From NCBI RefSeq assembly GCF_035994185.1, contig NZ_CP108538.1, positions 2,728,001 through 2,792,000 of the forward strand: a DNA stretch of 64,000 bases, read 5' to 3'. The notes under the pieces were generated by a model. It searched no databases. It saw only the letters and a list, made by a program, of their open reading frames with translations, and was not told the origin of the DNA. Origin of the DNA: Streptomyces sp. NBC_01217 (GTDB lineage: Bacteria; Actinomycetota; Actinomycetes; Streptomycetales; Streptomycetaceae). The position numbers were made by a program, and so were the translations under genes. Shown here in pieces: positions 1 through 64,000 of the stretch (the stretch's first letter is position 1; each line of letters begins with the position of its first letter).

Positions 1-854
1 CACACACCTCCCGTATCCGGCTCGGCACCGGCATCGCGCAGATGGCGGCGCGCACCCCGACCGCGACCGCCATGCACGCCCTGACCCTCGACCATCTCTC
101 CGGCGGCCGGATGATGCTCGGCCTGGGCCTGTCCGGGCCGCAGGTGGTGGAGGGCTGGTACGGGCGGCCGTTCCCGAAAAGCCCGCTGACCGCGACCCGC
201 GAGTACGTCGACGTGATCCGCCAGGTGCTGGGCCGCGAGGCCCCTGTGGAGCTGGACGGGCGCTTCCACTCCCACCCGTACAACGGTCCGGACGCCACCG
301 GTCTGGGCAAGCCGCTGAAGCCGATCACCCACCCGCTGCGGTCCGAACTGCCCGTGCTGCTGGGGGCGGAGGGGCCGAAGAACATCGCGCAGACCACGCG
401 GATCGCCGACGGCTGGCTGCCGCTGTACTGGTCGCCGCTGCGCACCGATGTGTACGAGGCCTCGCTCACGGATCTGCCCGACGGGTTCATGATCGCGCCG
501 ATGGCCCGTGCGCAGGTCTGTGACGATGTCGCCGAGGGGCTGCTTCCGGTGAAGGCGATGCTCGGTTTCTACATCGGGGGGATGGGGCACTCGGCCCGTA
601 ACTTCCATGCCGATCTGATGGCACGGATGGGTTTCGAGGAGGAGGCGCGGCGCATCCAGCAGCTGTTCCTCGAAGGGCGCAAGGAGGAGGCCGTGCTGGC
701 GGTTCCCGATGCGTTCGCCGATGAGATCTCGCTCGTCGGACCCCGGCAACGGATCGCGGAGCGGCTGGAGTTGTGGCGCAAGGGGCCGGTCACCGATCTG
801 CTGGTGACGGCGCCGGACCCGCACACCCTGCGGGTCCTGGCCGAACTCAACTGA
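1..854 (+). CDS. LLM class F420-dependent oxidoreductase (5' truncated by window edge)
   Basis: The reading frame is open from the first codon of the window (HTSRIRLGTGIAQM...), so the gene begins upstream; the ATG at 42 is internal. The protein is a luciferase-like TIM-barrel flavin/F420 oxidoreductase. The run TSRIRLGTGIAQ, then TPTATAMHALTLDHLSGGR and MMLGLGLSGPQVVEGWYG, is typical of the actinomycete LLM family, as are LLGAEGPKN and ADGWLPLYW. These enzymes use F420 (less often FMN) to oxidise or reduce small substrates; the substrate cannot be told here. The stop overlaps the convergent glyoxalase-like gene by 8 bp, so the two transcripts converge with no terminator between them. Confidence 0.9.
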   Translation, partial: HTSRIRLGTGIAQMAARTPTATAMHALTLDHLSGGRMMLGLGLSGPQVVEGWYGRPFPKSPLTATREYVDVIRQVLGREAPVELDGRFHSHPYNGPDATGLGKPLKPITHPLRSELPVLLGAEGPKNIAQTTRIADGWLPLYWSPLRTDVYEASLTDLPDGFMIAPMARAQVCDDVAEGLLPVKAMLGFYIGGMGHSARNFHADLMARMGFEEEARRIQQLFLEGRKEEAVLAVPDAFADEISLVGPRQRIAERLELWRKGPVTDLLVTAPDPHTLRVLAELN

Positions 855-1389
855 GGGCGACCGGCGCGGGACGTATCCGCCGCCGGGTCGCGGTGTGCTC
901 CCAGGGCTGGGGGTCGGGGTAGGTCAGGAGCTTGAGGGTGCTGCCCCACGGGGTGCGCAGATACGCGAACCGGTTGCGCTCCCCCGCCTCGGGGCCGGAC
1001 AGCGGCTGCGCCTCGGCGAGCAGCAAGGCGCCCGCGGCGACACAGTCCCGTACGGCCGCGTCCAGGTCGTCGGCGTAGAGCGCCACATGCTGCCAGCCGA
1101 AGTCGCAGGGCAGCACCGGGGGTTCACGGCGGGGGCCCTCGAACTCGAACAGCTCGATGCCCGGGCCGTCGCCGGGAAGGGCGAGCATCCGGATCGCCAG
1201 CTGCTGGGTGCCCGCCGGGACTCCGAGCCTTCGCTCGACGTCCGGCCCGCCCTGCGGGGTGTCGTGGCGGTGCAGGGTGTCGTACAGCACCTCGGCGCCG
1301 AACGCCCGGACGAGGAAGAGGGTGGCGGTCTCCAGGTCGGGGACCGTGACCCCGATGTGGTCGATGCCTCGCACGCTTGTGGCCGTCAT
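847..1389 (-). CDS. VOC family (glyoxalase/dioxygenase-fold) protein
   Basis: This 180-residue protein has two paired beta-alpha-beta-beta-beta modules. It opens with RGIDHIGVTVPDLETA, the metal-ligand histidine strand of the vicinal-oxygen-chelate fold, and ends with the second half (WQHVALYADDLDAAVRDC, then TPWGSTLKLLTYPD). Candidate metal ligands are the His in IDHIGV, the His in WQHVAL and an acidic residue near the C-terminus. The ATG at 1389 is chosen because GGIDH-type proteins start just before this motif and AGGAACGGTG lies upstream. The frame stays open far upstream into the remnant of a different gene, which should not be merged with it. The substrate is unknown. Confidence 0.85.
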   Translation of the reverse strand: MTATSVRGIDHIGVTVPDLETATLFLVRAFGAEVLYDTLHRHDTPQGGPDVERRLGVPAGTQQLAIRMLALPGDGPGIELFEFEGPRREPPVLPCDFGWQHVALYADDLDAAVRDCVAAGALLLAEAQPLSGPEAGERNRFAYLRTPWGSTLKLLTYPDPQPWEHTATRRRIRPAPVALS

Positions 1390-1533
1390 GGGTTCACCGT
1401 TCCTGTCCCGGGGCCGCCCCGACGGCCCCGTACACCCCGTCCGCCCCGGAGCGGGCCCGCTCCGGGACCGTGCCCCCGCGCGACCGGGCCGGCATTTCTT
1501 CGGCCGGCCATGTCGTGATGACGCGTTCCGCCG

Positions 1534-1899
1534 GGACGAGTGATCGGTGAGGACCGCCCGCTCATGGCCCGGCTCTGCCGCCGTGCGGCCCAGCTCCTCG
1601 ACCGGGCCGCCGCCGTCCGACCAGTCGGAGTGCAGATGGCAGTCACCGCGCTGGAGGGCGAGGACGTGCTCACCGCCCTCGGGGAGAGGAGCGGCGGCGG
1701 CCTCCTCCTCCAGCCGCTCCAGATGGCCGGGCACCTTCCCGGCCGTCGCCTCGCGGATCGCCTGTGCGGCCTCACCGTCCGCCATGGCCGCGACGGCGTC
1801 GGCGGCCGTGCGGAATGCCCGTACGCGGTAGGTGTCGGCCCTGCCGCGTTCCAGCAGGAAGGCGATCCGCTTCAGGGCGCGCGCGGGCTCCATCGGCAC
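1534..1899 (-). pseudogene. Remnant of a PHP-domain / DNA polymerase X-like phosphoesterase
   Basis: Residues read from 1899 downward (ARALKRIAFLLERGRADTYR, then RAFRTAADAVAAM) match the helical N-terminus of actinomycete PHP-domain proteins related to the PolX phosphoesterase. The segment then jumps directly to AIREATAGKVPGHLERLEEE, so the helix-hairpin-helix part appears deleted. It continues with GDCHLHSDWSDGG, the first metal-binding motif (HLHSDWSDG), and ERAVLTDHS, then loses similarity at about 1534. A full gene should run about 340 residues; only about 120 remain, with one internal deletion and a lost C-terminus. The open frame runs on by chance into the VOC gene. Confidence 0.75.
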
Positions 1900-2001
1900 C
1901 TCCTGCGGGGCCGCCGGACACTACGGCTGTTCCCTTCCAGCTTCGCTCAGCCCCGAGCCGCCCGCACAGCGGGACGGCAGTCGGGACCCGGTGGCCGGCG
2001 C

Positions 2002-2778
2002 TCAGCTGAACGAGGCGCGCTCCAGCCAGAAGTCCAGCAGCTCCGCGTCCCCCAGCACCTCGACGCGGTCGCTGTCCGGGGCGAGACGCCGGTTGAAGAC
2101 CAGCATGACGTCGGTGAGCGTGCCCCGCAGCGCCACGGTCGCCTTCCCATGGGCGCGCCGCCAGCTGAAGCTGTCCTCACCGAACTCGATCAGCCACTCG
2201 GCCTCCGGGACGTCCGTGGCGTGCAGATGGATCGAGCGCCCGCCGCCGCACAGTTCGGCGGCCTCCGGATCACCCTCGGCCTGCGCGAAGGCGACGATCT
2301 CCAGCCATTCCTCGATGGTGTCCGCGGCCAGCTCCGGAGGCACCTCGTAGCCGGTCTTCGCGGCGAGCGCCGCGTCGGCCTGGTGGACGATCGACTCGTG
2401 CGCCATGCGACGCGCCCAGAAGCCCGTGTTCTTCTCCCCCGCCCAGGACCAGACCTCCTGGTCCGGGCCGGCCGCCCGCATCGCCTCGGCGGTCTTCGCC
2501 GCGCCGTCCGCCAGCCAGGCGTCCAGCACGGCGGGGTCGTCGCCCTCGGGCGTGAACTCCGGCACCCGTTCGTCGGGGACCTCTTCGGTGGCCCGGGTGC
2601 GGACGATCTCGCCCGCCCACCGGTGCGCGCCGCCGACATGGACGGCGAGGTCGCGCAGGGTCCAGTCGGGGCAGGTCGGTACGGTCGCATCGAGGTCGGC
2701 GCCCTTGAGCACCGCCCTCAAGGCGTCGGTGCGGGCGATGATTTCGTCACAGTAGAGGTCATGCGGCAGTGAGTTCAT
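2002..2778 (-). CDS. Maleylpyruvate isomerase family mycothiol-dependent enzyme
   Basis: The 258-residue protein has an N-terminal DinB-like four-helix bundle (MDMI_N type): DLYCDEIIARTDALRAVL, TCPDWTLRDLAVHVGGAHRW, and a further conserved block MAHESIVHQADA. The Cys-Pro-Asp-Trp motif and the three histidines (HVGGAHRW, MAHE, VHQADA) match the metal site of mycothiol-dependent maleylpyruvate isomerases. The C-terminal part (WLIEFGEDSFSWRRAHGKA, VEVLGDAELLDFWLER) is the SCP2-like MDMPI_C domain. Many relatives are mycothiol S-transferases of unknown substrate, so the isomerase name is a family label. The ATG at 2778 is preferred; an in-frame ATG 12 nt further up is possible. Confidence 0.85.
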   Translation of the reverse strand: MNSLPHDLYCDEIIARTDALRAVLKGADLDATVPTCPDWTLRDLAVHVGGAHRWAGEIVRTRATEEVPDERVPEFTPEGDDPAVLDAWLADGAAKTAEAMRAAGPDQEVWSWAGEKNTGFWARRMAHESIVHQADAALAAKTGYEVPPELAADTIEEWLEIVAFAQAEGDPEAAELCGGGRSIHLHATDVPEAEWLIEFGEDSFSWRRAHGKATVALRGTLTDVMLVFNRRLAPDSDRVEVLGDAELLDFWLERASFS

Positions 2779-2818
2779 TCCGCGCACCATAATGCGCCGC
2801 ACCCCCTCCTGCATATGA

Positions 2819-3388
2819 TTATCCGCCCAGCTGGGAGGTGGTGGGCACCTTGTCCTTCACCTCGGCGCCCGCGCTCTTTCCCGCGTCCTTGATGCCGGTG
2901 ATCACGTTCTCGAAGGCGCCGATGTCGCCCTCGCCCGCCTCGCCCTTGCGAAGCTTGTTGCCGAGCCCCTTGAGCGATTCGATGCCCGCCGTCAGTGGCG
3001 CGACCGCCTTCGACAGCAGCGGGTCGCCCTTGGCGTTGACGGCGGCGGCCTTCAGCCGGTTGTAGGCGAAGCCGCCCGCGAGCCCTGCCTTGACCAGAGC
3101 GAACGTGCGCCCGTCCGCGCCCTTCTTGAACTTGCCCGCGCGGTACGGCTTCACGATCCACTGGTACGTGGCACCGGCCGCGAGCCCCGCGTTGGCGACG
3201 AACCGCGTCTTGGCGAACTTCTGTGCCTCGGCCGAGGACGTGCCGCTCGGGGATGCGGAGCTGCTCGCGGTCTTGCTCCCGCTGTCGCCGCCGCAGCCGG
3301 TGGCGCCCACCAGCACGGCGCAGGACAGCAGCAGCGAGACGAGCAGTCGGCTGAGCGGTACGGGACAGTTCACGGCGGAACTGGGCAC
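2819..3388 (-). CDS. Conserved hypothetical lipoprotein
   Basis: A 189-residue protein with a hydrophobic signal segment (about residues 11-31) ending in VGATGCGG; Cys32 is the likely lipidated residue. It is followed by a Ser-rich linker of about 25 residues. The mature part (FAKTRFVANAGLAAGATYQW, FKKGADGRTFALVKAGLAGG) has no motif I recognise and is rich in Lys, Ala and Gly. It should be anchored to the outer face of the membrane. The stop lies just downstream of the start of the mycothiol-family gene, so the two may be co-transcribed. No function can be assigned. Confidence 0.75.
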   Translation of the reverse strand: MPSSAVNCPVPLSRLLVSLLLSCAVLVGATGCGGDSGSKTASSSASPSGTSSAEAQKFAKTRFVANAGLAAGATYQWIVKPYRAGKFKKGADGRTFALVKAGLAGGFAYNRLKAAAVNAKGDPLLSKAVAPLTAGIESLKGLGNKLRKGEAGEGDIGAFENVITGIKDAGKSAGAEVKDKVPTTSQLGG

Positions 3389-3563
3389 AGCGGGCCTCCC
3401 TGGCCGGGCGCATCACGGCGATCTTTACGGTGAGTGACGCCTTTCGGCACTCCCGGTAAGGCTCGCCCGGCCCCCGGCGGCGTGCCACTCGGGGACGCCG
3501 TCCGGGTTTCCCCGCGGTGCCGTGAGCCTTTGAGCCGTGGGCCGTGGCCCTGCGACGGCCGCC

Positions 3564-4634
3564 TCAGCAGCAGTCCGGCTCCAGCCCGCGCGGCAGGTGT
3601 TCGCCGCCGAAGACCGAGGTGGTCGCCTCGTCGCCGCCGAGCGCGGCCACCGCGAGCAGCAGCGAACCGGCGGTCCAGGTGGTGAGCTCCTCGGGCCAGA
3701 ACGCCCGGTTGCCCTCGAAGACGTACCCCGTCCAGTACATGCCGCCCTCGGCGCGCAGATGCTGGATGGACTGGAGGATCTCCAGCGCCCGGTCGGACTC
3801 GCCCATCACCCAGAGCGCCAGGGCGAGTTCACAGCTCTCGCCGCCGGTCACCCACGGGTTGGGCAGCACACAGCGCACCCCGAGGCCGGGGACCACGAAG
3901 CGGTCCCAGCTCTCCTCCATCCGCTCCTTGGCGGCCGCCGCGGTGAGCGCGCCGCCGAGGACCGGGTAGTACCAGTCCATCGAGTAGCGGCTCTTGTCCA
4001 GGAAGCGTTCGGGGTGGTTGCGGATCGCATGGGCCAGCGCACCGGTCGCCAGCTCCCAGTCGGGCTGCGGCTCCTCGCGCCGTTCGGCGATGGCCAGTGC
4101 GCAGCGCAGCGCCTGGTGGATGGAGGAGCAGCCGGTCAGCAGCGCGTCGGCGACGGGGGTTCCGTCGGCTTCGCGCTTCCAGCCGATCTCGCCGCCGGGC
4201 TGCTGGAGCCGCAGCACGAATTCGACGGCGGCGTAGACGGTCGGCCACATCCGGTCGACGAACGTGTCGTCGCCGGTGGCGAGGTAGTGGTGCCAGACGC
4301 CGACGGCCACGTACGCGCAGAAGTTGGTCTCCAGCGAGCGGTCCGTCGGCCGCTGCGGGTCTCCGTCCTGGTACGCGGCGTACCAGGAGCCGTCCTCGTT
4401 CTGATGCCGGGCCAGCCACTCGTACGCGCGTTCCGCGGCGGCGTGCTCGCCCGCCGCGTCGAGGGCCATGGCGGCCTCGGTGTGGTCCCACGGGTCGAGG
4501 TGGTGGCCGCGGAACCAGGGCAGCGCACCGTCCTCGCACTGCACGGCGAGAAGGGCGGCGACGGTCTCGGCGGCCTCCTCGGCGGTGAGGACTCCGGGCA
4601 GCACGAGGTGTTCGGTCTGCTCGGGAGTGGTCAC
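3564..4634 (-). CDS. Alpha/alpha-toroid protein (prenyltransferase / six-hairpin glycosidase-like)
   Basis: A 356-residue protein starting at GTG 4634; its start overlaps the upstream methyltransferase stop by 4 bp (GTGA), so the two are translationally coupled. Repeated helical hairpins with motifs such as WDHTEAAMALDAAGE, YEWLARHQNEDGSWYAAYQD and YWTGYVFEGNRAFWPEE indicate an alpha/alpha barrel. Such proteins are usually labelled prenyltransferase, but the DxDD acid motif of squalene cyclases is absent. The run TNFCAYVAVGVWHHYLATGD followed by WPTVYAAVEFVLRLQ is closer to glucoamylase-like six-hairpin glycosidases. A role in handling a glycosylated product of the linked glycosyltransferase is only an inference. 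It ends DCC. Confidence 0.7.
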   Translation of the reverse strand: MTTPEQTEHLVLPGVLTAEEAAETVAALLAVQCEDGALPWFRGHHLDPWDHTEAAMALDAAGEHAAAERAYEWLARHQNEDGSWYAAYQDGDPQRPTDRSLETNFCAYVAVGVWHHYLATGDDTFVDRMWPTVYAAVEFVLRLQQPGGEIGWKREADGTPVADALLTGCSSIHQALRCALAIAERREEPQPDWELATGALAHAIRNHPERFLDKSRYSMDWYYPVLGGALTAAAAKERMEESWDRFVVPGLGVRCVLPNPWVTGGESCELALALWVMGESDRALEILQSIQHLRAEGGMYWTGYVFEGNRAFWPEELTTWTAGSLLLAVAALGGDEATTSVFGGEHLPRGLEPDCC

Positions 4635-5386
4635 GCCTCGGCCTTCGAGAGGCCCTCGGCGGCGGCCACGGGCAGGTGCGGCTTGGTCGCGTACGCCACG
4701 AAGCTCTTGCCGACGACGGGGTTGAGCAGCTGCTCGGCGACCCGGGTGACGGCGGGCTTCTTCATGATGTCCCAGACCAGCAGCTTGTGGTACGCACGGA
4801 CCGGCAGCGCCTTGTCGTTGTCCACGCCGAACGCGCACTTGAGCCACCAGTACGGCGAGTGCAGGGCGTGGGCGTGGTGGGTGCCGTACGGCTTGAGGCC
4901 GGCGCCGCGGATCTTGCCGAGGAGCTCGTCGGCCCTGTAGATCCGGATGTGGCCGCCCTCGACCTCGTGGTACGCGTCGGAGAGCGTCCAGCAGACCTTC
5001 TCGGGGCCGTAGCGCGGCACGGTGATCGCGATCCGGCCGCCGGGCTTGAGGACCCGGACCATCTCGGCGAGCACGCCCTTGTCGTCGGCGATGTGCTCCA
5101 TTACCTCGGAGATGATCACGACGTCGAAGGACTCGTCGGGGAACGGCAGATTGAGCGCGTCGCCCTCCATCGCGGTGGCGGTGGCACCGGCGGGGGCCTC
5201 GCCGGCCTCCTTCATCGCCGCGAACCACTTCGCGACCTCGCGGATCTCCTCGCCGTTCCGGTCGAGTGCCACGACCTGGGCGCCGCGCCGGTAGCACTCG
5301 AAGGCATGGCGTCCGGCGCCGCAGCCCAGGTCGAGCACCCGGTCACCTGCGGCGAGCGGGAAGCGGGTGAAGTCCACGGTCAGCAC
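4631..5386 (-). CDS. Class I SAM-dependent methyltransferase
   Basis: A 251-residue cytosolic methyltransferase. Motif I is VLDLGCGAGRHAFECYRRGA (residues about 18-37), the acidic loop VVALDRN binds SAM, followed by FDVVIISEVMEHIAD and LKPGGRIAITVPRYGPE. The SEVMEHI-style motif IV and the C-terminal extension (WDIMKKPAVTRVAEQLLNPV) resemble the UbiE/Coq5 and glycan-modifying families. It is the middle gene of a minus-strand trio (glycosyltransferase, this gene, toroid protein), with a 62-bp gap to the first and a 4-bp overlap to the last. The substrate is unknown; context suggests a glycosylated metabolite or lipid. Confidence 0.85.
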   Translation of the reverse strand: MLTVDFTRFPLAAGDRVLDLGCGAGRHAFECYRRGAQVVALDRNGEEIREVAKWFAAMKEAGEAPAGATATAMEGDALNLPFPDESFDVVIISEVMEHIADDKGVLAEMVRVLKPGGRIAITVPRYGPEKVCWTLSDAYHEVEGGHIRIYRADELLGKIRGAGLKPYGTHHAHALHSPYWWLKCAFGVDNDKALPVRAYHKLLVWDIMKKPAVTRVAEQLLNPVVGKSFVAYATKPHLPVAAAEGLSKAEA

Positions 5387-5448
5387 GAGTGCCTGCTTTC
5401 GCGGTCGAGGGGTTCAGGGGGCGGGGACAGCGGGGGCGGGCCGCGGGG

Positions 5449-6780
5449 TCACCGTCGGCCGCCGGGTTGCGTGGTGGCGGCGCGGGCGGCGATCGCCTGC
5501 CGGTAGAGCTCCGCGGTGCCGATGGCCGCCTGCTTCCAGGTGAACCGGGCCAGCACCCGGGCGCGGCCCGCGGCGCCGAGCCGGGCCCGCAGCTCCGGGT
5601 CGCCGAGCAGCCGGGCGAGCGCGGCGGCCAGGGCCCCGGCGTCGGCGGGCTGCACGGCCAGACAGGTCTCGCCGTCCGGACCCGCGACCTCGGGGATCGC
5701 ACCGCCGGTGGTCGCGACGAGCGGGGTGCCGGTGGCCATGGCCTCGGCGGCGGGCAGCGAGAACCCTTCGTACAGCGAGGGGACGCAGGCGACCTCGGCG
5801 CTGCGCACCAGGTCGACGAGTTCGGCGTCGCTGATGCCCTTGACGAACCGGACGGCGTCCTGGAGTCCGTACCGCTCGATGGCCTGCGCGACGGGTCCGT
5901 CCTCGGCCCTCTTGCCGACGACCACGAGGTGCGCCTGCGGGTTCTCGGTACGGAGTTCGGCGAGCGCCTCGACGAGGTGGACGAGGCCCTTCAGCGGGAC
6001 GTCGGCGCTGGAGGTGGTGACGATCCGGCCGGGCACCTCGGCGACCGACGGGTCGGGCGACCACAGGTCGGTGTCCGCGCCGATGTGCACGACATGGATC
6101 CGGTCCTGCCGCACCCCGAGATGGTCGACGATCTCCTGCTTGGAGGAGCCGGAGACGGTGAGCACCGACGGCAGCCTGCGCGCCACTCGCTTCTGCATGC
6201 GGGTGAAGGCGTACCAGCGGCGCACGGAGGCGCGGCGGCGCCGGCTGTCGGCGGCGTCCAGATCCAGCTGCCGGTCGACGGTGATGGGGTGGTGGATGGT
6301 GGTGACGAGCGGGGCGCCGAGGTCCGCCAACAACCCGTACCCGAGGGTCTGGTTGTCGTGGATGACGTCGAACTGGCCGCGACGGGCGGCGAGATGGCGG
6401 CGGGCACGCAGGCTGAAGGTGAGCGGTTCCGGGAAGCCGCCGGTCCACATGGTGGCGACCTCGGTGGCGTCGATCCAGTCCCGGTACTCGCCGCGCTTCG
6501 GGGTGCGGAACGGGTCGGGCTGGCGGTAGAGGTCCAGGCTCGGCAGCTCGGTGAGCGGGACGCCCTCGTCGAGCACCGGATAGGGCTGGGCGCCGATCAC
6601 TTCGACGCTGTGGCCGAGGCGGGCGAGCTCGCGGCCGAGGTGGCGTACGTAGACGCCCTGGCCGCCGCAGAACGGGTTGCCCTTGTAGGTGAGGAGTGCG
6701 ATGCGCAACGGCCTGTCGCCGTCGGTGCCCGGCGTGTCGCTGCCCGTGCGGGGGCCCGTCTCTATGGCCTCAGCGGTCAC
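5449..6780 (-). CDS. Family 4 glycosyltransferase (GT-B)
   Basis: A 443-residue GT-B enzyme. The N-terminal domain has the glycine-rich acceptor loop NPFCGGQGVYVRHLGREL and the C-terminal domain the family 4 donor motif SLYEGFSLPAAEAMATG, with the Glu-x7-Glu pair. It also has HIGADTDLWSP and the GRIVTTSSADVPLKGLVHLV nucleotide-sugar loop. The GTG at 6780 is chosen because AAGGGGG sits 6 nt upstream; a GTG six codons earlier has no better site. It heads the operon with the methyltransferase and toroid genes, and its promoter region contains the KstR-type operator shared with the divergent regulator. Confidence 0.85.
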   Translation of the reverse strand: MTAEAIETGPRTGSDTPGTDGDRPLRIALLTYKGNPFCGGQGVYVRHLGRELARLGHSVEVIGAQPYPVLDEGVPLTELPSLDLYRQPDPFRTPKRGEYRDWIDATEVATMWTGGFPEPLTFSLRARRHLAARRGQFDVIHDNQTLGYGLLADLGAPLVTTIHHPITVDRQLDLDAADSRRRRASVRRWYAFTRMQKRVARRLPSVLTVSGSSKQEIVDHLGVRQDRIHVVHIGADTDLWSPDPSVAEVPGRIVTTSSADVPLKGLVHLVEALAELRTENPQAHLVVVGKRAEDGPVAQAIERYGLQDAVRFVKGISDAELVDLVRSAEVACVPSLYEGFSLPAAEAMATGTPLVATTGGAIPEVAGPDGETCLAVQPADAGALAAALARLLGDPELRARLGAAGRARVLARFTWKQAAIGTAELYRQAIAARAATTQPGGRR

Positions 6781-6834
6781 ACTCGGCCCCCTTCTCACTG
6801 CGTTTTCGCCGGAGCGTAACCGCTCGCGCTAATC

Positions 6835-6848
6835 TAGAACAAGTTTCA
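6835..6848. promoter_or_regulatory. KstR-type operator (TNNAACNNGTTNNA)
   Basis: The 14-mer TAGAACAAGTTTCA matches every fixed position of the KstR consensus TnnAACnnGTTnnA known from mycobacteria and rhodococci. It lies between the divergent glycosyltransferase (55 bp to its GTG) and the kstR-like gene (163 bp to its ATG). It therefore could serve autoregulation and control of the glycosyltransferase operon. Confidence 0.7.
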
Positions 6849-7011
6849 GACTGGAACGTTCAATGAGCTACGAATCTACCGGCAGGTAGCGTCGGTGCAA
6901 CGGCCGGATCAGGTGATTCGCGCCACGACCGGCCGCCCTGGCATGCTGTGCGCCGCCGGGAGACCGAGCGCCTCCCTCCGGTTGCGGACAGAAGCCATGG
7001 ATGGGGGACAC

Positions 7012-7623
7012 ATGACAGCGGAAGCCAAGCAGGCATCGCCGCCCCTGACGGAGCGGCAGGAGGCCCGCCGCCGCCGCATCCTGCACGCCAGCGCCCAGCT
7101 CGCCAGCAGGGGCGGCTTCGAGGCGGTGCAGATGCGGGAGGTGGCGGAGGCCGCCGAGGTCGCCCTGGGCACGCTGTACCGCTACTTCCCGTCCAAGATC
7201 CATCTGCTGGTCGCCACCATGCAGGACCAGCTCCAGCGCATGCACACGACGCTGCACAAGCGCCCTCCGGCCGGGGACGACGCGGCGCAGCGGGTCGCCG
7301 ACACCCTGATGCGGGCGTTCCGCGCGCTGCAGCGCGAACCGCATCTGGCGGATGCGATGGTGCGGGCACTGACCTTCGCGGACCGCAGCGTGAGCCCGGA
7401 GGTGGACACCGTCTCGCGGATCACGACGGCGATCATCCTGGACGCGATGGGCCTGGAGCATCCGACGCCGGAGCAGCTGTCCGCGGTGCGGGTCATCGAG
7501 CACACCTGGCACTCGGCGCTGATCACCTGGCTGTCGGGGCGGGCGTCGATCGCGCAGGTGAAGATAGACATCGAGACGGTGTGCCGGCTGATCGACGTGA
7601 CGGCGACCCCGGAGACCCGGTAG
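7012..7623 (+). CDS. kstR: TetR family transcriptional regulator, KstR-like (steroid catabolism)
   Basis: A 203-residue repressor. The N-terminal helix-turn-helix reads ARRRRILHASAQLASRGGFE, then AVQMREVAEAAEVALGTLYR and YFPSKIHLLVATM. This is very close to mycobacterial KstR, which represses cholesterol catabolic genes and is released by steroid-CoA intermediates. The C-terminal ligand domain also follows KstR, with MVRALTFADRSVSPEVD and HSALITWLSGRAS. The ATG at 7012 has GGGGGA 5 nt upstream. A perfect KstR operator lies upstream, and two further KstR-like sites lie beside the FadA5-like thiolase and CYP125 genes at 54 kb, which supports the assignment. Ligand identity in this organism is inferred. 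Confidence 0.85.
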   Translation: MTAEAKQASPPLTERQEARRRRILHASAQLASRGGFEAVQMREVAEAAEVALGTLYRYFPSKIHLLVATMQDQLQRMHTTLHKRPPAGDDAAQRVADTLMRAFRALQREPHLADAMVRALTFADRSVSPEVDTVSRITTAIILDAMGLEHPTPEQLSAVRVIEHTWHSALITWLSGRASIAQVKIDIETVCRLIDVTATPETR

Positions 7624-7834
7624 CGCGTCCTTCGTCACCACTCCCCGGGCACGTACCCGCGGGCCGTACCGCACGCCCGCCAAGTGCGGCCCCGGGCACG
7701 GCTCTTGACCGCGGCTCATGTGCGGCCCCCACATGTGCACCGCGTCAGGTGGGGTGTCCTGCACCATGTCGACGGCGGCACGGTGTTCATACGGTTCGGC
7801 GACATCACATGCATACGCCGAGGAGCCGGTCACC

Positions 7835-9082
7835 ATGCGTCGCAGAGCCACAGGCACCGTCCGTCACCACAGATCCCTCTCCGCCGTCGTCACGCTGGCC
7901 TCGGCCGGTCTCCTGCTGGTCGGGTGCACCGCCGCCGGGAAGGCGGGCGAGAGCGACACGGCGTCCGGCAAGGACGCGAAGAACCAGACCGTGAAGGTGG
8001 GCCTGGTCTACTCCCGTACGGGGCTGCTCGCGGACTACGGCAAGCAGTACCGCGACGGGTTCATGGCGGGCCTGGACTACGCGACCAAGGGCACCGGGAA
8101 GGTCGCCGGGCACCGTATCGAGGTCACCGAGCAGGACGACGCGGGCGACCCGGGCAAGGCGGTCTCCGCCGCCAAGAACCTGATCGGCAAGGGTTACAAG
8201 GTGCTGGCCGGCACCACCGACTCCGGTGTGGCCCTCCAGATGGCGCCGCTCGCCGCCCAGAACAAGGTCCTGTACATCAGCGGCCCGGCCGCCACCGACG
8301 CCGTGACCGGCATCAACGACTACACCTTCCGCTCGGGCCGGCAGTCCTACCAGGACATCCTCACGGCCGGTGCGATGCTCGGCGAGGCCAAGGGCAAGAA
8401 GGTCACGGTGCTGGCCCAGGACTCCACCTTCGGCCAGGCGAACGTCACCGCCGTGAAGGCCGTCCTCGGCGCCGAGGGCGCGAAGGTGGGCTCCGTACTG
8501 GCTCCGCCCAGCGCCACGGACCTGACCCCGTTCGCCCGGCAGGTGAAGGCGGGCGGCCCCGATCTGGTCTTCGTCGCCTGGGCTGGCTCCACCGCACCGG
8601 CGCTGTGGACCGCGCTGGACCAGCAGGGCGTGCTGGGGGCGGGCAAGGTCGTCACGGGTCTCGCCGGAACGGCCTCGTACCCGATCTTCGGGGACGCCGG
8701 GTCCAAGGTGTCGTTCCTGGCGCACTACTTCCCGGGCGCGGGCGGCAACAACGCCGTCGAGAAGGCCATGCTCGACTCGGTCACCGAGGCAGGCGGCACC
8801 CCGGACCTGTTCACCCCCGACGGCTTCACCGCCGCCCAGATGGTCGTGCGTGCCGTCGAGGAGGGCGGCGGCGCCGATTCCGCCGCCATGGTCAAGGCTC
8901 TGGAGGGCTGGAGCTTCGACGGGGTGAAGGGCAAGGAGCAGGTCCGCGCCGAGGACCACGCGCTGGTGCAGCCGATGTTCGTCGCGAAGCTCAAGGGAAC
9001 GGGCACCGCTGCTCGGCCGGAGCTGGTGAGCACCGAGCCGATGGACGAGGTGGCGCCGCCCGAGAAGCCCTCGGCGGGCTGA
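7835..9082 (+). CDS. Branched-chain amino acid-type ABC transporter substrate-binding lipoprotein
   Basis: A 415-residue LivK-type periplasmic-binding protein tethered as a lipoprotein. Signal segment LSAVVTLASAGLLLVGC places the lipidated Cys at residue 31. The mature domain begins VKVGLVYSRTGLLADYGKQY, typical of the type I fold (Peripla_BP_6), with AGTTDSGVALQMAPLA and GPDLVFVAWAGS following. The ATG at 7835 is preceded by GAGGAG about 11 nt upstream; longer frames upstream lack a signal sequence. It heads a five-gene transporter operon. The ligand may be an amino acid, amide or short organic acid; the neighbouring polyester genes make a hydroxyacid worth considering. Confidence 0.88.
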   Translation: MRRRATGTVRHHRSLSAVVTLASAGLLLVGCTAAGKAGESDTASGKDAKNQTVKVGLVYSRTGLLADYGKQYRDGFMAGLDYATKGTGKVAGHRIEVTEQDDAGDPGKAVSAAKNLIGKGYKVLAGTTDSGVALQMAPLAAQNKVLYISGPAATDAVTGINDYTFRSGRQSYQDILTAGAMLGEAKGKKVTVLAQDSTFGQANVTAVKAVLGAEGAKVGSVLAPPSATDLTPFARQVKAGGPDLVFVAWAGSTAPALWTALDQQGVLGAGKVVTGLAGTASYPIFGDAGSKVSFLAHYFPGAGGNNAVEKAMLDSVTEAGGTPDLFTPDGFTAAQMVVRAVEEGGGADSAAMVKALEGWSFDGVKGKEQVRAEDHALVQPMFVAKLKGTGTAARPELVSTEPMDEVAPPEKPSAG

Positions 9083-9085
9083 CCG

Positions 9086-9877
9086 ATGGCCGTACCGGAC
9101 ATCACCGCGCGGCACCCGGACGGGCCGCGGGCCACCGCCCCGGTGCTTCAACTGGCCGGGCTCGGCTGGGGCGTCGGCGGGGCGACGATCGTCGAGGACA
9201 TCACGCTGAGCGTCCACGAGGGCGAGTTCCTCGCCTTCATCGGCCCCAACGGGGCCGGCAAGACCTCGCTGTTCAACCTGATCAGCGGGCTGACCATGGC
9301 CACGTCGGGCACGATCGCGCTGGACGGTACGGACATGACGGACAGCCCCGCGCACGCGCGGGCCCGGCGCGGCATCGGCCGCACGTTCCAGACGTCCAGC
9401 CTCTGGCCGGGGATGAGCGTGGCCGACCACGTCAGGCTGGCCGCCCAGGCGGCCGGGGGCGGCTCGTACCGGCTGTGGCGGCGCGCCTCTTCGTACACCG
9501 CCGAGGTGGACGGCGTACTGGAGCGCACCGGCCTCGGCCACCGGGCGCGGGCGATGGCGTCCGAGCTGTCGCACGGCGAGAAGCGGAAGCTGGAGCTGGC
9601 GGTGCTGCTGGTGGGCGAGCCGCGGCTGATGCTGCTCGACGAGCCGATGGCCGGGGTCAGCGCGGAGGAGGTCCCCGCGCTGACCGAGCTGATCCGCACC
9701 CTGCACCGGGACGAGGGCCGCACCGTCCTGATGGTCGAGCACCACATGGACGTCCTGCTGGGTCTGGCCGACCGGCTCGCCGTGATGCACCACGGCCGGC
9801 TGCTGGCACTGGACACCCCCGAGGCCGTGACCGCCGACCCGACCGTGCAGCAGGCCTATCTCGGGGAGGGGCTGTGA
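9086..9877 (+). CDS. LivG-like ABC transporter ATP-binding protein
   Basis: A 263-residue ATPase with Walker A GPNGAGKTS, signature LSHGEKRKLELA, Walker B LMLLDEPMAGV and switch histidine in VEHHMDVL. The signature SHGEK rather than SGGQ, and the long insertion after Walker A, are features of LivG proteins. It starts 4 bp after the binding protein and ends overlapping the next ATPase (GTGA), so the operon is translationally coupled. It should couple ATP hydrolysis to import with its LivF-like partner. Confidence 0.9.
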   Translation: MAVPDITARHPDGPRATAPVLQLAGLGWGVGGATIVEDITLSVHEGEFLAFIGPNGAGKTSLFNLISGLTMATSGTIALDGTDMTDSPAHARARRGIGRTFQTSSLWPGMSVADHVRLAAQAAGGGSYRLWRRASSYTAEVDGVLERTGLGHRARAMASELSHGEKRKLELAVLLVGEPRLMLLDEPMAGVSAEEVPALTELIRTLHRDEGRTVLMVEHHMDVLLGLADRLAVMHHGRLLALDTPEAVTADPTVQQAYLGEGL

Positions 9878-10626
9878 CGACAAAGACCCTGCTCGCCGTA
9901 CGGGACCTGCGGGTCCTGATCGGCGGCCGGCACATCCTGCACGGCGTGGACCTGGACGTCGCCCGGCACGGGGTGACCGCGCTCCTCGGCCGCAACGGCG
10001 CCGGGAAGACCACGACGGTACGCGGCATCCTCGGCCTCGTCCCGCGCACCGGCAGTGTGCGGCTGGACGACGGGGAGACCGTGTCGATGCCCACCCACAG
10101 CGTGGTGCGGCTGGGCATCGGCTACGCCCCCGAGGACCGGGGCATCTTCGCCGGACTGACCGTGGCGGAGAATCTCCGCCTGGCCGAACGGCGCGGCGCG
10201 GGCGAGCCCGCGTACGCGCTCGTCCATGAACTGTTCCCCGAACTGAAGCACCGGGAGCGGCAGTTGGCCGGGACGCTGTCCGGCGGGCAGCAGCAGATGG
10301 TGGCCATCGGCCGCACACTCCTGAACGGCAACCGGCTGATCATCGCCGACGAGCCCACCAAGGGCCTGGCGCCGAAGGTGGTCACCGAGGTCGCCCAGGT
10401 GCTGGAGCGGGCCGCCGAGGCGGTGCCGGTGCTGCTCGTGGAGCAGAACCTCGCCGTCGTACGGCGCCTGGCCGAGCACTGCGCGGTGCTCGCCGACGGC
10501 CGCACGGCCCACCAGGGACCGGCCGCCGAGCTGCTGGGCGATGCGGAAGCGGCACGGCGCCTGCTGGGCGTGGGACACGGCCCGGCCACGGCCACCGAAG
10601 CATCTTCCGTGGAGGCGGATTCCTGA
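9874..10626 (+). CDS. LivF-like ABC transporter ATP-binding protein
   Basis: A 250-residue ATPase starting at GTG 9874, 4-bp overlap with the LivG-like gene. Walker A is GRNGAGKTT, the LivF hallmark IGYAPEDRGIFAGLTVAENL follows, the signature is LSGGQQQMVAIGR and Walker B is LIIADEPTKGLAP. The stop overlaps the next start by one base (TGATG). It is the second ATPase of the heterodimer that powers the two permeases downstream. Confidence 0.9.
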   Translation: MTTKTLLAVRDLRVLIGGRHILHGVDLDVARHGVTALLGRNGAGKTTTVRGILGLVPRTGSVRLDDGETVSMPTHSVVRLGIGYAPEDRGIFAGLTVAENLRLAERRGAGEPAYALVHELFPELKHRERQLAGTLSGGQQQMVAIGRTLLNGNRLIIADEPTKGLAPKVVTEVAQVLERAAEAVPVLLVEQNLAVVRRLAEHCAVLADGRTAHQGPAAELLGDAEAARRLLGVGHGPATATEASSVEADS

Positions 10627-11513
10627 TGTCCACCGTCGTACTGCTCACCATGACCGGACTCGGTCTGGGAGCGCTCTACTTCCTGATCGCCTCCGGGCTC
10701 TCACTGATCTTCGGCCTGATGGACGTGCTCAACTTCGCGCACGGCGCGCTGCTCTCCATCGGCGCGTACGGCACCTGGTGGGCGGCGTCCGGCCATCTGC
10801 CCGGCGCGGGCCCCGGCGGTGCGGGCTTCGTCCTCGCGGTCCTGTTCGGTACGGCGGTGGGCACCGCGGCCGCCGTGCTGCTGGAACTCGCCGTCGTCCG
10901 CCCGCTCTACACCCGGCCGCGCGAGCAGGTGCTCGCCACGGTCGGGGTGGGGCTCGCCGTCCCCGCGCTGCTGTCGGGGATCTGGGGCTCGGACGCCCGG
11001 ACCTTCCCCGGGCCGAAGGCGCTGTCCGGCACCTTCGGGCTGCTCGGCGCCGAGGTCCCGGTCAACCGTCTCGTGCTGGTCGCGGCGGCAGTCGTGGTCC
11101 TCGTGGCGCTGCGGCTCTTCCTCGGGCGCACCCGGCACGGTCTGGTGGTACGGGCCGGGGTCGAGGACCGGGCGATGGTCACCGCCCTGGGGATCGACGT
11201 GCGCAAGGCGTTCACGCTCGTCTTCGCGATCGGCGGCTGCGCCGCCGCGCTCGGCGGGGCGCTCGGCGGCCTGTACTTCGGTTCGGTCGACCCCCGTCAG
11301 GGCACCTCGCTGCTGATCTTCGCGTTCGTCGTGGTGGTCACCGGCGGCATGGGCTCGGTGACCGGCGCCGCCGTGGCGTCCGTCGTCATCGGCCTGGTCC
11401 AGCAGTTCGCCAACTACTACACCGCAGCGGGCCTCGGCGACCTGGCCGTCGTCGTCCTGCTCGCCGCGCTGCTGCTCGTACGGCCGCGCGGACTGACCGG
11501 GAGGCTCGCGTGA
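10626..11513 (+). CDS. LivH-like branched-chain ABC transporter permease
   Basis: A 295-residue membrane protein with about eight hydrophobic segments. The N-terminal LIASGLSLIFGLMDVLNFAH is the LivH family signature, and the C-terminal ALGGALGGLYFGSVDPRQG, then VVTGGMGSVTGAAVASVVIG, is the conserved EAA-like ATPase contact. It overlaps its neighbours on both sides. It should pair with the LivM-like subunit in the membrane. Confidence 0.9.
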   Translation: MSTVVLLTMTGLGLGALYFLIASGLSLIFGLMDVLNFAHGALLSIGAYGTWWAASGHLPGAGPGGAGFVLAVLFGTAVGTAAAVLLELAVVRPLYTRPREQVLATVGVGLAVPALLSGIWGSDARTFPGPKALSGTFGLLGAEVPVNRLVLVAAAVVVLVALRLFLGRTRHGLVVRAGVEDRAMVTALGIDVRKAFTLVFAIGGCAAALGGALGGLYFGSVDPRQGTSLLIFAFVVVVTGGMGSVTGAAVASVVIGLVQQFANYYTAAGLGDLAVVVLLAALLLVRPRGLTGRLA

Positions 11514-12658
11514 GCACCGCCACCGAGACACACGAACGCACCGGCGAGCAGCACACGGCCGCGCCCGTCGCCGGGAACACCGCCCGGCTGCTGCGCCGCT
11601 GGTGGCCCGCCGCCGCACTGCTGGTCCTCTTCGTCGCCCCCTACAGCGCACTGCCGCTGCCGGGCCTCCTGGACGGCCCGCTAGGCAGCGCCGGAAGTCT
11701 TCAACTCCTCGCCACCTGCCTGCTGTTCGGCGCGCTGGCGACGGGTTACGACCTGCTGCTCGGCCGCACCGGGCTGCTCTCCTTCGGTCATGCCCTCTAC
11801 TTCGCCACGGGCAGCTACGCCACCAATCTGTTCCTGCTGGAGGCGGGCCTTCCGTTCGCCGTGTCCGCGCTGCTCGGCCTCTGCTCCGGGATAGTGCTCG
11901 CGCTGGTCCTGGGGTCGGTGAGCCTGCGGGTCACCGGCATCGGCTTCTCCATGGTGACGCTGGCCTTCGCCCAGGCGGGCTCGATCCTGGTCTCCCGCAA
12001 CCCCGGTGGTCTCACCGGCGGCGAGGAGGGCCGGGCCGCCCCCGCCGATCTGCTGCCGTCCTGGCTCGTGGGCATCGAGAACACCGCGAACCTCTACTGG
12101 GTGGCGCTCGGCTATCTGGTCCTCACCCTGGCCGTCGTCCACTGGGCGGTCCGCTCCCCCACCGGGCGGGTCTGGGAGGGCATCAAAGAGAACGAACGCC
12201 GGGTGGAGGTCCTGGGGCTGAAGCCGTACGGCTTCAAGCTGACGGCGTTCGTCCTGGCGGGCGCGCTGGCCGCGCTGGGCGGTCTGGTGCACCTGCTGCT
12301 CACCGGCGGCTCGACCCCGCAGACGACCACGTCCGACTTCACCCTCTCCCTGCTGGTGATGGTGGTGCTGGGCGGATCGGGCACCCGCTGGGGCCCGATG
12401 GTCGGCGGCATCCTCTACACCTGGGCCGATCACCGGCTCGGCGATCTGGCCGGGTCGGGCGCGGTCGCCGATCTGCCCGCGGTGCTGCGGGTGCCGCTCT
12501 CGCAGCCGCTGTTCCTGCTCGGGGTGCTGTTCGTGGCCGTGGTACACCTGCTGCCGGGCGGCCTGGCCCGGCTGCCGTCCCGGCTGGCAGCGGTACGCCG
12601 CGGTCCCGCCACCACCGAAACACTCCCGGCCACCGGTAAGGAGAACGGACGCCCGTGA
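11510..12658 (+). CDS. LivM-like branched-chain ABC transporter permease
   Basis: A 382-residue permease starting at GTG 11510 (4-bp overlap). After a polar N-terminus of about 30 residues come eight or more transmembrane segments. LivM motifs are GYDLLLGRTGLLSFGHALYF, IKENERRVEVLGLKPYGFKL and LVMVVLGGSGTRWGPMVGG. The longer open frame upstream is a shadow of the LivF and LivH genes. Its stop overlaps the alpha/beta hydrolase GTG by 4 bp, placing the hydrolase in the same transcript. Confidence 0.88.
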   Translation: MSTATETHERTGEQHTAAPVAGNTARLLRRWWPAAALLVLFVAPYSALPLPGLLDGPLGSAGSLQLLATCLLFGALATGYDLLLGRTGLLSFGHALYFATGSYATNLFLLEAGLPFAVSALLGLCSGIVLALVLGSVSLRVTGIGFSMVTLAFAQAGSILVSRNPGGLTGGEEGRAAPADLLPSWLVGIENTANLYWVALGYLVLTLAVVHWAVRSPTGRVWEGIKENERRVEVLGLKPYGFKLTAFVLAGALAALGGLVHLLLTGGSTPQTTTSDFTLSLLVMVVLGGSGTRWGPMVGGILYTWADHRLGDLAGSGAVADLPAVLRVPLSQPLFLLGVLFVAVVHLLPGGLARLPSRLAAVRRGPATTETLPATGKENGRP

Positions 12659-13539
12659 CTGCGTACGAAGAGATGCAGGTCCCCGTGACCGGGGGCGAGT
12701 TGGCGGTACTGCGGTGGCCGGCCCGCGAGCCGGACGCGCCGGTCGTCGTCGCCCTGCACGGCATCACGGCCAACGCGCTGTCCTGGGGCCCGGTGGCAAG
12801 GCTGCTGGACGGCCGGATCACCCTGATCGCCCCGGATCTGCGCGGCCGCGCGGGAAGTTCCGCCCTGCCGGGACCGTACGGAATCGCCACGCACACCGAT
12901 GACATCGCCGCCCTGACCGAGGCCCTGGGCCTGGACCGGGTGGTGCTCGCGGGCCACTCGATGGGCGCGTTCGTGGCGGCGCTGGCAGCCGTACGGCACC
13001 CGGAACGGTTCGGGCCGCTGCTGCTGGTGGACGGCGGCATCGGCTTCCCCGCCCCCACGCACCTCTTGCCGGACGAGCTGATGACGGCGGTGATCGGCCC
13101 GGCCATGGACCGGCTGTCGATGACCTTCCCCGACCGGGCCGCGTACCGCTCGTTCTGGCAGGCGCACCCCGCGTTCGCGGACGCGTGGTCGGACGAGGTG
13201 GACGCGTACATCCAGCGCGATCTGACCGGGGACGAACCGGCCATGCGCTCCACGTGCCGGATCGAGGCGGTACGCACCGACGGCATCGGCCTCTTCGACG
13301 AGGAGGTCCTGACAGCGGTACGGAAGCTACCGGCCCCGGCGACGCTGCTGTGGGCGCAGCGGGGCCTGATGAACGAGGAACAGGGCCTGTACGACGAGAC
13401 CCGCCTGGCAGCGGCCGACTTGGACGGCACGGGGGTGACACCGGTACCGGTGAGGGACGTCAACCACTACACGCTGCTGACGGGAGAACGGGGTGGCGGC
13501 GAGATCGCCCGCCATCTGCTGGCCCTGTCCGGGGCTTGA
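12655..13539 (+). CDS. Alpha/beta hydrolase
   Basis: A 294-residue cytosolic hydrolase. The oxyanion strand is VVVALHGITANALSWGP, the nucleophile elbow LAGHSMGAFVAAL supplies the catalytic Ser, an acid lies around LFDEEV, and the catalytic His is in VNHYTLLTG near the C-terminus. Being the last gene of the transporter operon suggests that it acts on an imported ester, lactone or amide. Given the nearby depolymerase and 3-hydroxybutyrate dehydrogenase, cleavage of imported hydroxybutyrate oligomers is a testable idea but not shown by the sequence. Confidence 0.85.
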   Translation: MTAYEEMQVPVTGGELAVLRWPAREPDAPVVVALHGITANALSWGPVARLLDGRITLIAPDLRGRAGSSALPGPYGIATHTDDIAALTEALGLDRVVLAGHSMGAFVAALAAVRHPERFGPLLLVDGGIGFPAPTHLLPDELMTAVIGPAMDRLSMTFPDRAAYRSFWQAHPAFADAWSDEVDAYIQRDLTGDEPAMRSTCRIEAVRTDGIGLFDEEVLTAVRKLPAPATLLWAQRGLMNEEQGLYDETRLAAADLDGTGVTPVPVRDVNHYTLLTGERGGGEIARHLLALSGA

Positions 13540-13559
13540 GGCCGGGCGAAGTCAAGCCC
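13532..13559. terminator. Bidirectional terminator-like hairpin
   Basis: GGGCTTGA (13532-13539) pairs with TCAAGCCC (13552-13559) around a 12-nt loop. The stem contains the hydrolase stop codon. It lies between the convergent hydrolase and PucR-type genes and is followed by GTCCGGCGCTTGAGGAC, a palindrome-containing sequence common between Streptomyces genes. Confidence 0.55.
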
Positions 13560-13606
13560 GTCCGGCGCTTGAGGACACACACAACGCAGCGCACCCCACC
13601 CGCCCC

Positions 13607-15583
13607 CTACCGCTCCCGCTCCCCCGTCAACAAATGCAGCCGCAACGCGAGTTGCAGTTCCAGCGCCCGCCCGGGCTCGTTCCAGTCCCGCCCCAGCAGC
13701 ACCTGCACCCGGTCCAGCCGCTGCACCACCGTGTTGACGTGCACGTGGAGTTCGTCCTTGGCCCGGATGAGGCTGCCGCCGGACCCGAAATAGGCGCCGA
13801 GCGTACGCACGAGATGCGTGCCGCGCTGCGCGTCGTACTCCAGCAGCGGCCCCAGGGTCGCCGTGACGAAGCCGTCGACGTCCTGGGCGTTGCCCAACAC
13901 CACGCCCAGGAAGCCGAGTTCGTCGACGCACGCGCCTTCCCCGGTACGTCCCAGCACCCGCATGGCGCGCAGGCAGCGGGCGGCTTCCCCGTACGCGGAG
14001 GCCAGCTCGTGGGCGCCGCGGGCAGGCCCGGTGGCGGCGACGGTGACGGGGGCCTGGATCAGCTGCCCGAGCTGGGCCGCCGCCGCGCGCGCCGCGTCTC
14101 CGGCGGCCGGTCCGGCGTCACCGGCCTCGATCAACAGCACCACGTTTCCCGCGTGTTCGGCGCTCACCCCGTGGATCTCCCCGCCGAACAGATAGCGCAT
14201 CGCGGCAGGGGCCAGCCGCTCCCGGGCGCCGCCCTCGGCCACCAGCAGCAGGTGCGGGCGGTCGAGGTCGATGCCGAGGCGCCGGCCGCGTTCGGCGAGT
14301 CCGGCCGGGTCGCGGTTCGCTTCGGTGAGCAGATCGGTGATCAGCTCACCGCGGATCCGGTTCTCGGTCTCGGCGACCGTGCGCCGCAGCAGCAGAAGCA
14401 GTCCGGTGACCACGGAGGCCCGCTCGAAGAGCCGCCGGTCGGAGTCGTCGAGCGGTGCGCGCCGGTGCAGGACCAGACCGGCCAGGAGTTCCCGTCCGGC
14501 GAGGACCGCGCAGATCCACCGGCCGTCGCGGTGCACGGCGCGGGCGCCCGTACGGGACGCCTCGGCGGTCTCGGCCAGCCATCCGGCGTCCATGCTGTCG
14601 ACGGCGAAGTCCGTGCCGTCGGGCCGTACGGCCGCCAGCGGCCGACCGCCGGGGTCGTGGATGGTCAGCGGGGAGTCCAGCAGACCCGCGACCGCCGAGG
14701 CGACATCCTTGACGTCACCGCCGCGCAGGACCAGGTCGGTCAGCCGGTCGTGGGACTCCTCGGCCCGCTGCATGGCCGCAGAGTGGGCCCGTACGGCCGC
14801 GTTCGCCTCGGCCAGCTCGGCGTTCGCCCCGGCCAGCTCGTCCAGTGCGGACCGGGTGTCGTCGAGCGCGGCGGCGGTGTCGATGGCGATCGCGGCGTGT
14901 GCGGCGAGCGAGCACAGCAGGGCCACCTCGTCGGGGCTGAAGACGCGCGGGGCGCGGTCGGCGGCGAAGAGGACGCCGATGACCTTTCCCGTGCCGCCGC
15001 GGCTGGAGCCGAGGAGCAGGGGCACGCCCAGGATGGCGACGAGCCCCTCGTCCAGCACCCCGGCGTTGATGTTGCGGGTGTGGTGGAAGCGGTCGTCGGT
15101 ACGGTAATCGGGGGTGGCGTACGGGCTCGCGGTCTGCGCCACCAGACCGCCGAGCCCGTGGCCGAGCTCCAGCCGCAGGCGCTGGAAGAGCACCGACACC
15201 GACCCGTCTGTGACCCGCATGTACGTGTCCCCCGCCTCCTCGTCGGGGAGCGTGAGATACGCCGTGTCCGTGCCGAGCAGCATCCTGGCCCGGCGGACGA
15301 TGGCCTTCAGCACCTCGTCCAGGTCGCGGGAGGCGGCGAGGTCGCCCGCGGTGTCGAAGAGCGCGGTGAGCTGGAGCTCGCGGCGCCGGTGCTGGCGCAG
15401 GGCGCCCCTGATCCGCAGGGCGGTGGCGGTGGCCCGCTCCACCTCCGCCAGATCGCCCGCGGGCACACCGGCGGCCCGCGCCTGCGAGGAGACGGCGCCC
15501 AGCGCCTCGGCGGGGGCGTCGTCGGCCAGCAGGTCGAGCAGGCGCCGCAGGTGGGGCGCGGCGGAGGCGGACGGTTCAGACAT
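13607..15583 (-). CDS. PucR/CdaR family regulator with GAF domain
   Basis: A 658-residue regulator. Residues about 65-235 form a GAF-type sensor (LTALFDTAGDLAASRDLDEV, GTDTAYLTLPDEEAGDTYMR, EGLVAILGVPLLLGSS). A short coiled coil follows (LDELAGANAELAEANAAVRA). The C-terminal PucR-type helix-turn-helix (LVRTLGAYFGSGGSLIRAKD, then HVHVNTVVQRLDRVQVLLG) is complete. This class controls use of small organic compounds, often the adjacent genes. It sits between the transporter/hydrolase operon, with which it converges, and the 3-hydroxybutyrate dehydrogenase gene 77 bp upstream of its start on the same strand. It is the best candidate regulator of the polyester module. Confidence 0.85.
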   Translation of the reverse strand: MSEPSASAAPHLRRLLDLLADDAPAEALGAVSSQARAAGVPAGDLAEVERATATALRIRGALRQHRRRELQLTALFDTAGDLAASRDLDEVLKAIVRRARMLLGTDTAYLTLPDEEAGDTYMRVTDGSVSVLFQRLRLELGHGLGGLVAQTASPYATPDYRTDDRFHHTRNINAGVLDEGLVAILGVPLLLGSSRGGTGKVIGVLFAADRAPRVFSPDEVALLCSLAAHAAIAIDTAAALDDTRSALDELAGANAELAEANAAVRAHSAAMQRAEESHDRLTDLVLRGGDVKDVASAVAGLLDSPLTIHDPGGRPLAAVRPDGTDFAVDSMDAGWLAETAEASRTGARAVHRDGRWICAVLAGRELLAGLVLHRRAPLDDSDRRLFERASVVTGLLLLLRRTVAETENRIRGELITDLLTEANRDPAGLAERGRRLGIDLDRPHLLLVAEGGARERLAPAAMRYLFGGEIHGVSAEHAGNVVLLIEAGDAGPAAGDAARAAAAQLGQLIQAPVTVAATGPARGAHELASAYGEAARCLRAMRVLGRTGEGACVDELGFLGVVLGNAQDVDGFVTATLGPLLEYDAQRGTHLVRTLGAYFGSGGSLIRAKDELHVHVNTVVQRLDRVQVLLGRDWNEPGRALELQLALRLHLLTGERER

Positions 15584-15600
15584 GGGCGGCCATCGTTCTT

Positions 15601-15642
15601 AGGGGTCGTGGGGGTTCGTGGGGGTCGTAGGGGTCGTGGAGG
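15601..15642. repeat. Short imperfect tandem repeat (GGGTCGTGG units)
   Basis: Four to five imperfect 9-10 bp copies of a GGTCGTGGGG-like unit fill the 77-bp gap between the dehydrogenase stop and the PucR-type start. The G-rich strand is the plus strand. No function is evident; it could form a G-rich structure in the regulator's promoter or leader. Confidence 0.5.
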
Positions 15643-15660
15643 TGGCAGTGGACGGTGGGA

Positions 15661-16503
15661 TCAGTTGGCGGTCCAGCCGCCGTCCATGGAGAGCGAGGTG
15701 CCGGTGATGTGCCCGGTACGCGGCCCGCAGAGCCACAGCACGGCCTCGGCGACGTCGTCGGGCTCGATCAGGCGCTTGATCGCGCTGCGCTCCAGCATGA
15801 CCCGGCCCACCACCTCCGCCTCGGAGATGCCGTGCGTACGGGCCTGGTCCGCGATCTGGTTCTCGACCAGGGGGGTGCGTACGTAACCGGGGCTGACGCA
15901 GTTGCTCGTCACCCCGTGCTCCGCCGCTTCGAGCGCGACCACCTTACTGAGTCCCTCCAGTGCGTGCTTTGCCGTTACATAGGCCGATTTATAGGGACTG
16001 GCCCGCAGGCCGTGCACGGACGAGATGTTGACCACGCGTCCCCAGCCGCGTTCGTACATGCCCGGCAGGGTCCGGCGCAAGATGCGGAACGGCGCCTCCA
16101 CCATGACGCGCTGGATCAGGGCGAAGCGGTCGGGCGGGAATGCGTGCACCGGGGCGACGTGCTGGAGCCCGGCGTTGTTGACCACGATGTCCGCGTCGGC
16201 GGGCAGCGTGTCCACCGCGTCGGGGACGGAGAGGTCGACCACCCACGCCGTCCCGCCGATCGTCTCCGCCAGGTCCTTGGCGGCATCGGCGGCCTTGTCC
16301 ACCACATGGACATGGGCGCCCGCGGCGGCCAGGGCCTGTGCGCAGGCCCGTCCGATGCCGCTCGCGGCACCGGTCACCAGGGCGGTGCGCCCGGCGAGGA
16401 GCCGGTCTGCGGGCGTAGGCGAGGGACCGGCCGGTGACGGCGGGACGGCGGGCGGGGCTGCGTGCGGGGCGGGCCCGCGGTCCGGGCTCTGGGGAGTCTC
16501 CAT
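15661..16503 (-). CDS. 3-hydroxybutyrate dehydrogenase (SDR family)
   Basis: A 280-residue short-chain dehydrogenase. After a Pro/Ala-rich N-terminus of about 33 residues the Rossmann motif is TGAASGIGRACAQ, then NNAGLQHVAPVHAFP, catalytic Ser in ISSVHGL and Tyr-x3-Lys in SAYVTAKHALEGL. The blocks LQHVAP, FP.DRFALIQRVM and HGLRASPYKSAYV, plus CVSPGYVRTPLVENQI, are those of D-3-hydroxybutyrate dehydrogenase (BdhA), which oxidises 3-hydroxybutyrate to acetoacetate with NAD. The start ATG at 16503 precedes this Pro-rich region. The divergent secreted polyhydroxybutyrate depolymerase gives a clear source of substrate. Confidence 0.85.
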   Translation of the reverse strand: METPQSPDRGPAPHAAPPAVPPSPAGPSPTPADRLLAGRTALVTGAASGIGRACAQALAAAGAHVHVVDKAADAAKDLAETIGGTAWVVDLSVPDAVDTLPADADIVVNNAGLQHVAPVHAFPPDRFALIQRVMVEAPFRILRRTLPGMYERGWGRVVNISSVHGLRASPYKSAYVTAKHALEGLSKVVALEAAEHGVTSNCVSPGYVRTPLVENQIADQARTHGISEAEVVGRVMLERSAIKRLIEPDDVAEAVLWLCGPRTGHITGTSLSMDGGWTAN

Positions 16504-16891
16504 GGTCGTCACCGTAAGGAGACCGAAGCCCACGTCACACGGGGTCGGTGCACACACCGTCGTACGTCGCCATGGTGGCGGCGTACATGGTGCGGGCCCG
16601 GGCCGGGGCCGTCAGCGGGCCGCGTCCGGCGCCGCCCACTGCTCCGCTGTCAGCTCCAGGTCCACCGCGTCCAGGCTCTCGTCCAGTGCGGGCGTCGACC
16701 GGGAGTCCGCGTGTTGGAGCGCTCTTCGAGTCGACGTGCGCAAGAGCGGCGCAGCACACAGCCGGGACCGGGGAGTGTCCGCCGGGGCCATGGGCGCGGG
16801 TGACCGGGCCTCATAGCGTCCGCCCCGCACTCATCACAAGACCGGCCCGCACTGTCCGAACACTTCGAGCATTCCGAACAGGGAGGCACCC
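16504..16891. other. Divergent intergenic region, possible coding remnant
   Basis: This 388-bp gap holds the promoters of the divergent dehydrogenase and depolymerase. I see no clear operator. On the minus strand, one frame reads DESLDAVDLELTAEQWAAPD (ending at 16612) and a shifted frame continues as ARTMYAATMATYDG to a stop at 16535. This looks like the protein-like tail of a decayed gene, but I cannot name the family. Confidence 0.35.
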
Positions 16892-18361
16892 GTGCGCCCA
16901 TCGATCCTGCGACGCCTGCTCCGGCGCGTCGCGTCCACGGCCGCTCTCGCCCTCGTCGCGGCGACGCTGAGCACCGTGGGAGCCGCCCAGCCGGCCGCTG
17001 CCGCCGGTGGCCTGCAGCAGGTCACCAACTTCGGCTCGAACCCCGGCAACCTTCAGATGTACGAGTACGCCCCCGCGGATCTGCCCGCGAACGCACCCCT
17101 GGTGATCGCCCTGCACGGCTGCACGCAGACCGCCAACGCCTACTACACCAACTCGGGTTGGCCGAAGTACGCGGATCTGTGGGGCTTCGCCGTGGTCTTC
17201 CCGCAGACCACGTCCGCCAACAACGCGCTGTCCTGCTTCGGCTGGTTCGACCCGGCCGAGGACAGCAGGGGCAAGGGCGAGGCGGCCTCGATCGTGCAGA
17301 TGGTGGAGCACGCGAAGCAGCAGTACGGCTCGGACGGGCGCCGGGTGTACGTCACCGGGCTCTCGGCGGGCGGCGGCATGACCGCTGACCTGCTGGCCGC
17401 GTACCCGGACGTGTTCGCGGGCGGCTCCGTGGCCTCGGGCCTGCCCGCCCAGTGCGCGACGAGCCAGGCGGCCGCGTCCGGCTGCCAGACGGGACCGCAG
17501 CAGCTGACACCCGCGCAGTGGGGCGATAAGGTGCGCGCCGCCTACCCGGGCTACTCGGGCCCCTGGCCCCGCGTGGCGATCTGGCAGGGCACCTCCGACT
17601 ACACGGTGTACCCCGCCAACGCCACGGCCCTGCGCGACCAGTGGACGAACGTCTGGGGCATCGGCCAGACCCCGTCGTCCACCGACACGCTGCCCGGCAA
17701 CACGACCCGCAGCATCTACAACGACGCCTCCGGGAAGCCCGCGGTGGAGACGTACTCCGTCTCCGGCATGGGCCACGGCCTGGCCGTGAGCCCCGGTTCG
17801 GGCACCGCCCAGTGCGGAACGACCGCCGCGTACTTCCTGAGCGCCATCTGCTCGACGTACTACACGGGCGTCTTCTGGGGCCTGGACCAGGACACTCCCG
17901 GCGGTGGCGGCCAGCTCCCCGCCCCGTCCGGTCTGCGGGTCACGGGAGTCACGACGAACAGCGCCTCCCTGTCCTGGAACGCTGTCCCGGACGCGGCCTC
18001 GTACGCGCTCTACCGCAACGGTACGAAGGTCGCCTCGCCCACCTCCACGACGTACACGGACACGGGCCTCGGCGCCGGTACCACGTACACGTACACCGTG
18101 GCGGCGGCCGACGGCTCGGGCACACCCGGCGCGACCTCCCCCCAGGTGACGGCGACCACGACCGGCGGCATACCCGCACAGTGCTACACGGCCACCAACT
18201 ACGCGCATGTGACGGCGGGAAGGGCACACACCACGGGCGGCTACGTGTACGCGAACGGCTCGAACGAGAACATGGGCCTGTACAACGTCTTCGTCACGCA
18301 CACGCTGAAGGAGTCACCAGCGGGCTACTTCGTGATCGCGGACACCGGCTGCACGGCGTAG
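16892..18361 (+). CDS. Secreted polyhydroxybutyrate depolymerase (catalytic type 1, Fn3, C-terminal binding domain)
   Basis: A 489-residue secreted esterase that should hydrolyse extracellular short-chain polyhydroxyalkanoate. A signal peptide covers residues 1 to about 38. The catalytic domain (about 40-335) shows the oxyanion motif LHGCTQT, the lipase box GLSAGGGM with Ser158, an Asp at 236 (GTSDYTVYP) and His295 (GMGHGLAVS). A fibronectin type III domain spans about 343-425, and a C-terminal domain (about 430-489, CYTATNYAHVTAGRAHTTGG) resembles the polymer-binding domain of these enzymes. The GTG at 16892 has GGGAGG upstream. It lies divergent to the 3-hydroxybutyrate dehydrogenase, which would use its product. 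Confidence 0.9.
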   Translation: MRPSILRRLLRRVASTAALALVAATLSTVGAAQPAAAAGGLQQVTNFGSNPGNLQMYEYAPADLPANAPLVIALHGCTQTANAYYTNSGWPKYADLWGFAVVFPQTTSANNALSCFGWFDPAEDSRGKGEAASIVQMVEHAKQQYGSDGRRVYVTGLSAGGGMTADLLAAYPDVFAGGSVASGLPAQCATSQAAASGCQTGPQQLTPAQWGDKVRAAYPGYSGPWPRVAIWQGTSDYTVYPANATALRDQWTNVWGIGQTPSSTDTLPGNTTRSIYNDASGKPAVETYSVSGMGHGLAVSPGSGTAQCGTTAAYFLSAICSTYYTGVFWGLDQDTPGGGGQLPAPSGLRVTGVTTNSASLSWNAVPDAASYALYRNGTKVASPTSTTYTDTGLGAGTTYTYTVAAADGSGTPGATSPQVTATTTGGIPAQCYTATNYAHVTAGRAHTTGGYVYANGSNENMGLYNVFVTHTLKESPAGYFVIADTGCTA

Positions 18362-18381
18362 GCGGACCGCAGCGGAGACGG

Positions 18382-19929
18382 TCATGGCTCGGTGTTCACG
18401 GGCGTCTTCGCAGGGCCCAGCTCGCGGATGATGCGGGTCAGGTCGGCCGGGGCGGCAGCGAGGCGGACCGGCTTGCCCGCGTCATCGAGTTCGGCGATGT
18501 GCCAGCTTCTGGGGACGGTGTCGCCGTCGCCGCCGCGGGCGCGCCGCAACTCCTTGACGGTGAGCCGCTCCACCGGTATCCGTCTCGCCGCGAACCGGCC
18601 CGGGCCCGGGTGGGGTGTCACCGCGGGCGGGCCGCCTCCGAGGACGATGTGGGTGCCGAAGCCGTGCGGGTTGTAGTCGGTGTGTTCCAGGAAGCAGGCC
18701 GCCAGGAACACACCGTCCTCGGCGGACTCCTCGATCGCTGTGGCCGCTGCGGCCTCTCCAGGCGTACGGACGCGGGTGGCGCGCCAGGCCCAGGTGAAGA
18801 GGCCCAGCGTGACCGACAAGCCCGCGACCGCCCATGTGATCGCTACAGGAGAGGTGAGCAGGGTCGTGGGGTGGAGGTAGCAGAGCGGCACCAGCCACAG
18901 GGCGGTACCGACGAGCGCGCCCGCGAACGGATGGGCCGACGGGAGGACCTCGTCGTCGGGCAGTCGGCGCCCGCGCAGGCGCAGCAGCACCTGGGCCCCG
19001 GGGTAGCCCGCGGCGAGGACGCATCCGGCCGCGATGACGGCCGGTTCCCCGGCAGCGGGGATGTGCTCGCGCCACACATGGCTCTCTCCGGCGACCTCCC
19101 TCACCTCGCCGCGCCAGAAGGTCAGTTCGACGCTGTCGCCGGGCCGGAACCCCTGGGCGGCCTCTCGCGGGACCGCGAGTCGCTCCAGCGGCCGGCTGTC
19201 GGCGAAGTACAGCCAGCTGCGCTTCTTGGGCCGGTTGGCCTCGGTCTGCGCGATCACGGCCGGCAGGGTGGCCAGGCACTCGCCTCGCTCCGTTGCGGGC
19301 GTCTCTGCGGTGCACGGGGTGGCCGACTTCCACGCCTGCGCATCGGACGCGGTACTCGGCACGAACCACGCGGCCAGGCCCGCGCACGCGAGCAGCAGCA
19401 CGCACAGGCCCACCGATCCGGCCCAGCCGCGCCCGGCGGTGCGGGACGAGACGACGGGGACGTGGCTCGACTCCGGGGCTCCGTAGAGGCGGTGCAGCGC
19501 ACGGAGCGCGTCCAGCTTCGCGTCGAAGTCCGGGCGGTCGTCGCAGGACCGGCTCTGCGGCAGGGGAAGCAGCCACGTGCGCCGGTTGCGCAGCAAAAGG
19601 CTGACGCGACGTGTCTCCGGGATCCGGGGGTTGTTCACGTACTTCAGGCGTACGCGCACGTCGGCGACATCGCGCCACGGCACATCCCGGCGGCGCAGCA
19701 GCGTCCGGAAGTGCAGGCCGTACGCGTCGGCGCTCACCCGGGCTGTGACCGCGCGGAGCGACGCGATGCCCACCAGCGCGAGAAGCAGGCCGACGCCCAG
19801 CCACACGTCCGGGCCCCAGTACGCCGTGCACACCGCGGCCAGGATCGCCCCGGCCGCTCCGAGTCCGACGAAGGACCACAGGGTGCGCTTCCCACGCGGA
19901 CGGCAGGTCACCTCCCGGACATTGGTCAT
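18382..19929 (-). CDS. Hypothetical membrane protein with bacterial PH-like domain
   Basis: A 515-residue protein not assigned to a named family. Two N-terminal transmembrane helices (about residues 16-58) are followed by a PH-like segment (VSADAYGLHFRTLLRRRDVP, WRDVADVRVRLKYVNNP). A third helix (VGLCVLLLACAGLAAWFVPS) and an extracellular domain with paired Cys (PCTAETPATERGEC) come next. Two to four more helices follow before a cytosolic tail. The ATG at 19929 is preferred; an extension further upstream is low-complexity and unlikely to be translated. The stop is 20 bp from the convergent depolymerase stop. Confidence 0.7.
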   Translation of the reverse strand: MTNVREVTCRPRGKRTLWSFVGLGAAGAILAAVCTAYWGPDVWLGVGLLLALVGIASLRAVTARVSADAYGLHFRTLLRRRDVPWRDVADVRVRLKYVNNPRIPETRRVSLLLRNRRTWLLPLPQSRSCDDRPDFDAKLDALRALHRLYGAPESSHVPVVSSRTAGRGWAGSVGLCVLLLACAGLAAWFVPSTASDAQAWKSATPCTAETPATERGECLATLPAVIAQTEANRPKKRSWLYFADSRPLERLAVPREAAQGFRPGDSVELTFWRGEVREVAGESHVWREHIPAAGEPAVIAAGCVLAAGYPGAQVLLRLRGRRLPDDEVLPSAHPFAGALVGTALWLVPLCYLHPTTLLTSPVAITWAVAGLSVTLGLFTWAWRATRVRTPGEAAAATAIEESAEDGVFLAACFLEHTDYNPHGFGTHIVLGGGPPAVTPHPGPGRFAARRIPVERLTVKELRRARGGDGDTVPRSWHIAELDDAGKPVRLAAAPADLTRIIRELGPAKTPVNTEP

Positions 19930-20196
19930 GCGCGGAATCCTGCCACCGGCCGAGCTGCACTTGCTTGTGCAGTGTCCGGCAGCTTCCCGGCCCGCCACGC
20001 TGCCGACTGCGTACCAGCGTTTCATCACCCGCAAGGGCTTCCGCCGCCGCGGCATCACGTGCGCGCCCGCACGCGCCACGATCGATTTCGCGCGCGAGCG
20101 CGGGGGTCGCCAAGGTGAACAGGTCCACACTCGGGCGGGGCCGTCATGCGGACTGACTTCTGACCGTGTTCCCCCTTCCCCGCCTGCTCCTCCCTC
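19930..20196. other. Intergenic region upstream of the PH-like membrane protein
   Basis: Holds the promoter of the minus-strand membrane-protein gene. CTGCAC (19955-19960) and GTGCAG (19967-19972) form a 6-bp inverted repeat with a 6-nt spacer, 26 bp upstream of the start, a possible operator. No coding potential that I can support. Confidence 0.4.
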
Positions 20197-20232
20197 TACT
20201 CCTCCTGCTCCTCCTACTCCTCCTACTCCTCC
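20197..20232. repeat. Four 9-bp tandem repeats over the ferredoxin stop codon
   Basis: Units TACTCCTCC, TGCTCCTCC, TACTCCTCC, TACTCCTCC lie end to end. On the minus strand each unit reads GAG GAG TAG (one unit CAG) in frame with the ferredoxin, whose stop is the first TAG (20223-20225). Copy-number or point changes would alter the length of a Glu-rich tail. Confidence 0.8.
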
Positions 20233-20459
20233 GGCGGGAAGACGACCTCTCCCGAGCCGATCAGTGTGATCGTGATCGCCTCGACCGGGCACCCCTCGGC
20301 CGCGGCGAGGACCTGCTCGTTGGCATCGGTCTCCGGATCCGCCGGATGGGACTGCCGGGCGGAATCCAGCGTGAATCCGCCCGGGGCGTGGTTCACGCAC
20401 ATCCCGGCGCCGATGCAGATGTTGCGGTCGACCTCCACGGCCCAGCGGTCCCCCATCAC
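20223..20459 (-). CDS. Small ferredoxin ([3Fe-4S] type)
   Basis: A 78-residue ferredoxin with WAVEVDRNICIGAGMCVNHA and a distal Cys-Pro (AAAEGCPVEAITI). The middle ligand of a 4Fe-4S site is replaced (C-I-G-A-G-M-C, Cys-x5-Cys), which fits the 3Fe-4S ferredoxins that feed electrons to actinomycete cytochrome P450s. The GTG at 20459 overlaps the aldehyde dehydrogenase stop by 4 bp; the ATG at 20456 is an alternative. It is co-transcribed with the dehydrogenase. The only P450 in the window is the CYP125-like enzyme at 54 kb, a possible partner. Its C-terminus ends in a repeat tract. Confidence 0.88.
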   Translation of the reverse strand: MMGDRWAVEVDRNICIGAGMCVNHAPGGFTLDSARQSHPADPETDANEQVLAAAEGCPVEAITITLIGSGEVVFPPEE

Positions 20460-21916
20460 GCCCCCTCGTATCCGGCCGGCAGATGGATCATCTTGTGCTC
20501 GAAGAACTCGCCGTATCCCTCGGGGCCGAACTCCCGTCCCAGTCCGGAGTTCTTGTAGCCCCCGAACGGGCCCAGCATGTCGAGACTGAAGGTGTTCACG
20601 CTGTACGTGCCCGTCCTGACCCGGCGGGCGATGTCGATGCCGCGCTCGGTGTCGGCGGTCCAGACGCTGCCGCTGAGGCCGTAGTCGGAGTCGTTGGCGA
20701 TCCGTACGGCCTCGGCCTCGTCACCGTACGGCAGAAGGCAGATGACGGGGCCGAAGATCTCCTCGCGGGCGATGCGCATGGAGTTGTCGACGCCACCGAA
20801 GAGGGTCGGCTCGACGTACCAGCCACGCTCCTGGGACGCCGGACGGCCGCCGCCGGTAAGGATCTTGGCGCCCTCGTCCTGGCCGATCCGGATGTAGTCG
20901 AGGGAGCGCCGCTGCTGGCGCTGTGCGACGAGGGGGCCGATCTCGGTGGCGGGATCGAGCGGGTCGCCGACCTTCAGCGCGCCCGCCGCTGCGGCGAACG
21001 CCTCGGCCATCTCGTCGTAGCGGGAGCGCGGGACGAGGATGCGGGTCTGGGCGACGCACGCCTGGCCGTTGATCATCCAGGCGAAGGGGACGATGCCCGC
21101 GACGGCCGCGTCCAGATCGGCGTCGGGGAGGATGACGGCGGCGGACTTCCCGCCCAACTCCAGCGTCACCCGGGTGAGGTTGCGGGATGCGACCTCCATC
21201 ACCCGGCGCCCCGCGGCCACGGACCCGGTGAACGACACCTTGTCGACGCCCGGATGCCCGACCAGGTACTCGCTGACCTCGCGTTCGGCCGGCAGGATCG
21301 ACAGCACCCCCTCCGGCAGCCCGGCCTCGGCGGCGATCTCCGCCAGGATGTAGGCGTCCAGCGGGGATTCGGGCGAGACCTTGAGCACGGCGGAGCAGCC
21401 GGCCAGCAGCGCGGGTGCGAGCTTGGCGGCGGCGGTGAACTGCGGAACGTTCCACGGCACGACGGCCGCGACCACCCCGACCGGCTCCCGCCGTACGAGC
21501 AGCGGCCCGAGAACCCCGTCCCGCCGCTCCTCGTACGGGAAGGTGCGGGCGACGGTGATCGCCGCGTCCCACACCATCATCGCGGCGAGCGCCTGCACCA
21601 TGACAGCGGACGTGTACGGGGTGCCGTTCTCCGAGCTGATGACCCGGGCGATCTCCTCGTACCGCACGGCGAACGCGTCCTTGATCCGCCCGACCACAGC
21701 GATCCGCTCGTCCAGAGCCATCCGCGCCCAGGGCCCCTCGTCGAACGCCCGCCGCGCAACGGCGACGGCCCGGTCCACATCCGCTTCGCAGGCATGCGGC
21801 ACCCGGCCGATGACCTGTTCGGTGTGCGGGGAGATGACCTCGATGACATCCCGGCCCAGCGGATCGACCAACTCCCCGCCGATGAACAGTTTTCCGTGTT
21901 CGACAAGCTCGCTCAT
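20456..21916 (-). CDS. Aldehyde dehydrogenase family protein
   Basis: A 486-residue NAD(P)-dependent aldehyde dehydrogenase. The general base is Glu253 (TLELGGKSA), the nucleophile Cys287 (MINGQACVAQTR), with the N-terminal motif VVPWNVPQF and the NAD loop FTGSVAAGRRV. The C-terminal NSGLGREFGPEGYGEFFEHK is typical of actinomycete aldehyde dehydrogenases often found near P450 and steroid or terpene catabolism genes. It leads a two-gene unit with the ferredoxin. Two overlapping palindromes lie 32-61 bp upstream of its start. The substrate is not known; oxidation of a P450-derived aldehyde is an inference. Confidence 0.9.
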   Translation of the reverse strand: MSELVEHGKLFIGGELVDPLGRDVIEVISPHTEQVIGRVPHACEADVDRAVAVARRAFDEGPWARMALDERIAVVGRIKDAFAVRYEEIARVISSENGTPYTSAVMVQALAAMMVWDAAITVARTFPYEERRDGVLGPLLVRREPVGVVAAVVPWNVPQFTAAAKLAPALLAGCSAVLKVSPESPLDAYILAEIAAEAGLPEGVLSILPAEREVSEYLVGHPGVDKVSFTGSVAAGRRVMEVASRNLTRVTLELGGKSAAVILPDADLDAAVAGIVPFAWMINGQACVAQTRILVPRSRYDEMAEAFAAAAGALKVGDPLDPATEIGPLVAQRQQRRSLDYIRIGQDEGAKILTGGGRPASQERGWYVEPTLFGGVDNSMRIAREEIFGPVICLLPYGDEAEAVRIANDSDYGLSGSVWTADTERGIDIARRVRTGTYSVNTFSLDMLGPFGGYKNSGLGREFGPEGYGEFFEHKMIHLPAGYEGA

Positions 21917-21947
21917 GGCTGCTGCCTCCCGCGACCCGGCACATTTC

Positions 21948-21977
21948 CTGACTCTGTGTCAGAACTGATACCAGTTC
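21948..21977. promoter_or_regulatory. Two overlapping palindromes upstream of aldehyde dehydrogenase
   Basis: CTGAC-TCTGT-GTCAG (21948-21962) is a perfect 5-bp inverted repeat. GAACTGATACCAGTTC (21962-21977) is a palindrome except for its two central base pairs. They overlap by one base and sit where the promoter should be. Both look like TetR-family operators. Neither matches the 2-nt spacing of the KstR motif, so a different regulator is likely. Confidence 0.55.
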
Positions 21978-22089
21978 CAGTTCCAGGAGTCCACGGCCGG
22001 GACAGCTCCCATCGGGCTCACCATCGGATCGATTCCACACCCCCGCCGACACGCGCGCAGGACGGGGAGTTGGCCGGAAGGGCCGTATC

Positions 22090-22206
22090 CGGAGCGGTTT
22101 GCGACAGCAGTTCGGGGGCGTGATCCGGCGGTTCAAGACGGGCGGGCAGCGGTGGGAGATGCCGAAGAAGTTCGGTGCCCGATCGACCGTGCACAAAGAC
22201 CTCGTC
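22090..22206 (+). pseudogene. IS5-like transposase fragment
   Basis: Thirty-nine codons read RSGLRQQFGGVIRRFKTGGQ and then RWEMPKKFGARSTVHKDLV. This is the N-terminal DUF4096-type segment of IS5-family transposases (the RFRTG-W-R-E-P-FG-W-TV pattern). No start, stop or catalytic domain remains; the next feature on its right is an oppositely oriented transposase fragment. Confidence 0.65.
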
Positions 22207-22220
22207 CCGGCTCTCATGTC

Positions 22221-22886
22221 TCACCCGTCAAAGCAGGACCAGTGAAACCCATGTTCTAGAAGTGGCGGCAGAGTTCCGCGGTGGAGCGCGCCGAAGCTCA
22301 CGACCGCCTCGTTCTCGTCGCAGCTGACCTGCGTGAGCAAGCCCGGGGCCACGAAGAACCTTTCGGCCGTGTAGGTCGGCAGGAACGGACTCAGGGGTAT
22401 GGGACGCAGCATGCCCCACAGCGCGTCAAGGCTCGCGGTCGGCATGCGGTAGGTCGATGCGTGGTAGGGGGCGGCATTCATGGCTTCATTGAGGGTGAAC
22501 TGCAGGAGGAAGCGGCTCAGCGGTTCCTCTTCGAGGATCGCCTCCGGGTCCGCAGCACGGGTCTTCAGTGAGCCACACCCGGGGATCGGCTCCGCCCGGT
22601 TCAGGGCCTTGGCCTCGGCGACCTGCACGGGGGTGAAACGGGCCGGGCGCCCCGAGCGCCTGCGGTCGGCCAGGGCTGGCAGCCGGCCGTCGGCGAAGCG
22701 GTTGCGCCAGGTCCGCACGGTGTCCAGGTGCAGGCCCGTCTCGCGGGCAATGTGCGCATTGGGGCGCCCGCGGGCCGCGTGCAGCACGATCGCGGCCCGC
22801 TGCCGGGCCTGGTACGCGGTCTTGTGACCGTAGGCCGCCTTCTTCAACCGCTCACGTTCGGCGTTGGTCAGGACGATCGGACGGGC
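22221..22886 (-). pseudogene. Chimeric remnant: IS630-type transposase N-terminus joined to an unrelated gene tail
   Basis: The upstream part (RPIVLTNAERERLKKAAYGH, KTAYQARQRAAIVLHAARGR, LADRRRSGRPARFTPVQVAE) is the helix-turn-helix region of Streptomyces IS630-like transposases. After AEAKAL the match stops and the frame runs into a different sequence: EEPLSRFLLQFTLNEAMNAA, YHASTYRMPTASLDALWGML, LHRGTLPPLLEHGFHWSCFD. That tail looks like the C-terminus of a host protein of unknown family, possibly SMI1/KNR4-like. No DDE catalytic residues are left. The frame is open by chance across the junction; expression is unlikely. Confidence 0.65.
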
Positions 22887-23035
22887 GAGGGCAACAGGCG
22901 TGGCAGGCAGGCCGATCGGGAGAAGTGGATCACCGGGACCGCAGTCTGCCGTGTCCGTGGCGGGACTCGTCGGGCAGGATGACCGTCATACCCACGCCCC
23001 CGGATTCCACAAGGCCACCGTCCTATTGTTGGCTG

Positions 23036-23704
23036 ATGCGCGCACACCATATTGACCGCCCAGCCGATCTCGACGTCGTCCGTGAGTCCTATGACCAGGT
23101 GGCCGACAACTACGCCCACATGGTGGTGACGACGGGCATGGGTGACATCCGTCGCCATCCCTGGCTCAAGGCGTCGATCGACGCCTTCGCCGACACCGTG
23201 GGCGAGCTCGGGCCCGTCCTCGACGTCGGTTGCGGCCCCGGCACGGTGACCGGCTACCTCGCCGAACGCGGACTCGACGTATCCGGGGTAGACCTCTCTC
23301 CCCGCATGATCGAGAACGCGCGCCGTCTTCATCCGCAATGCCGCTTCAGCGTCGCCTCCGCCACCGAGCTCGACCTCGGTGAAGCCTCCCTCGGCGGCGT
23401 GCTCGGGTGGTGGTCACTGTTCAACCTCCCCCGCGATGTCCTTCCACAGGTCCTCGCCCATTTCGCGCACGCCCTGAAGCCGGGCGGGCACTTCATCGCC
23501 GCCACACACGTCGGCGACGAGGATGCGGTGCGCACCGAGGCCTACGGAGGAGTGCCCGTTCGTTGGACCACGCACAAGTGGCGGCCGGAGCAGCTCGTGG
23601 ACCTGATCGAGCAGGCCGGACTGCACCCGGTCGCCGAACTCCGGCTCCCTGCGGATGAGCAGACCGGGCCGGGCGTGGTCGTCATGGCCAAGCGCCCCGT
23701 CTGA
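23036..23704 (+). CDS. Class I SAM-dependent methyltransferase
   Basis: A 222-residue methyltransferase starting MRAHHIDRPADLDVVRESYD. Motif I is VLDVGCGPGTVTGYLAERGL (residues about 62-81), the acidic residue of motif II is in VSGVDLSPRM, and FAHALKPGGHFIAATHVGDE follows. The chosen ATG sits after GTTGGCTG with a weak ribosome site; the open frame further up has no family similarity. It is boxed in by transposase fragments on both sides, so it may have arrived with, or survived among, mobile DNA. The substrate is unknown. Confidence 0.8.
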   Translation: MRAHHIDRPADLDVVRESYDQVADNYAHMVVTTGMGDIRRHPWLKASIDAFADTVGELGPVLDVGCGPGTVTGYLAERGLDVSGVDLSPRMIENARRLHPQCRFSVASATELDLGEASLGGVLGWWSLFNLPRDVLPQVLAHFAHALKPGGHFIAATHVGDEDAVRTEAYGGVPVRWTTHKWRPEQLVDLIEQAGLHPVAELRLPADEQTGPGVVVMAKRPV

Positions 23705-23752
23705 GGACCCCAGGCCCCGGAGGCGGCACGCTCTGGACTGCGCCTGCGCCCT

Positions 23753-24325
23753 CTACCTCGCAGCCCCCGACATCAGACCAGCCCCACACGACGCCGCCTC
23801 CGGAGTCAACCCCCGAAGGACCTCCGGAGGCGACCACTTAGCGCCGTGAGATGTCTTCTTCGTGTCCACGCTGATCACCGGCTCCCCGCTGTCCTGGTGG
23901 TTGCGGGTCTGTTCGTTGAGGTAGTGGAACTGCACGTCCCGGTCGGGGTGTTGCTTGCCTTCCAGGGTCTTGGCGTTGCTCTGCAGGCTGAAGCCCTCCT
24001 CGCGTAGGAAATCGCCCACCGAGTCCGCGGAGATCCGGTGGCCCTGGCGGGTCAGCTGCTCGGCGAGCCGGCGGGTGGATTTGGTGGTCCGGCGAAGCGG
24101 CGGCATGGGATCCCCGCGAACATCCGGCTCGACCAGCGTGAGAAGCGCATCCCGGGCGGCTGGGTTCAGGTCGACGACGCGTTTGCGGCCGCCGCCGGCT
24201 CTGCGGACACGTCCCAACGGGGGATCACCGGAATCGAGTTCCCGCACACCGGGCGAGACAGTGCCCTGACGGACACCGGCGGCACGGGCAACCGTCCTGA
24301 TCCAGTGAGTCTTCTGGATCGTCAT
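23753..24325 (-). pseudogene. ISAzo13-type transposase fragment
   Basis: The segment TVARAAGVRQGTVSPGVREL, GDPPLGRVRRAGGGRKR, EPDVRGDPMPPLRRTTKST, SVGDFLREEGFSLQSNAKT, GKQHPDRDVQFHYLNEQ and PVISVDTKK matches ISAzo13/Rhodopirellula-type transposases up to the first catalytic Asp. At 23855 the match breaks off, where LVG-type sequence is expected, and a short unrelated tail (SHGAKWSPPEVLRGLTPEAA) leads to a stop. The N-terminus is also replaced. About one third of the enzyme remains and it cannot be active. Confidence 0.75.
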
Positions 24326-24358
24326 CAGGTGTCCCTTCCGGTGAAGTTCCCACCTAAT

Positions 24359-25135
24359 TCATGACACTCCCACGGTGTTGCGAAGTTCACCGATTCCTTT
24401 GATGGCGACGGTGATGCTGCTGCCGTCGTGAAGTTGGCCGGTGCCTGTCGCCGCTGGGGTTCCGGTGGTGATCAGATCGCCCGGCATGAGTGTGGTGCGA
24501 GCGCTGACGCGTTCGATGAGGGTGGCGACGTCGAAGAGCAGGTCGGAGGTGTTGGCCTTCTGTCTCAGGCGGCCGTCGAGGGTCGCGGTCAGGGTGAGTC
24601 CGCGGGCGCCGGGGGGCAGTTCGTCGGGGGTGACGAGCTGCGGGCCTATGGCGACGACGGCCGGCCAGCCGATCGCCGCGATGGTGTTGACGATGGTGTA
24701 ACCGGCGACGCTTCGTAGCGTTCTCGCCCTGGGGACGCGGGAGGTGTACTGACCGATCACGACTCCGAGTTCGACGCCCCACTGGATGTCCGGTGCGGGA
24801 GTGAGCCGAAGGGTGTCCCGGTCACCGGCGAGAGCGGCGACGGGGGTGGTCAGCAGTCGGGGTATCGCTGGTGGCGGCGTGTTCAGTTCCTTGGCGCGCG
24901 TGGCGTAGTTCACCTCTGCCTGTGTGAAGGTCGCCAGCCGTGTGGTGAGTGGTCCGGTGGCGGTCGGAGCGTGGGTGGGGGTGAGGAGTTCTCCAGGTGC
25001 GGCGGCGTGCTCCTGCCATGACTCGCAGGTGAGCAGGGTGCCGACGTCGGAGAAGGGCAGGAGGGTACGACGGTTGTTGTCCAGCCGTGCGGCGGCGGTG
25101 CGGGTGCTGGTGATGCGCAGGGTCGTCAGTCTCAT
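24359..25135 (-). CDS. Fumarylacetoacetate hydrolase family protein
   Basis: A 258-residue protein of the FAH/HpcE superfamily, which hydrolyses or decarboxylates 1,3-dicarbonyl and 2-oxo acids from aromatic breakdown. The metal-site segment is IQWGVELGVVIGQYTSRVPR, followed by RSVAGYTIVNTIAAIG, then the C-terminal MPGDLITTGTPAATG signature. The ATG at 25135 has GAGGAAG upstream and lies 12 bp after the histidine kinase stop, so it may be the third gene of the regulator-kinase operon. Codons such as CAA, CTT, AAA and GGA near its 3' end are more AT-rich at the third position than in the neighbours, hinting at transfer. The substrate is unknown. Confidence 0.82.
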   Translation of the reverse strand: MRLTTLRITSTRTAAARLDNNRRTLLPFSDVGTLLTCESWQEHAAAPGELLTPTHAPTATGPLTTRLATFTQAEVNYATRAKELNTPPPAIPRLLTTPVAALAGDRDTLRLTPAPDIQWGVELGVVIGQYTSRVPRARTLRSVAGYTIVNTIAAIGWPAVVAIGPQLVTPDELPPGARGLTLTATLDGRLRQKANTSDLLFDVATLIERVSARTTLMPGDLITTGTPAATGTGQLHDGSSITVAIKGIGELRNTVGVS

Positions 25136-25147
25136 CGGTGAGCTTCC

Positions 25148-26659
25148 TCAATGCGCGGGCAGAAGAAGGCGAAAGGTGCATCCGGCCTCTGGCCGGGTGT
25201 CGAGTTCCGTGCGTCCCTGGTGGGCTTCGGCGATCGCGGCGGCGATGGCGAGGCCGAGGCCGCTGCCGGGCTCGTCAGCGTCCGCGGGGGCCGCGCGGTA
25301 GAAGCGGTCGAAGACATGCTGTGCGTCGTCGGGGGTGAGGCCGGGGCCGGTATCGGCGACCTCGATCACCGCGGCGGCGGTTCCGTGGGGAAGAGCGGGG
25401 GTGACGCTGGTGCGGCCGGGCCGGTCGACGCCTCCGACGGCGGGGCTCGTGCGGATGGTGCCGACGCGTACGTGGATGCGTGCGGAGGCGGGGGTGTGGG
25501 CGCAGGCGTTGTCCAGCAGGTTGGTCACGACTTGGGCGAGCTGGTGGGCGTCGCCGACGGCCTCGACGACGTCGAGTTCCTGGCCTCTGGTGTCGGCGGA
25601 GCCGGTGCGGAGCGGTTCGAGGGTGATGGTGCGTGTGGGGTGGCGTACAGCGGTGCTGGTGATGCTGTCGGCGGCCAGGGAGAGCAGGTCCACGGGTTCG
25701 GGATGGGGCCCGGGTGCGTAACCGAGTTTGGCGAGCAGGAAGAGATCGTCGACCAGGCGGCTCATGCGGTTGGCGTTGGCGGCGATCAGCGCGTGGGCCT
25801 CGGTGCGCCGCTCGGCGGGCATGCGGGGGTCGTCGTGGAGGAGTTCGGCGAATCCCTGGATGGCGGTGAGCGGGGTGCGCAGTTCGTGTCCGGCGTCTGC
25901 CATGAACCGGCGCATCTGCCGCTCCGAGGCGGCGGTGCGGTGCAGAGCCGTGCGCAGCCGGTCGAGCATGGTGTTGAGGGCCTGTCCCAGCCGGCCCACC
26001 TCGGTGGCGGGGTCGGTGTCGGGGACGCGTAGGTCGAGAGCCCCGTCGGTGATCTGCTGGGCGGTGCCCTCGACGCGGGAGAGGGGCCGCAGGCCCAGGC
26101 GTACGGCGGCGTTGCCGAGCACGGCGACCCCGGCGGCGACGACCAGGCCGAGGAACGCGCTGAACCACAGCAGCTTGGTGGTCGCGCCGTCGACGGTGTC
26201 CAGAGGCAGGGAGACCACGGCCCGCATGCCGTCGGGTCCGGAGTCGGTGACGATGCGCCAGCTGCCTCCGCCGTCGCGGGCCTCGACAGTGGCGAGCTCG
26301 TCGTTGCGCAGGCCCAGCTCGGCGGCGTGGGTGGGGAGGCGCGGCCCTCGGTCGTCGGTGAGGCCCAGGGAGTCGTCCAGCAGGCGTCCGTCGGAGTCGT
26401 AGAAGTAGACGCGGTAGTCCGAGGGCAGGGCATCGTCGCCCTTGGGCCTGGGCAGCCGGCCGTTGTCGGCGATGTCCTCGTAGAGGCGGGTTGGCGGCCG
26501 GAAGCCGGTGAGCCGGTCGTCGACCTGGTCGGTGAGCCAGGAGCGCAGCACGGTCAGTCCGGCGGTCTGGCACAGCAGCACGGCGCAGGTCGCCAGGACA
26601 GTGGCTATGAGCACGAGCCGGGTGCGCAGCGAGCGCGGGGGGCTGGCGAGGTTCCTCAT
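25148..26659 (-). CDS. Sensor histidine kinase
   Basis: A 503-residue membrane kinase. The first transmembrane helix is at about residues 14-37, an extracellular sensor follows to about 160, and the second helix (LLWFSAFLGLVVAAGVAVLG) to about 183. HAMP covers about 184-240 and the dimerisation helix carries the phosphorylated His258 (DAGHELRTPLTAIQGF). The ATP lid has the N box NLLDNACAHTP, G1 DTGPGLTPDD and G2 GSGLGLAIAAAIAE. Its start overlaps the response-regulator stop by 4 bp (ATGA). Its closeness to the polyphosphate polymerase/CotH operon upstream suggests, but does not prove, a signalling link. Confidence 0.9.
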   Translation of the reverse strand: MRNLASPPRSLRTRLVLIATVLATCAVLLCQTAGLTVLRSWLTDQVDDRLTGFRPPTRLYEDIADNGRLPRPKGDDALPSDYRVYFYDSDGRLLDDSLGLTDDRGPRLPTHAAELGLRNDELATVEARDGGGSWRIVTDSGPDGMRAVVSLPLDTVDGATTKLLWFSAFLGLVVAAGVAVLGNAAVRLGLRPLSRVEGTAQQITDGALDLRVPDTDPATEVGRLGQALNTMLDRLRTALHRTAASERQMRRFMADAGHELRTPLTAIQGFAELLHDDPRMPAERRTEAHALIAANANRMSRLVDDLFLLAKLGYAPGPHPEPVDLLSLAADSITSTAVRHPTRTITLEPLRTGSADTRGQELDVVEAVGDAHQLAQVVTNLLDNACAHTPASARIHVRVGTIRTSPAVGGVDRPGRTSVTPALPHGTAAAVIEVADTGPGLTPDDAQHVFDRFYRAAPADADEPGSGLGLAIAAAIAEAHQGRTELDTRPEAGCTFRLLLPAH

Positions 26660-27405
26660 GAGCGAGGTGTTTCGGTGCTGCCGCTGTTGGTCAGGCGCAG
26701 GCAGTAGCCGACGCCCCGGACGGTATGGATCAGGGCGGGTGAGGTGGCGTCGACCTTACGGCGCAGGTTCTTGATGTACGTATCGACGATCCGGGTGTCG
26801 CCGGCGAAGTCGTACTGCCACACCTCCTGCAGGATCTCGCCCTTGTCGAGCACCCGGTCGGCCTGCGCCATCAGGCAGGCCAGCAGCCGGAACTCGGTCG
26901 GCGACAGTTGCAGCGGCCGGCCGGCGCGGTGGACGGTGTGAGCGTCCTCGTCGAGGACGAGATCGGCATAGCGCAGGGGAGGCCGGGTGCGGGCCGGAGC
27001 TGCCGGGGCTGCGGCGCGGCGCAGGATCGCTCGGATGCGCAACAGCACTTCTTGGACATGGAAGGGTTTGGTGACGTAGTCGTCACCGCCGGAGCTGAGG
27101 CCGATGATGCGGTCCTCGACCTCGGTGCGCGCGGTGAGGAACAGCACCGGTGTGTACACTCCCTCGGCGCGCAGCTGCCGGGTGAGGTCGAAGCCGTCGG
27201 CGTCGGGCAGCATCACGTCCATGATGATCAGGTTGGGTTGCCGGTCGCCTGCCCTGAACATGGCCTCCTGGCCGGTGACGGCCAGGACGACGGCGTACCC
27301 GGCGGCCCTCAGGGCGGTGGTGAGCAGGGTGCGGATACTAGGGTCGTCCTCGACCACGAGGATGGTGGACCGGGCCGAAGCGGGCCCGGAGGCGAGGCGG
27401 GACAT
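26656..27405 (-). CDS. OmpR/PhoB family response regulator
   Basis: A 249-residue regulator. The receiver domain shows VVEDD (acid pocket Asp20/Asp21), the phosphorylation site Asp63 in LIIMDVMLPDADG and the Lys in YVTKPF. The C-terminal winged helix has LSPTEFRLLACLMAQADRVL, EVWQYDFAGDTRIVDTYIKN and RKVDATSPALIHTVRGVGYC, the OmpR signature. ATG 27405 (MSRLAS) is preferred; the longer frame upstream is not conserved in type. It starts 100 bp after the CotH stop on the same strand and is followed by its cognate kinase. Confidence 0.9.
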   Translation of the reverse strand: MSRLASGPASARSTILVVEDDPSIRTLLTTALRAAGYAVVLAVTGQEAMFRAGDRQPNLIIMDVMLPDADGFDLTRQLRAEGVYTPVLFLTARTEVEDRIIGLSSGGDDYVTKPFHVQEVLLRIRAILRRAAAPAAPARTRPPLRYADLVLDEDAHTVHRAGRPLQLSPTEFRLLACLMAQADRVLDKGEILQEVWQYDFAGDTRIVDTYIKNLRRKVDATSPALIHTVRGVGYCLRLTNSGSTETPRS

Positions 27406-27505
27406 GTGCGGCTCACTGGGGTAGAAGGCGGTGCCGCGCGAGAGTAGCGGCACCGGCTGTGAGAGATCCCGGAGCCCGGGACGGGGGGCGTCCCGGGCTC
27501 CGGGA

Positions 27506-29416
27506 TCATCCGGCGACCTGTTTGTTCTTTGCAAGCGCCGTGGTGCGCTCGGTCACCGTGGTGCGCAGCTTCTCCACGGCGGCGTCCAGCTCCTTGGAAG
27601 AGCCGGCCGCCTCACGGGCCTGGTCCGCGATGGTGTCCAGAGCCTTGGCCGCCGTACCGGAGGCGAAGGTTTTGGCGTAGACCTTCTTGTACGCCGCCTT
27701 GTAGACCGCGTCGAAGGCGTCGGACTCCAGGAACCGGTCCTTCAGGCCGTTCCCGCTCATGAAGCCACCCCGGCCCTCTTCGCCGTTCCCGCCACCTGGC
27801 ATTCCCTCCGGCATTCCCTCCGGCATTCCCTCCGGCATTCCCTCCGGCATTCCCTCCGGCATTCCCTCCGGCATTCCCTCCGGCATCTGGGGCATACCTT
27901 CAGGGGCGCCTTCGCCGTTCTGCCCTTCTCCTCCCTGCCCGCGGCCGCCGCCCATGCCTATTTTGTCGTCCGGGCCGGCGGTGGCGTCTCCGGAGAAGGT
28001 GAGGTTGTAGTCCCACCCCAGGACGGAGAACTTCTTGGTGTCCAGGTCGTAATAGAGCATGTAGTTCTTACCGGGACCGGAGATGTCGTCGAAGTTGAGC
28101 AGGAGGTTCTGCGTGGCGATGTACGTGGCGAGCGAGTCGACGTCGACGTACTTGTGCAGTTCCTCCTCGAACTCCTTATCGGAAGCCTTGTCCGTCCATT
28201 TGATCAACTTCATGAGCGGTTCCAGGTCCTGGCTGCCGACCTTGTTGAGCTGGCGGAAGGACGTCTCGTAGTCGGACGGGTCATCCCCGCGGTACTCAAA
28301 ACTTCCGCCGGCCCGCGCTTTGTACAGCATCCCGTTGCCGTCGCCGATGGCCTCGGCGTACTCGGTGTCCGGGTTGTCGACCATCAGACGGGAAACCGCG
28401 GGCCGGTTGTTCACCTGCACCAAGCTGAAGCTGTACGCCTCGGCAGGCTGTCCGGAGGACTTGGTCAGCGACAGCGACAGCGCCTCGTTCAACGGCACCT
28501 GCTCGTCGGCGCCCGGGCGCAGCGAGATCTCCCGCTCGCCCTGGTAGGCGCGTCCTTCGATGTACTCGTCGATCTTGATCAGCCAGGGCAGTTCCTCGGG
28601 CTTCTTCGCGGACAGGTCGTACTGAACCATCCCGCCGGGTCCCCCGACTGCGTTGCCCTGACTACCACCGGCAGCCCCGCCCGTACCGCCCTGACCTCCG
28701 GCGGCACCTCCGGTGCTGTCCTGACCTCCGGTCGCAGCCCCACCCGTGCCTTTCTGCCCGCCCGCGGGAGCCCCGGCCGTACCGTCCTGGCCTGCGGTGG
28801 CGGCGGGAGGGCCGCCGGTCGCACCGTTCTCGGTCTTCTGGCCGGGCTGCTGCTCGATGGTGCCGGGACCGCCGCCGGTGTTCTGGCCGCGGTCCCGGCC
28901 CCCGCCCGCGCCCTGATCGGCGCCGGGCGGGCCGCCCTGCTGGCCACCGGCGTTGCCGGGCATGTTCCGGCCGCCACCGGGCATGCCCTTGCCGTTGCCC
29001 CGCAGGGACGACAGGGTGGAGTTCCCCTTGAGACGGATCCCGACGTCCTCGAGATGGACGCCGTCGATCGTCAGATCGGCCGAGATGTAGTCCTTCGTGC
29101 CCTCGTCCTTGAACTCCTTCATCATCTTGTCGAAGTCGGTCTGCTCGTAGGTGAGCTGGATCGAGTGGGACACCGACGCGTCGTAGAGGTCGACAGTGCC
29201 TTCGATGTTCTGTGTGATGGCGTCGGCCTCCACCCGTGAGGAGGAGGTCACGTACGGCGACACGCGGGCGTCGCCGAAGAAGTAGACCGCCACCGCGAGT
29301 CCCGCGCACAGCGCCCCGGCCGGCTTCCAGTGGTGGCGCAGCCGCACCGGCAGCCGGTCCTTCACCCGCCGTTTGCGTACCGGCACCACCGGGTCCCGCT
29401 TGTCGCCGGTCATCAC
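27506..29416 (-). CDS. CotH kinase family protein with Gly-rich and PEGM repeats
   Basis: A 636-residue exported or membrane-anchored protein. A basic N-terminus and one transmembrane helix (about residues 33-52) precede a CotH-type fold. It has DVGIRLKGNSTLSSLRGNG, then LSLTKSSGQPAEAYSFSLVQ, LATYIATQNLLLNFDDISGP, NYMLYYDLDTKKFSVLGWDY. CotH proteins are atypical secreted protein kinases first known from spore coats. Two low-complexity segments are unusual: a Gly/Gln/Ala-rich insert of about 110 residues inside the kinase fold and seven perfect PEGM repeats. The gene is last of a coupled trio after VTC-domain and DUF4956 genes (4-bp overlap with the latter). Confidence 0.82.
   Translation of the reverse strand: MMTGDKRDPVVPVRKRRVKDRLPVRLRHHWKPAGALCAGLAVAVYFFGDARVSPYVTSSSRVEADAITQNIEGTVDLYDASVSHSIQLTYEQTDFDKMMKEFKDEGTKDYISADLTIDGVHLEDVGIRLKGNSTLSSLRGNGKGMPGGGRNMPGNAGGQQGGPPGADQGAGGGRDRGQNTGGGPGTIEQQPGQKTENGATGGPPAATAGQDGTAGAPAGGQKGTGGAATGGQDSTGGAAGGQGGTGGAAGGSQGNAVGGPGGMVQYDLSAKKPEELPWLIKIDEYIEGRAYQGEREISLRPGADEQVPLNEALSLSLTKSSGQPAEAYSFSLVQVNNRPAVSRLMVDNPDTEYAEAIGDGNGMLYKARAGGSFEYRGDDPSDYETSFRQLNKVGSQDLEPLMKLIKWTDKASDKEFEEELHKYVDVDSLATYIATQNLLLNFDDISGPGKNYMLYYDLDTKKFSVLGWDYNLTFSGDATAGPDDKIGMGGGRGQGGEGQNGEGAPEGMPQMPEGMPEGMPEGMPEGMPEGMPEGMPEGMPGGGNGEEGRGGFMSGNGLKDRFLESDAFDAVYKAAYKKVYAKTFASGTAAKALDTIADQAREAAGSSKELDAAVEKLRTTVTERTTALAKNKQVAG
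27800..27883. repeat. Seven perfect 12-bp tandem repeats (coding PEGM)
   Basis: The unit CATTCCCTCCGG is repeated seven times without a mismatch (84 bp). On the minus strand it encodes (PEGM)7 in the CotH protein, flanked by variant units. A perfect, frame-preserving repeat of this kind is likely to vary in copy number by slippage. Confidence 0.95.
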
Positions 29417-30090
29417 AGGTCCGTGGTGTCGTAACCGGTCAGGACCGTCACCCGCTGCCCGGACGTACGCTCCTGCAGCGCCGACACCAGATCACCGGGC
29501 TCGGCGCCCTTCTTCATCCGCACGGTGTAGAACACCTCGGTCAACGCGCCGCCGCGGATCGTCTCGGTGCTCACCAGCTCGTACTCAGTCGTGTACTTGA
29601 TCAGGACGTCGCTGATCGCCGGGCCGTAGTCCTCGCCCGGCGGGACCTGAACCTTGACGACCTGCCGCTGCACGTTCAGGGCGAACCAGTTGAACTTGAA
29701 CATGACCAGGATGACGACGCACACCACGATGGCGCCGGCCACGGCCAGCGTGTAGAAGCGGGCACCGCAGGCCATGCCGATCGCCATGGTCAGGAAGATG
29801 AAGCCGACGTCCCGGGTCTCCTTGACCGCGTTACGGAACCGGACCACCGACAACGCACCGACCAGGGAGAACGCCCGTGCCAGGTTGGAGCCGACCACCA
29901 GCATGATCAGCGCGACGACCATGCCGACGATCACGAGGGTCTGGACGTAGGACTGGCTGTAGGACACGTTGCGGTGCGTGTACCGGTAGGTGTAGCCGAT
30001 CACCGCGCTCAGGATGAACGACAGCGCCATCGCCAACACGACGTCGGCGACGCTGAACGTCCCGCTGAGTTCCTGCAGATCGAAATTCAC
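29413..30090 (-). CDS. DUF4956 domain-containing membrane protein
   Basis: A 225-residue protein with four predicted transmembrane helices in its first half (VVLAMALSFILSAVIGYTY, TLVIVGMVVALIMLVVGSNL, FIFLTMAIGMACGARFYTLA, GAIVVCVVILVMFKF). The conserved loop AFSLVGALSVVRFRNAVKET belongs to DUF4956. It resembles, in position and style, the MgtC/YhiD-like fold. The soluble C-terminal half (VKVQVPPGEDYGPAISDVLI, TETIRGGALTEVFYTVRMKK) faces the cytosol and looks like an ACT-like domain. It overlaps both neighbours by 4 bp, so the three products are made together, probably as one membrane assembly. Confidence 0.85.
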   Translation of the reverse strand: MNFDLQELSGTFSVADVVLAMALSFILSAVIGYTYRYTHRNVSYSQSYVQTLVIVGMVVALIMLVVGSNLARAFSLVGALSVVRFRNAVKETRDVGFIFLTMAIGMACGARFYTLAVAGAIVVCVVILVMFKFNWFALNVQRQVVKVQVPPGEDYGPAISDVLIKYTTEYELVSTETIRGGALTEVFYTVRMKKGAEPGDLVSALQERTSGQRVTVLTGYDTTDL

Positions 30091-30950
30091 TGTGCTCCTG
30101 CTTTCAGCAGCGTGTGCGACTGCTGCTCGACGGGGGAAGGCGGCGGGAAGTCCGCCTCATTGATGTGGAAGACCGAGCGCGGCGCGAGGCCGAACGCCTC
30201 GACGGACTGGACGTACTTGGAGATCCGGACCAGGTTGAGGTTGCGTCGGGCCGTCAGATCGGTGATCCAGTGCGGGGTGCGCTCGTTCACCTTGATCTCC
30301 ATCACCGACATGTGCGGCGGGATGGTGAACCGGTTCTCCGGGGTGGGCGTGCCGAAGTGGAGGTCCCGGTCCCGGCCGCGTACGCGCCGGTCGAAGGTGA
30401 CCCGCAGACCGGTGTCGGCGTTCCGGCCCACCAGAGCCTCACGCTGGTAGCCGGTGATCGCGGTGGGCTGCAGATTCAGCCGTACAATCAGGTCAAGCAC
30501 TTCCTGGATGAAGGCGCTCTCCTTCGCACTGTGGTCGACCATCTCGCGGCCGTCGCACAGGCGCCGCGCCACTCCGTACGGCAGGGTGATCCGCCGCTTC
30601 TGCGTGACCCGGTTGACGCGCTGCTTGATCTCCACGCACACCGGCGACTCGTCGGTGACCCCGTCGAGATCTCCGTAGTGACGGATCCGCAGCTTGCGGC
30701 GGAACTTCAGCCCCTCGATCTTCTCCCAGTAGAACCGCAGCTGTGGAGTGTCGTAGTACAAGCTCCACACGCCGTAGCCGCCCACCGGGCTGTTGAGATC
30801 ACGGTCCATCCGCTCACCCAGCTCATCCCGGATCTCCGCGGCCTGCTCGACCGGCACCAGATACTTCAACTCGAACCGGTTGAACGCATGCAGCCTGCTG
30901 GCCACATGCAGCGGCTGCCCGTCCTCTTCTGCCCCTGCGGCTCGTGACAC
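30087..30950 (-). CDS. VTC-domain polyphosphate polymerase family protein
   Basis: A 287-residue protein with the tunnel-fold motifs of the VTC (vacuolar transporter chaperone 4) catalytic domain: RFELKYLVPVEQAAEI, SLYYDTPQLRFYWEKIEG, KFRRKLRIRHYGD, PVCVEIKQRVNRVTQKRR, and MEIKVNE with SKYVQS near the C-terminus. In yeast Vtc4 this fold builds polyphosphate from ATP, the basic residues lining the tunnel and Glu binding Mn. Activity is not shown for this protein. It is first in the operon with DUF4956 and CotH genes, an arrangement I recall from other bacteria. It starts at ATG 30950 after the promoter gap. Confidence 0.85.
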   Translation of the reverse strand: MSRAAGAEEDGQPLHVASRLHAFNRFELKYLVPVEQAAEIRDELGERMDRDLNSPVGGYGVWSLYYDTPQLRFYWEKIEGLKFRRKLRIRHYGDLDGVTDESPVCVEIKQRVNRVTQKRRITLPYGVARRLCDGREMVDHSAKESAFIQEVLDLIVRLNLQPTAITGYQREALVGRNADTGLRVTFDRRVRGRDRDLHFGTPTPENRFTIPPHMSVMEIKVNERTPHWITDLTARRNLNLVRISKYVQSVEAFGLAPRSVFHINEADFPPPSPVEQQSHTLLKAGAQ

Positions 30951-31304
30951 CTACGCCTCCTCGTCGTACGGTCCGGACCAGCCGGCCAGAAGAGACGCAA
31001 TCAACCGCACATGAGGAGCCCATGAGAATCGTGGGTGTATTGCAGGAGCACTCAAGGTGTCCAGAAGATGAACGAGTGCGCCACGGTTGCTCGCGAATCC
31101 GGCTCACAAACGTCTGACCCAACCCAATGCGAGCGGATCGAGGACACGGCTAAAGACTGTTCGGCTCTCGCAACCGGTCCGTGACCGGCCGCTCGCAGGG
31201 CCTCGTCAGGGACTCGATCGCGGACTCTGGCTCCGAGAACCTTTGTCAGACAGGATCTCGTGTCGTCCCGAATCAGCAGGAACAGATGCGGAGAGGGGCG
31301 TTCG
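30951..31304. other. Divergent intergenic region
   Basis: 354 bp between the VTC operon (minus) and the F420/NADP reductase-like gene (plus). It must hold both promoters. I found no strong inverted repeat, RNA motif or convincing reading frame. Confidence 0.5.
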
Positions 31305-31955
31305 ATGAAGATCGGCGTGCTGGGAACGGGCAACATGGCGGACGCGCTCGCCACGCACTGGGCGCGGGCAGGGCACGAGGTGGTCGTGGGGAGACGGGAC
31401 GAAAACAAGGCACAGCAGCTCGCGGCTCGCATCGGGGGCGGCGTGCGGCACGGGAGTCTGCACGCGGCGGCCGAGTTCGGTGAAGTGGTACTCGCCGCGC
31501 TGCCGTACGGCGCGGGGGAGGATGTGGCGGAGAGGCTGCGCGCGGCCCTGAACGGGAAGGTGTTGCTCGACTGCTCCAATCCGGTCGGGCCCGGCTTCCG
31601 TCTGCTGACGGACAACGGCATCTCGGCGGCGCGACGACTGGCCGCGGCAGCACCCGGCGCCCATGTCGTCAAGGCGTTCAACCTCTGCCACGAGAACGTG
31701 TGGCGCATGAACCCGCCCGTCTTCGACGGACGCCCCCTCGCCGTTCCGGTCTGCGGGGACGACGAGGCAGCACTCGCGCTCGTACGCGAGCTGGTGCGGG
31801 ACGTGGGCTGCGAGCCGGTGGCCGGGGGCGGACTCGAACGGGCGGGGCTGGTGGAGGCGACCGCCGCGCTGTTCATCTGGCTGTGGGTCGGCGAGGGCGC
31901 GGATGCCCAGACGATCGCACCGCCGTTGGCCTGTGCGGCGGGCCCCGAGAGGTGA
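31305..31955 (+). CDS. NADPH:F420 oxidoreductase-like NAD(P)-binding protein
   Basis: A 216-residue protein beginning MKIGVLGTGNMADALATHWA, a Rossmann nucleotide-binding start, then HEVVVGRRDENKAQQLAARI with Arg residues that favour NADP. VLAALPYGAGEDVAERLR, VLLDCSNPVGPGFRLL and HVVKAFNLCHENVW follow the F420-dependent NADP reductase (Fno) family. The length is usual for that family. ATG 31305 has GAGAGGGG upstream. It could move hydride between NADPH and F420, feeding enzymes such as the LLM oxidoreductase at the window start; some relatives have other redox roles. Confidence 0.8.
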   Translation: MKIGVLGTGNMADALATHWARAGHEVVVGRRDENKAQQLAARIGGGVRHGSLHAAAEFGEVVLAALPYGAGEDVAERLRAALNGKVLLDCSNPVGPGFRLLTDNGISAARRLAAAAPGAHVVKAFNLCHENVWRMNPPVFDGRPLAVPVCGDDEAALALVRELVRDVGCEPVAGGGLERAGLVEATAALFIWLWVGEGADAQTIAPPLACAAGPER

Positions 31956-32110
31956 GAGGGCAGAAAGGTGCCGAGGCAGGTGGTCGTGATGCGCGATCTC
32001 TCGTGGGTGGGCCGGCGGCTGACGACCGGCGCCTGTGCCGGGTCCGCGCATTCGGGGTGAACGCCTGGCTCCTCAGGCGCACTTGACAGATGGTCGACTG
32101 GGGCTACTAC

Positions 32111-32124
32111 TGAAACAAGTTCTC
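32111..32124. promoter_or_regulatory. KstR-like half-matching operator upstream of MBL gene
   Basis: TGAAACAAGTTCTC fits TnnAACnnGTTnnA at all fixed positions except the last (C instead of A). It lies 79 bp before the MBL-fold start, a promoter-like distance, so it may place that gene under the KstR-like regulator. Weaker than the sites at 6835 and 54156. Confidence 0.4.
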
Positions 32125-32202
32125 GTTACAGTGGGCGCGGTGCACCGCACAGTCGTGCGCCCGGTGCGCCGGCCATGACTCGGAGCGAGAAATGGGGAGC
32201 CC

Positions 32203-33246
32203 ATGACACAGGTGACCGACCACGGCGGGGGCGTGCACAGCATCAAGGTCCCCATCCCGGACAATCCGCTCGGCCACACCCTTGTGCATGTCCTCGACAC
32301 CGATCGCGGACCGGTCCTGATCGACACGGGCTGGGACGATCCGGAGGCGTGGGACACGCTCGTCGACGGGCTCGCCGCCGTCGGGGTGGGTGTCGGCGAC
32401 ATCCACGGTGTGGTCATCACCCACCACCATCCCGACCACCACGGTCTCTCCGGGCAGGTGCGCGAGGCGTCCGGTGCCTGGATCGCCATGCATGCGGCGG
32501 ACACCGCGATCGTGCGCCGGACCCGTGAGTCCGGGCCGGGCACCTGGCTGACGTATCTCTCGGCGAAGCTCACCGCGGTCGGCGCACCCGAGGAACATCT
32601 CGCGCCGCTGCGGGCCGCCGCCGCGGCGAGAGGTGGCCGGATGCGTACCCTGCCCGGGCTGCGGGCCGCGCTTCCGGACCGGGAGATCGTGCCCGGTGAG
32701 CTCCTCGGCCTGGCGGGCCGCAGGCTGCGGGCCATCTGGACGCCGGGGCACACGCCCGGCCATGTCTGCCTGCATCTGGAGGAGGAGCATCCGGGGAATC
32801 TGCCCGGCCGGGGACGGCTCTTCTCCGGGGATCATCTGCTGCCGGGGATCAGTCCGCACATCGGGTTGTACGAGGACCCGGACGACGCGACCGTGACCGA
32901 CCCTCTCGGGGACTACCTCGACTCCCTGGAGCGCATCGGCAGGCTCGGGGTCGCCGAGGTGCTGCCCGCCCATCAGCACGCGTTCACGGATGCCGCGGCG
33001 CGCGTGCAGCAACTCCTGGACCATCACGAGGAGCGGCTGACCGGGCTGCTCGGCCTGCTGGCCGCCCCGCTCACGCCGTGGGAGCTGGCCGAGCGGATGG
33101 AGTGGAACCGGCCCTGGGAGCAGATCCCGCACGGCTCGCGGAACATCGCCGTTTCGGAGGCGGAGGCGCATCTGCGGCGGCTGGTGAAGCTGGGGCGCGC
33201 GGAGGCGGTGGCGGGGAGCGAGCCGGTTACGTACATCGCGGTGTGA
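32203..33246 (+). CDS. MBL-fold metallo-hydrolase
   Basis: A 347-residue enzyme with the metallo-beta-lactamase metal motif THHHPDHHG (HxHxDH) at about residues 72-80, a further His in WTPGHTPGHVCLH and the distal SGDHLLPGISPHI. The N-terminal strand PVLIDTGWDDPEAWDTLVDG is standard. A C-terminal winged-helix-like extension (WELAERMEWNRPWEQIP, LRRLVKLGRAEAV) is typical of the hydroxyacylglutathione hydrolase/LACTB2-like group. It probably hydrolyses a thioester or lactone; the substrate is unknown. A KstR-like site upstream hints at a link to steroid or acyl-CoA metabolism. Confidence 0.85.
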   Translation: MTQVTDHGGGVHSIKVPIPDNPLGHTLVHVLDTDRGPVLIDTGWDDPEAWDTLVDGLAAVGVGVGDIHGVVITHHHPDHHGLSGQVREASGAWIAMHAADTAIVRRTRESGPGTWLTYLSAKLTAVGAPEEHLAPLRAAAAARGGRMRTLPGLRAALPDREIVPGELLGLAGRRLRAIWTPGHTPGHVCLHLEEEHPGNLPGRGRLFSGDHLLPGISPHIGLYEDPDDATVTDPLGDYLDSLERIGRLGVAEVLPAHQHAFTDAAARVQQLLDHHEERLTGLLGLLAAPLTPWELAERMEWNRPWEQIPHGSRNIAVSEAEAHLRRLVKLGRAEAVAGSEPVTYIAV

Positions 33247-33601
33247 TTACGCGGTGGGGGGGCGGGCTGTGCGAGTGAGCGGTGAGGGCTGGCGGCGCGG
33301 GTGATCGGTGCGGGCCGGCAGCGCGGGTGAGCGGTGTGGCGGTGCGAGTGCTCGGTGCGGGCGAGCACCGCGGTGTGAAACGCGACGGCGTGCCGGTGAG
33401 CCGCGTCACGGGCTCGCGGCGCCTTTGCGCCGAGCGGCCACCCCTCGCGGTGCGCCGTCGCGGTGTGATTCATAGCTCCTGCTCGGCGCAGACCCGCTGA
33501 CATCCCCCCACAGACGCCCGCCCACACCTCCGGCATCACCGTCCCGAGGCCGGACAACCCGCCCGCCCGAGTGATGCCAGAGGTATTGACTTCCCTCATT
33601 C
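33247..33601. other. Low-complexity G/C-rich intergenic region
   Basis: From about 33264 to 33370 the sequence is built of imperfect GCGGGTGAGCGGTG-like units. A short perfect hairpin, CGGCGC-CTTT-GCGCCG, lies at 33417-33432 and could aid termination after the MBL gene. The last 60 bp lead into the LacI operator region. No gene is supported. Confidence 0.5.
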
Positions 33602-33643
33602 AAACCGGTTTAGTGACGCTCGCCGGATCACTTAAACCGGTTT
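33602..33643. promoter_or_regulatory. Paired LacI-family operators
   Basis: AAACCGGTTT occurs perfectly at 33602-33611 and again at 33634-33643, centres 32 bp apart (about three helical turns). The central CG and symmetric A-tract halves are the LacI/GalR operator form. They lie 28 and 60 bp upstream of the regulator start, in its promoter, and indicate autoregulation. No copy was seen before the binding-protein gene. Confidence 0.8.
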
Positions 33644-33671
33644 AGACGAGACTGGATCCGAAGGAGGCGTC

Positions 33672-34691
33672 ATGAGGCAGCGGCCCACCATCGCTGATGT
33701 GGCGCGACGCGCAGGCGTCTCCCGTAGCTCGGTGTCCTTCGCGCTCAACGACCGGCCCGGTCTCGCCAAGGAGACCAAGGCGCGCATCCTGGCCGCCGCC
33801 GAGGAGCTCGGGTGGACGCCCAGCCGGCCGGCGCGGGCGCTGTCGCTCGGCAAGGCGGGGGCTCTCGGTCTTGTGGTGACCCGCGAGCCGGGACTCATCG
33901 GCGCGGACCCCTTCTTCCCGGCCTTCATCGCAGGTGTGGAGTCCGTACTCGCCGAGCGCGGCGACGGCCTCGTCCTGCACGTCACCCCGGCCGACCAGGA
34001 GCGCGATGTGTACGAGCGCCTCTCGGCCGACCGGCGCGTCGACGGCGTACTGCTGACCGACATCCGCCAGGACGATCCGCGTCCCGCCCTGCTCACCGCA
34101 CTCTGTCTGCCCGCCGTCGCGGTGGGCCGCCGCGACTGGGTCGACGGGCCGTGCGCGGTCACGCTCGACGACCGGCCCGCGTTCGTCGCCGCGATCCGCC
34201 GCCTGGCCGAGCTGGGCCACCGCCGCATCGCGCACGTGGAAGGTCCCCAGGAGTTCCGGCACGCACAGCACCGCCGCGCCGCCTGGGCGGACACCCTGCG
34301 CGAACTCGGCCTGCCCGAGGGCCCGTTGCGTCCCGGCGGCTTCACCGCCGAGGGCGGCGCCGCGGCCACCCGCGAGCTGCTGGCCCTCGACACACCGCCC
34401 ACCGCGATCGTCTACGGCAACGACCTGGCGGCCACCGCCGGTCTGGCCGTCGCCCAGGAGCTGGGCGTGCCGGTCCCCGGCCGGCTCTCCATCGTCGGCT
34501 ACGACGACACCATGCTGGCCCAGTACACCCACCCTCCCCTGACCTCCGCCCGCGTGGACGCCCAGGGCTGGGGAGCGGCGGCCGCCCGCGCGCTCGACGC
34601 GGTGATCGCCGACGGCAGCGCCCCCGATGTGGAGCTGCCGCCCGCCGAATTCCTGCCACGAGGCTCGATCGGTCCCGCACCGCGCGACTAG
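33672..34691 (+). CDS. LacI family transcriptional regulator
   Basis: A 339-residue repressor. The N-terminal helix-turn-helix is TIADVARRAGVSRSSVSFAL followed by the hinge helix PSRPARALSLGKAG. The periplasmic-binding-like sugar domain has LGLVVTREPG, VDGVLLTDIRQDD, ELGHRRIAHVEGP and IVGYDDTMLAQYTHPPLTS. ATG 33672 has GAAGGAGG upstream. Its own promoter has two operators. It should control the sugar transport and glycosidase genes that follow, but an IS element now sits at its very stop codon (the TAG is part of the CTAG target), which leaves the protein intact while separating it from the operon. Confidence 0.9.
   Translation: MRQRPTIADVARRAGVSRSSVSFALNDRPGLAKETKARILAAAEELGWTPSRPARALSLGKAGALGLVVTREPGLIGADPFFPAFIAGVESVLAERGDGLVLHVTPADQERDVYERLSADRRVDGVLLTDIRQDDPRPALLTALCLPAVAVGRRDWVDGPCAVTLDDRPAFVAAIRRLAELGHRRIAHVEGPQEFRHAQHRRAAWADTLRELGLPEGPLRPGGFTAEGGAAATRELLALDTPPTAIVYGNDLAATAGLAVAQELGVPVPGRLSIVGYDDTMLAQYTHPPLTSARVDAQGWGAAAARALDAVIADGSAPDVELPPAEFLPRGSIGPAPRD
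34688..34691. repeat. Target-site duplication CTAG, left copy
   Basis: CTAG directly before the left inverted repeat; the matching copy is at 36885-36888. A 4-bp CTAG duplication is the known pattern of IS701-family insertion. The original target was CGCGACTAGTCGCG, itself a palindrome, and its TAG is the LacI stop codon. Confidence 0.85.
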
Positions 34692-34714
34692 TACTCCAGC
34701 CGTAGATCGTGATC
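34692..34714. repeat. Left terminal inverted repeat of the IS701-type element
   Basis: Begins TACTCCAGCCGTAGATCG. All 23 bases are the exact reverse complement of 36862-36884. Confidence 0.9.
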
Positions 34715-34773
34715 AGGAGTTAGGTCGTCGTGGTAGTGGCTGTGGCGGCCTCATCAGTCATTACGGGGAAGGC

Positions 34774-35358
34774 TTACTGCCCGCCGAGTCGGAGTACAGC
34801 AACCACGTACAGGCTCCCGGACACCGTCAGAAGCAGAAAGGCGAGAACCGTGTGGCCGACGAGCCCTCGCCCTGGGGCAAGGCCCAGATGTGCCCGGGCC
34901 GCACGGCTCACACGGGGCCTGGGGACACCTCGCGCGGCGTTCGCGTCTGCCTTCTCGATCGCTCGGCGCAGCTTCCTGCGGCTTCTCTCGGTCGTGATAC
35001 CCAGGCGCACACCGTGGGCGTCGCGCACCAACAAGGTCCGGTACACGCTGCCGTACGAGAAGGTCGTCAGCAGCCGGACGGTGGTGATCCGGTTGAGGTC
35101 GACGGACCGTTCGCCGGTCAGGGTGTGCGCAGTCAGGTGCGACGATGAGTGCCGGAACGGTGCTTTCTCCTCGCACATTGCGGTCAGGAGGATGAAGCCG
35201 GCGATCGCGGACAGCAGGCCGAGCACGATCGGTGCGCCGTCGGGGACTATCCCCGCCCTGGCCAACCCGTAGCCGCCGAAGGGCAGCAGGAGGACCGTCA
35301 CTACCAGACCCGATCCCATGCGTGCACGCGCCACGCTGCGGGCTGTGGTTGCTTCCAC
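34774..35358 (-). CDS. IS passenger: small membrane protein with PH-like middle segment
   Basis: A 194-residue protein inside the insertion sequence, on the strand opposite to the transposase. Two hydrophobic helices lie near the N-terminus (GLVVTVLLLPFGGYGLARAG, APIVLGLLSAIAGFILLTAM) and one near the C-terminus (LVGHTVLAFLLLTVSGSLYV). Between them SVDLNRITTVRLLTTFSYGS and YRTLLVRDAHGVRLGITTER look like a bacterial PH-like fold, similar in layout to the larger protein at 18.4-19.9 kb. I do not recognise the family. It has no transposition motif, so it is cargo rather than part of the transposition machinery. The coding start is taken at ATG 35358; ribosome site weak. Confidence 0.65.
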   Translation of the reverse strand: MEATTARSVARARMGSGLVVTVLLLPFGGYGLARAGIVPDGAPIVLGLLSAIAGFILLTAMCEEKAPFRHSSSHLTAHTLTGERSVDLNRITTVRLLTTFSYGSVYRTLLVRDAHGVRLGITTERSRRKLRRAIEKADANAARGVPRPRVSRAARAHLGLAPGRGLVGHTVLAFLLLTVSGSLYVVAVLRLGGQ

Positions 35359-35416
35359 TGACGTCCCCGTTTCTGTTGGCAGACATCAGCATGCATGCGC
35401 GGCGGACCTCTGCACA

Positions 35417-35433
35417 TTGCCGGTGTCCGGCAA
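35417..35433. promoter_or_regulatory. Hairpin between passenger and transposase genes
   Basis: TTGCCGG-TGT-CCGGCAA is a perfect 7-bp inverted repeat in the 182-bp divergent gap that must contain the promoters of both IS genes. It could be an operator or a structure limiting transposase expression. Confidence 0.45.
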
Positions 35434-35540
35434 TCTTCGGCTCGGGATCCATCGGGTTTAGGGCCCCAGTACCAGCAGGACTCCGTGCTCTCGTCGTTCG
35501 TCGCGGGAACAGGACAGCCACCGCGTGATCTTGGTGAGGT

Positions 35541-36860
35541 GTGTGGACTCTTCAAGATAGTGCGGTGGCCGCGAGCCACAGCGTAGACCCTGCCCGCTGG
35601 CAGGAGACGTTCGAGGCCCTGATGGGCCGGATAGCGGGCCGGTTTGCTCGGGTTGAACCCCGGCTCCGGGTACGGGACTTGGTGCTGGGGCTGCTGTCGG
35701 ACCTGCCGCGCAAGAACTGCTGGTCGATCGCCGAGTGGGCCGGGGAGGCGAGTCCAGACGGCATGCAGCACTTGCTCGGCCGGGCCAGGTGGGATGCCGA
35801 CCGCGTACGTGATGACGTGCGTGAGTACGTGCTGGATCATCTGCACGATGAGGATGCGGTGCTGGTGGTCGACGAGACCGGGGACGTGAAGAAGGGCACG
35901 CACACCGTCGGTGTCCAGCGCCAGTACACCGGCACTGCCGGGAGAATCGAAAACGCGCAGGTCGCGGTCTACCTCGTCTATGCGGGCCGCCGCGGGCACG
36001 CGGCGGTGGACCGTGAGCTGTACATCCCGCGCTCTTGGACTGCGGATCCGGACCGCTGCCGGGCCGCTGGCCTGGGCGAGGACACCGTCTTCGCGACCAA
36101 GCCGGAGCTGGCCGCCCGCATGATCGACCGGTTCCTCGACGCCGGGCACCGCGTGGGCTGGGTCGCGGGGGACGAGGTCTACGGCGGCAACCCGAAGCTG
36201 CGGTCCGCGCTTGAAGAGCGCGGCACCGGCTACGTGCTTGCGGTCGCTTGCTCTCACGAAGTCACCACCGGTGCCGGGAGGTTCCGCGCGGATGCCTTGG
36301 CCGCGAGGGTGCCGAAGCGGGCCTGGCAGAAGCTGTCGGCAGGGGCCGGCGCCAAGGGACACCGCTTCTACGACTGGGTCGTCATCGACCTGGCCGAACC
36401 CCGCCCCGGCAGCCGCCAGCTGCTGATCCGCCGCAACCGCACCACCGGTGAACTCGCCTACTACCGCTGCTTCTCACCCGACCCGGCGCCCCTGAACACC
36501 CTGGTCCGCGTCGCTGGATCAAGGTGGCGGGTGGAGGAGACCTTCCAGTCCGGAAAGGGCCTGGCCGGACTCGACGAGCACCAAGTCCGCCGCTACACCT
36601 CCTGGTCCCGCTGGGTCACCCTGGCCATGCTCGCTCACGCCTTCCTCGCCGTTGTCCGCGCCGACGAACACGCCCGGCGCCCCGCACCTGACGGACTTAT
36701 CCCGCTCACCTGCAACGAGATCCAGCGACTGTTCATCACCTTGGTCGTCCGGCCCGTGCGCGAGGTAGCCCACCGGCTCGCCTGGTCCGCCTGGCGACGC
36801 CGCCACCAGGCCCGAGCCCAAGCCAGCCATTACCGACGACAAGCCGCGAATCAGACATGA
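35541..36860 (+). CDS. IS701 family transposase
   Basis: A 439-residue DDE transposase. The catalytic core has VLVVDETGDVKKGTHTVGVQ with the first Asp, VAGDEVYGGNPKLRSALEER with the second, and SRWRVEETFQSGKGLAGLDE containing the Glu (the YREK-like signature of the IS4/IS701 group). The block RENAQVAVYLVYA and RELYIPRSW are also standard. The GTG at 35541 is the likely start, though a GTG eight codons on is possible. The sequence is full length with no stop or shift, so the enzyme is probably active. It reads toward the sugar operon. Confidence 0.9.
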   Translation: MWTLQDSAVAASHSVDPARWQETFEALMGRIAGRFARVEPRLRVRDLVLGLLSDLPRKNCWSIAEWAGEASPDGMQHLLGRARWDADRVRDDVREYVLDHLHDEDAVLVVDETGDVKKGTHTVGVQRQYTGTAGRIENAQVAVYLVYAGRRGHAAVDRELYIPRSWTADPDRCRAAGLGEDTVFATKPELAARMIDRFLDAGHRVGWVAGDEVYGGNPKLRSALEERGTGYVLAVACSHEVTTGAGRFRADALAARVPKRAWQKLSAGAGAKGHRFYDWVVIDLAEPRPGSRQLLIRRNRTTGELAYYRCFSPDPAPLNTLVRVAGSRWRVEETFQSGKGLAGLDEHQVRRYTSWSRWVTLAMLAHAFLAVVRADEHARRPAPDGLIPLTCNEIQRLFITLVVRPVREVAHRLAWSAWRRRHQARAQASHYRRQAANQT

Positions 36861-36861
36861 A

Positions 36862-36884
36862 GATCACGATCTACGGCTGGAGTA
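36862..36884. repeat. Right terminal inverted repeat of the IS701-type element
   Basis: Ends CGATCTACGGCTGGAGTA, exact reverse complement of the left repeat, starting one base after the transposase stop and followed by the CTAG duplication at 36885-36888. Confidence 0.9.
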
Positions 36885-36923
36885 CTAGTCGCGAGCGGGC
36901 CGCCCGAGAAGTGGCGGGGTATC

Positions 36924-36945
36924 CGCCCGGCAACGAAGCCGGGCG
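36924..36945. terminator. Hairpin in the leader of the sugar-binding-protein gene
   Basis: CGCCCGGC (36924-36931) and GCCGGGCG (36938-36945) form an 8-bp stem with a 6-nt loop, 20 bp before the start codon. It may be the original lacI terminator, a processing or stabilising stem, or an attenuator. No T-run follows. Confidence 0.5.
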
Positions 36946-36965
36946 CGCAGAGTTCGGAGACACTC

Positions 36966-38252
36966 ATGCTGAGGAGAACGGCCTACGCGCTGCTCGTACT
37001 CGCGTTGTCGGCCACGGCAACGGCCTGCGCCCGGTCGGGGCCCGATGCGGTCACCGCCGCCGCATCGCGCGGACCGATCACCGTCTGGCTGTCCAACAAC
37101 GCCCAAGAGGTCGAGTGGGGCGAAAAGATGGTCGCCGACTGGAACCGGCAGCACCCCGATCAGAGGATCACAGCGCAGAGCATTCCGGCGGGCAAGACCT
37201 CCGAGGAGGCGATCAGCGCCTCGATCATCGCAGGCAGCACCGCCTGTCTGGTGTTCAACACCTCACCCGCGGCCGTCCCGCAGTTCGAGAAGCAGGCCGG
37301 ACTGGTCCCGCTGAGCGACTTCCCCGACGGCGCGAAGTACATCGAGGGGCGCACCGGTCCGCTGGCCGCCCAGTACCGCTCCGCGGACGGCTCGTACTAC
37401 CAGATGCCGTGGAAGAGCAATCCGGGGATGATCCTCTACAACAAGAAGATCTTCAAGAAGGCCGGGCTCGACCCGGAGCACCCCCGGCTCACCACGTACG
37501 ACGAATTCCTGGAGACCTCCCGGAAGATCGTCAGGAGCGGCGCCGCCGAGGCCGCGATCTGGCCCGCGCCGAGCAGTGAGTTCTTCCAGTCCTGGTTCGA
37601 CTTCTACCCGGCCTTCATCGCCGAGAGCGGCGGCAAGCAGCTGGTCGAGGACGGCAAGCCGCAGTTCGACACGGCGGCGGGCCGCCGGGTGGCCGCCTTC
37701 TGGCGGCAGATGTACGCGGAGAAGCTCGCCCCGCAGGAGTCCTACCCGGGCGACGCGCTCGGTGAGCAGAAGACCGCGATGTCGACGGTCGGCCCCTGGG
37801 CCGTCGCGGCCTACAAGGACAGCCTGGACTGGGGAGTCGTCCCGGTCCCGACCTCCGACGGCAGGCCCGCGAGCGAGATCCACACCTTCGGCGACGAGAA
37901 GTCCATCGGGATGTACAGCTCCTGCAAGAACCGGGCCACCGCCTGGGACGTGCTGAAGTTCGCCACGTCGAAGGAACAGGACGGCAGGTTCCTCGCCGTC
38001 ACCGGCCAGATGCCGATGCGCGAGCACCTGGTCTCCACGTATCCCGGCTTCTTCGCCGAGAACCCGTCCTACAAGGCCTTCGCCGACCAGGCGGAGCGCG
38101 TCGTCGAGGTCCCCAACGTGCCCGGATCGATCGACATGTGGCAGGCGTTCCGCGACGCCTGGACGCGATCGGTGATCTTCGGCCGTCAGTCCACCGCAGC
38201 CGCCCTGCACGATGCCGACGTCAGGATCACCAAGATCCTCGCCGAGTACTGA
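36966..38252 (+). CDS. Sugar ABC transporter substrate-binding lipoprotein
   Basis: A 428-residue extracellular binding protein of the SBP_bac_1/8 type. The signal segment YALLVLALSATATAC places the lipidated Cys at residue 21. PITVWLSNNAQEVEWGEKMV starts the mature fold, with MPWKSNPGMILYNKKIFKKA and STVGPWAVAAYKDS as the conserved sugar-binder segments. The ATG at 36966 has GGAG 8 nt upstream. It heads the transporter-glycosidase operon. Only 77 bp separate it from the inserted IS, and that leader shows no LacI operator. The ligand is unknown; the linked GH130 and phosphomannomutase point to manno-oligosaccharides. Confidence 0.9.
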   Translation: MLRRTAYALLVLALSATATACARSGPDAVTAAASRGPITVWLSNNAQEVEWGEKMVADWNRQHPDQRITAQSIPAGKTSEEAISASIIAGSTACLVFNTSPAAVPQFEKQAGLVPLSDFPDGAKYIEGRTGPLAAQYRSADGSYYQMPWKSNPGMILYNKKIFKKAGLDPEHPRLTTYDEFLETSRKIVRSGAAEAAIWPAPSSEFFQSWFDFYPAFIAESGGKQLVEDGKPQFDTAAGRRVAAFWRQMYAEKLAPQESYPGDALGEQKTAMSTVGPWAVAAYKDSLDWGVVPVPTSDGRPASEIHTFGDEKSIGMYSSCKNRATAWDVLKFATSKEQDGRFLAVTGQMPMREHLVSTYPGFFAENPSYKAFADQAERVVEVPNVPGSIDMWQAFRDAWTRSVIFGRQSTAAALHDADVRITKILAEY

Positions 38253-38260
38253 GGCCCGCC

Positions 38261-39160
38261 ATGAACCTTCTCCAAGCCAAGGCCCCCGCCCGGCGCGGCA
38301 CTTCGCGCATAGGCGCGCTCTTCGTCACCCCTTACGTGGTGTTCGTACTCGCCGTCTTCGCGGTTCCCCTCGTCTACACGGTGTGGATCTCCTTCCACCG
38401 CTTCTACTTCACCGCCCCCGGCGCCGACGCCGACACCCCCTGGGTGGGACTGGACAACTACCGGGCGGTGTTCACGGATCCGGTGGTGGGCCAGGCCTTC
38501 CTCAACATCCTGGTCTTCCTGGTCATCAATGTGCCGCTGACCGTGGGCCTATCCCTGGTCCTCGCCTCGGCGCTCAATGCCAAGCTGCCGTTCCGGTCCT
38601 TCTTCCGGGCCGCCTACTACGTTCCGTACGTCACCGCGAGCGTGGCCCTGGTCGCGGTCTGGCAGTTCCTGTTCGGCGGCAGCGGACTGGTCAACAACCT
38701 GCTGGGCGACCTCGCCCCCGATCCGTCCTGGCTGGTCAACTCGACGCTCGCGATGCCGGTGATCGCCTTCTTCGTCACCTGGAAGCAGCTCGGCTTCTTC
38801 GTGATGCTGTACCTCGCCGCACTGCAGAACGTCGGCAGGGAGCTGTACGAGGCCGCGTCCGTCGACGGGGCGGGCCGCATCCGCCAGTTCTTCTCCGTCA
38901 CCGTGCCGGGTGTCCGCCCCGCGACCACCCTGGTCGTCATCTACGCGGTCATCACCGGCGCGAACCTCTTCAGCGAGCCCTATCTGCTGACCGGCGGGGG
39001 CGGCCCCGACCATGCCTCCGCCTCCCCGGTGCTGCTCATGTACCAGAAGGGCATCGAGCAGGGGCACCCCGACTTCGCCGCCGCGCTCGGCGTCGTACTG
39101 GTGGCCTTCGTGCTCGCCGTCTCCCTGCTCGCCCGCAGGCTCACCGAGAGGGGCAACTGA
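38261..39160 (+). CDS. Sugar ABC transporter permease (MalF-like)
   Basis: A 299-residue membrane protein with six transmembrane helices (ALFVTPYVVFVLAVFAVPLV first). The ATPase-contact EAA loop reads LYEAASVDGAGRIRQFFSVT VPG, and the permease start ATG 38261 lies 8 bp after the binding-protein stop. It pairs with the next permease. No ATPase gene is in the cluster, so a shared MsiK-type ATPase, as usual in Streptomyces, is expected. Confidence 0.9.
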   Translation: MNLLQAKAPARRGTSRIGALFVTPYVVFVLAVFAVPLVYTVWISFHRFYFTAPGADADTPWVGLDNYRAVFTDPVVGQAFLNILVFLVINVPLTVGLSLVLASALNAKLPFRSFFRAAYYVPYVTASVALVAVWQFLFGGSGLVNNLLGDLAPDPSWLVNSTLAMPVIAFFVTWKQLGFFVMLYLAALQNVGRELYEAASVDGAGRIRQFFSVTVPGVRPATTLVVIYAVITGANLFSEPYLLTGGGGPDHASASPVLLMYQKGIEQGHPDFAAALGVVLVAFVLAVSLLARRLTERGN

Positions 39161-39164
39161 CACC

Positions 39165-40028
39165 ATGAGCACAACTGCCGCCACCACGCCCCCGCGGGCG
39201 CACAACCGGCTGGGCCGCAGGGTCCGGCTCCTGGTCCTCCTGGCCGGTGCCCTCGCCTTCCTCTTCCCCTTCTACTACATGGTGGTCGGGTCGCTCCGGG
39301 CCACCACCACCGGCGCCCTCTCCTCCGCCGTCCCCGCCGACGTCACCGGCGGAAACTACGCGGCGATCAACGGCGCCATCTCGCTGGGCCGTTCACTGCT
39401 GAACTCGGGCATCATGACCGGCGGCGTACTTCTGTGCACCCTGGTCTTCGGGCTGCTCACCGGATACGCCCTCGCCCAGCTGCACTTCCGCGGCCGCGGC
39501 ACCGTCTTCGCCACCCTGCTGCTGGTCCAGATGATCCCGTTCCAACTGCTGATGCTGCCGCTGTACGTCCTGGTCGTCCGCGACTACGGCCTCGGCGACA
39601 ACTACCTCGGCATGATCCTGCCGTTCGCGATCAACTCGACCGCGGTCTTCCTCTTCCGCCAGTTCTTCCTCCAGATGCCCGCCTCGCTCTTCGAGGCGGC
39701 CCGCATCGACGGAGCGGGCGAACTGACGATCCTCACGCGGATCGCCGTCCCCATGGCCCGGCCCGCGCTGCTGAGCGGCGTCCTGCTGACCTTCATCGGT
39801 CCGTGGAACGAATTCCTCTGGCCCTTCCTGGTCACCAAGAACGCCGACATGCAGCCGCTGGCCGTCTCCCTGGCCGGCTTCCTCTCCAACCTCCAGGGCA
39901 CGGTCTCCAATCCGACCGGCGCGCTGATGGCCGGTGCCTGTGTGCTGGCCGCCCCCGCCGTGGCCCTGTTCCTCCTCTTCCAGCGCCACTTCACCTCCAC
40001 CGACATCGACTCCGGAACAAAGGGCTGA
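39165..40028 (+). CDS. Sugar ABC transporter permease (MalG-like)
   Basis: A 287-residue protein with six transmembrane helices. The EAA loop is LFEAARIDGAGELTILTRIA, followed by GPWNEFLWPFLV, both hallmarks of the MalG/CUT1 family. The start ATG 39165 is 4 bp after the previous stop. It should form the membrane channel with the preceding permease. Confidence 0.9.
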   Translation: MSTTAATTPPRAHNRLGRRVRLLVLLAGALAFLFPFYYMVVGSLRATTTGALSSAVPADVTGGNYAAINGAISLGRSLLNSGIMTGGVLLCTLVFGLLTGYALAQLHFRGRGTVFATLLLVQMIPFQLLMLPLYVLVVRDYGLGDNYLGMILPFAINSTAVFLFRQFFLQMPASLFEAARIDGAGELTILTRIAVPMARPALLSGVLLTFIGPWNEFLWPFLVTKNADMQPLAVSLAGFLSNLQGTVSNPTGALMAGACVLAAPAVALFLLFQRHFTSTDIDSGTKG

Positions 40029-40035
40029 ACCCCGC

Positions 40036-41109
40036 ATGAGCACCTCCACCCCCACGCACATCCCCTTCCGACTGGTCCGCAAGGGCGTCGTGATGTCACC
40101 GCTGCCCGGTGAGGCCGACGAGGTCGAGGGCGTCCTCAACCCGGCCTCCGGCCGCACCCCCGACGGCACGCTGCACCTGCTGCCGCGCCTGGTCGCCGAC
40201 GGCAACGTCTCCCGCGTCGGTCTCGCCGAAGTCACCTTCACCGACGGTGTCCCCTCCGGCGTCGAGCGCCGCGGCGTGGTGCTCGCCCCCGACGAGGGCT
40301 GGGAGCGCGGCAAGAACAACGCCGGTGTCGAGGACCCCCGCGTCACCTGGATCCCCTCCCTCGGCAAGCACGTCATGTCGTACGTCGCCTACGGCCCGCT
40401 CGGTCCCAAGCCGGCGCTCGCCGTCTCCGACAACCTCACGGACTGGACGCGTCTCGGCCCGGTCCAGTTCGCCTACCAGCCGGACCTCGACACCGATCTG
40501 AACCTCTTCCCGAACAAGGACGTCGTCCACTTCCCCGAGCCGGTCCCGGGCCCGGACGGCGAGATGGCGTACGCGATGCTGCACCGCCCCATGTGGGACC
40601 TCGGCTGGTTCCGCCCCGGCGAGGGCGTCCACCTCCCGGCGGGAGTGACCGACGAGCGGCCCGGAATCTGGATCTCGTACGTCCCGGTCGCCGAGGTGGA
40701 GCAGGACATCCGCGCCCTCACCCGCCCGCGTCAGCACCGTCTGGTGGCCCTCTCCGAGTACTCCTGGGAGGCCCTGAAGATCGGCGGAGGCCCGGCGCCG
40801 ATCCGTGTCGAGGAGGGCTGGCTGCTCATCCACCACGGCGTCTCCGGCTCGATCGAGGACCCCTTCGTGCAGAACCAGAAGGTGTCCTACGCCGCCGGGG
40901 CGATGATCCTCGACCCGGCCGACCCGTCGAGGGTCATCGCACGCTCCGACCAGCCGCTGATGGCACCCGAGACGGAGGAGGAGCGCTCCGGCACCGTCCC
41001 GAACGTCGTCTTCCCCACGGCCATCGAGGAGGTCGACGGCAAGCTGTACGTCTTCTACGGCATGGCCGACGCCCACATCGGGGTCGCCCTGCTGGAGCGC
41101 ACCTCGTGA
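40036..41109 (+). CDS. Glycoside hydrolase family 130 protein (mannoside phosphorylase-like)
   Basis: A 357-residue five-bladed beta-propeller enzyme. Motifs include EGVLNPASGRTPDGTLHLLP, GVEDPRVTWIPSLGKHVMSY, FPNKDVVHFPEPVPGPDGEM and WLLIHHGVSGS. GH130 enzymes phosphorolyse beta-1,4- or 1,2-linked mannosides, giving mannose 1-phosphate, or hydrolyse them. Acid and phosphate-binding residues probably lie in EDPR and in the His-His pair, but I could not separate phosphorylase from hydrolase subfamilies by eye. The phosphomannomutase at the end of the operon would convert mannose 1-phosphate, which favours phosphorolysis. Confidence 0.8.
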   Translation: MSTSTPTHIPFRLVRKGVVMSPLPGEADEVEGVLNPASGRTPDGTLHLLPRLVADGNVSRVGLAEVTFTDGVPSGVERRGVVLAPDEGWERGKNNAGVEDPRVTWIPSLGKHVMSYVAYGPLGPKPALAVSDNLTDWTRLGPVQFAYQPDLDTDLNLFPNKDVVHFPEPVPGPDGEMAYAMLHRPMWDLGWFRPGEGVHLPAGVTDERPGIWISYVPVAEVEQDIRALTRPRQHRLVALSEYSWEALKIGGGPAPIRVEEGWLLIHHGVSGSIEDPFVQNQKVSYAAGAMILDPADPSRVIARSDQPLMAPETEEERSGTVPNVVFPTAIEEVDGKLYVFYGMADAHIGVALLERTS

Positions 41110-42353
41110 CGGTGCCGTCCCTCGGCCTCGGGCTGGTCGGCTGCGGATCGTTCGGGGCGTACGTCCTGGACGCCGTGGCCGGCCTGCCCGGTCTGCACAT
41201 CGCCGCCGTCGCCGATCCCGAGCCCTCGCGCGCGAAGCCGCTCGGCGACCGTCACGGTGTCGTCGCCCTGGACGGGCTCGACGCCCTGCTCGACGCCGAG
41301 GGCGTGGACATCGTCGCTCTCGCCACCCCGCCGGCCACCCATGCGGAGATGGCCGTCGCCGCCCTGCGCGCGGGCAGGCACGTCTTCTGCGAGAAGCCGC
41401 TCGCCACCACCACCGAGGACGCCGCCCGGGTGCGCGACGAGGCGGACCGCTCGGCCGGCACGCTCGTCGTCGACCATGTCCTGCGCTACAACCCGGTGCT
41501 GCGCGTTGTACAACGGCTCATCGCCGAGGGGCTGTTGGATGCGCCGCGCCGCTTCCTGTTCGAGAACGACGCGGCCGACCAGGACCTCGGCCCCGACCAC
41601 TGGTTCTGGGACCCGGAGCACAGCGGCGGCATCTTCGTCGAGCACGGCGTCCACTTCTTCGACGCGGCCCGTGCACTGCTGGGCAGCGAGCCCGAATCGG
41701 TCCGCGCGACGGCGGTACGCCGTCCGGGCGGACCCGTCGACATGGTGATCGCGGACGCCGTGCACCCGGGCGGAGTGCTCGCCACCCATCTGCACTCCTT
41801 CACCCACGCCCACCGCTGCGAACGCCAGCTGATGCGCCTGGACCACGGCTTCGCCGAGACCCGTATCACCGGGTGGATCCCGACGTACGCCACCATCACG
41901 GCCTGGGTCGGCGATCAGGAGGCCGAGCGCTGGGAGCAACTCCCGGGCCGATTCGGCGAGTTGCTGAACGTTCCGGGAGCCCGGCCGCACGGCGGCGAGC
42001 GCATCACGGTCACCGTGCACCGCGATGCGGGCGATACCCGGCCCGCCCGCGGCCGGGGTGTGGAACGCACGGTCCCGCACCGCGTCGAGGCCGTGATCGA
42101 CCTCGGCGGCGAGATGCGCAAGCCGTATGTGTACGCGCAGAGCGTGCGGGCCGCCGTCGCCGATCTGCTGCACAGCGCCCGCGGCGGCGGCGCGCCGGTC
42201 GCGGATGCCCACTCGGGACTGACCGCCGTGGCCGTGGCCCGGGCGGCGACGCTCGCGGCCGGGACCGGCACACAGCAGCGGGTCACAATTCCCGCGCGGC
42301 CCGCCCCTCTCCAGGGGCCTGCCTGCGCCCTCGCCGAAGGAAGCGGCGCATGA
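41106..42353 (+). CDS. Gfo/Idh/MocA family oxidoreductase
   Basis: A 415-residue NAD(P)-dependent sugar dehydrogenase. The Rossmann start is SLGLGLVGCGSFGAYVLDAV, the Gfo/Idh Glu-Lys-Pro motif is in HVFCEKPLATT, and the substrate domain has GGIFVEHGVHFFDAARALLG with conserved His residues. Starts at GTG 41106 with a 4-bp overlap to the GH130 gene and overlaps the next gene by 4 bp. It may epimerise or oxidise the sugar released by the neighbouring glycosidases. Confidence 0.87.
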   Translation: MTVPSLGLGLVGCGSFGAYVLDAVAGLPGLHIAAVADPEPSRAKPLGDRHGVVALDGLDALLDAEGVDIVALATPPATHAEMAVAALRAGRHVFCEKPLATTTEDAARVRDEADRSAGTLVVDHVLRYNPVLRVVQRLIAEGLLDAPRRFLFENDAADQDLGPDHWFWDPEHSGGIFVEHGVHFFDAARALLGSEPESVRATAVRRPGGPVDMVIADAVHPGGVLATHLHSFTHAHRCERQLMRLDHGFAETRITGWIPTYATITAWVGDQEAERWEQLPGRFGELLNVPGARPHGGERITVTVHRDAGDTRPARGRGVERTVPHRVEAVIDLGGEMRKPYVYAQSVRAAVADLLHSARGGGAPVADAHSGLTAVAVARAATLAAGTGTQQRVTIPARPAPLQGPACALAEGSGA

Positions 42354-43954
42354 CCTGGTGGCGGGACGCCGTCTGTTACGAGGTCTACCCCCGGTCCTTC
42401 GCCGACTCGAACGGCGACGGGACCGGGGACCTCCCCGGCGTGACCGAACGCCTCGGTCACATCGGGGACCTGGGCGCCGACGCCGTATGGATCACCCCCT
42501 GCTATCCCTCTCCCCTGGCCGACGGCGGCTACGACATCGCCGACCACACGGGCATCGCGCCGGACCTCGGCACGCTCGACGACTTCGGCGCGCTCACCCG
42601 GCGGGCCCACGGGCTCGGCCTGAAGGTCATCGTCGACCTGGTCCCCAACCACACCTCCGACGCGCACCCGTGGTTCCGGGAGGCGCTGTCGGGGGGACCG
42701 GGCTGCGCGGCCCGCGACCGCTATCTGTTCCGCCGCGGGCAGGGGCCGGACGGCGTGTCGCCCCCGAACGACTGGCAGTCGGCGTTCGGGGGCCCGGCCT
42801 GGACCCGTACCGCCGACGGCGACTGGTACCTCCATCTGCACGCCCCCGAACAGCCGGACCTCAACTGGCGCAATCCTCAGGTGCGTTCGGACTTCGCCGA
42901 CGTGCTGCGGTTCTGGCTGGACCAGGGCGTGGACGGCTTCCGCGTGGACGTGGCCCATGCCCTGTTCAAGGCCGAGGGCCTGCCCGACGCGGGCCCCGGC
43001 CAGCACCAGAACCCCCTGCGCAACCACCTCATGCCGTACTACGACCAGGAGGAACTGCACCCCCTCTACCGCGAGTGGCGCGCCCTTCTCAGCACCCACC
43101 CGGCCCCGCCGGGCGCCGTCGCCCCGGCGGACCGTGTACTGGTGGCCGAGTCGGCCGTCTTCGCACCGGAGCGCCTCGCCCGGTACGTACGCGGGGACGA
43201 GATGCAGCAGGCCTTCAACTTCGCGTTCCTGGAGGCGCCTTGGGAGGCGAAGGTGCTGCGCGAGGTCATCGACGAGTCGATCGCGGCCACCGCGTCCGTG
43301 GGCGCGCCCGTCACCTGGGTCCTCTCCAGTCATGACGCGGTACGCCCCGTCACCCGTTACGGCTCCGAGCTGCGGGCCCGCTCCGCCGCCCTGCTGATGC
43401 TGGCCCTCCCCGGAGCCGTCTACCTCTACCAGGGTGAGGAACTCGCCCTGCCCCAGGCCGCCATTCCCGACGACCGCATACGCGATCCGCTGTGGGAACG
43501 CTCCGGTCACACCGACCGGGGACGCGACGGCGCCCGCGCCCCGGTCCCCTGGTCCGGCAGCCGGCCACCCTACGGCTTCACCACCGCCGCCCCGGACGAC
43601 TGCTGGCTTCCCCAGCCGGAGGGCTGGGCCGGCCACACGGTGGCGGCCCAGCTCGCCGACCCGCACTCCACCCTCGCCCTCTACCGCGCCGCGCTGCGTC
43701 TGCGCCGCGAGCACCCGGCCGGCGCGCACGCGGCCCTGCGCTGGTACTCCGCTCCCGGTGACCGCGTTCTCGCCTTCCGGCGGGGCGAGTTGGGGTGCGT
43801 GGTGAACCTCGGACCCGGTCCGCTGTCGCTCGACGCCCTCGGCCTGCCCGGCCGCCCCGTACTGAGCAGCGCCCCGTTGTCCGGACGCACCCTCCCGCCG
43901 GACGCCGCCGTCTGGCTCTCCACCAAGGAAGAAAGCGGTCATTCCCATGGCTGA
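42350..43954 (+). CDS. Glycoside hydrolase family 13 (alpha-glucosidase-like)
   Basis: A 534-residue (beta/alpha)8 enzyme starting TWWRDAVCYEVYPRSFADSN. Conserved region I is VIVDLVPNHTSDAHPWF, region II DGFRVDVAHAL with the nucleophile Asp, region III VLVAESAVF with the acid Glu, and region IV SSHDAVRP, where the usual Asn-His-Asp is Ser-His-Asp. It is of the oligo-1,6-glucosidase/alpha-glucosidase type with no signal peptide, so it acts on imported oligosaccharides in the cytosol. Its presence beside a GH130 enzyme suggests that the imported sugar carries both glucosidic and mannosidic bonds, or that the operon handles two sugars. Confidence 0.87.
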   Translation: MTWWRDAVCYEVYPRSFADSNGDGTGDLPGVTERLGHIGDLGADAVWITPCYPSPLADGGYDIADHTGIAPDLGTLDDFGALTRRAHGLGLKVIVDLVPNHTSDAHPWFREALSGGPGCAARDRYLFRRGQGPDGVSPPNDWQSAFGGPAWTRTADGDWYLHLHAPEQPDLNWRNPQVRSDFADVLRFWLDQGVDGFRVDVAHALFKAEGLPDAGPGQHQNPLRNHLMPYYDQEELHPLYREWRALLSTHPAPPGAVAPADRVLVAESAVFAPERLARYVRGDEMQQAFNFAFLEAPWEAKVLREVIDESIAATASVGAPVTWVLSSHDAVRPVTRYGSELRARSAALLMLALPGAVYLYQGEELALPQAAIPDDRIRDPLWERSGHTDRGRDGARAPVPWSGSRPPYGFTTAAPDDCWLPQPEGWAGHTVAAQLADPHSTLALYRAALRLRREHPAGAHAALRWYSAPGDRVLAFRRGELGCVVNLGPGPLSLDALGLPGRPVLSSAPLSGRTLPPDAAVWLSTKEESGHSHG

Positions 43955-45308
43955 TCTGTCACAGCTCGTCAAGGCGTACGACGTACGAGGGGTTGTTCCC
44001 GACCAGTGGGACGAGTCGCTGGCCGCGCTGTTCGGGGCTGCGTTCGTGCAGGTCGTGGGCGCGGAGGCGATCGTGATCGGGCATGACATGCGGCCCTCGT
44101 CGCCGGGGCTCGCAGCCGCCTTCGCGCGGGGTGCGTCGAACCGTGGCGCGGCGGTGACGCTGATCGGGCTGTGCTCGACCGACCAGCTGTACTACGCGTC
44201 GGGGGCGCTGGATCTGCCGGGGGCGATGTTCACGGCCTCGCACAACCCGGCCCGGTACAACGGCATCAAGATGTGCCGCGCGGGCGCGGCGCCGGTGGGC
44301 CAGGACACCGGTCTGTCGCGGATCCGTGAGCTGGTGGAGGCCTGGCAGGAGTCGGGCGCGCCGGAGCCGGTCGCGGTGCCGGGCGCGGTCGGCGAGCGCG
44401 AGACCCTGCGGGACTACGCCGCCCATCTGCTGTCCCTGGTGGACGTGACGAAGATCCGGCCGCTGAAGGTGGTGGTGGACGCGGGCAACGGGATGGGCGG
44501 GCACACCGTGCCCACGGTCTTCGCGGACCTCCCGCTGGATCTCGTACCGATGTACTTCGAGCTGGACGGGACCTTCCCCCACCACGAGGCGAACCCCCTG
44601 GACCCGGCCAACATCGTCGACCTCCGGCAGCGGGTGCGGGACGAGGGCGCCGACCTCGGTATCGCCTTCGACGGGGACGCGGACCGCTGTTTCGTCGTCG
44701 ACGAGCACGGCGATCCGGTCCCGCCGTCGGCGATCACCGCTCTGGTGGCGGCCCGGGAACTGGCCCGCCACGGCAACTCGGGGGTGATCATCCACAATCT
44801 GATCACCTCGTGGACGGTGCCGGAGGTGGTACGTGAGCACGGCGGCACCCCGGTGCGTACGCGGGTGGGGCACTCCTTCATCAAGGCGGAGATGGCCAGG
44901 TCCGGGGCGATCTTCGGCGGCGAGCACTCCGCGCACTACTACTTCCAGGACTTCTGGAACGCCGACACCGGGATGCTGGCCGCCCTGCATGTGCTGGCGG
45001 CCCTCGGCGGGCAGGACGGTCCGCTGTCCGCGCTGGTCGCGGGGTACGACCGTTATGCCGCCTCCGGCGAGATCAACTCCACGGTCGCCGACCGGGCCGG
45101 GCGCCTCGCCGTGCTCGCGGACGCCTACGCGGGCCGTGAGGGAGTCACCCTCGACGAGCTCGACGGCCTGACCGTCACGGCGGCCGACTGGTGGTTCAAC
45201 GTCCGCCCCTCCAACACCGAGCCGCTGCTGCGCCTGAACGTCGAGGCCCGGGACGGGGCCACCATGGCCAGGGTCCGCGACGAGGCACTGGCGGTCATCA
45301 GGAGCTGA
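43947..45308 (+). CDS. manB: Phosphomannomutase/phosphoglucomutase
   Basis: A 453-residue alpha-D-phosphohexomutase. The phosphoserine loop is FTASHNPARYNGIKMCRAG, the metal loop IAFDGDADRCFVVDEHGDPV, the sugar-binding loop GGEHSAHYYFQDFWNADTGM and the phosphate loop RPSNTEPLLRLNVEA. All four sites are complete. It converts mannose 1-phosphate and mannose 6-phosphate. Its start overlaps the GH13 stop by 8 bp, so it belongs to the operon. It is the expected exit point for the GH130 product. Confidence 0.92.
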   Translation: MADLSQLVKAYDVRGVVPDQWDESLAALFGAAFVQVVGAEAIVIGHDMRPSSPGLAAAFARGASNRGAAVTLIGLCSTDQLYYASGALDLPGAMFTASHNPARYNGIKMCRAGAAPVGQDTGLSRIRELVEAWQESGAPEPVAVPGAVGERETLRDYAAHLLSLVDVTKIRPLKVVVDAGNGMGGHTVPTVFADLPLDLVPMYFELDGTFPHHEANPLDPANIVDLRQRVRDEGADLGIAFDGDADRCFVVDEHGDPVPPSAITALVAARELARHGNSGVIIHNLITSWTVPEVVREHGGTPVRTRVGHSFIKAEMARSGAIFGGEHSAHYYFQDFWNADTGMLAALHVLAALGGQDGPLSALVAGYDRYAASGEINSTVADRAGRLAVLADAYAGREGVTLDELDGLTVTAADWWFNVRPSNTEPLLRLNVEARDGATMARVRDEALAVIRS

Positions 45309-45371
45309 TCCGCTGCCCCGCCTGCCAGGCCTCTCCCGCCCACCCCGGTCCGGGGAATCCGCGTCCCGGTA

Positions 45372-45485
45372 GAGTGTGCCAGTCGTCATCATGCCCGTTC
45401 AGGGGGAAGCCGGTGCAAATCCGGCACTGACCACGCAGCCGTGAACCGTCGTAGGAGACGGTGAGTCGGAATGCCCTGTCCGCGG
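45372..45485 (+). promoter_or_regulatory. Cobalamin riboswitch
   Basis: The B12-box core reads GGGGAAGCCGGTGCAAATCC then GGCACTGACCACGCAGCCGT (45402-45441). A downstream arm GTGAGTCGGAATGCCC (45460-45475) can close the aptamer with the upstream CATGCCC (45390-45396). This matches the conserved core of adenosylcobalamin-sensing leaders. It precedes five coupled genes for B12 capture and uptake and should turn them off when cobalamin is plentiful. Exact ends are approximate. Confidence 0.9.
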
Positions 45486-45563
45486 TCGTGACCGGCTCGC
45501 ACCACCGGAACCCCGGTGGTCGGCACCGTCGAGGAATACGGAGCCGGAGCCTGGTGCGCAAGC

Positions 45564-45598
45564 GTGCCTGTGCCCGGTTCCTCCCACAGGAGAGGCAC
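45564..45598 (+). promoter_or_regulatory. Ribosome-site hairpin (riboswitch expression platform)
   Basis: GTGCC (45564-45568) can pair with GGCAC (45594-45598) and TGTG (45569-45572) with CACA (45585-45588), leaving GGAGA of the ribosome-binding site in a bulge, 8-12 nt before the ATG at 45607. It could block initiation when the aptamer holds cobalamin. Confidence 0.55.
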
Positions 45599-45606
45599 CG
45601 CCCGCC

Positions 45607-46881
45607 ATGACCGTACGCCGCAGCGCAGCAACGCTCGCCGCCACCGCCACCGTGCTCTGTGCGGCCGCTGCCCCGGTCGCGGTGGCGGCGCCGTCCCCGA
45701 CGCCCTCGCCGTCCGTCGCGCTGCCTTCCGGGCTGTACGGCACGAAGGACCCCACGTACGACGGTGTCTGGCGGCAGTCGCTGGCCTTCCTGGCCCAGCG
45801 GGTCGAGGGCGTGACGCCCGCCACGAAGTCGGTGGACTGGCTGATCGCCCAGCAGTGCGCCGACGGCGCCTACGCCGCGTACCGGCCCGATGTCTCCGTG
45901 CCGTGCGACGCGAAGACGGTGCTGGACACCAATGCCACCGCGGCCGCCACCCAGGCGCTCGTCGAGGTGGGCGGGCACCGGGACATCGTGAACAACTCGG
46001 TGCGCTGGCTGAAGTCCGTACAGAACGAGGACGGCGGCTGGGGCTACACCGCGGGCGCGCCCAGTGACGCCAACTCCACCTCCCTGGTGATCGGCGCCCT
46101 CGCCCGGCAGGGGCAGCGGCTCGGAGACATCACGACGCCCGGCGGCAAGACCCCCTACACCCCGCTGCTCGCACTCGCGATCCCGTGCGGCGGCAAGGAC
46201 GGCGGCGCCTTCGCCTACCAGCCCGACAAGGCCGGGAAACTCACCGCCAACGCGGACGCCACCGCGGCCGCCGTGCTCGGCGCGATGGGCAAGGCCCTGG
46301 CCGTCGGGAACAACGCCGCGGGCAAGGCGCCCAGCTGCCGTCCAGGGTCCGCTCCCACGCCGGAGCAGGCCGCCCAGAACGGCGCCCACTTCCTCTCCGG
46401 CGCCCTCGCCGCCACCGGCCATCTGGACCTGGCTCCGATGCCCGGCGCCGAGGACTCCGCCCCGCAGCCCGACTTCGGCAACACCGCGGACGCGGTCGTC
46501 GCGCTGTCCGCCGCGGGGCACCAGGACAAGGCGGCCCCGGCCGTGGCCTGGCTGAAGAAGAACTCCGGGTCCTGGGCCGAGCAGAACGGCCCCGCCGCCT
46601 ACGCGCAGCTGGTCCTGGCCGCGCACGCGACCGGCGCCGACGCCCGCGACTTCGGCGGCGTCGACCTGGTCGACAAGCTGAACGCGACCGGTCCCGCCCC
46701 CGCGGCGATCACGACACCAGACCCGTCCACCGACACCGGATACGTGGCCACGGAGAAGGATCAGGTCCACAGCGGCGACGACGTCATCGGCGGCGTGTGG
46801 TGGTACGTCGGCATCGGCCTGGTCGTCGGTGCGGGCGCCGGTTTCCTGATCAGCGGCCGCCGGAAGAACCAGCAGCTGTGA
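45607..46881 (+). CDS. Secreted, membrane-tethered alpha/alpha-barrel protein, intrinsic factor alpha-domain-like
   Basis: A 424-residue exported protein: signal peptide (residues 1 to about 28), helical barrel (about 38-365), linker and one C-terminal transmembrane helix (VWWYVGIGLVVGAGAGFLIS) ending in basic residues. Repeats such as DWLIAQQCADGAYAAY, VRWLKSVQNEDGGWGYTAG, ANSTSLVIGALARQGQ and NTADAVVALSAAG are prenyltransferase/squalene-oxidase hairpins, but the DxDD and zinc residues of those enzymes are absent. Eukaryotic intrinsic factor and transcobalamin have the same barrel as their alpha domain. Placed first after the B12 riboswitch and next to an ECF transporter, it is best read as an extracellular B12-capture subunit. 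Confidence 0.8.
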   Translation: MTVRRSAATLAATATVLCAAAAPVAVAAPSPTPSPSVALPSGLYGTKDPTYDGVWRQSLAFLAQRVEGVTPATKSVDWLIAQQCADGAYAAYRPDVSVPCDAKTVLDTNATAAATQALVEVGGHRDIVNNSVRWLKSVQNEDGGWGYTAGAPSDANSTSLVIGALARQGQRLGDITTPGGKTPYTPLLALAIPCGGKDGGAFAYQPDKAGKLTANADATAAAVLGAMGKALAVGNNAAGKAPSCRPGSAPTPEQAAQNGAHFLSGALAATGHLDLAPMPGAEDSAPQPDFGNTADAVVALSAAGHQDKAAPAVAWLKKNSGSWAEQNGPAAYAQLVLAAHATGADARDFGGVDLVDKLNATGPAPAAITTPDPSTDTGYVATEKDQVHSGDDVIGGVWWYVGIGLVVGAGAGFLISGRRKNQQL

Positions 46882-47555
46882 GGCGTGCGGGAAGAGCCAC
46901 CGCCCTGCTGATGGTCCTGGGCGCCGTCCTGGCCGTGCTGGGCGCGGGGACGGCCCAGGCGGCCGGCTACCGGTACTGGTCGTTCTGGGAGGGCTCCGGC
47001 ACCGGCTGGACGTACGCCACCCAGGGCCCGTCCCTGGTCCGGCCGGACGACGGCACGGTGCAGGGCTTCCGGTTCTCGGTGAGCGAGGACTCCCAGGACT
47101 CGGCGACGCCGCGCCGCTCCCCCGGCTTCGCGCAGATCTGCGCGGACACCCCGGCGAAGGACGGCACCAAGCGGATCGCGCTGGTCATCGACCCGGGCAC
47201 GGCGTCGGACGCCCCTGCCGGAGAGACACCGCCCGCACTGCGCACGGCGTGCGCGCGGGTCGCCCCGGACGCGAGCACCGCGCAGGCGCTCGCCTCGGTG
47301 GCCAAGCCGCTGCGCTACAGCAGCGACGCGCTGCTGTGCGCCATATCCGGCTATCCGAACTCGGGCTGCGGCGAACAGATTTCGAACGACGGACACGGGA
47401 CACCTGCCGCCTCCGCGCCCGCCTCTGCTTCCGCTTCCGCCTCTGCGTCCTCGGGCGGCTCCGGTGGCGGCCCGTCCGCCGGGGTGCTCGTCGGGGTCGG
47501 CGCCGTACTCCTCCTCGGCACAGCCGCAGTCGTGCAGGCCCGCCGCCGCCGATGA
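46878..47555 (+). CDS. Secreted, membrane-anchored SCO2322-family/DUF4430-like protein (transcobalamin beta-domain-like)
   Basis: A 225-residue exported protein starting at GTG 46878 (4-bp overlap). A signal peptide covers 1 to about 30. The mature start GYRYWSFWEGSGTGWTYATQ and GTVQGFRFSVSE resemble the DUF4430/transcobalamin beta-domain style, with YWS-W and GW-Y pattern. Cys pairs occur in FAQICADTPA and ALLCAISGYPNSGCGEQ. A Ser/Ala linker and a C-terminal transmembrane helix (GVLVGVGAVLLLGTAAVVQA) with a basic tail anchor it. I recall the family as SCO2322-type. With the preceding protein it appears to make a split, two-polypeptide version of intrinsic factor. Confidence 0.78.
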   Translation: MRRAGRATALLMVLGAVLAVLGAGTAQAAGYRYWSFWEGSGTGWTYATQGPSLVRPDDGTVQGFRFSVSEDSQDSATPRRSPGFAQICADTPAKDGTKRIALVIDPGTASDAPAGETPPALRTACARVAPDASTAQALASVAKPLRYSSDALLCAISGYPNSGCGEQISNDGHGTPAASAPASASASASASSGGSGGGPSAGVLVGVGAVLLLGTAAVVQARRRR

Positions 47556-48715
47556 CCGCCCCGACCACCGGCCCGGCCCGGCTGCACCGCCCGCTGCGCG
47601 CCCCCGGGGCGACCCGGAGCAACGCCCTGCCCGCCGGGGCCTGGTGGCTGTGGGCACTGGGTCTGGCCACCGCCGCGTCCCGGACCACCAATCCGCTGCT
47701 GCTCGGGCTGCTGGTGGGGGTGGCCGGCTATGTGGTCGCGGCACGCCGTACGGACGCGCCGTGGGCCCGTTCGTACGGGGCGTTCATCAAGATCGGGCTG
47801 TTCGTCATCGGTGTGCGGCTGGTCTTCTCCGTCTTCCTCGGTTCGCCGATCCCGGGGACGCACGCGGTGTTCACGCTTCCCGAAGTCCCGCTGCCCGACT
47901 GGGCGAAGGGCGTCAGGATCGGTGGCCGGGTCACCGCCGAGCAGCTGGTCTTCGCGCTGTACGACGGCGCGAAGCTGGCCGCCCTGCTGATCTGCGTCGG
48001 TGCGGCGAACTCGCTGGCCAACCCGGCCCGGCTGCTGAAGTCGCTGCCGGGTGCGCTGTACGAGGCGGGGGTCGCCGTCGTCGTCGCGATGACGTTCGCG
48101 CCGAACATGGTCGCCGATGTGGTGCGACTGCGCACCGCGCGTCGGCTGCGGGGCCGTCCGACCGGCGGCATCAAGGCGGTCCTCCAGATCGGACTGCCGG
48201 TCCTGGAGGGCGCGTTGGAACGGTCGGTCGCGGTGGCGGCCTCGATGGACGCGCGCGGATACGGGCGTACGGCTCAGGTCCCGCCCGCCGTCCGGCACAC
48301 CACGAACGTCCTCACGCTCGGCGGGCTGCTCGGGGTGTGCGCGGGTACGTACGGTCTGCTGGCCGCGCAGGGTGCGGTGTACGGGCTGCCGCTGCTGATC
48401 GCCGGGCTCGTCGCCGCGATGGCCGGGCTGCGGCTCGGCGGGGCCCGCTCGGTCCGTACCCGCTACCGGCCCGACCGGTGGGGTGTGCGGGCCTGGCTGG
48501 TGACGGGTTCGGGGGTCGCGGTGGCCGTGGCGATGATCTGGGCGGGCGGTGTCGACGCGGAGGCGCTGCGCCCCGGGGTCGTCCCGCTGGTCACGCCGGT
48601 GCTTCCGCTGTGGCCCGCGGCCGCGGTGCTGACCGGGCTGCTGCCCGCGGTGGTGGCGCCCGTGCCGCCCACGGTGGGCGCCCCGCGTTCCCCGCGTTCC
48701 AAGGAGAGCCAGTGA
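47552..48715 (+). CDS. ECF transporter transmembrane (T) component
   Basis: A 387-residue CbiQ-family membrane protein, 4-bp overlap with the previous gene. Helices include TNPLLLGLLVGVAGYVVAAR and FIKIGLFVIGVRLVFSVFLG. The ATPase-coupling motifs of EcfT are present: MTFAPNMVADVVRLRTARRL and ALERSVAVAASMDARGYG (the Ala-Arg-Gly form). The C-terminal 100 residues add more hydrophobic helices than a minimal T component. It should join the fused ATPase and the S component to import cobalamin. Confidence 0.87.
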   Translation: MTAPTTGPARLHRPLRAPGATRSNALPAGAWWLWALGLATAASRTTNPLLLGLLVGVAGYVVAARRTDAPWARSYGAFIKIGLFVIGVRLVFSVFLGSPIPGTHAVFTLPEVPLPDWAKGVRIGGRVTAEQLVFALYDGAKLAALLICVGAANSLANPARLLKSLPGALYEAGVAVVVAMTFAPNMVADVVRLRTARRLRGRPTGGIKAVLQIGLPVLEGALERSVAVAASMDARGYGRTAQVPPAVRHTTNVLTLGGLLGVCAGTYGLLAAQGAVYGLPLLIAGLVAAMAGLRLGGARSVRTRYRPDRWGVRAWLVTGSGVAVAVAMIWAGGVDAEALRPGVVPLVTPVLPLWPAAAVLTGLLPAVVAPVPPTVGAPRSPRSKESQ

Positions 48716-50442
48716 TCCGGTTCGAGCAGGTCTCGGTGCGGTACGAGGGGGCGCAGCACCCCACCCTCTCCGGGGTCGATCTGACCGTCCCGGAGGGCGA
48801 GTTGGTGCTGCTCGTCGGCCCGTCCGGGGTCGGCAAGTCGACATTGCTGGGCGCCGTGTCCGGTCTCGTGCCGCACTTCACCGGCGGCACGCTGAGCGGC
48901 CGGGTGACGGTCGACGGGCGCGACACCCGCACCCACAAACCGCGCGAACTCGCCGATCTGGTCGGCACGGTGGGCCAGGACCCGCTCTCCCACTTCGTCA
49001 CCGACACCGTCGAGGACGAGCTGGCGTACGGGATGGAGTCGCTGGGTCTCGCCCCCGATGTGATGCGGCGGCGGGTCGAGGAGACCCTCGATCTGCTGGG
49101 TCTGGCGGGTCTGCGCGACCGGCCGATCGCCACGCTCTCCGGCGGACAGCAGCAGCGGGTCGCGATCGGCTCCGTCCTCACCCCGCATCCGAAGGTCCTG
49201 GTCCTCGACGAGCCGACGTCCGCACTGGACCCGGCGGCGGCCGAGGAGGTCCTCGCGGTGCTGCAGCGGCTGGTGCACGACCTGGGTACGACGGTCCTGA
49301 TGGCGGAGCACCGGCTCGAACGGGTGGTGCAGTACGCGGACCAGGTCGTCCTGCTGCCGTCGCCGGGCGCCGCCCCGGTCATGGGCGCGCCCGCGGACGT
49401 CATGGCCGTCTCCCCGGTCCATCCGCCGGTCGTCGCGCTGGGCCGGCTGGCGGGGTGGGAGCCGCTGCCGCTCTCGGTCCGCGACGCGCGGCGCCGGGCG
49501 GCGGACCTGCGCGAGCGGCTGGCGCAGGCACGGCCGCCCGCCGCTCCGTCGCCCATACCGGCCGAAACGGCCGGGGCGGCCGTGACACCGCTGCCCGCCG
49601 CTCCCGTACGGCGCGGCGCCCTCGCCCGGCTGCTGGGCCGGGGCGCGCGGACCGCCGCCGCGGCTCCCGCGCCGGTCGTCGATGTCACGGTCCGGGTCGA
49701 ACGTCTCGGCGTACGGCGTGGGCGTGTCGACGCGCTGCGCCGGGTGACGCTCACCGTCTCCCCCGGTGAGACCGTCGCCCTGATGGGACGCAACGGGGCG
49801 GGCAAGTCCACTCTGCTGGCCACGCTCGTCGGCATGGTCGAGCCCACCGCGGGCACCGTCCTCGTCGGCGGCCGGATCCCGCACCGTACGCAGCCGCGCG
49901 AGATGGTGCGCCGGGTCGGGCTCGTACCGCAGGAACCACGAGATCTGCTGTACGCGGACACCGTCGCCGCCGAGTGCGCCGCGGCCGACGCCGACGCGGG
50001 CGCCGCCGCGGGCAGCTGCCGGGCCCTGGTCTCCGAGCTGCTGCCCGGCGTACCGGACGACACCCATCCCCGTGATCTCTCCGAGGGCCAGCGGCTCGCG
50101 CTCGCGCTGGCCGTCGTGCTCACCGCGAGGCCCCCGTTGCTGCTTCTGGACGAGCCGACCCGTGGCCTGGACTACGCGGCGAAGGCCCGGCTGGTCGGGG
50201 TGCTCCGCGGCCTCGCGGCCGAGGGTCATGCGATCGTCCTGGCCACGCACGACGTGGAGCTCGCCGCCGAGCTGGCGCACCGGGTGGTGATCCTCGCCGA
50301 CGGGGAGGTCGTCGCGGACGGGGAGACCCGGCAGGTGGTGGTCTCCTCCCCGGCGTTCGCCCCGCAGACCGCGAAGATCCTCGCCCCGCAGGAGTGGCTG
50401 ACCGTGACGCAGGTGCGCGGCGCGCTGGGAGCCGCGTCATGA
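48712..50442 (+). CDS. ECF transporter fused double ATPase (A-A')
   Basis: A 576-residue protein with two ABC ATPase domains in one chain. Domain one (1 to about 225) has GPSGVGKST, LSGGQQQRVAIGS and VLVLDEPTSALDP; domain two (about 325-540) has GRNGAGKST, LSEGQRLALALAVVL and LLLLDEPTRGLD. The linker of about 100 residues is Ala/Pro-rich. The degenerate signature (LSEGQ) in the second domain implies one stronger and one weaker ATP site. Starts at GTG 48712 after AAGGAGAG and overlaps its neighbours by 4 bp. Confidence 0.9.
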   Translation: MIRFEQVSVRYEGAQHPTLSGVDLTVPEGELVLLVGPSGVGKSTLLGAVSGLVPHFTGGTLSGRVTVDGRDTRTHKPRELADLVGTVGQDPLSHFVTDTVEDELAYGMESLGLAPDVMRRRVEETLDLLGLAGLRDRPIATLSGGQQQRVAIGSVLTPHPKVLVLDEPTSALDPAAAEEVLAVLQRLVHDLGTTVLMAEHRLERVVQYADQVVLLPSPGAAPVMGAPADVMAVSPVHPPVVALGRLAGWEPLPLSVRDARRRAADLRERLAQARPPAAPSPIPAETAGAAVTPLPAAPVRRGALARLLGRGARTAAAAPAPVVDVTVRVERLGVRRGRVDALRRVTLTVSPGETVALMGRNGAGKSTLLATLVGMVEPTAGTVLVGGRIPHRTQPREMVRRVGLVPQEPRDLLYADTVAAECAAADADAGAAAGSCRALVSELLPGVPDDTHPRDLSEGQRLALALAVVLTARPPLLLLDEPTRGLDYAAKARLVGVLRGLAAEGHAIVLATHDVELAAELAHRVVILADGEVVADGETRQVVVSSPAFAPQTAKILAPQEWLTVTQVRGALGAAS

Positions 50443-51272
50443 GCGCAAGGGGCACGGTCGGGCGCCGGACACGGCCGGTGCGCCTCGGGCCGCGTGCGAT
50501 CGCCGCGCTCGTCCTCATCAGTGCGATCGGTGTGGTCGCGTTCGGCTGGCCGCTGCTGGCCGGTGCGGACTCCGGTCTGGCGCACTCCGAGGATGCGCCG
50601 TGGCTGTTCGCCGCGCTGCTGCCGCTGCTGGTGGGTGTGGTCGTCGCGATGATCGGGGACTCCGGTCTCGACGCGAAGGCGGTGGCGATGCTGGGCGTGC
50701 TGGCCGCGGTCGGCGCCGCGCTGCGTCCGCTGGGGGCGGGCACGGCGGGCCTGGAGCCGATGTTCTTCCTGATGGTGCTGAGCGGCCGGGTGCTCGGACC
50801 GGGCTTCGGCTTCGTGCTCGGCTCGGTGACGATGTTCGCGTCCGCGCTGCTCACCGGTGGGGTGGGGCCGTGGATGCCGTTCCAGATGCTGTCGATGGGC
50901 TGGTTCGCGATGGGCGCGGGCCTGCTGCCGGGCCCGGACCGGCTGCGCGGGCGGGCCGAGCTGCTGATGCTCGCGGTGTACGGGTTCGTGGCGTCCTTCG
51001 CGTACGGCACGGTGATGAACCTGTACGGATGGACGGTGGTGCCCCCGGCCGGCTCGGGGATCTCGTTCCACGCGGGTGATCCCCTGGCGGAGAACCTGGT
51101 GCGCTTCCTGGCCTACTGCACGGCCACGTCGCTCGGCTGGGACCTGGGCCGGGCCGCGCTCACCCTGGTGCTGACCCTGACCGTCGGCGCGACGCTGCTG
51201 AAGGCACTGCGCCGGGCCACGCGCCGCGCCGCCTTCGAGGCCCAGGTCACATTCGACGCCCCCGGCGAGTGA
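50439..51272 (+). CDS. ECF transporter substrate-specific (S) component, cobalamin-type
   Basis: A 277-residue membrane protein with about six helices. The ECF S-component region is LDAKAVAMLGVLAAVGAALR, LGPGFGFVLGSVTMFASALL and FQMLSMGWFAMGAGLLPG, the Gly-Phe-Gly-Phe and S-component packing motifs. I assign it to the CbrT-type cobalamin group from the riboswitch and context. ATG 50439 overlaps the fused ATPase stop. It is the last gene of the operon. Confidence 0.82.
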   Translation: MSARGTVGRRTRPVRLGPRAIAALVLISAIGVVAFGWPLLAGADSGLAHSEDAPWLFAALLPLLVGVVVAMIGDSGLDAKAVAMLGVLAAVGAALRPLGAGTAGLEPMFFLMVLSGRVLGPGFGFVLGSVTMFASALLTGGVGPWMPFQMLSMGWFAMGAGLLPGPDRLRGRAELLMLAVYGFVASFAYGTVMNLYGWTVVPPAGSGISFHAGDPLAENLVRFLAYCTATSLGWDLGRAALTLVLTLTVGATLLKALRRATRRAAFEAQVTFDAPGE

Positions 51273-51593
51273 GGACTCCCACAGGCCCTTGGTCCTCCAC
51301 GGCCCGGGGTAGTAGCCGCCCGGCCCCCGTACAGACCATCCGGTATCCCCCTTGACCTGCCATGACGCATTTGGGGCGACTCAGGCAGTACGGGACTTTC
51401 GACTCCGGGTGCGAGGCGGGCTCGTACCAGGGGTCGTTGCCACGGCCGAACGGCGCCGCTAACACTGGAGCACGTCGCCGAGCACCGCCCGGTCCAGCAC
51501 ATCGGACCGCGGTCGGACGAGACCGGTCCACCCGCAGCACCGCACGATCCGGACCGGTACGCGACAGCCCTGTTCCCGAACGTTAGGACGCCT
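51273..51593. other. Long leader of the lytic transglycosylase gene
   Basis: 321 bp between the ECF S-component and the transglycosylase. I looked for a ydaO/cyclic-di-AMP riboswitch, common before such genes in Streptomyces, and did not find its conserved segments. The region is otherwise unremarkable. It should hold the promoter; a terminator for the ECF operon is not obvious. Confidence 0.45.
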
Positions 51594-52034
51594 GTGTCGT
51601 TCGCCCGCAGCATCCTCGCCCTGCCCCGCACCGCCCGCCGCAAGTCCGTCGTCGCCGGTACCGCCGTACTCCTCGGCGCCACCGGCCTGGGCCTCGGCGT
51701 CACCCCGGCCATGGCCGCACCGGCCACCGCGCCGACCGGCGTCGCGGCGAGCGCGCAGGACACGGCGAAGTCGATGATCGGCAACGCCGCGCAGTACCAG
51801 TGCTTCAGCAACATCGTCCAGCACGAGAGCGGCTGGAACCCCAGCGCGACCAACGCCTCGTCCGGCGCCTACGGCCTCGTCCAGGCCCTGCCCGGCTCGA
51901 AGATGGCCTCGGCCGGCTCCGACTGGCGGACCAATCCCTCGACCCAGATCAAGTGGGGCATGGACTACATGAACTCCCGCTACGGCAGCCCGTGCGCCGC
52001 CTGGTCGTTCTGGCAGACCAACCACTGGTACTGA
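51594..52034 (+). CDS. Small secreted lytic transglycosylase (SLT fold)
   Basis: A 146-residue exported protein. A signal peptide (residues 1 to about 41, VLLGATGLGLGVTPAMAA) precedes a compact SLT/goose-lysozyme-like domain: NIVQHESGWNPSATNASSGA with the catalytic Glu, YGLVQALPGSKMASAG and IKWGMDYMNSRYGSPCAAWS. The ending WQTNHWY is the usual end of this family. It lacks the LysM or peptidoglycan-binding domain of longer relatives. It should cleave peptidoglycan at the cell surface. A strong terminator follows 27 bp after the stop. Confidence 0.87.
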   Translation: MSFARSILALPRTARRKSVVAGTAVLLGATGLGLGVTPAMAAPATAPTGVAASAQDTAKSMIGNAAQYQCFSNIVQHESGWNPSATNASSGAYGLVQALPGSKMASAGSDWRTNPSTQIKWGMDYMNSRYGSPCAAWSFWQTNHWY

Positions 52035-52060
52035 GCCGGCGGCACCCCGCAGGCTCATAC

Positions 52061-52090
52061 GAAGGCCCCGACCCACCGGTCGGGGCCTTC
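52061..52090 (+). terminator. Strong intrinsic terminator
   Basis: GAAGGCCCCGAC (52061-52072) pairs perfectly with GTCGGGGCCTTC (52079-52090) over a 6-nt loop. It lies 27 bp after the transglycosylase stop. No T-tract, usual for Streptomyces. Confidence 0.85.
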
Positions 52091-52205
52091 GCCGCGCTCC
52101 GGGATGGATTCAAGCAACTTGGCCGTCTTGATTACTCATTGCTCCATTTGGGCGCATTCTGCCTGGCTGTCCGTTCCCGTCAGCCGTCGGAGCGTTGTCT
52201 CCTAC

Positions 52206-52907
52206 GTGGAACCTCGAGAATTCTGGGACAGGAACTCCGTGCTGGCGGAAGCGTTCTGCGCGAGCGATGAACGCATGCGCCAGGCACAGGCGTTGCTCGA
52301 CGAGGCGCAGGCGGAGCGGAGCAGAACGCTTGCGGCCTTCGCCGTGACGGTCGGCGACGACGGCTCGATCGCGGACCTGATGGGCCTGAACGAGCGTGAA
52401 GTGCGATTGGCCCGACGCACGGTGGGCCGCAGTGACGCACGGTCCCTCGCCGAGGAACTCCTGAGCCGGCCCGCGCAGGCAGCACGGGAAGCGGCTGCCG
52501 AGCCTCTTTGCGCACCCGAGATTCCTCTGCCGCACCCGCGCGAGGAGATGATCGTCGTACCACCGGACGTACCACCGGTGGCGCCACCTCCGGTCTCGGC
52601 CCCGCCCTTTCCCGCGATGCCGCCCGTCGAGACGGAGAACACGGTCGTCTGGTCGCCCAGCATGGATTCCGTACTGCTGTGGAGCTGGGAGTCCGGCCTC
52701 GACGTGCAGACGGTCGCCGCCGAACTCGGCCTGGAGGTACGGGCGCTGCTGATGCGCGTACAGGAACTCGCCAACGACGGGCTGCTCACGCTCACGACCC
52801 CGCTCACCGAGGTGAGCCGGTCCGGGCGCCACCGCCGCCAGCACGAGGACGGGTACACCACGCTGTTCGGCCCGACCGCCGCGTTCGCCACGCACGTGCC
52901 GTACTGA
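52206..52907 (+). CDS. Conserved actinomycete protein with helix-turn-helix-like ends
   Basis: A 233-residue protein starting at GTG 52206 (VEPREFWDRNSVLAEAFCAS). The first 90 residues contain a coiled-coil stretch (MRQAQALLDEAQAERSRTLA) and a helix-turn-helix-like segment (IADLMGLNEREVRLARRTVG). A Pro-rich linker of about 55 residues leads to a second segment (LLWSWESGLDVQTVAAELGL, VRALLMRVQELANDGLL) also like a helix-turn-helix. It resembles a conserved Streptomyces hypothetical of unknown role. Its two putative DNA-binding ends suggest a regulator. It is transcribed toward the minus-strand thiolase. Confidence 0.7.
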   Translation: MEPREFWDRNSVLAEAFCASDERMRQAQALLDEAQAERSRTLAAFAVTVGDDGSIADLMGLNEREVRLARRTVGRSDARSLAEELLSRPAQAAREAAAEPLCAPEIPLPHPREEMIVVPPDVPPVAPPPVSAPPFPAMPPVETENTVVWSPSMDSVLLWSWESGLDVQTVAAELGLEVRALLMRVQELANDGLLTLTTPLTEVSRSGRHRRQHEDGYTTLFGPTAAFATHVPY

Positions 52908-52929
52908 GCGGGCGCACCCCTTAGGCGCG

Positions 52930-54183
<1,254 letters not shown>

Positions 54184-54294
54184 TTATGAGGCTTACCCCC
54201 GGTACGCAAGGGCCTTGCACGCACCTTGCGCCCGCTTCATACCTGCCTCACCCACTCTTCACGCAACAGATCGGGCCACCCCTCTTGCGAGTTG

Positions 54295-54308
54295 TAGAAC
54301 TCGTTACT
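54295..54308. promoter_or_regulatory. KstR-like operator upstream of CYP125
   Basis: TAGAACTCGTTACT matches TnnAACnnGTTnnA at all but the last position. It lies 71 bp before the CYP125 start, giving each of the two divergent genes its own site. Confidence 0.6.
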
Positions 54309-54379
54309 ACCTTTCGGGCAACTTCTGATGGGTCGTCAGACATTGCTCGGGCGACTCTCGGCCCGACCTGGAGTTGCCG

Positions 54380-55630
54380 ATGCCCTGCCCCCATCTGCCC
54401 GAAGGGTTCGACTTCACCGACCCCGACCTGCTACAGGCCCGCGTCCCGCACCCGGAGTTCGCGCAGATGCGGCAGAGCGCGCCGGTCTGGTGGTGCACCC
54501 AGCCGGCCGGTATCTCCGGTTTCGACGACGCGGGCTACTGGGTCGTCACCCGGCACGCGGACGTCAAGTACGTCTCCACCCACCCCGAACTCTTCTCCTC
54601 GAACACCAACACCGCGGTCATCCGGTTCAACAAGTCGATCAGCCGCGACCAGATCGAGGTCCAGAAGCTGATCATGCTGAACATGGACCCGCCCGAGCAC
54701 ACCCGGGTCCGCCAGATCGTCCAGCGGGGCTTCACACCACGGGCGATACGCTCCCTGGAACAGGCCCTTCGCGGCCGCGCCCGCCTGATCGTGGAGACCG
54801 CTCTCGCCGCCGCGGGTGACGACGGTTCGTTCGACTTCGTCACCAACATCGCCGTCGAACTGCCGCTCCAGGCCATCGCCGAACTCATCGGCGTACCGCA
54901 GGAGGACCGGTCCAGGATCTTCGACTGGTCCAACAAGATGGCCGCGTACGACGATCCGGAGTACGCGATCACCGAGGAGGTCGGCACCGAGGCGGCCATG
55001 GAGATCGTCTCGTACTCGATGAATCTGGCGGCCGCCCGCAAGGAGTGTCCGGCCAAGGACATCGTCTCCCAGCTGGTCGCCGCAGAGGGCGAGGGGAACC
55101 TCTCCTCCGACGAGTTCGGCTTCTTCGTGATCCTGCTCGCCGTCGCCGGGAACGAGACCACCCGTAACGCCATCAGCCACGGCATGCACGCCTTCCTCAC
55201 CCACCCCGATCAGTGGGAGCTCTACAAGAGCGAGCGGCCCGACACGACCGCCGAGGAGATCGTCCGCTGGGCCACCCCCGTCGTCTCCTTCCAGCGGACC
55301 GCCACCGAGGACCTGGAGCTGGGCGGGCAGCAGATCAAGAAGGGCGACAGGGTCGGGCTGTTCTACTCCTCGGCCAACAACGACCCCGAGGTCTTCGAGA
55401 ACCCGGAGAGCTTCGACATCACCCGCGATCCCAACCCCCACCTCGGCTTCGGCGGCGGCGGTCCGCACTTCTGCCTCGGCAAGTCCCTTGCCGTGATGGA
55501 GATCGACCTGATCTTCAACGCGATCGCCGATGTGCTGCCGGATCTGCGGCTGACCGGCGCCCCGCGTCGGCTGCGCTCGGCCTGGCTCAACGGGATCAAG
55601 CAGCTCCAGGTGACCGCTTCCGGCAGCTGA
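54380..55630 (+). CDS. cyp125: Cytochrome P450, CYP125-type (steroid C26 monooxygenase)
   Basis: A 416-residue P450 that should oxidise the terminal methyl of cholesterol-type side chains. The opening HLPEGFDFTDPDLLQARVPH, NMDPPEHTRVRQIVQRGFTP, GVPQEDRSRIFDWSNKMAAY and ERLRSAWLNGIK-like end closely follow mycobacterial CYP125. The oxygen-activating helix is AVAGNETTRN, the ExxR motif is in EEIVRW and the heme ligand is Cys365 in FGGGGPHFCLGKSLA. ATG 54380 has GGAG 7 nt upstream; a TTG two codons earlier is less likely. It needs a ferredoxin partner; the gene at 20.2 kb is a candidate. A terminator follows. Confidence 0.9.
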   Translation: MPCPHLPEGFDFTDPDLLQARVPHPEFAQMRQSAPVWWCTQPAGISGFDDAGYWVVTRHADVKYVSTHPELFSSNTNTAVIRFNKSISRDQIEVQKLIMLNMDPPEHTRVRQIVQRGFTPRAIRSLEQALRGRARLIVETALAAAGDDGSFDFVTNIAVELPLQAIAELIGVPQEDRSRIFDWSNKMAAYDDPEYAITEEVGTEAAMEIVSYSMNLAAARKECPAKDIVSQLVAAEGEGNLSSDEFGFFVILLAVAGNETTRNAISHGMHAFLTHPDQWELYKSERPDTTAEEIVRWATPVVSFQRTATEDLELGGQQIKKGDRVGLFYSSANNDPEVFENPESFDITRDPNPHLGFGGGGPHFCLGKSLAVMEIDLIFNAIADVLPDLRLTGAPRRLRSAWLNGIKQLQVTASGS

Positions 55631-55647
55631 CCGCTTCCGGCAGCCTC

Positions 55648-55690
55648 GGACGGCGGGGGCCTCCCCCTCACGCCCCGGCCCCCGCCGTCC
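55648..55690 (+). terminator. Intrinsic terminator after CYP125
   Basis: GGACGGCGGGGGC (55648-55660) pairs with GCCCCCGCCGTCC (55678-55690), a perfect 13-bp stem with a 17-nt loop, 17 bp after the P450 stop. Confidence 0.85.
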
Positions 55691-55745
55691 GTACCCGCAC
55701 GGACCTCGAACCCCAGCGCGGGAAGCGCACAACGGCACGAGGATC

Positions 55746-56744
55746 ATGGCGGGAATGCACGCCCTGCTCTCCGCTTTCGCCCCCATCTGGACGCTCACAG
55801 CCATCGGTTACGCGGTCGGCCGCAGCGGTCTCCTCGGCGAACACGCGGAAGCGGTACTCGGCCGGTTCGTCTTCCATGTGGCCATGCCCGCCGCCCTGTT
55901 CACCATGGTCTCCGGGGCACGGCTCGACGCCTTCACCAACCCCTCGATGGTGGCCTTCGCCGCGGGTACGGCGCTGGTCTGCGGACTCGGCTTCGTGGCG
56001 GCCGGCCGGTTCTTCGGCCGGGGCACGGCCGACCGGGCGATCGGCAGCATGGCGTCCGGCTACGTCAACTCCGCCAACCTAGGGATACCGGTGGCGGTCC
56101 AGGTGCTCGGCGACGCGTCGTTCGTCGCCCAGATCATCCTGTTCCAGGTGCTGTTGGTCTCCCCGGTGATCCTGACGCTGCTGGACACGGGGACGGGCAC
56201 GGGGAAGGGTTCCGGAAAGGGCCTCGTGGTCCGGCGGATGCTGACCATGCCCGTCCGCAACCCCATCATCATGGCCTCGCTGCTGGGTGTCGTCGTCTCC
56301 GCGCTCGGACTGCGGCTGCCGCACGCGCTCGCCCATTCCTGCGACCTGCTCGGCGCCGCCGCCGTGCCGACGGCCCTGATCACGCTGGGCCTGTCCCTGA
56401 ACGGCCGCCCGACGGCCGACGATCAACCCGCGGAACGCCCGGCGCGCACGCAGCACACGCAGCACACGCAGCGCGCGGAGGTCGTGGTGGCCGTCGTGCT
56501 CAAGACACTGGTCCAGCCCCTGATCGCCTTCGTCGTCGGCGGCGCGCTGCTGCGTCTGCCGGACCACCAGTTGCTGGCCGTCGTGCTCTGCTCCGCGCTG
56601 CCGACCGCTCAGAACGCCTTCGTCTACGCCCAGCAGTACGGCCTGGACACCCGCGTGGCCCGCAACTCCGTGGTCGCCTCGACGGTGGTGTCCATGGCCA
56701 CACTGTCCGTCGCCGCCTGGGCCCTTGGAACGCCTGCCCCCTGA
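55746..56744 (+). CDS. AEC (auxin efflux carrier) family transporter
   Basis: A 332-residue protein with ten predicted transmembrane helices. The N-terminal HALLSAFAPIWTLTAIGYAV and GRSGLLGEHAEAVLGRFVFH, then VNSANLGIPVAVQVLGDASF, are typical of AEC permeases, which carry organic acids, amino acids or small anions. The middle cytosolic loop is polar and contains a THQHTQHTQ-like run. ATG 55746 is preferred; the internal ATG 9 nt later is possible. Substrate unknown. It is a monocistronic gene between two strong terminators. Confidence 0.87.
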   Translation: MAGMHALLSAFAPIWTLTAIGYAVGRSGLLGEHAEAVLGRFVFHVAMPAALFTMVSGARLDAFTNPSMVAFAAGTALVCGLGFVAAGRFFGRGTADRAIGSMASGYVNSANLGIPVAVQVLGDASFVAQIILFQVLLVSPVILTLLDTGTGTGKGSGKGLVVRRMLTMPVRNPIIMASLLGVVVSALGLRLPHALAHSCDLLGAAAVPTALITLGLSLNGRPTADDQPAERPARTQHTQHTQRAEVVVAVVLKTLVQPLIAFVVGGALLRLPDHQLLAVVLCSALPTAQNAFVYAQQYGLDTRVARNSVVASTVVSMATLSVAAWALGTPAP

Positions 56745-56801
56745 GCCGTTCGAGTGGCGGACCGGGGCCGTCGGGCGGATGCTGGTCAGGCGGCGATCCA
56801 C

Positions 56802-56849
56802 GCCGAAGGGGTGCCGGAGCGATGTATGTCGTCCCGGCACCCCTTCGGC
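56802..56849. terminator. Strong bidirectional terminator between convergent genes
   Basis: GCCGAAGGGGTGCCGG (56802-56817) pairs with CCGGCACCCCTTCGGC (56834-56849): a perfect 16-bp stem and a 16-nt loop between the AEC gene and the convergent GT87-PAP2 gene. Confidence 0.92.
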
Positions 56850-56889
56850 CCTCCGCGGCTCCGCACGGCCCCTCACGGGCTCCGTGCGA

Positions 56890-58938
56890 TCAGTGCTGTC
56901 TGCTGCCCACCGCGTCGTCGGTCGACCTCGGAACCGGCACCGCCACCCCGGCGTCGTCCTGCGGTTTCGCCGCCCCGGGCACGCCCGGCAGCCGCAGCCT
57001 ACGCGGCCCCGACAGCACGTACGTCAACCCGAAACCGAGTGCGACGACGGCCGCACCGCCCACCGCGTCCAGCACCCAGTGATTGGCCGTGGCCACGATC
57101 GCGGAGACCGTGAACAGCGGGTGCAGCAGTCCCAGCGCCTTCATCCACGGTTTCGGGGCCAGCATGACGATGACCACGCCGCACCAGAGCGACCACCCGA
57201 AGTGCAGCGAGGGCATCGCCGCGTACTGGTTGGTCATCGAGGTCAGCGTTCCGTAGTCCGGCTTCGCGAAGTCCTGGACGCCATGGACCGTGTCGATGAA
57301 GCCGAGCCCGGGCATCAGCCGCGGCGGGGCCAGCGGGTAGAGCCAGAAGCCGGCCAGCGCGAGGATCGTGGCGAAGCCGATGGAGCTGCGGACCCAGCGG
57401 TAGTCCGCGGGGCGCCGCACGTACAGCACACCGAGGATCGTCAGCGGCACGATGAAGTGGAACGTCGAGTAGTAGTAGTCGAAGAAGTCCCTCAGCCAGC
57501 CGACCCTCACGACCGCTTGGTTGGCCCAGCGCTCGATGTCGATGTGCAGCCACTGTTCGAGGGAGTGGACCTGGCGGCCGTGGTGCTCGGCGGTGGCACG
57601 GCCTGCCGTCGCCGCGAGCCTGACGTGCGCGTACGCGGAGTACACGACCCTGATCAGGAGCAGCTCCAGCAGCAGGTTAGGCCGGCTGAGCACCCGCTGC
57701 CAGAACGGCAGCAGGGGGATGCGGCCCCAGCGGGACGCGACCGGGACCGCGTGGTCCGTGGGGATCGGCTGCTGCCAGTACGGCGAGGTGCGCGGCAGGA
57801 ACGGTGCGGCGCAGGCCGCGCCGAGCGCCGCGATCAGCAGCACGTTGTCGCGTACGGGGAAGACCACCGCCATGTTCGGCAGCAGCATCTTCCCCGGCAG
57901 CGTGAGCACGAGCACCACGACCGCGGGCCACACCAGCCGGTCACAGGCCCGTCTGCCGATCCGGCCGACCACCGCGAGCAGCACCCACAGCAACTGGTGC
58001 TGCCAGGCGGTCGGCGACACGGCGACGGCGACGCAGCCGGTCACGGCGACGGCCAGCAGCAGCTGCCCGTCCCGTGCGTACCGTACGGCGCGGCGCAGTC
58101 CGACGTAGCCGACGGCAGCGGCCAGCACCACGAACAGCGCGATTTCGAGCGGTCCCGCCAGGCCGAACCGGAGCAGCGCGCCGTGCAGGGACTGGTTGGC
58201 CAGGCTGTCCGCGTTGTCGCCGAGCCCGGCGCCCGCGACATGGTGCACCCAGTACGTCCACGAGTCGCGCGGCATGGCGGCCCAGGCCAGCGCGGTGCAG
58301 ACGGCGAACGCGGCGCCGCCGGTCACCGCGGCCTGCCTGCGGCCGGTGAGCCAGAGCAGGGCCGCGAAGAGCAGCACGGTCGGCTGGAGCGCGGCCGCGA
58401 GCCCGATCAGGAGGCCCGAGGCGCGTTCCCCGCGGACCGTGAAACAGGCCAGCAGCACCAGCAGGACCGGCAGGATGCTGGTCTGTCCGAGGTGGAGCGC
58501 GTTGCGGACCGGCAGGGAGAGCATCAGCAGGCTGATCGCGACGGGGGCGGCCAGCAGCGAGGTGCGGCGGCTGACCGGGCCCGGCAGCGCGCGGGCGGCG
58601 ACGATGCCGAGCGCGGCGACGAGCAGCAGCGAACCGAAGGTCCAGAAGACGCCCAGGCTCTGTTCCGCGATCCGGGTCAGTGGCTTCAGGACCAGCCCGG
58701 CGAACGGGGTGCCGGTGAACCGGTCGCTGTCGTACAGCGAGCCCGTCACGTGCAGGACACCGTTCTCACCGATCCAGGTCTCCAGATCGGTGAGCCGTTC
58801 CCCCGGCGGCTGCCGCAGCACCACCGCCATCTGCCGTACGGCCAGCGCGGCCGCAACCAGCCAGAGCAGAGCCCGGGCAGCCCCGGTCCTCGCCCCCGTC
58901 GCCGCGTCCCCGCGCACACTGTGCTCCGCATTCGCCAC
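56890..58938 (-). CDS. Fusion of a GT87-type glycosyltransferase and a PAP2 phosphatase
   Basis: A 682-residue membrane protein in two halves. The N-terminal half (to about 440) has eight or more helices and a long extracellular loop typical of GT87/alpha-mannosyltransferase proteins using a polyprenyl-phosphate sugar (LQPTVLLFAALLWLTG, VSPTAWQHQLLWVLL). The C-terminal half has the PAP2 signature MPSLHFGWSLWCG and ATANHWVLDAVGGAAVVALG with a final His-Asp pair, placing a phosphatase active site on the outer face. Such fusions probably transfer a lipid-linked sugar and recycle the lipid phosphate. Substrate unknown; the convergent AEC gene is unrelated. Confidence 0.85.
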   Translation of the reverse strand: MANAEHSVRGDAATGARTGAARALLWLVAAALAVRQMAVVLRQPPGERLTDLETWIGENGVLHVTGSLYDSDRFTGTPFAGLVLKPLTRIAEQSLGVFWTFGSLLLVAALGIVAARALPGPVSRRTSLLAAPVAISLLMLSLPVRNALHLGQTSILPVLLVLLACFTVRGERASGLLIGLAAALQPTVLLFAALLWLTGRRQAAVTGGAAFAVCTALAWAAMPRDSWTYWVHHVAGAGLGDNADSLANQSLHGALLRFGLAGPLEIALFVVLAAAVGYVGLRRAVRYARDGQLLLAVAVTGCVAVAVSPTAWQHQLLWVLLAVVGRIGRRACDRLVWPAVVVLVLTLPGKMLLPNMAVVFPVRDNVLLIAALGAACAAPFLPRTSPYWQQPIPTDHAVPVASRWGRIPLLPFWQRVLSRPNLLLELLLIRVVYSAYAHVRLAATAGRATAEHHGRQVHSLEQWLHIDIERWANQAVVRVGWLRDFFDYYYSTFHFIVPLTILGVLYVRRPADYRWVRSSIGFATILALAGFWLYPLAPPRLMPGLGFIDTVHGVQDFAKPDYGTLTSMTNQYAAMPSLHFGWSLWCGVVIVMLAPKPWMKALGLLHPLFTVSAIVATANHWVLDAVGGAAVVALGFGLTYVLSGPRRLRLPGVPGAAKPQDDAGVAVPVPRSTDDAVGSRQH

Positions 58939-59212
58939 GCTGCGCCGACCCTCCCACCGTTTCGGTGCCCGTCCCTCGTCCTGGGCGTGCTGTGAAACCT
59001 TCGCATTGCGCTATGAGGTAGACACAATCAACCCCCCATTCGCCTGACTGTCATCATGCTTTTTTCCGAAAGAATGACCGAAGGGCGATCGGACCAGGGC
59101 GGAACCGGCCGGAAGCGGGTCGGAACCGCTTCGCTGGTTGCCACGTCCTCTCCCGTGTTCGCCGATCGTGTTCGTCGATCGTGCTCGCCGATCACGGGGA
59201 GGAAAACGGGAC

Positions 59213-60385
59213 ATGTGGTGCGCAGGGGGGAAGCGGCGTGTGCGGGGTGAGAGGCGCGCGTGGATGGTGCGTGCGCTGTCACTGCTGCTGATGCTGGTGT
59301 CGCTGCAGCTGGGATCGCTGATCAGCCCGGCGTACGCCTGTGGCTGCGGGGCGATGGTCCCGAGCAGGGCGACCCAGGTCTCGGTCGACCGGGAGACATC
59401 GGTGGTGGGCTGGGACGGCCGTACCGAGCAGATCGTCATGCGGCTCACGGTCCGCGGGGACGCCCCCGAGGCGGCCTGGATCATGCCGGTGCCGCACCGG
59501 GCGAGCGTGGAGCTCGGCGATCCGTCGCTCTTCTCCGAGCTGGCCGCCCTCACCGCTCCGGTGCACGCGACCAGGCACTACTTCTGGCCGCACTCCGACG
59601 ACTGGCCGTTCACCGGCTCGGGCAACGCCGCGGACGGGGCCGGCGGTCCTTCGGCCGGTGCCCCGCAGGTCGAGGTGGTGGGCCGGGAGCGGCTCGGCCC
59701 CTTCGACGTGGCGCGGCTGGCCGCGACCGATCCCGAGGCGCTGCAGAAGTGGCTGACGGACAACGGCTTCGAGCTGCCCGACCGGCTGGCGACGGCGTTG
59801 AAGCCCTATGTCGAGCAGAAGTGGGAGTACGTCGCCGTCCGCCTCGCGCCCCGGGACGGCAACAAGCCCCTCGGCGGCGACCTCGAACCACTGCGGCTGC
59901 GCTTCGCCAGCGACCGGTTGGTCTACCCGATGCGGCTGTCGAAGCTCGCCTCGACACCGCAGCAGCTGGGCCTGTACGTCCTGGCGGCGCACCGGATGGA
60001 GCCGCGCGACGCGATCGGCGGCAGTGCTCCGCAGGTGACGTACGCGGGCCGGGTCGACCCGGGGCCGGCAGGGGACGGCACCGGGGCGCTGGCGGCGGTG
60101 ACGGGCGGGAAGCCGGTGTTCGTCACCGCGATCGAGCAGTCGTTCCCGCGCCCGGAGCTGATCGACGGCGATCACGAACTGCGCGCGGCCGGGGCCGACA
60201 CCCCGTACAGGACGATGGTGTACACGGACAGGCTGCTGACCGTGGGCGGCGTCCCCGCCTGGGTGCTGTCGCTGCTCGGGGCCGTGCTGGTGGCAGGCGT
60301 GGTGGCGCTGCTGGTGGTGCGGGCCCGGCGGCACCGGCCGGTGCCGCCTCCGCCGCCGGTCACGGTTCCGCCGCCGCTGGGGTGA
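59213..60385 (+). CDS. DUF2330 domain-containing membrane-anchored protein
   Basis: A 390-residue exported protein. The signal or anchor segment is VRALSLLLMLVSLQLGSLIS, followed by PAYACGCGAMVP, a Cys-x-Cys that is the family landmark, and the DUF2330 core (VGWDGRTEQIVMRLTVRGDA, AAWIMPVPHRASVELGDPSL, WEYVAVRLAP). A C-terminal transmembrane helix (VPAWVLSLLGAVLVAGVVAL) and basic/Pro tail anchor it. The ATG at 59213 has GGGGAGGA 9 nt upstream. The role of DUF2330 is unknown. Confidence 0.82.
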   Translation: MWCAGGKRRVRGERRAWMVRALSLLLMLVSLQLGSLISPAYACGCGAMVPSRATQVSVDRETSVVGWDGRTEQIVMRLTVRGDAPEAAWIMPVPHRASVELGDPSLFSELAALTAPVHATRHYFWPHSDDWPFTGSGNAADGAGGPSAGAPQVEVVGRERLGPFDVARLAATDPEALQKWLTDNGFELPDRLATALKPYVEQKWEYVAVRLAPRDGNKPLGGDLEPLRLRFASDRLVYPMRLSKLASTPQQLGLYVLAAHRMEPRDAIGGSAPQVTYAGRVDPGPAGDGTGALAAVTGGKPVFVTAIEQSFPRPELIDGDHELRAAGADTPYRTMVYTDRLLTVGGVPAWVLSLLGAVLVAGVVALLVVRARRHRPVPPPPPVTVPPPLG

Positions 60386-60528
60386 GGGCGGGCGCATGGC
60401 GCCTGCCGTAATCCGAACGCTTGCGTGCGGAGTGAAGCGCCGTCCCGGCCGATCCGTTCGCTCCCCCTGCCCCGTCCACCAGTCTCCACCACTTATCCGT
60501 TCGCTCCTCCGATCGTGCTCAAGTCAGA

Positions 60529-61017
60529 ATGACCGGCATGGCCTGGACCGTTGCCCCCGAACCCTTCGACTCCCCCGATGCCGCGCTGCTGCGTCGCGAC
60601 TACTACGAAGAGATCGCCGGCCGCTACTGGGGCCGGCCCGCGACCGCCGAGGAGATCGACGAGGGGCTCACCGATGACGGCGCCGACCGGCTCGCCCCGC
60701 CCACCGGGCAGTTCGTCGTCGGCCGGTTCGAGGGGAAGCCTGCGGCCTGCATCGGGCTGCTGGTGGTGGACGCGGAGTCCGCGGAGCTGACCCGGGTGTT
60801 CGTACGCCCCGAGCACCGCGGGACGGGCGGCGGCGGGCTGCTCATCGCGGCCGCCGAGAGCGCGGCGCGCGCCTTCGGCGTACGCACGATCAGGCTCGAC
60901 ACCCGCAACGACCTGGTCGAGGCGCGGGGGCTGTACGCCAAGCACGGCTATCGGGAGGTCCCGGCGTTCCACCGGCGGCAGTACGCGGAGCACTGGTTCG
61001 CCAAGGAGCTCCAGTAG
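60529..61017 (+). CDS. GNAT family N-acetyltransferase
   Basis: A 162-residue acetyltransferase. The acetyl-CoA-binding motif A is ELTRVFVRPEHRGTGGGGLL (RPEHRGTGGG in place of the common R-x-x-G-x-G/A) and ends with ARGLYAKHGYREVPAFHRR. It starts MTGMAWTVAPEP; the ATG three codons on is also possible. The substrate is unknown. It converges with the MFS-MarR gene and is separated from it by 16 bp. Confidence 0.85.
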   Translation: MTGMAWTVAPEPFDSPDAALLRRDYYEEIAGRYWGRPATAEEIDEGLTDDGADRLAPPTGQFVVGRFEGKPAACIGLLVVDAESAELTRVFVRPEHRGTGGGGLLIAAAESAARAFGVRTIRLDTRNDLVEARGLYAKHGYREVPAFHRRQYAEHWFAKELQ

Positions 61018-61033
61018 GTGTCCGCCCAGCGGT

Positions 61034-63085
61034 TCACGCGGGTCCGGCCGCGTGGTCCCGCTTCGGCTCGGGGCAGTGCGGCCGGTCCCTGCTCGAACCG
61101 TTCGCCTCGGCGGTCAGCTCCGAGACGAGTCTGACCAGGTCGGTCGGCCGTTCCGGCCCCCACCAGTCGCCGAGCAGCTCGGCCATCGACTCCTCACGGG
61201 CCTCCGCGAGCTTCACCACCGCTTCCCCGCCGGCCTCGGTGAGCACCAGCTGTATGCCTTCGCGCCGGACCAGTCCGCGTTCCTCCAGCTGACGGGCCGC
61301 ATCGGTGACCACCCGCAGCGACACCGGGGCGGTCTCGGCGAGCATGGCCGGTTCGACCGTGCCGTGCCGTTTTATGCGCAGCAGCATCCAGCTCGCCGCG
61401 GGCAGCAGGTCGTACCCCGCCCTCTCGGTGATCTTCTCGTAGACCTCACGGCGCCCCGCACGGGTGGCGAGCACCGAGAGGGCCCGGGCGCACTCGTCGT
61501 AGGAGGACCGCTCGACCGGGTTCGACGCCAGGGTCTCGCTGGGCTCCGGGGCGGTCACCGAGCCACGCAGCTTGTCCTCCTTGAGGAACCACGCGAAGAC
61601 GAAGGCGACCAGGACGACGGGTGCCGCGTACAGGAAGACATCGGTGATCGACGTCGAGTACGCATGGAACACCGAGGGCCGCAGCGCGGGCGGCAACTGG
61701 CCGATGGCGCGCGGGTCGGCGGCCAGGCCCTCGGCACTGACCCCGGGGGGCATGGTGCGGCCGTCGAGCGCCGCGGCGAGTTTGTCGGTGAGCCGGTGCG
61801 TGAAGATCGTGCCGAAGATGGCGACACCGAACGAGGCGCCGATGGAGCGGAAGAAGGTGGCCCCGGACGTGGCGACGCCGAGATCCTGGTACGTGACGGC
61901 GTTCTGCACGACCAGCACCAGGACCTGCATCACCAGGCCGAGCCCGGCGCCGAAGACGAAGAAGTAGATGCTCATCTCCAGGGTGCTGCTGGTCTCCGTG
62001 AGCCGGTGCAGGAGCTGAAGCCCCATCGCGGTGACGGCGGTGCCCGCGATCGGGAAGACCTTCCAGCGACCGGTGCGGCTGACGATCTGCCCGGACACGG
62101 TCGAGGTGAGGAGCAGACCGATCACCATCGGGAGCATGTGCACACCGGACAGCGTCGGCGTGATGCCGTGCACCACCTGGAGGAAGGTCGGCAGATAGGT
62201 CATCGCGCCGAACATCGCGAAGCCGACGACGAAGCTGATGACGGCGACGAGGGTGAAGGTCCTGATCCGGAACAGCTTCAGCGGGATGACGGGCTCCGCG
62301 GCGCGGCGCTCCACGTGTACGAAGGCGGTCAGCAGCAGCACGCTCAGGACGGCGAGACCGACGATCTGCGCCGAGTCCCAGGCCCAGGTGGTGCCGCCGA
62401 GCGAGGCGACGAGGACCAGACAGGTGGCGACGGAGGCGATGAGGAAGGTGCCAAGGTAGTCGATGGTGTGCTGCGTACGCCGGACCGGGATCTGCAACAC
62501 GGCGGCGATCACCAGGAGTGCGACGACGCCGATCGGCAGGTTGATGTAGAAGACCCAGCGCCAGCTGAGGTGCTCGGTGAAGAAGCCGCCGAGCAGCGGT
62601 CCGAGGACGCTCGTCGTACCGAAGACCGCACCGAACAGGCCCTGGTACTTGCCTCGTTCGCGCGGCGCGACGATATCGCCGACGATCGCCATCGAGAGCA
62701 CGATGAGGCCGCCGCCGCCGAGGCCCTGAAGCGCGCGGAAGCCGATGAGCTGCGGCATGTTCTGGGCGATGCCGCAAAGCGCCGAGCCGATGAGGAAGAC
62801 GACGATGGCGGTCTGGAAGAGCTTCTTGCGCCCGTACTGGTCGCCGAGTTTGCCCCAGAGCGGGGTCGCGGCGGTCGCCGCGAGCAGATAGGCCGTGACC
62901 ACCCAGGAGAGATGTTCCAGACCGCCGAGTTCGCTGACGATGGTGGGCAGCGCGGTGGAGACGATGGTCTGGTCGAGGGCGGCCAGAAGCATGCCGAGAA
63001 GCAGCGCACCGATGGCCACCATGACCGACCGCGTGGAGCGGTCCGCACCGGGGGCCGGGGCCGGGGGGCTCAGATGCTGGGCCAT
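61034..63085 (-). CDS. DHA2 family MFS exporter fused to a MarR-like winged helix
   Basis: A 683-residue protein starting [20 protein letters not shown]. The first 520 residues form fourteen helices of the DHA2 drug:proton antiporter family: [40 protein letters not shown] (motif A), [20 protein letters not shown]. The remaining 140 residues form a soluble domain with [60 protein letters not shown] and [20 protein letters not shown], which is a MarR-type winged helix. The ATG has GAGGAGA 8 nt upstream. Transporter and regulator in one chain is unusual. Confidence 0.87.
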
Positions 63086-63228
63086 AGAACATCTCCTCGG
63101 GTCCGCTACATCCCCATCCTGGCCGTTCCACACGGTTATGGCCTGCCGAGCGGGAACGGCCGGTCCGGCATTGGGCATCCCGGCGGCGGGCTGCATAATC
63201 GCAGGCAGTTCAAGGGGAGGGGCCCATA

Positions 63229-64000
63229 ATGACCGGACATGTATGCCCGGATTGCGGTATGGACAGCAGACCGGACGAGAGACCCGGGGACCGCGCAGGC
63301 TGCGCGTGCGGGGAGCGCGCGGCACGCAGAGCGGAGGTCGCGGCGGCGGAGGACTTCGATCCGCTACGGATCCGGCCGTACGTGACACTGGGGGACGACG
63401 AGCAGCCGCAGGAACAGCAGGACCAGCAGGAATCGCACCACCATCATCCCGCGGAGGACGCGGCCACGACGATGCCGCTCTTTCTCGACCCGGCGCCGGG
63501 GGGTCCGGCGGCAGGGGGGCCATCGGCGGCAGACCCGGTCACAGAGCCACTCACGGAGCCACTCGCGGGCCCGCTGCCGGACGCCGTCGCCCCGGCCGAG
63601 GCGCCACCGGCCGGCACGACAGCACTGAACTCGGTCTTCGTACCGAATCCCGTACCCGCACCCGTCGATCCCGCCGACGATCCCGTTCAGCCACGCCGCC
63701 GACGCCCCTTCGGGGCGCTGGCCGTGGGGGCGGCCGTGGCCGCGGTGGTGGGCACGGCGGCGTTCGCGGGCGGGCTGTTCGACGGAAGCGGCAACGGGGA
63801 AGCCGACCGGGAACAGGCCCTGCCGAGCACGGTGGTGAGCGCCCCCGAGGCGAGCGTTCCGGCGCAGGAGTCCGCATCCGCATCGGCCTCCGCATCGCCC
63901 TCGCCCTCCGGACCGGCCTCCGCGTCACCGTCCGCGACCGCCTCCGCGTCCCGCTCGGCGAGCGCCTCGGCGTCACCCTCACCGTCCGCCACCACCTCGC
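63229..64000 (+). CDS. Zinc-ribbon, Ser/Pro-rich membrane protein (3' truncated by window edge)
   Basis: The frame is open from ATG 63229 (GGGGAGG upstream) to the window end, so only the first 257 codons are seen. It begins with a zinc ribbon, [20 protein letters not shown] then [13 protein letters not shown], four Cys in two pairs. [17 protein letters not shown], a conserved Streptomyces box, follows. A Gln/His-rich tract ([17 protein letters not shown]), a Pro-rich region and one transmembrane helix ([20 protein letters not shown]) lead to a Ser/Ala/Pro-rich extracellular stalk. Related Streptomyces proteins end in a peptidoglycan-binding domain, which would lie beyond the window. Confidence 0.75.

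Follow-up and report, generated by a model that had tools for sequence, protein, structure and literature searches.

A five-gene Streptomyces operon probably encodes a transcobalamin-like trap that sits at the cell surface, is split into two permuted proteins, catches vitamin B12 or other corrinoids, and feeds a dedicated ECF importer, and we put the probability of this reading at about 65%. According to this reading, low intracellular coenzyme B12 would allow expression of the operon through its riboswitch, the sign of the response being taken from the known class. The ectodomains of the first two proteins, a toroid and a beta-grasp-like domain of the SLBB/DUF4430 type, would then stand outside the membrane as separately encoded counterparts of the two domains between which transcobalamin and intrinsic factor hold B12. 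The conserved core would be the beta domain, the toroid, if present, would probably close on the corrinoid from the opposite side, and the S component would take over the corrinoid for import through the T/A-A' module. Of these steps, we infer B12 as the ligand, the beta-grasp fold of the second protein, the contact between the ectodomains and the hand-over to the S component. Judged by sequence comparison, both ectodomains are apparently circularly permuted relative to those of homologous operons in other Actinomycetota.

The operon lies at 45372..51272 of the window, which is the whole 64,000-nt stretch of NZ_CP108538.1 from Streptomyces sp. NBC_01217 that was analysed, and its features are collected in Table 1. 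All four junctions between the five ORFs are 4-bp overlaps (GTGA, ATGA, GTGA, and ATGA), and the ORF coordinates from 45607-46881 through 50439-51272 bear out the coupling of all genes that the first-pass annotation had described, as well as the order it gave, namely, two secreted, tail-anchored proteins ahead of an ECF importer made of T, fused A-A', and S components.

Table 1. Features of the operon, in window coordinates
Feature	Position	Strand	Evidence
Cobalamin riboswitch aptamer RF00174, compact form, model positions 45-169	45403..45476	+	40.1 bits
Leader remainder, probable expression platform	45477..45606	+	leader alignment of 8 loci
Toroid half, SCO2321 family (424 aa)	45607..46881	+	NF053823 564 bits, AF2 model
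Beta half, SCO2322 family (225 aa), C-terminal hydrophobic anchor	46878..47555	+	NF040672 226 bits
YRYWSFW ... QGFRFSV part of the beta half, second in other-order relatives, first here	46968..47081	+	canonical columns 69-110
KRIALVID ... GYPNSGC part of the beta half, first in other-order relatives, second here	47169..47372	+	rotation scan
ECF T component (387 aa)	47552..48715	+	CbiQ 19.3 bits, E 9e-4
Fused ECF A-A' ATPase (576 aa)	48712..50442	+	ABC_tran 197.9 bits, two stretches
ECF S substrate-binding component (277 aa)	50439..51272	+	PF12822 31.7 bits

A B12 riboswitch had been claimed ahead of the operon and it is there, because the aptamer scores 40.1 bits against the RF00174 gathering score of 31.5 bits (E 9e-9 for a search of 501 bases) and no other Rfam match in the window reaches gathering. 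The core motif is present in six of the seven other same-genus leaders that were aligned, and the seventh slice (G171) starts inside its match. The leader fold at 45396-45625 showed no significant excess stability (z -1.58). The host genome has four RF00174 sites, the operon's own and three beside matches to metE, to cbiB-cobN, and to nrdA with an nrdB-like gene. In our own count from the coordinates, a same-strand RF00174 match is found no more than about 3 kb upstream in 31/38 genomes (16 over gathering) and in 23/26 of a further set (10 over gathering), and in all five DUF4430 operons checked it is within about 3.5 kb upstream. RF00174 was not found at the operon in three same-genus genomes (G107, G193, and G023), nor in G225, G022, G478, G356, and G500. 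These observations support the assignment of the operon to the B12 regulon. The presence of cobN and cbiB in the host means that it may make its own B12, and this counts against our main reading.

The locus sample consists of 64 fetched loci, 29 with the permuted order and 35 with other arrangements. An ECF gene is present in 57 of the 64, and these loci, together with the 31/38 and 23/26 genomes that have the riboswitch, run counter to the possibility, raised by the first-pass annotation against its own proposal, that the two genes never occur alongside B12 riboswitches or ECF genes. The toroid is present in at least 43 of the 64 loci; the toroid presence counts are lower bounds because of weak toroid matches at L059 and L151. 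These counts support the occurrence of a predicted split pair of toroid and beta-grasp-like proteins with an ECF importer across Actinomycetota. An ECF gene was not in the fetched stretch for 5/29 permuted loci, and the toroid was not found in 12/29 permuted loci (10/24 of those with ECF genes) or in 9/35 other loci. Eleven of the 12 toroid-less permuted genomes gave no toroid match in a wider genome scan, in which the best four candidates per genome were scored and which assumes that the same 394 genomes were drawn. Since 12/29 permuted loci are without a toroid, the two-piece clamp is not obligatory; thus, of the earlier claim that the two halves clamp cobalamin, the split pair stands and the obligate clamp does not.

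These toroid-less loci and genomes raise the question whether the beta protein alone presents B12 to the ECF importer, the toroid being an accessory (a stabiliser, a wall spacer, or a scavenger) with no two-sided clamp at all. The riboswitch is found about 0.2-0.3 kb from the beta-domain match in the toroid-less G062, G285, and G489, which also favors this explanation. We nevertheless consider it unlikely, because the toroid gene stands directly 5' of the beta gene in the window and in the permuted loci that have a toroid, and because the window's genus has both families over the cut-off in 39 of the 40 genomes drawn and neither in the remaining one (G518). In addition, 19/29 offset and 7/17 colinear toroids are without a membrane-like C-terminus by a rough hydropathy cut and would therefore need a partner or the wall.

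The T, A-A', and S components are recognisable as ECF parts, as had been stated, with the T component under the cut-off for CbiQ (19.3 bits against 25); its position is conserved and a homologue is found in 56/64 loci. The S component scores 31.7 bits with PF12822 (cut-off 30.7). As read from its gene content, the importer is a dedicated ECF transporter, T, A, A', and S being encoded together. ECF-CbrT of Lactobacillus delbrueckii (PMC5997447) is an importer of the same ECF type with proven cobalamin import that uses a shared ECF module, whereas the module here is the operon's own, dedicated and with a fused A-A'. A relation of the S component to the CbrT type was not seen, since none of the PDB entries matched by a profile of 42 S homologues at E <= 10 is an ECF protein. 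PF12822 matches 32 of these aligned homologues, and PF07155, the riboflavin S-component model, matches 10. The latter matches, and the fact that B12 riboswitches control cobalt transporters too, would fit an importer of some other substrate tied to B12 status, such as cobalt ions, a lower-ligand base, or a flavin-like compound. This is improbable because Pfam listed neither CbiM nor CbiN among the operon's five proteins, because a DUF4430-type domain, ECF genes, and a B12 riboswitch co-occur in distant Actinomycetota, and because B12 or its precursors were inferred from an independent sample in Burroughs 2007 (PMC1796856).

The first protein was described in the first pass as an alpha/alpha barrel, and its match to Pfam SQHop_cyclase_C (35.4 bits) and its AlphaFold2 model (pLDDT 89.3, pTM 0.89), an alpha/alpha toroid, agree with this. 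It scores 564.2 bits with NF053823 against a cut-off of 300 and is predicted to be secreted with a C-terminal hydrophobic anchor. When the model was searched with Foldseek, terpene cyclases led and human transcobalamin (2bb5) came at rank 20 (E 2.7e-4, TM 0.43/0.38); transcobalamin was not among the 50 VIA matches listed for this model. The alpha/alpha toroid fold is common to many other families. In a PDB search with the canonical toroid profile, positions 54-144 of the profile aligned to residues 36-123 of intrinsic factor at E 0.32, which is a hint only, and the permuted toroid profile gave no intrinsic-factor match at E <= 1.

The closest profiles and folds of the toroid are squalene-hopene and drimenyl diphosphate cyclases, and this would be expected if the toroid were an extracellular enzyme related to terpene cyclases or glycosidases, with the beta protein as its anchor and the B12 control incidental. 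The D.DD string, which is the catalytic acid motif of terpene cyclases, is not in the window protein and was not found in 120/121 of the closest SCO2321-family members, the sole match (P0093) being in the tail before the membrane segment. The earlier statement that the toroid is without cyclase active-site residues is thus upheld. In wider sets the string occurs in 2/28 colinear toroids, both times in the tail, and in 5/29 offset toroids, among which the distant L158 reads DPDDTG inside the toroid, a point in favor of an enzyme. With the linkage to an ECF importer and a riboswitch also against it, an enzyme is very improbable.

The second protein scores 226.2 bits with NF040672 (cut-off 85) and 24.4 bits with GPS-CTERM, under the cut-off of 28. 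It is predicted to be secreted, with an ectodomain at about residues 30-165, and its AF2 model (pLDDT 91.8, pTM 0.87) has strands and helices in the order E3-11, E33-42, H57-60, E71-78, E95-101, H107-114, E118-120, and E126-129. The linear order of DUF4430/transcobalamin-type SLBB domains, as given in PMC1949818, is S1-S2-helix-inserted strands-S3-S4-S5, and the predicted order differs from this but is compatible with a rotation of it. PF14478 (DUF4430) gave no Pfam match for the beta protein or 30 relatives, Foldseek with the model gave no significant PDB match, and a second look with VIA gave no transcobalamin match, although an aligner that follows chain order may miss a permutant. The likely explanation why the direct Pfam and fold searches gave no DUF4430 match is circular permutation. 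The claim that this protein resembles DUF4430 failed in the direct Pfam and Foldseek searches and survives as a likeness of the whole domain after its halves are exchanged; the Foldseek comparison with the transcobalamin beta domain went formally against the first-pass annotation, for which permutation would be our explanation. We call the protein a permuted relative of the DUF4430/transcobalamin-type SLBB domain, as its sequence suggests, and not a member.

In related operons elsewhere in Actinomycetota the halves of the beta domain are in the opposite order, and there they align weakly but collinearly with the DUF4430/transcobalamin beta domain. In its native order the permuted beta domain covers 41 columns of the canonical profile with a score of 86.5; rotated at the linker it covers 97/113 columns with a score of 137, and an alignment with the halves exchanged has P 2.6e-24. 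Similarly, the alignment of the toroid with the toroids of those operons grew on rotation from 190 columns (score 293) to 283 columns (score 413), with a single peak at k=240. Toroids consist of similar repeats, those of DUF4430 operons match several repeats simultaneously, and permuted loci are mixed with others on the transporter tree (6 changes), as might be expected if the permutations were artefacts of repeat similarity or misread gene boundaries, but this is hardly credible because every rotation scan shows a single optimum at which coverage is almost complete, 44/45 permuted beta tips group without other tips on the domain tree (support 0.82, 2 changes), and the four cysteines keep their rotated order in 120/120 Streptomyces proteins and 18/30 others.

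A single origin of the permutation is unsupported on the transporter tree, with its 6 changes against 2 on the domain tree, and either an exchange of modules or a lack of resolution may lie behind this conflict. The two permutations do not agree perfectly, since L072 (G194) combines a toroid of the Streptomyces order with a beta protein that is not permuted, so the toroid order changed more than once. The argument that the Streptomyces toroid order is derived because DUF4430 operons have the other one is weak, as the toroids in DUF4430 operons each fit more than one repeat. A tie between permutation and membrane anchoring of the toroid was also rejected, TM-like C-termini being found by the rough hydropathy cut in 10/29 offset and 10/17 colinear toroids; the toroids L046 and L052 carry SLH-like tails. 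That both halves were permuted in one operon lineage as co-evolving partners of a single ligand-binding interface, with shifted chain ends re-posing the pair on the membrane and presenting the corrinoid to the S component, is rather unlikely.

The link from the beta domain to DUF4430 was examined with profiles. The merged profile matched DUF4430 over 78 columns with P 2.6e-6 and a score of 36.7, where 100 column shuffles reached 19.7 at most, and the canonical profile alone scored 24.0, the highest of 150 shuffles being 20.9. Rotation of the permuted profile alone extended the alignment from 42 to 78 columns with a near-flat score (29.3 to 29.7), and in a second run the score went from 28.4 to 27.7. 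The case for homology to DUF4430 from these profiles is only moderate. Searched against the PDB, the DUF4430 profile found 3u7z at E 0.0013, transcobalamin-1 at E 0.053, and transcobalamin-2 at E 0.16. Among 13 fetched DUF4430 loci, picked by their PF14478 matches, an ECF-type ATPase is matched in 11 and a toroid in 6. The animal carriers transcobalamin, intrinsic factor, and haptocorrin thus share the toroid fold with the operon's first protein (2bb5, Foldseek E 2.7e-4) and would be related to the second through a chain of profiles whose last links are weak. The animal carriers are one chain, whereas here there are two genes with a 4-bp overlap, permuted and membrane-anchored products, and a putative B12 ligand. 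The view that the operon has exactly the folds of intrinsic factor and transcobalamin holds for the toroid/beta-grasp-like pair and not for the arrangement, which is in two genes, both apparently permuted.

A role in B12 scavenging was already proposed in 2007 for toroid and SLBB proteins accompanied by CbiO/CbiQ-like genes, and it is the permuted split form that is new. In Burroughs 2007 (PMC1796856) the proposal rests on toroid-SLBB fusions and CbiO/CbiQ-like operon partners. The proteins described there are alike in being secreted, surface-tethered, and built on the toroid and beta-grasp pairing; they come mainly from low-GC Gram-positives and planctomycetes and are often fused, whereas our pair is in separate genes, undetected by DUF4430, and apparently permuted in both halves, with its riboswitch association counted. 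The analogy with a Gram-negative outer-membrane receptor stands only loosely, and the closer functional parallel is with BtuG-like lipoproteins that do their capturing at the surface. BtuG of Bacteroides (PMC6143338) is likewise surface-exposed and captures B12 for a transporter, but it is a beta-propeller lipoprotein of the outer membrane with a fold unrelated to the operon's pair. In the largely open-access literature that our search covered, we recognised no work on these two proteins as a B12 capture system, nor any on a permuted SLBB domain, and the PDB codes 8pak and 8paj led to unrelated papers only.

How B12 is concentrated at Gram-positive surfaces, where there is no outer membrane, is poorly known, and a rearranged transcobalamin-like pair would give two anonymous protein families a testable function. 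It would extend the 2007 proposal on the bacterial origin of the animal B12 carriers, the permutation would show why domain libraries missed the link, and a paired permutation of two partner domains, if true, would be an unusual case in protein evolution. In the databases the pair is annotated as 'prenyltransferase/squalene oxidase repeat' and 'SCO2322 family' proteins, and by score both are members of the NCBIfam families SCO2321 (NF053823) and SCO2322 (NF040672), whose names carry no function. A newer Pfam family, PF28005, is shown for SCO2322 proteins.

Five genes stand downstream of a cobalamin riboswitch (RF00174) and overlap by 4 bp at every junction; they encode a SCO2321-family protein (NF053823, here the toroid), a SCO2322-family protein (NF040672, a predicted beta-grasp relative, here the beta protein) and an ECF importer. 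Read by eye, the SCO2321 and SCO2322 proteins each have a signal-peptide-like N-terminus and a hydrophobic C-terminal segment. Directly 3' of the operon, at 51594-52034 on the plus strand, is a small secreted protein with what we take to be a lytic-transglycosylase-like sequence.

Riboswitch and genes of the operon
Feature	Position	Strand	Match
Cobalamin riboswitch RF00174	45403-45476	+	40.1 bits, gathering 31.5
Toroid, SCO2321 family	45607-46881	+	NCBIfam, 564 bits
Beta protein, SCO2322 family	46878-47555	+	NCBIfam, 226 bits
ECF T component	47552-48715	+	
Fused ECF A-A'	48712-50442	+	
ECF S component	50439-51272	+	

This operon is a real and conserved system. SCO2322 matches were found in 39 of 246 genomes of a phylum draw (9 over the cut-off) and in 162 of 394 genomes of a class draw (135 over the cut-off), and SCO2321 matches in 187 of the latter 394 (39 over the cut-off). 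Both families are over the cut-off in 39 of the 40 genomes drawn from the host's genus; the remaining one, G518, gave no SCO2322 match in the profile search, and its SCO2321 matches are weak (E 2.8e-6 at best). Around SCO2322-type matches, 64 loci were taken (37 from the phylum draw and 27 from the class draw, with genomes G058 and G108 left out), and ECF genes are in at least 57 and a toroid in at least 43 of them, these being lower bounds because toroids match weakly at loci L059 and L151 and because contig ends lie close to some of the loci.

By coordinate tally, RF00174 lies less than about 3 kb upstream on the same strand in 31 of 38 genomes (16 over gathering), the set being every SCO2322 genome of the phylum draw without the host. 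No same-strand upstream match was found in G107, G193, G023, G225, G022, G242 and G002, with a contig end close by in the last two, and a leader alignment still has a recognisable, partly decayed core around GGGGGAAGCCGGTGCAA in the first three. In a second set, 26 genomes picked for family diversity from the 162 SCO2322-positive ones of the class draw, RF00174 was found with 23 (10 over gathering, again by coordinates) and no site was found at the operons of G478, G356 and G500. G459 has two operons, of which the non-permuted one was counted; the permuted one is without RF00174. Operons with a DUF4430 (PF14478) protein had RF00174 up to about 3.5 kb upstream in all five checked, which come from 42 genomes with PF14478. 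Since there are only 0 to 9 RF00174 matches per multi-megabase genome, the association of riboswitch and operon appears to be far beyond chance. After the aptamer, at 45521-45545 on the plus strand, a stretch CGGCACCGTCGAGG.ATACGGAGCC is conserved in most of eight leader rows (alignment A6) and is perhaps part of the expression platform.

Profile comparison supports the reading that the beta protein of Streptomyces type (permuted) is a rotated relative of the form in other Actinomycetota (canonical). In genomes that do not belong to the permuted lineage, the SCO2322 model mostly matches a single half, and at L035, L040 and L150 it matches both halves in reversed order, the second piece at L150 being weak. 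In an alignment of 30 canonical proteins (A1) the other half is N-terminal; each of the 30 has an NF040672 match at E <= 0.01, and none has a Pfam DUF4430 match. Against the canonical profile the native Streptomyces-type order aligned over 41 columns, and the same protein with its halves exchanged over 99 columns (P 2.6e-24). A stepwise rotation scan gave a plateau with the cut in the linker, where 97 of 113 columns aligned with a score of 137 versus 86.5. Four cysteines stand at the rotated-order places in 120 of 120 Streptomyces SCO2322 proteins and within the domain in 27 of 29 permuted loci, and the pattern fits 18 of the 30 canonical proteins. The AlphaFold2 model of the beta protein (pLDDT 91.8) has strands (E) and helices (H) at E3-11, E33-42, H57-60, E71-78, E95-101, H107-114, E118-120 and E126-129. 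Read from residue 71 and wrapping to the start, these are two strands, a helix, short strands and further strands, a predicted order compatible with transcobalamin-type SLBB domains as described in PMC1796856 and PMC1949818; Foldseek gave no significant match for the model. A known precedent for a circularly permuted beta-grasp domain is the E1 UFD domain (PMC1949818). Two loci of family f77, L143 and L144 (G356 and G500), have permuted SCO2322-type domains with only two of the four cysteines and no toroid, ECF S, ECF T or RF00174 match nearby, and are possibly another use of this domain.

The canonical profile aligned with 30 Actinomycetota DUF4430 domains over 78 columns (P 7.6e-5); when trimmed it scored 24.0, the maximum of 150 column shuffles being 20.9, and with halves exchanged only 38 columns aligned (score 22.1). 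For the permuted profile alone, 78 columns aligned after rotation instead of 42, at a score still of about 29. The canonical set merged with the re-ordered permuted set gave P 2.6e-6 and a score of 36.7 (maximum of 100 shuffles, 19.7). The DUF4430 profile in turn found PDB 3u7z (E 0.0013), transcobalamin-1 (0.053) and transcobalamin-2 (0.16); a single unrelated protein ranks among these three, none of which the canonical profile matched in the PDB. A chain of homology from the beta protein through DUF4430 to transcobalamin is thus plausible, yet at the sequence level its final steps are weak. The gene neighbourhood supports this chain: an ECF-type ATPase is present in 11 of 13 DUF4430 loci fetched, and a toroid match in 6. 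At L073 (G040:C203:4034-4207, minus strand) one operon contains two beta-type domains, a canonical SCO2322-like gene and, between the riboswitch and the toroid, a PF14478 match.

The toroid, too, occurs in two orders. Among 46 that could be classed, 17 are colinear with the SCO2321 profile, matching it in one piece, and the C-terminal repeat comes first in 29. Unrotated, the toroid alignment covers 190 columns with a score of 293; rotated by 240 columns it covers 283 with a score of 413, and the scan had one peak and no repeat periodicity. A permuted beta protein is beside 16 of the 17 colinear toroids, and a canonical or DUF4430-type protein is beside all 29 of the others, 4 of which come from DUF4430 operons, where the repeats match several times. 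At L072 (G194) a toroid in Streptomyces order has a canonical beta protein as its neighbour; this toroid permutation is an independent case. The toroid of one DUF4430 operon, L158 (582-1976, minus strand), has the string DPDDTG within a repeat, which we take to resemble the cyclase acid motif.

On a tree of the A-A' and S transporter components permuted and canonical operons interleave, yet they separate on the beta-domain tree, which suggests either that the capture module has been exchanged or that resolution is low. Some genomes of the host's genus have a second operon of the non-permuted beta type (L059 in G171, L153 in G459); in G459, ECF genes and a riboswitch are near L153 and were not found near the permuted pair L154.

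From the riboswitch, the ECF context, a 2007 proposal for relatives and the toroid fold we infer that the ligand is a corrinoid. Capture probably proceeds as follows: the two ectodomains would bind the corrinoid outside the membrane, the beta domain as constant partner and the toroid contributing a second wall, before it passes to the S component of the dedicated importer. The toroid cannot be indispensable to such systems, because it was not found in 12 of 29 permuted loci, or in 10 of 24 if only loci with ECF genes are counted; 11 of these 12 genomes had no SCO2321 match in the class-draw search, a check that assumes the same 394-genome draw and scored four candidates per genome. Many toroids are without the membrane-like C-terminal tail, which fits attachment through the partner or the wall.

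The general kind of system has already been predicted. Burroughs et al. 2007 (PMC1796856) reported SLBB-toroid fusions in Gram-positive bacteria, with CbiO- and CbiQ-like genes as neighbours, and proposed that these proteins scavenge B12 and that the carriers of animals are of bacterial descent. Whereas SLBB and toroid are often fused there, here they are two separate genes, both apparently permuted, and this separately encoded, doubly permuted form is new as far as checked; a literature search of limited coverage found no publication on SCO2321/SCO2322 in B12 capture or on permuted SLBB domains. Two proven systems of related function are an ECF importer for cobalamin, ECF-CbrT of Lactobacillus (PMC5997447), and a B12 catcher on the cell surface, BtuG of Bacteroides (PMC6143338).

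The host genome (9.03 Mb) has four RF00174 sites including that of the operon described above, and the other three adjoin genes matching metE, cbiB-cobN, and nrdA with an nrdB-like gene. A B12 riboswitch on Streptomyces metE is already known (PMC4365011). The riboswitch-led metE of the host (G000:C1:8532581-8533610; loci L055 and L168) is an N-terminal fragment in a 386-aa open frame that matches only positions 2-206 of the 754 of TIGR01371, and it is the sole metE match in the genome. Since metH is full length (1413.6 bits), methionine synthesis in this strain may be cobalamin-dependent.
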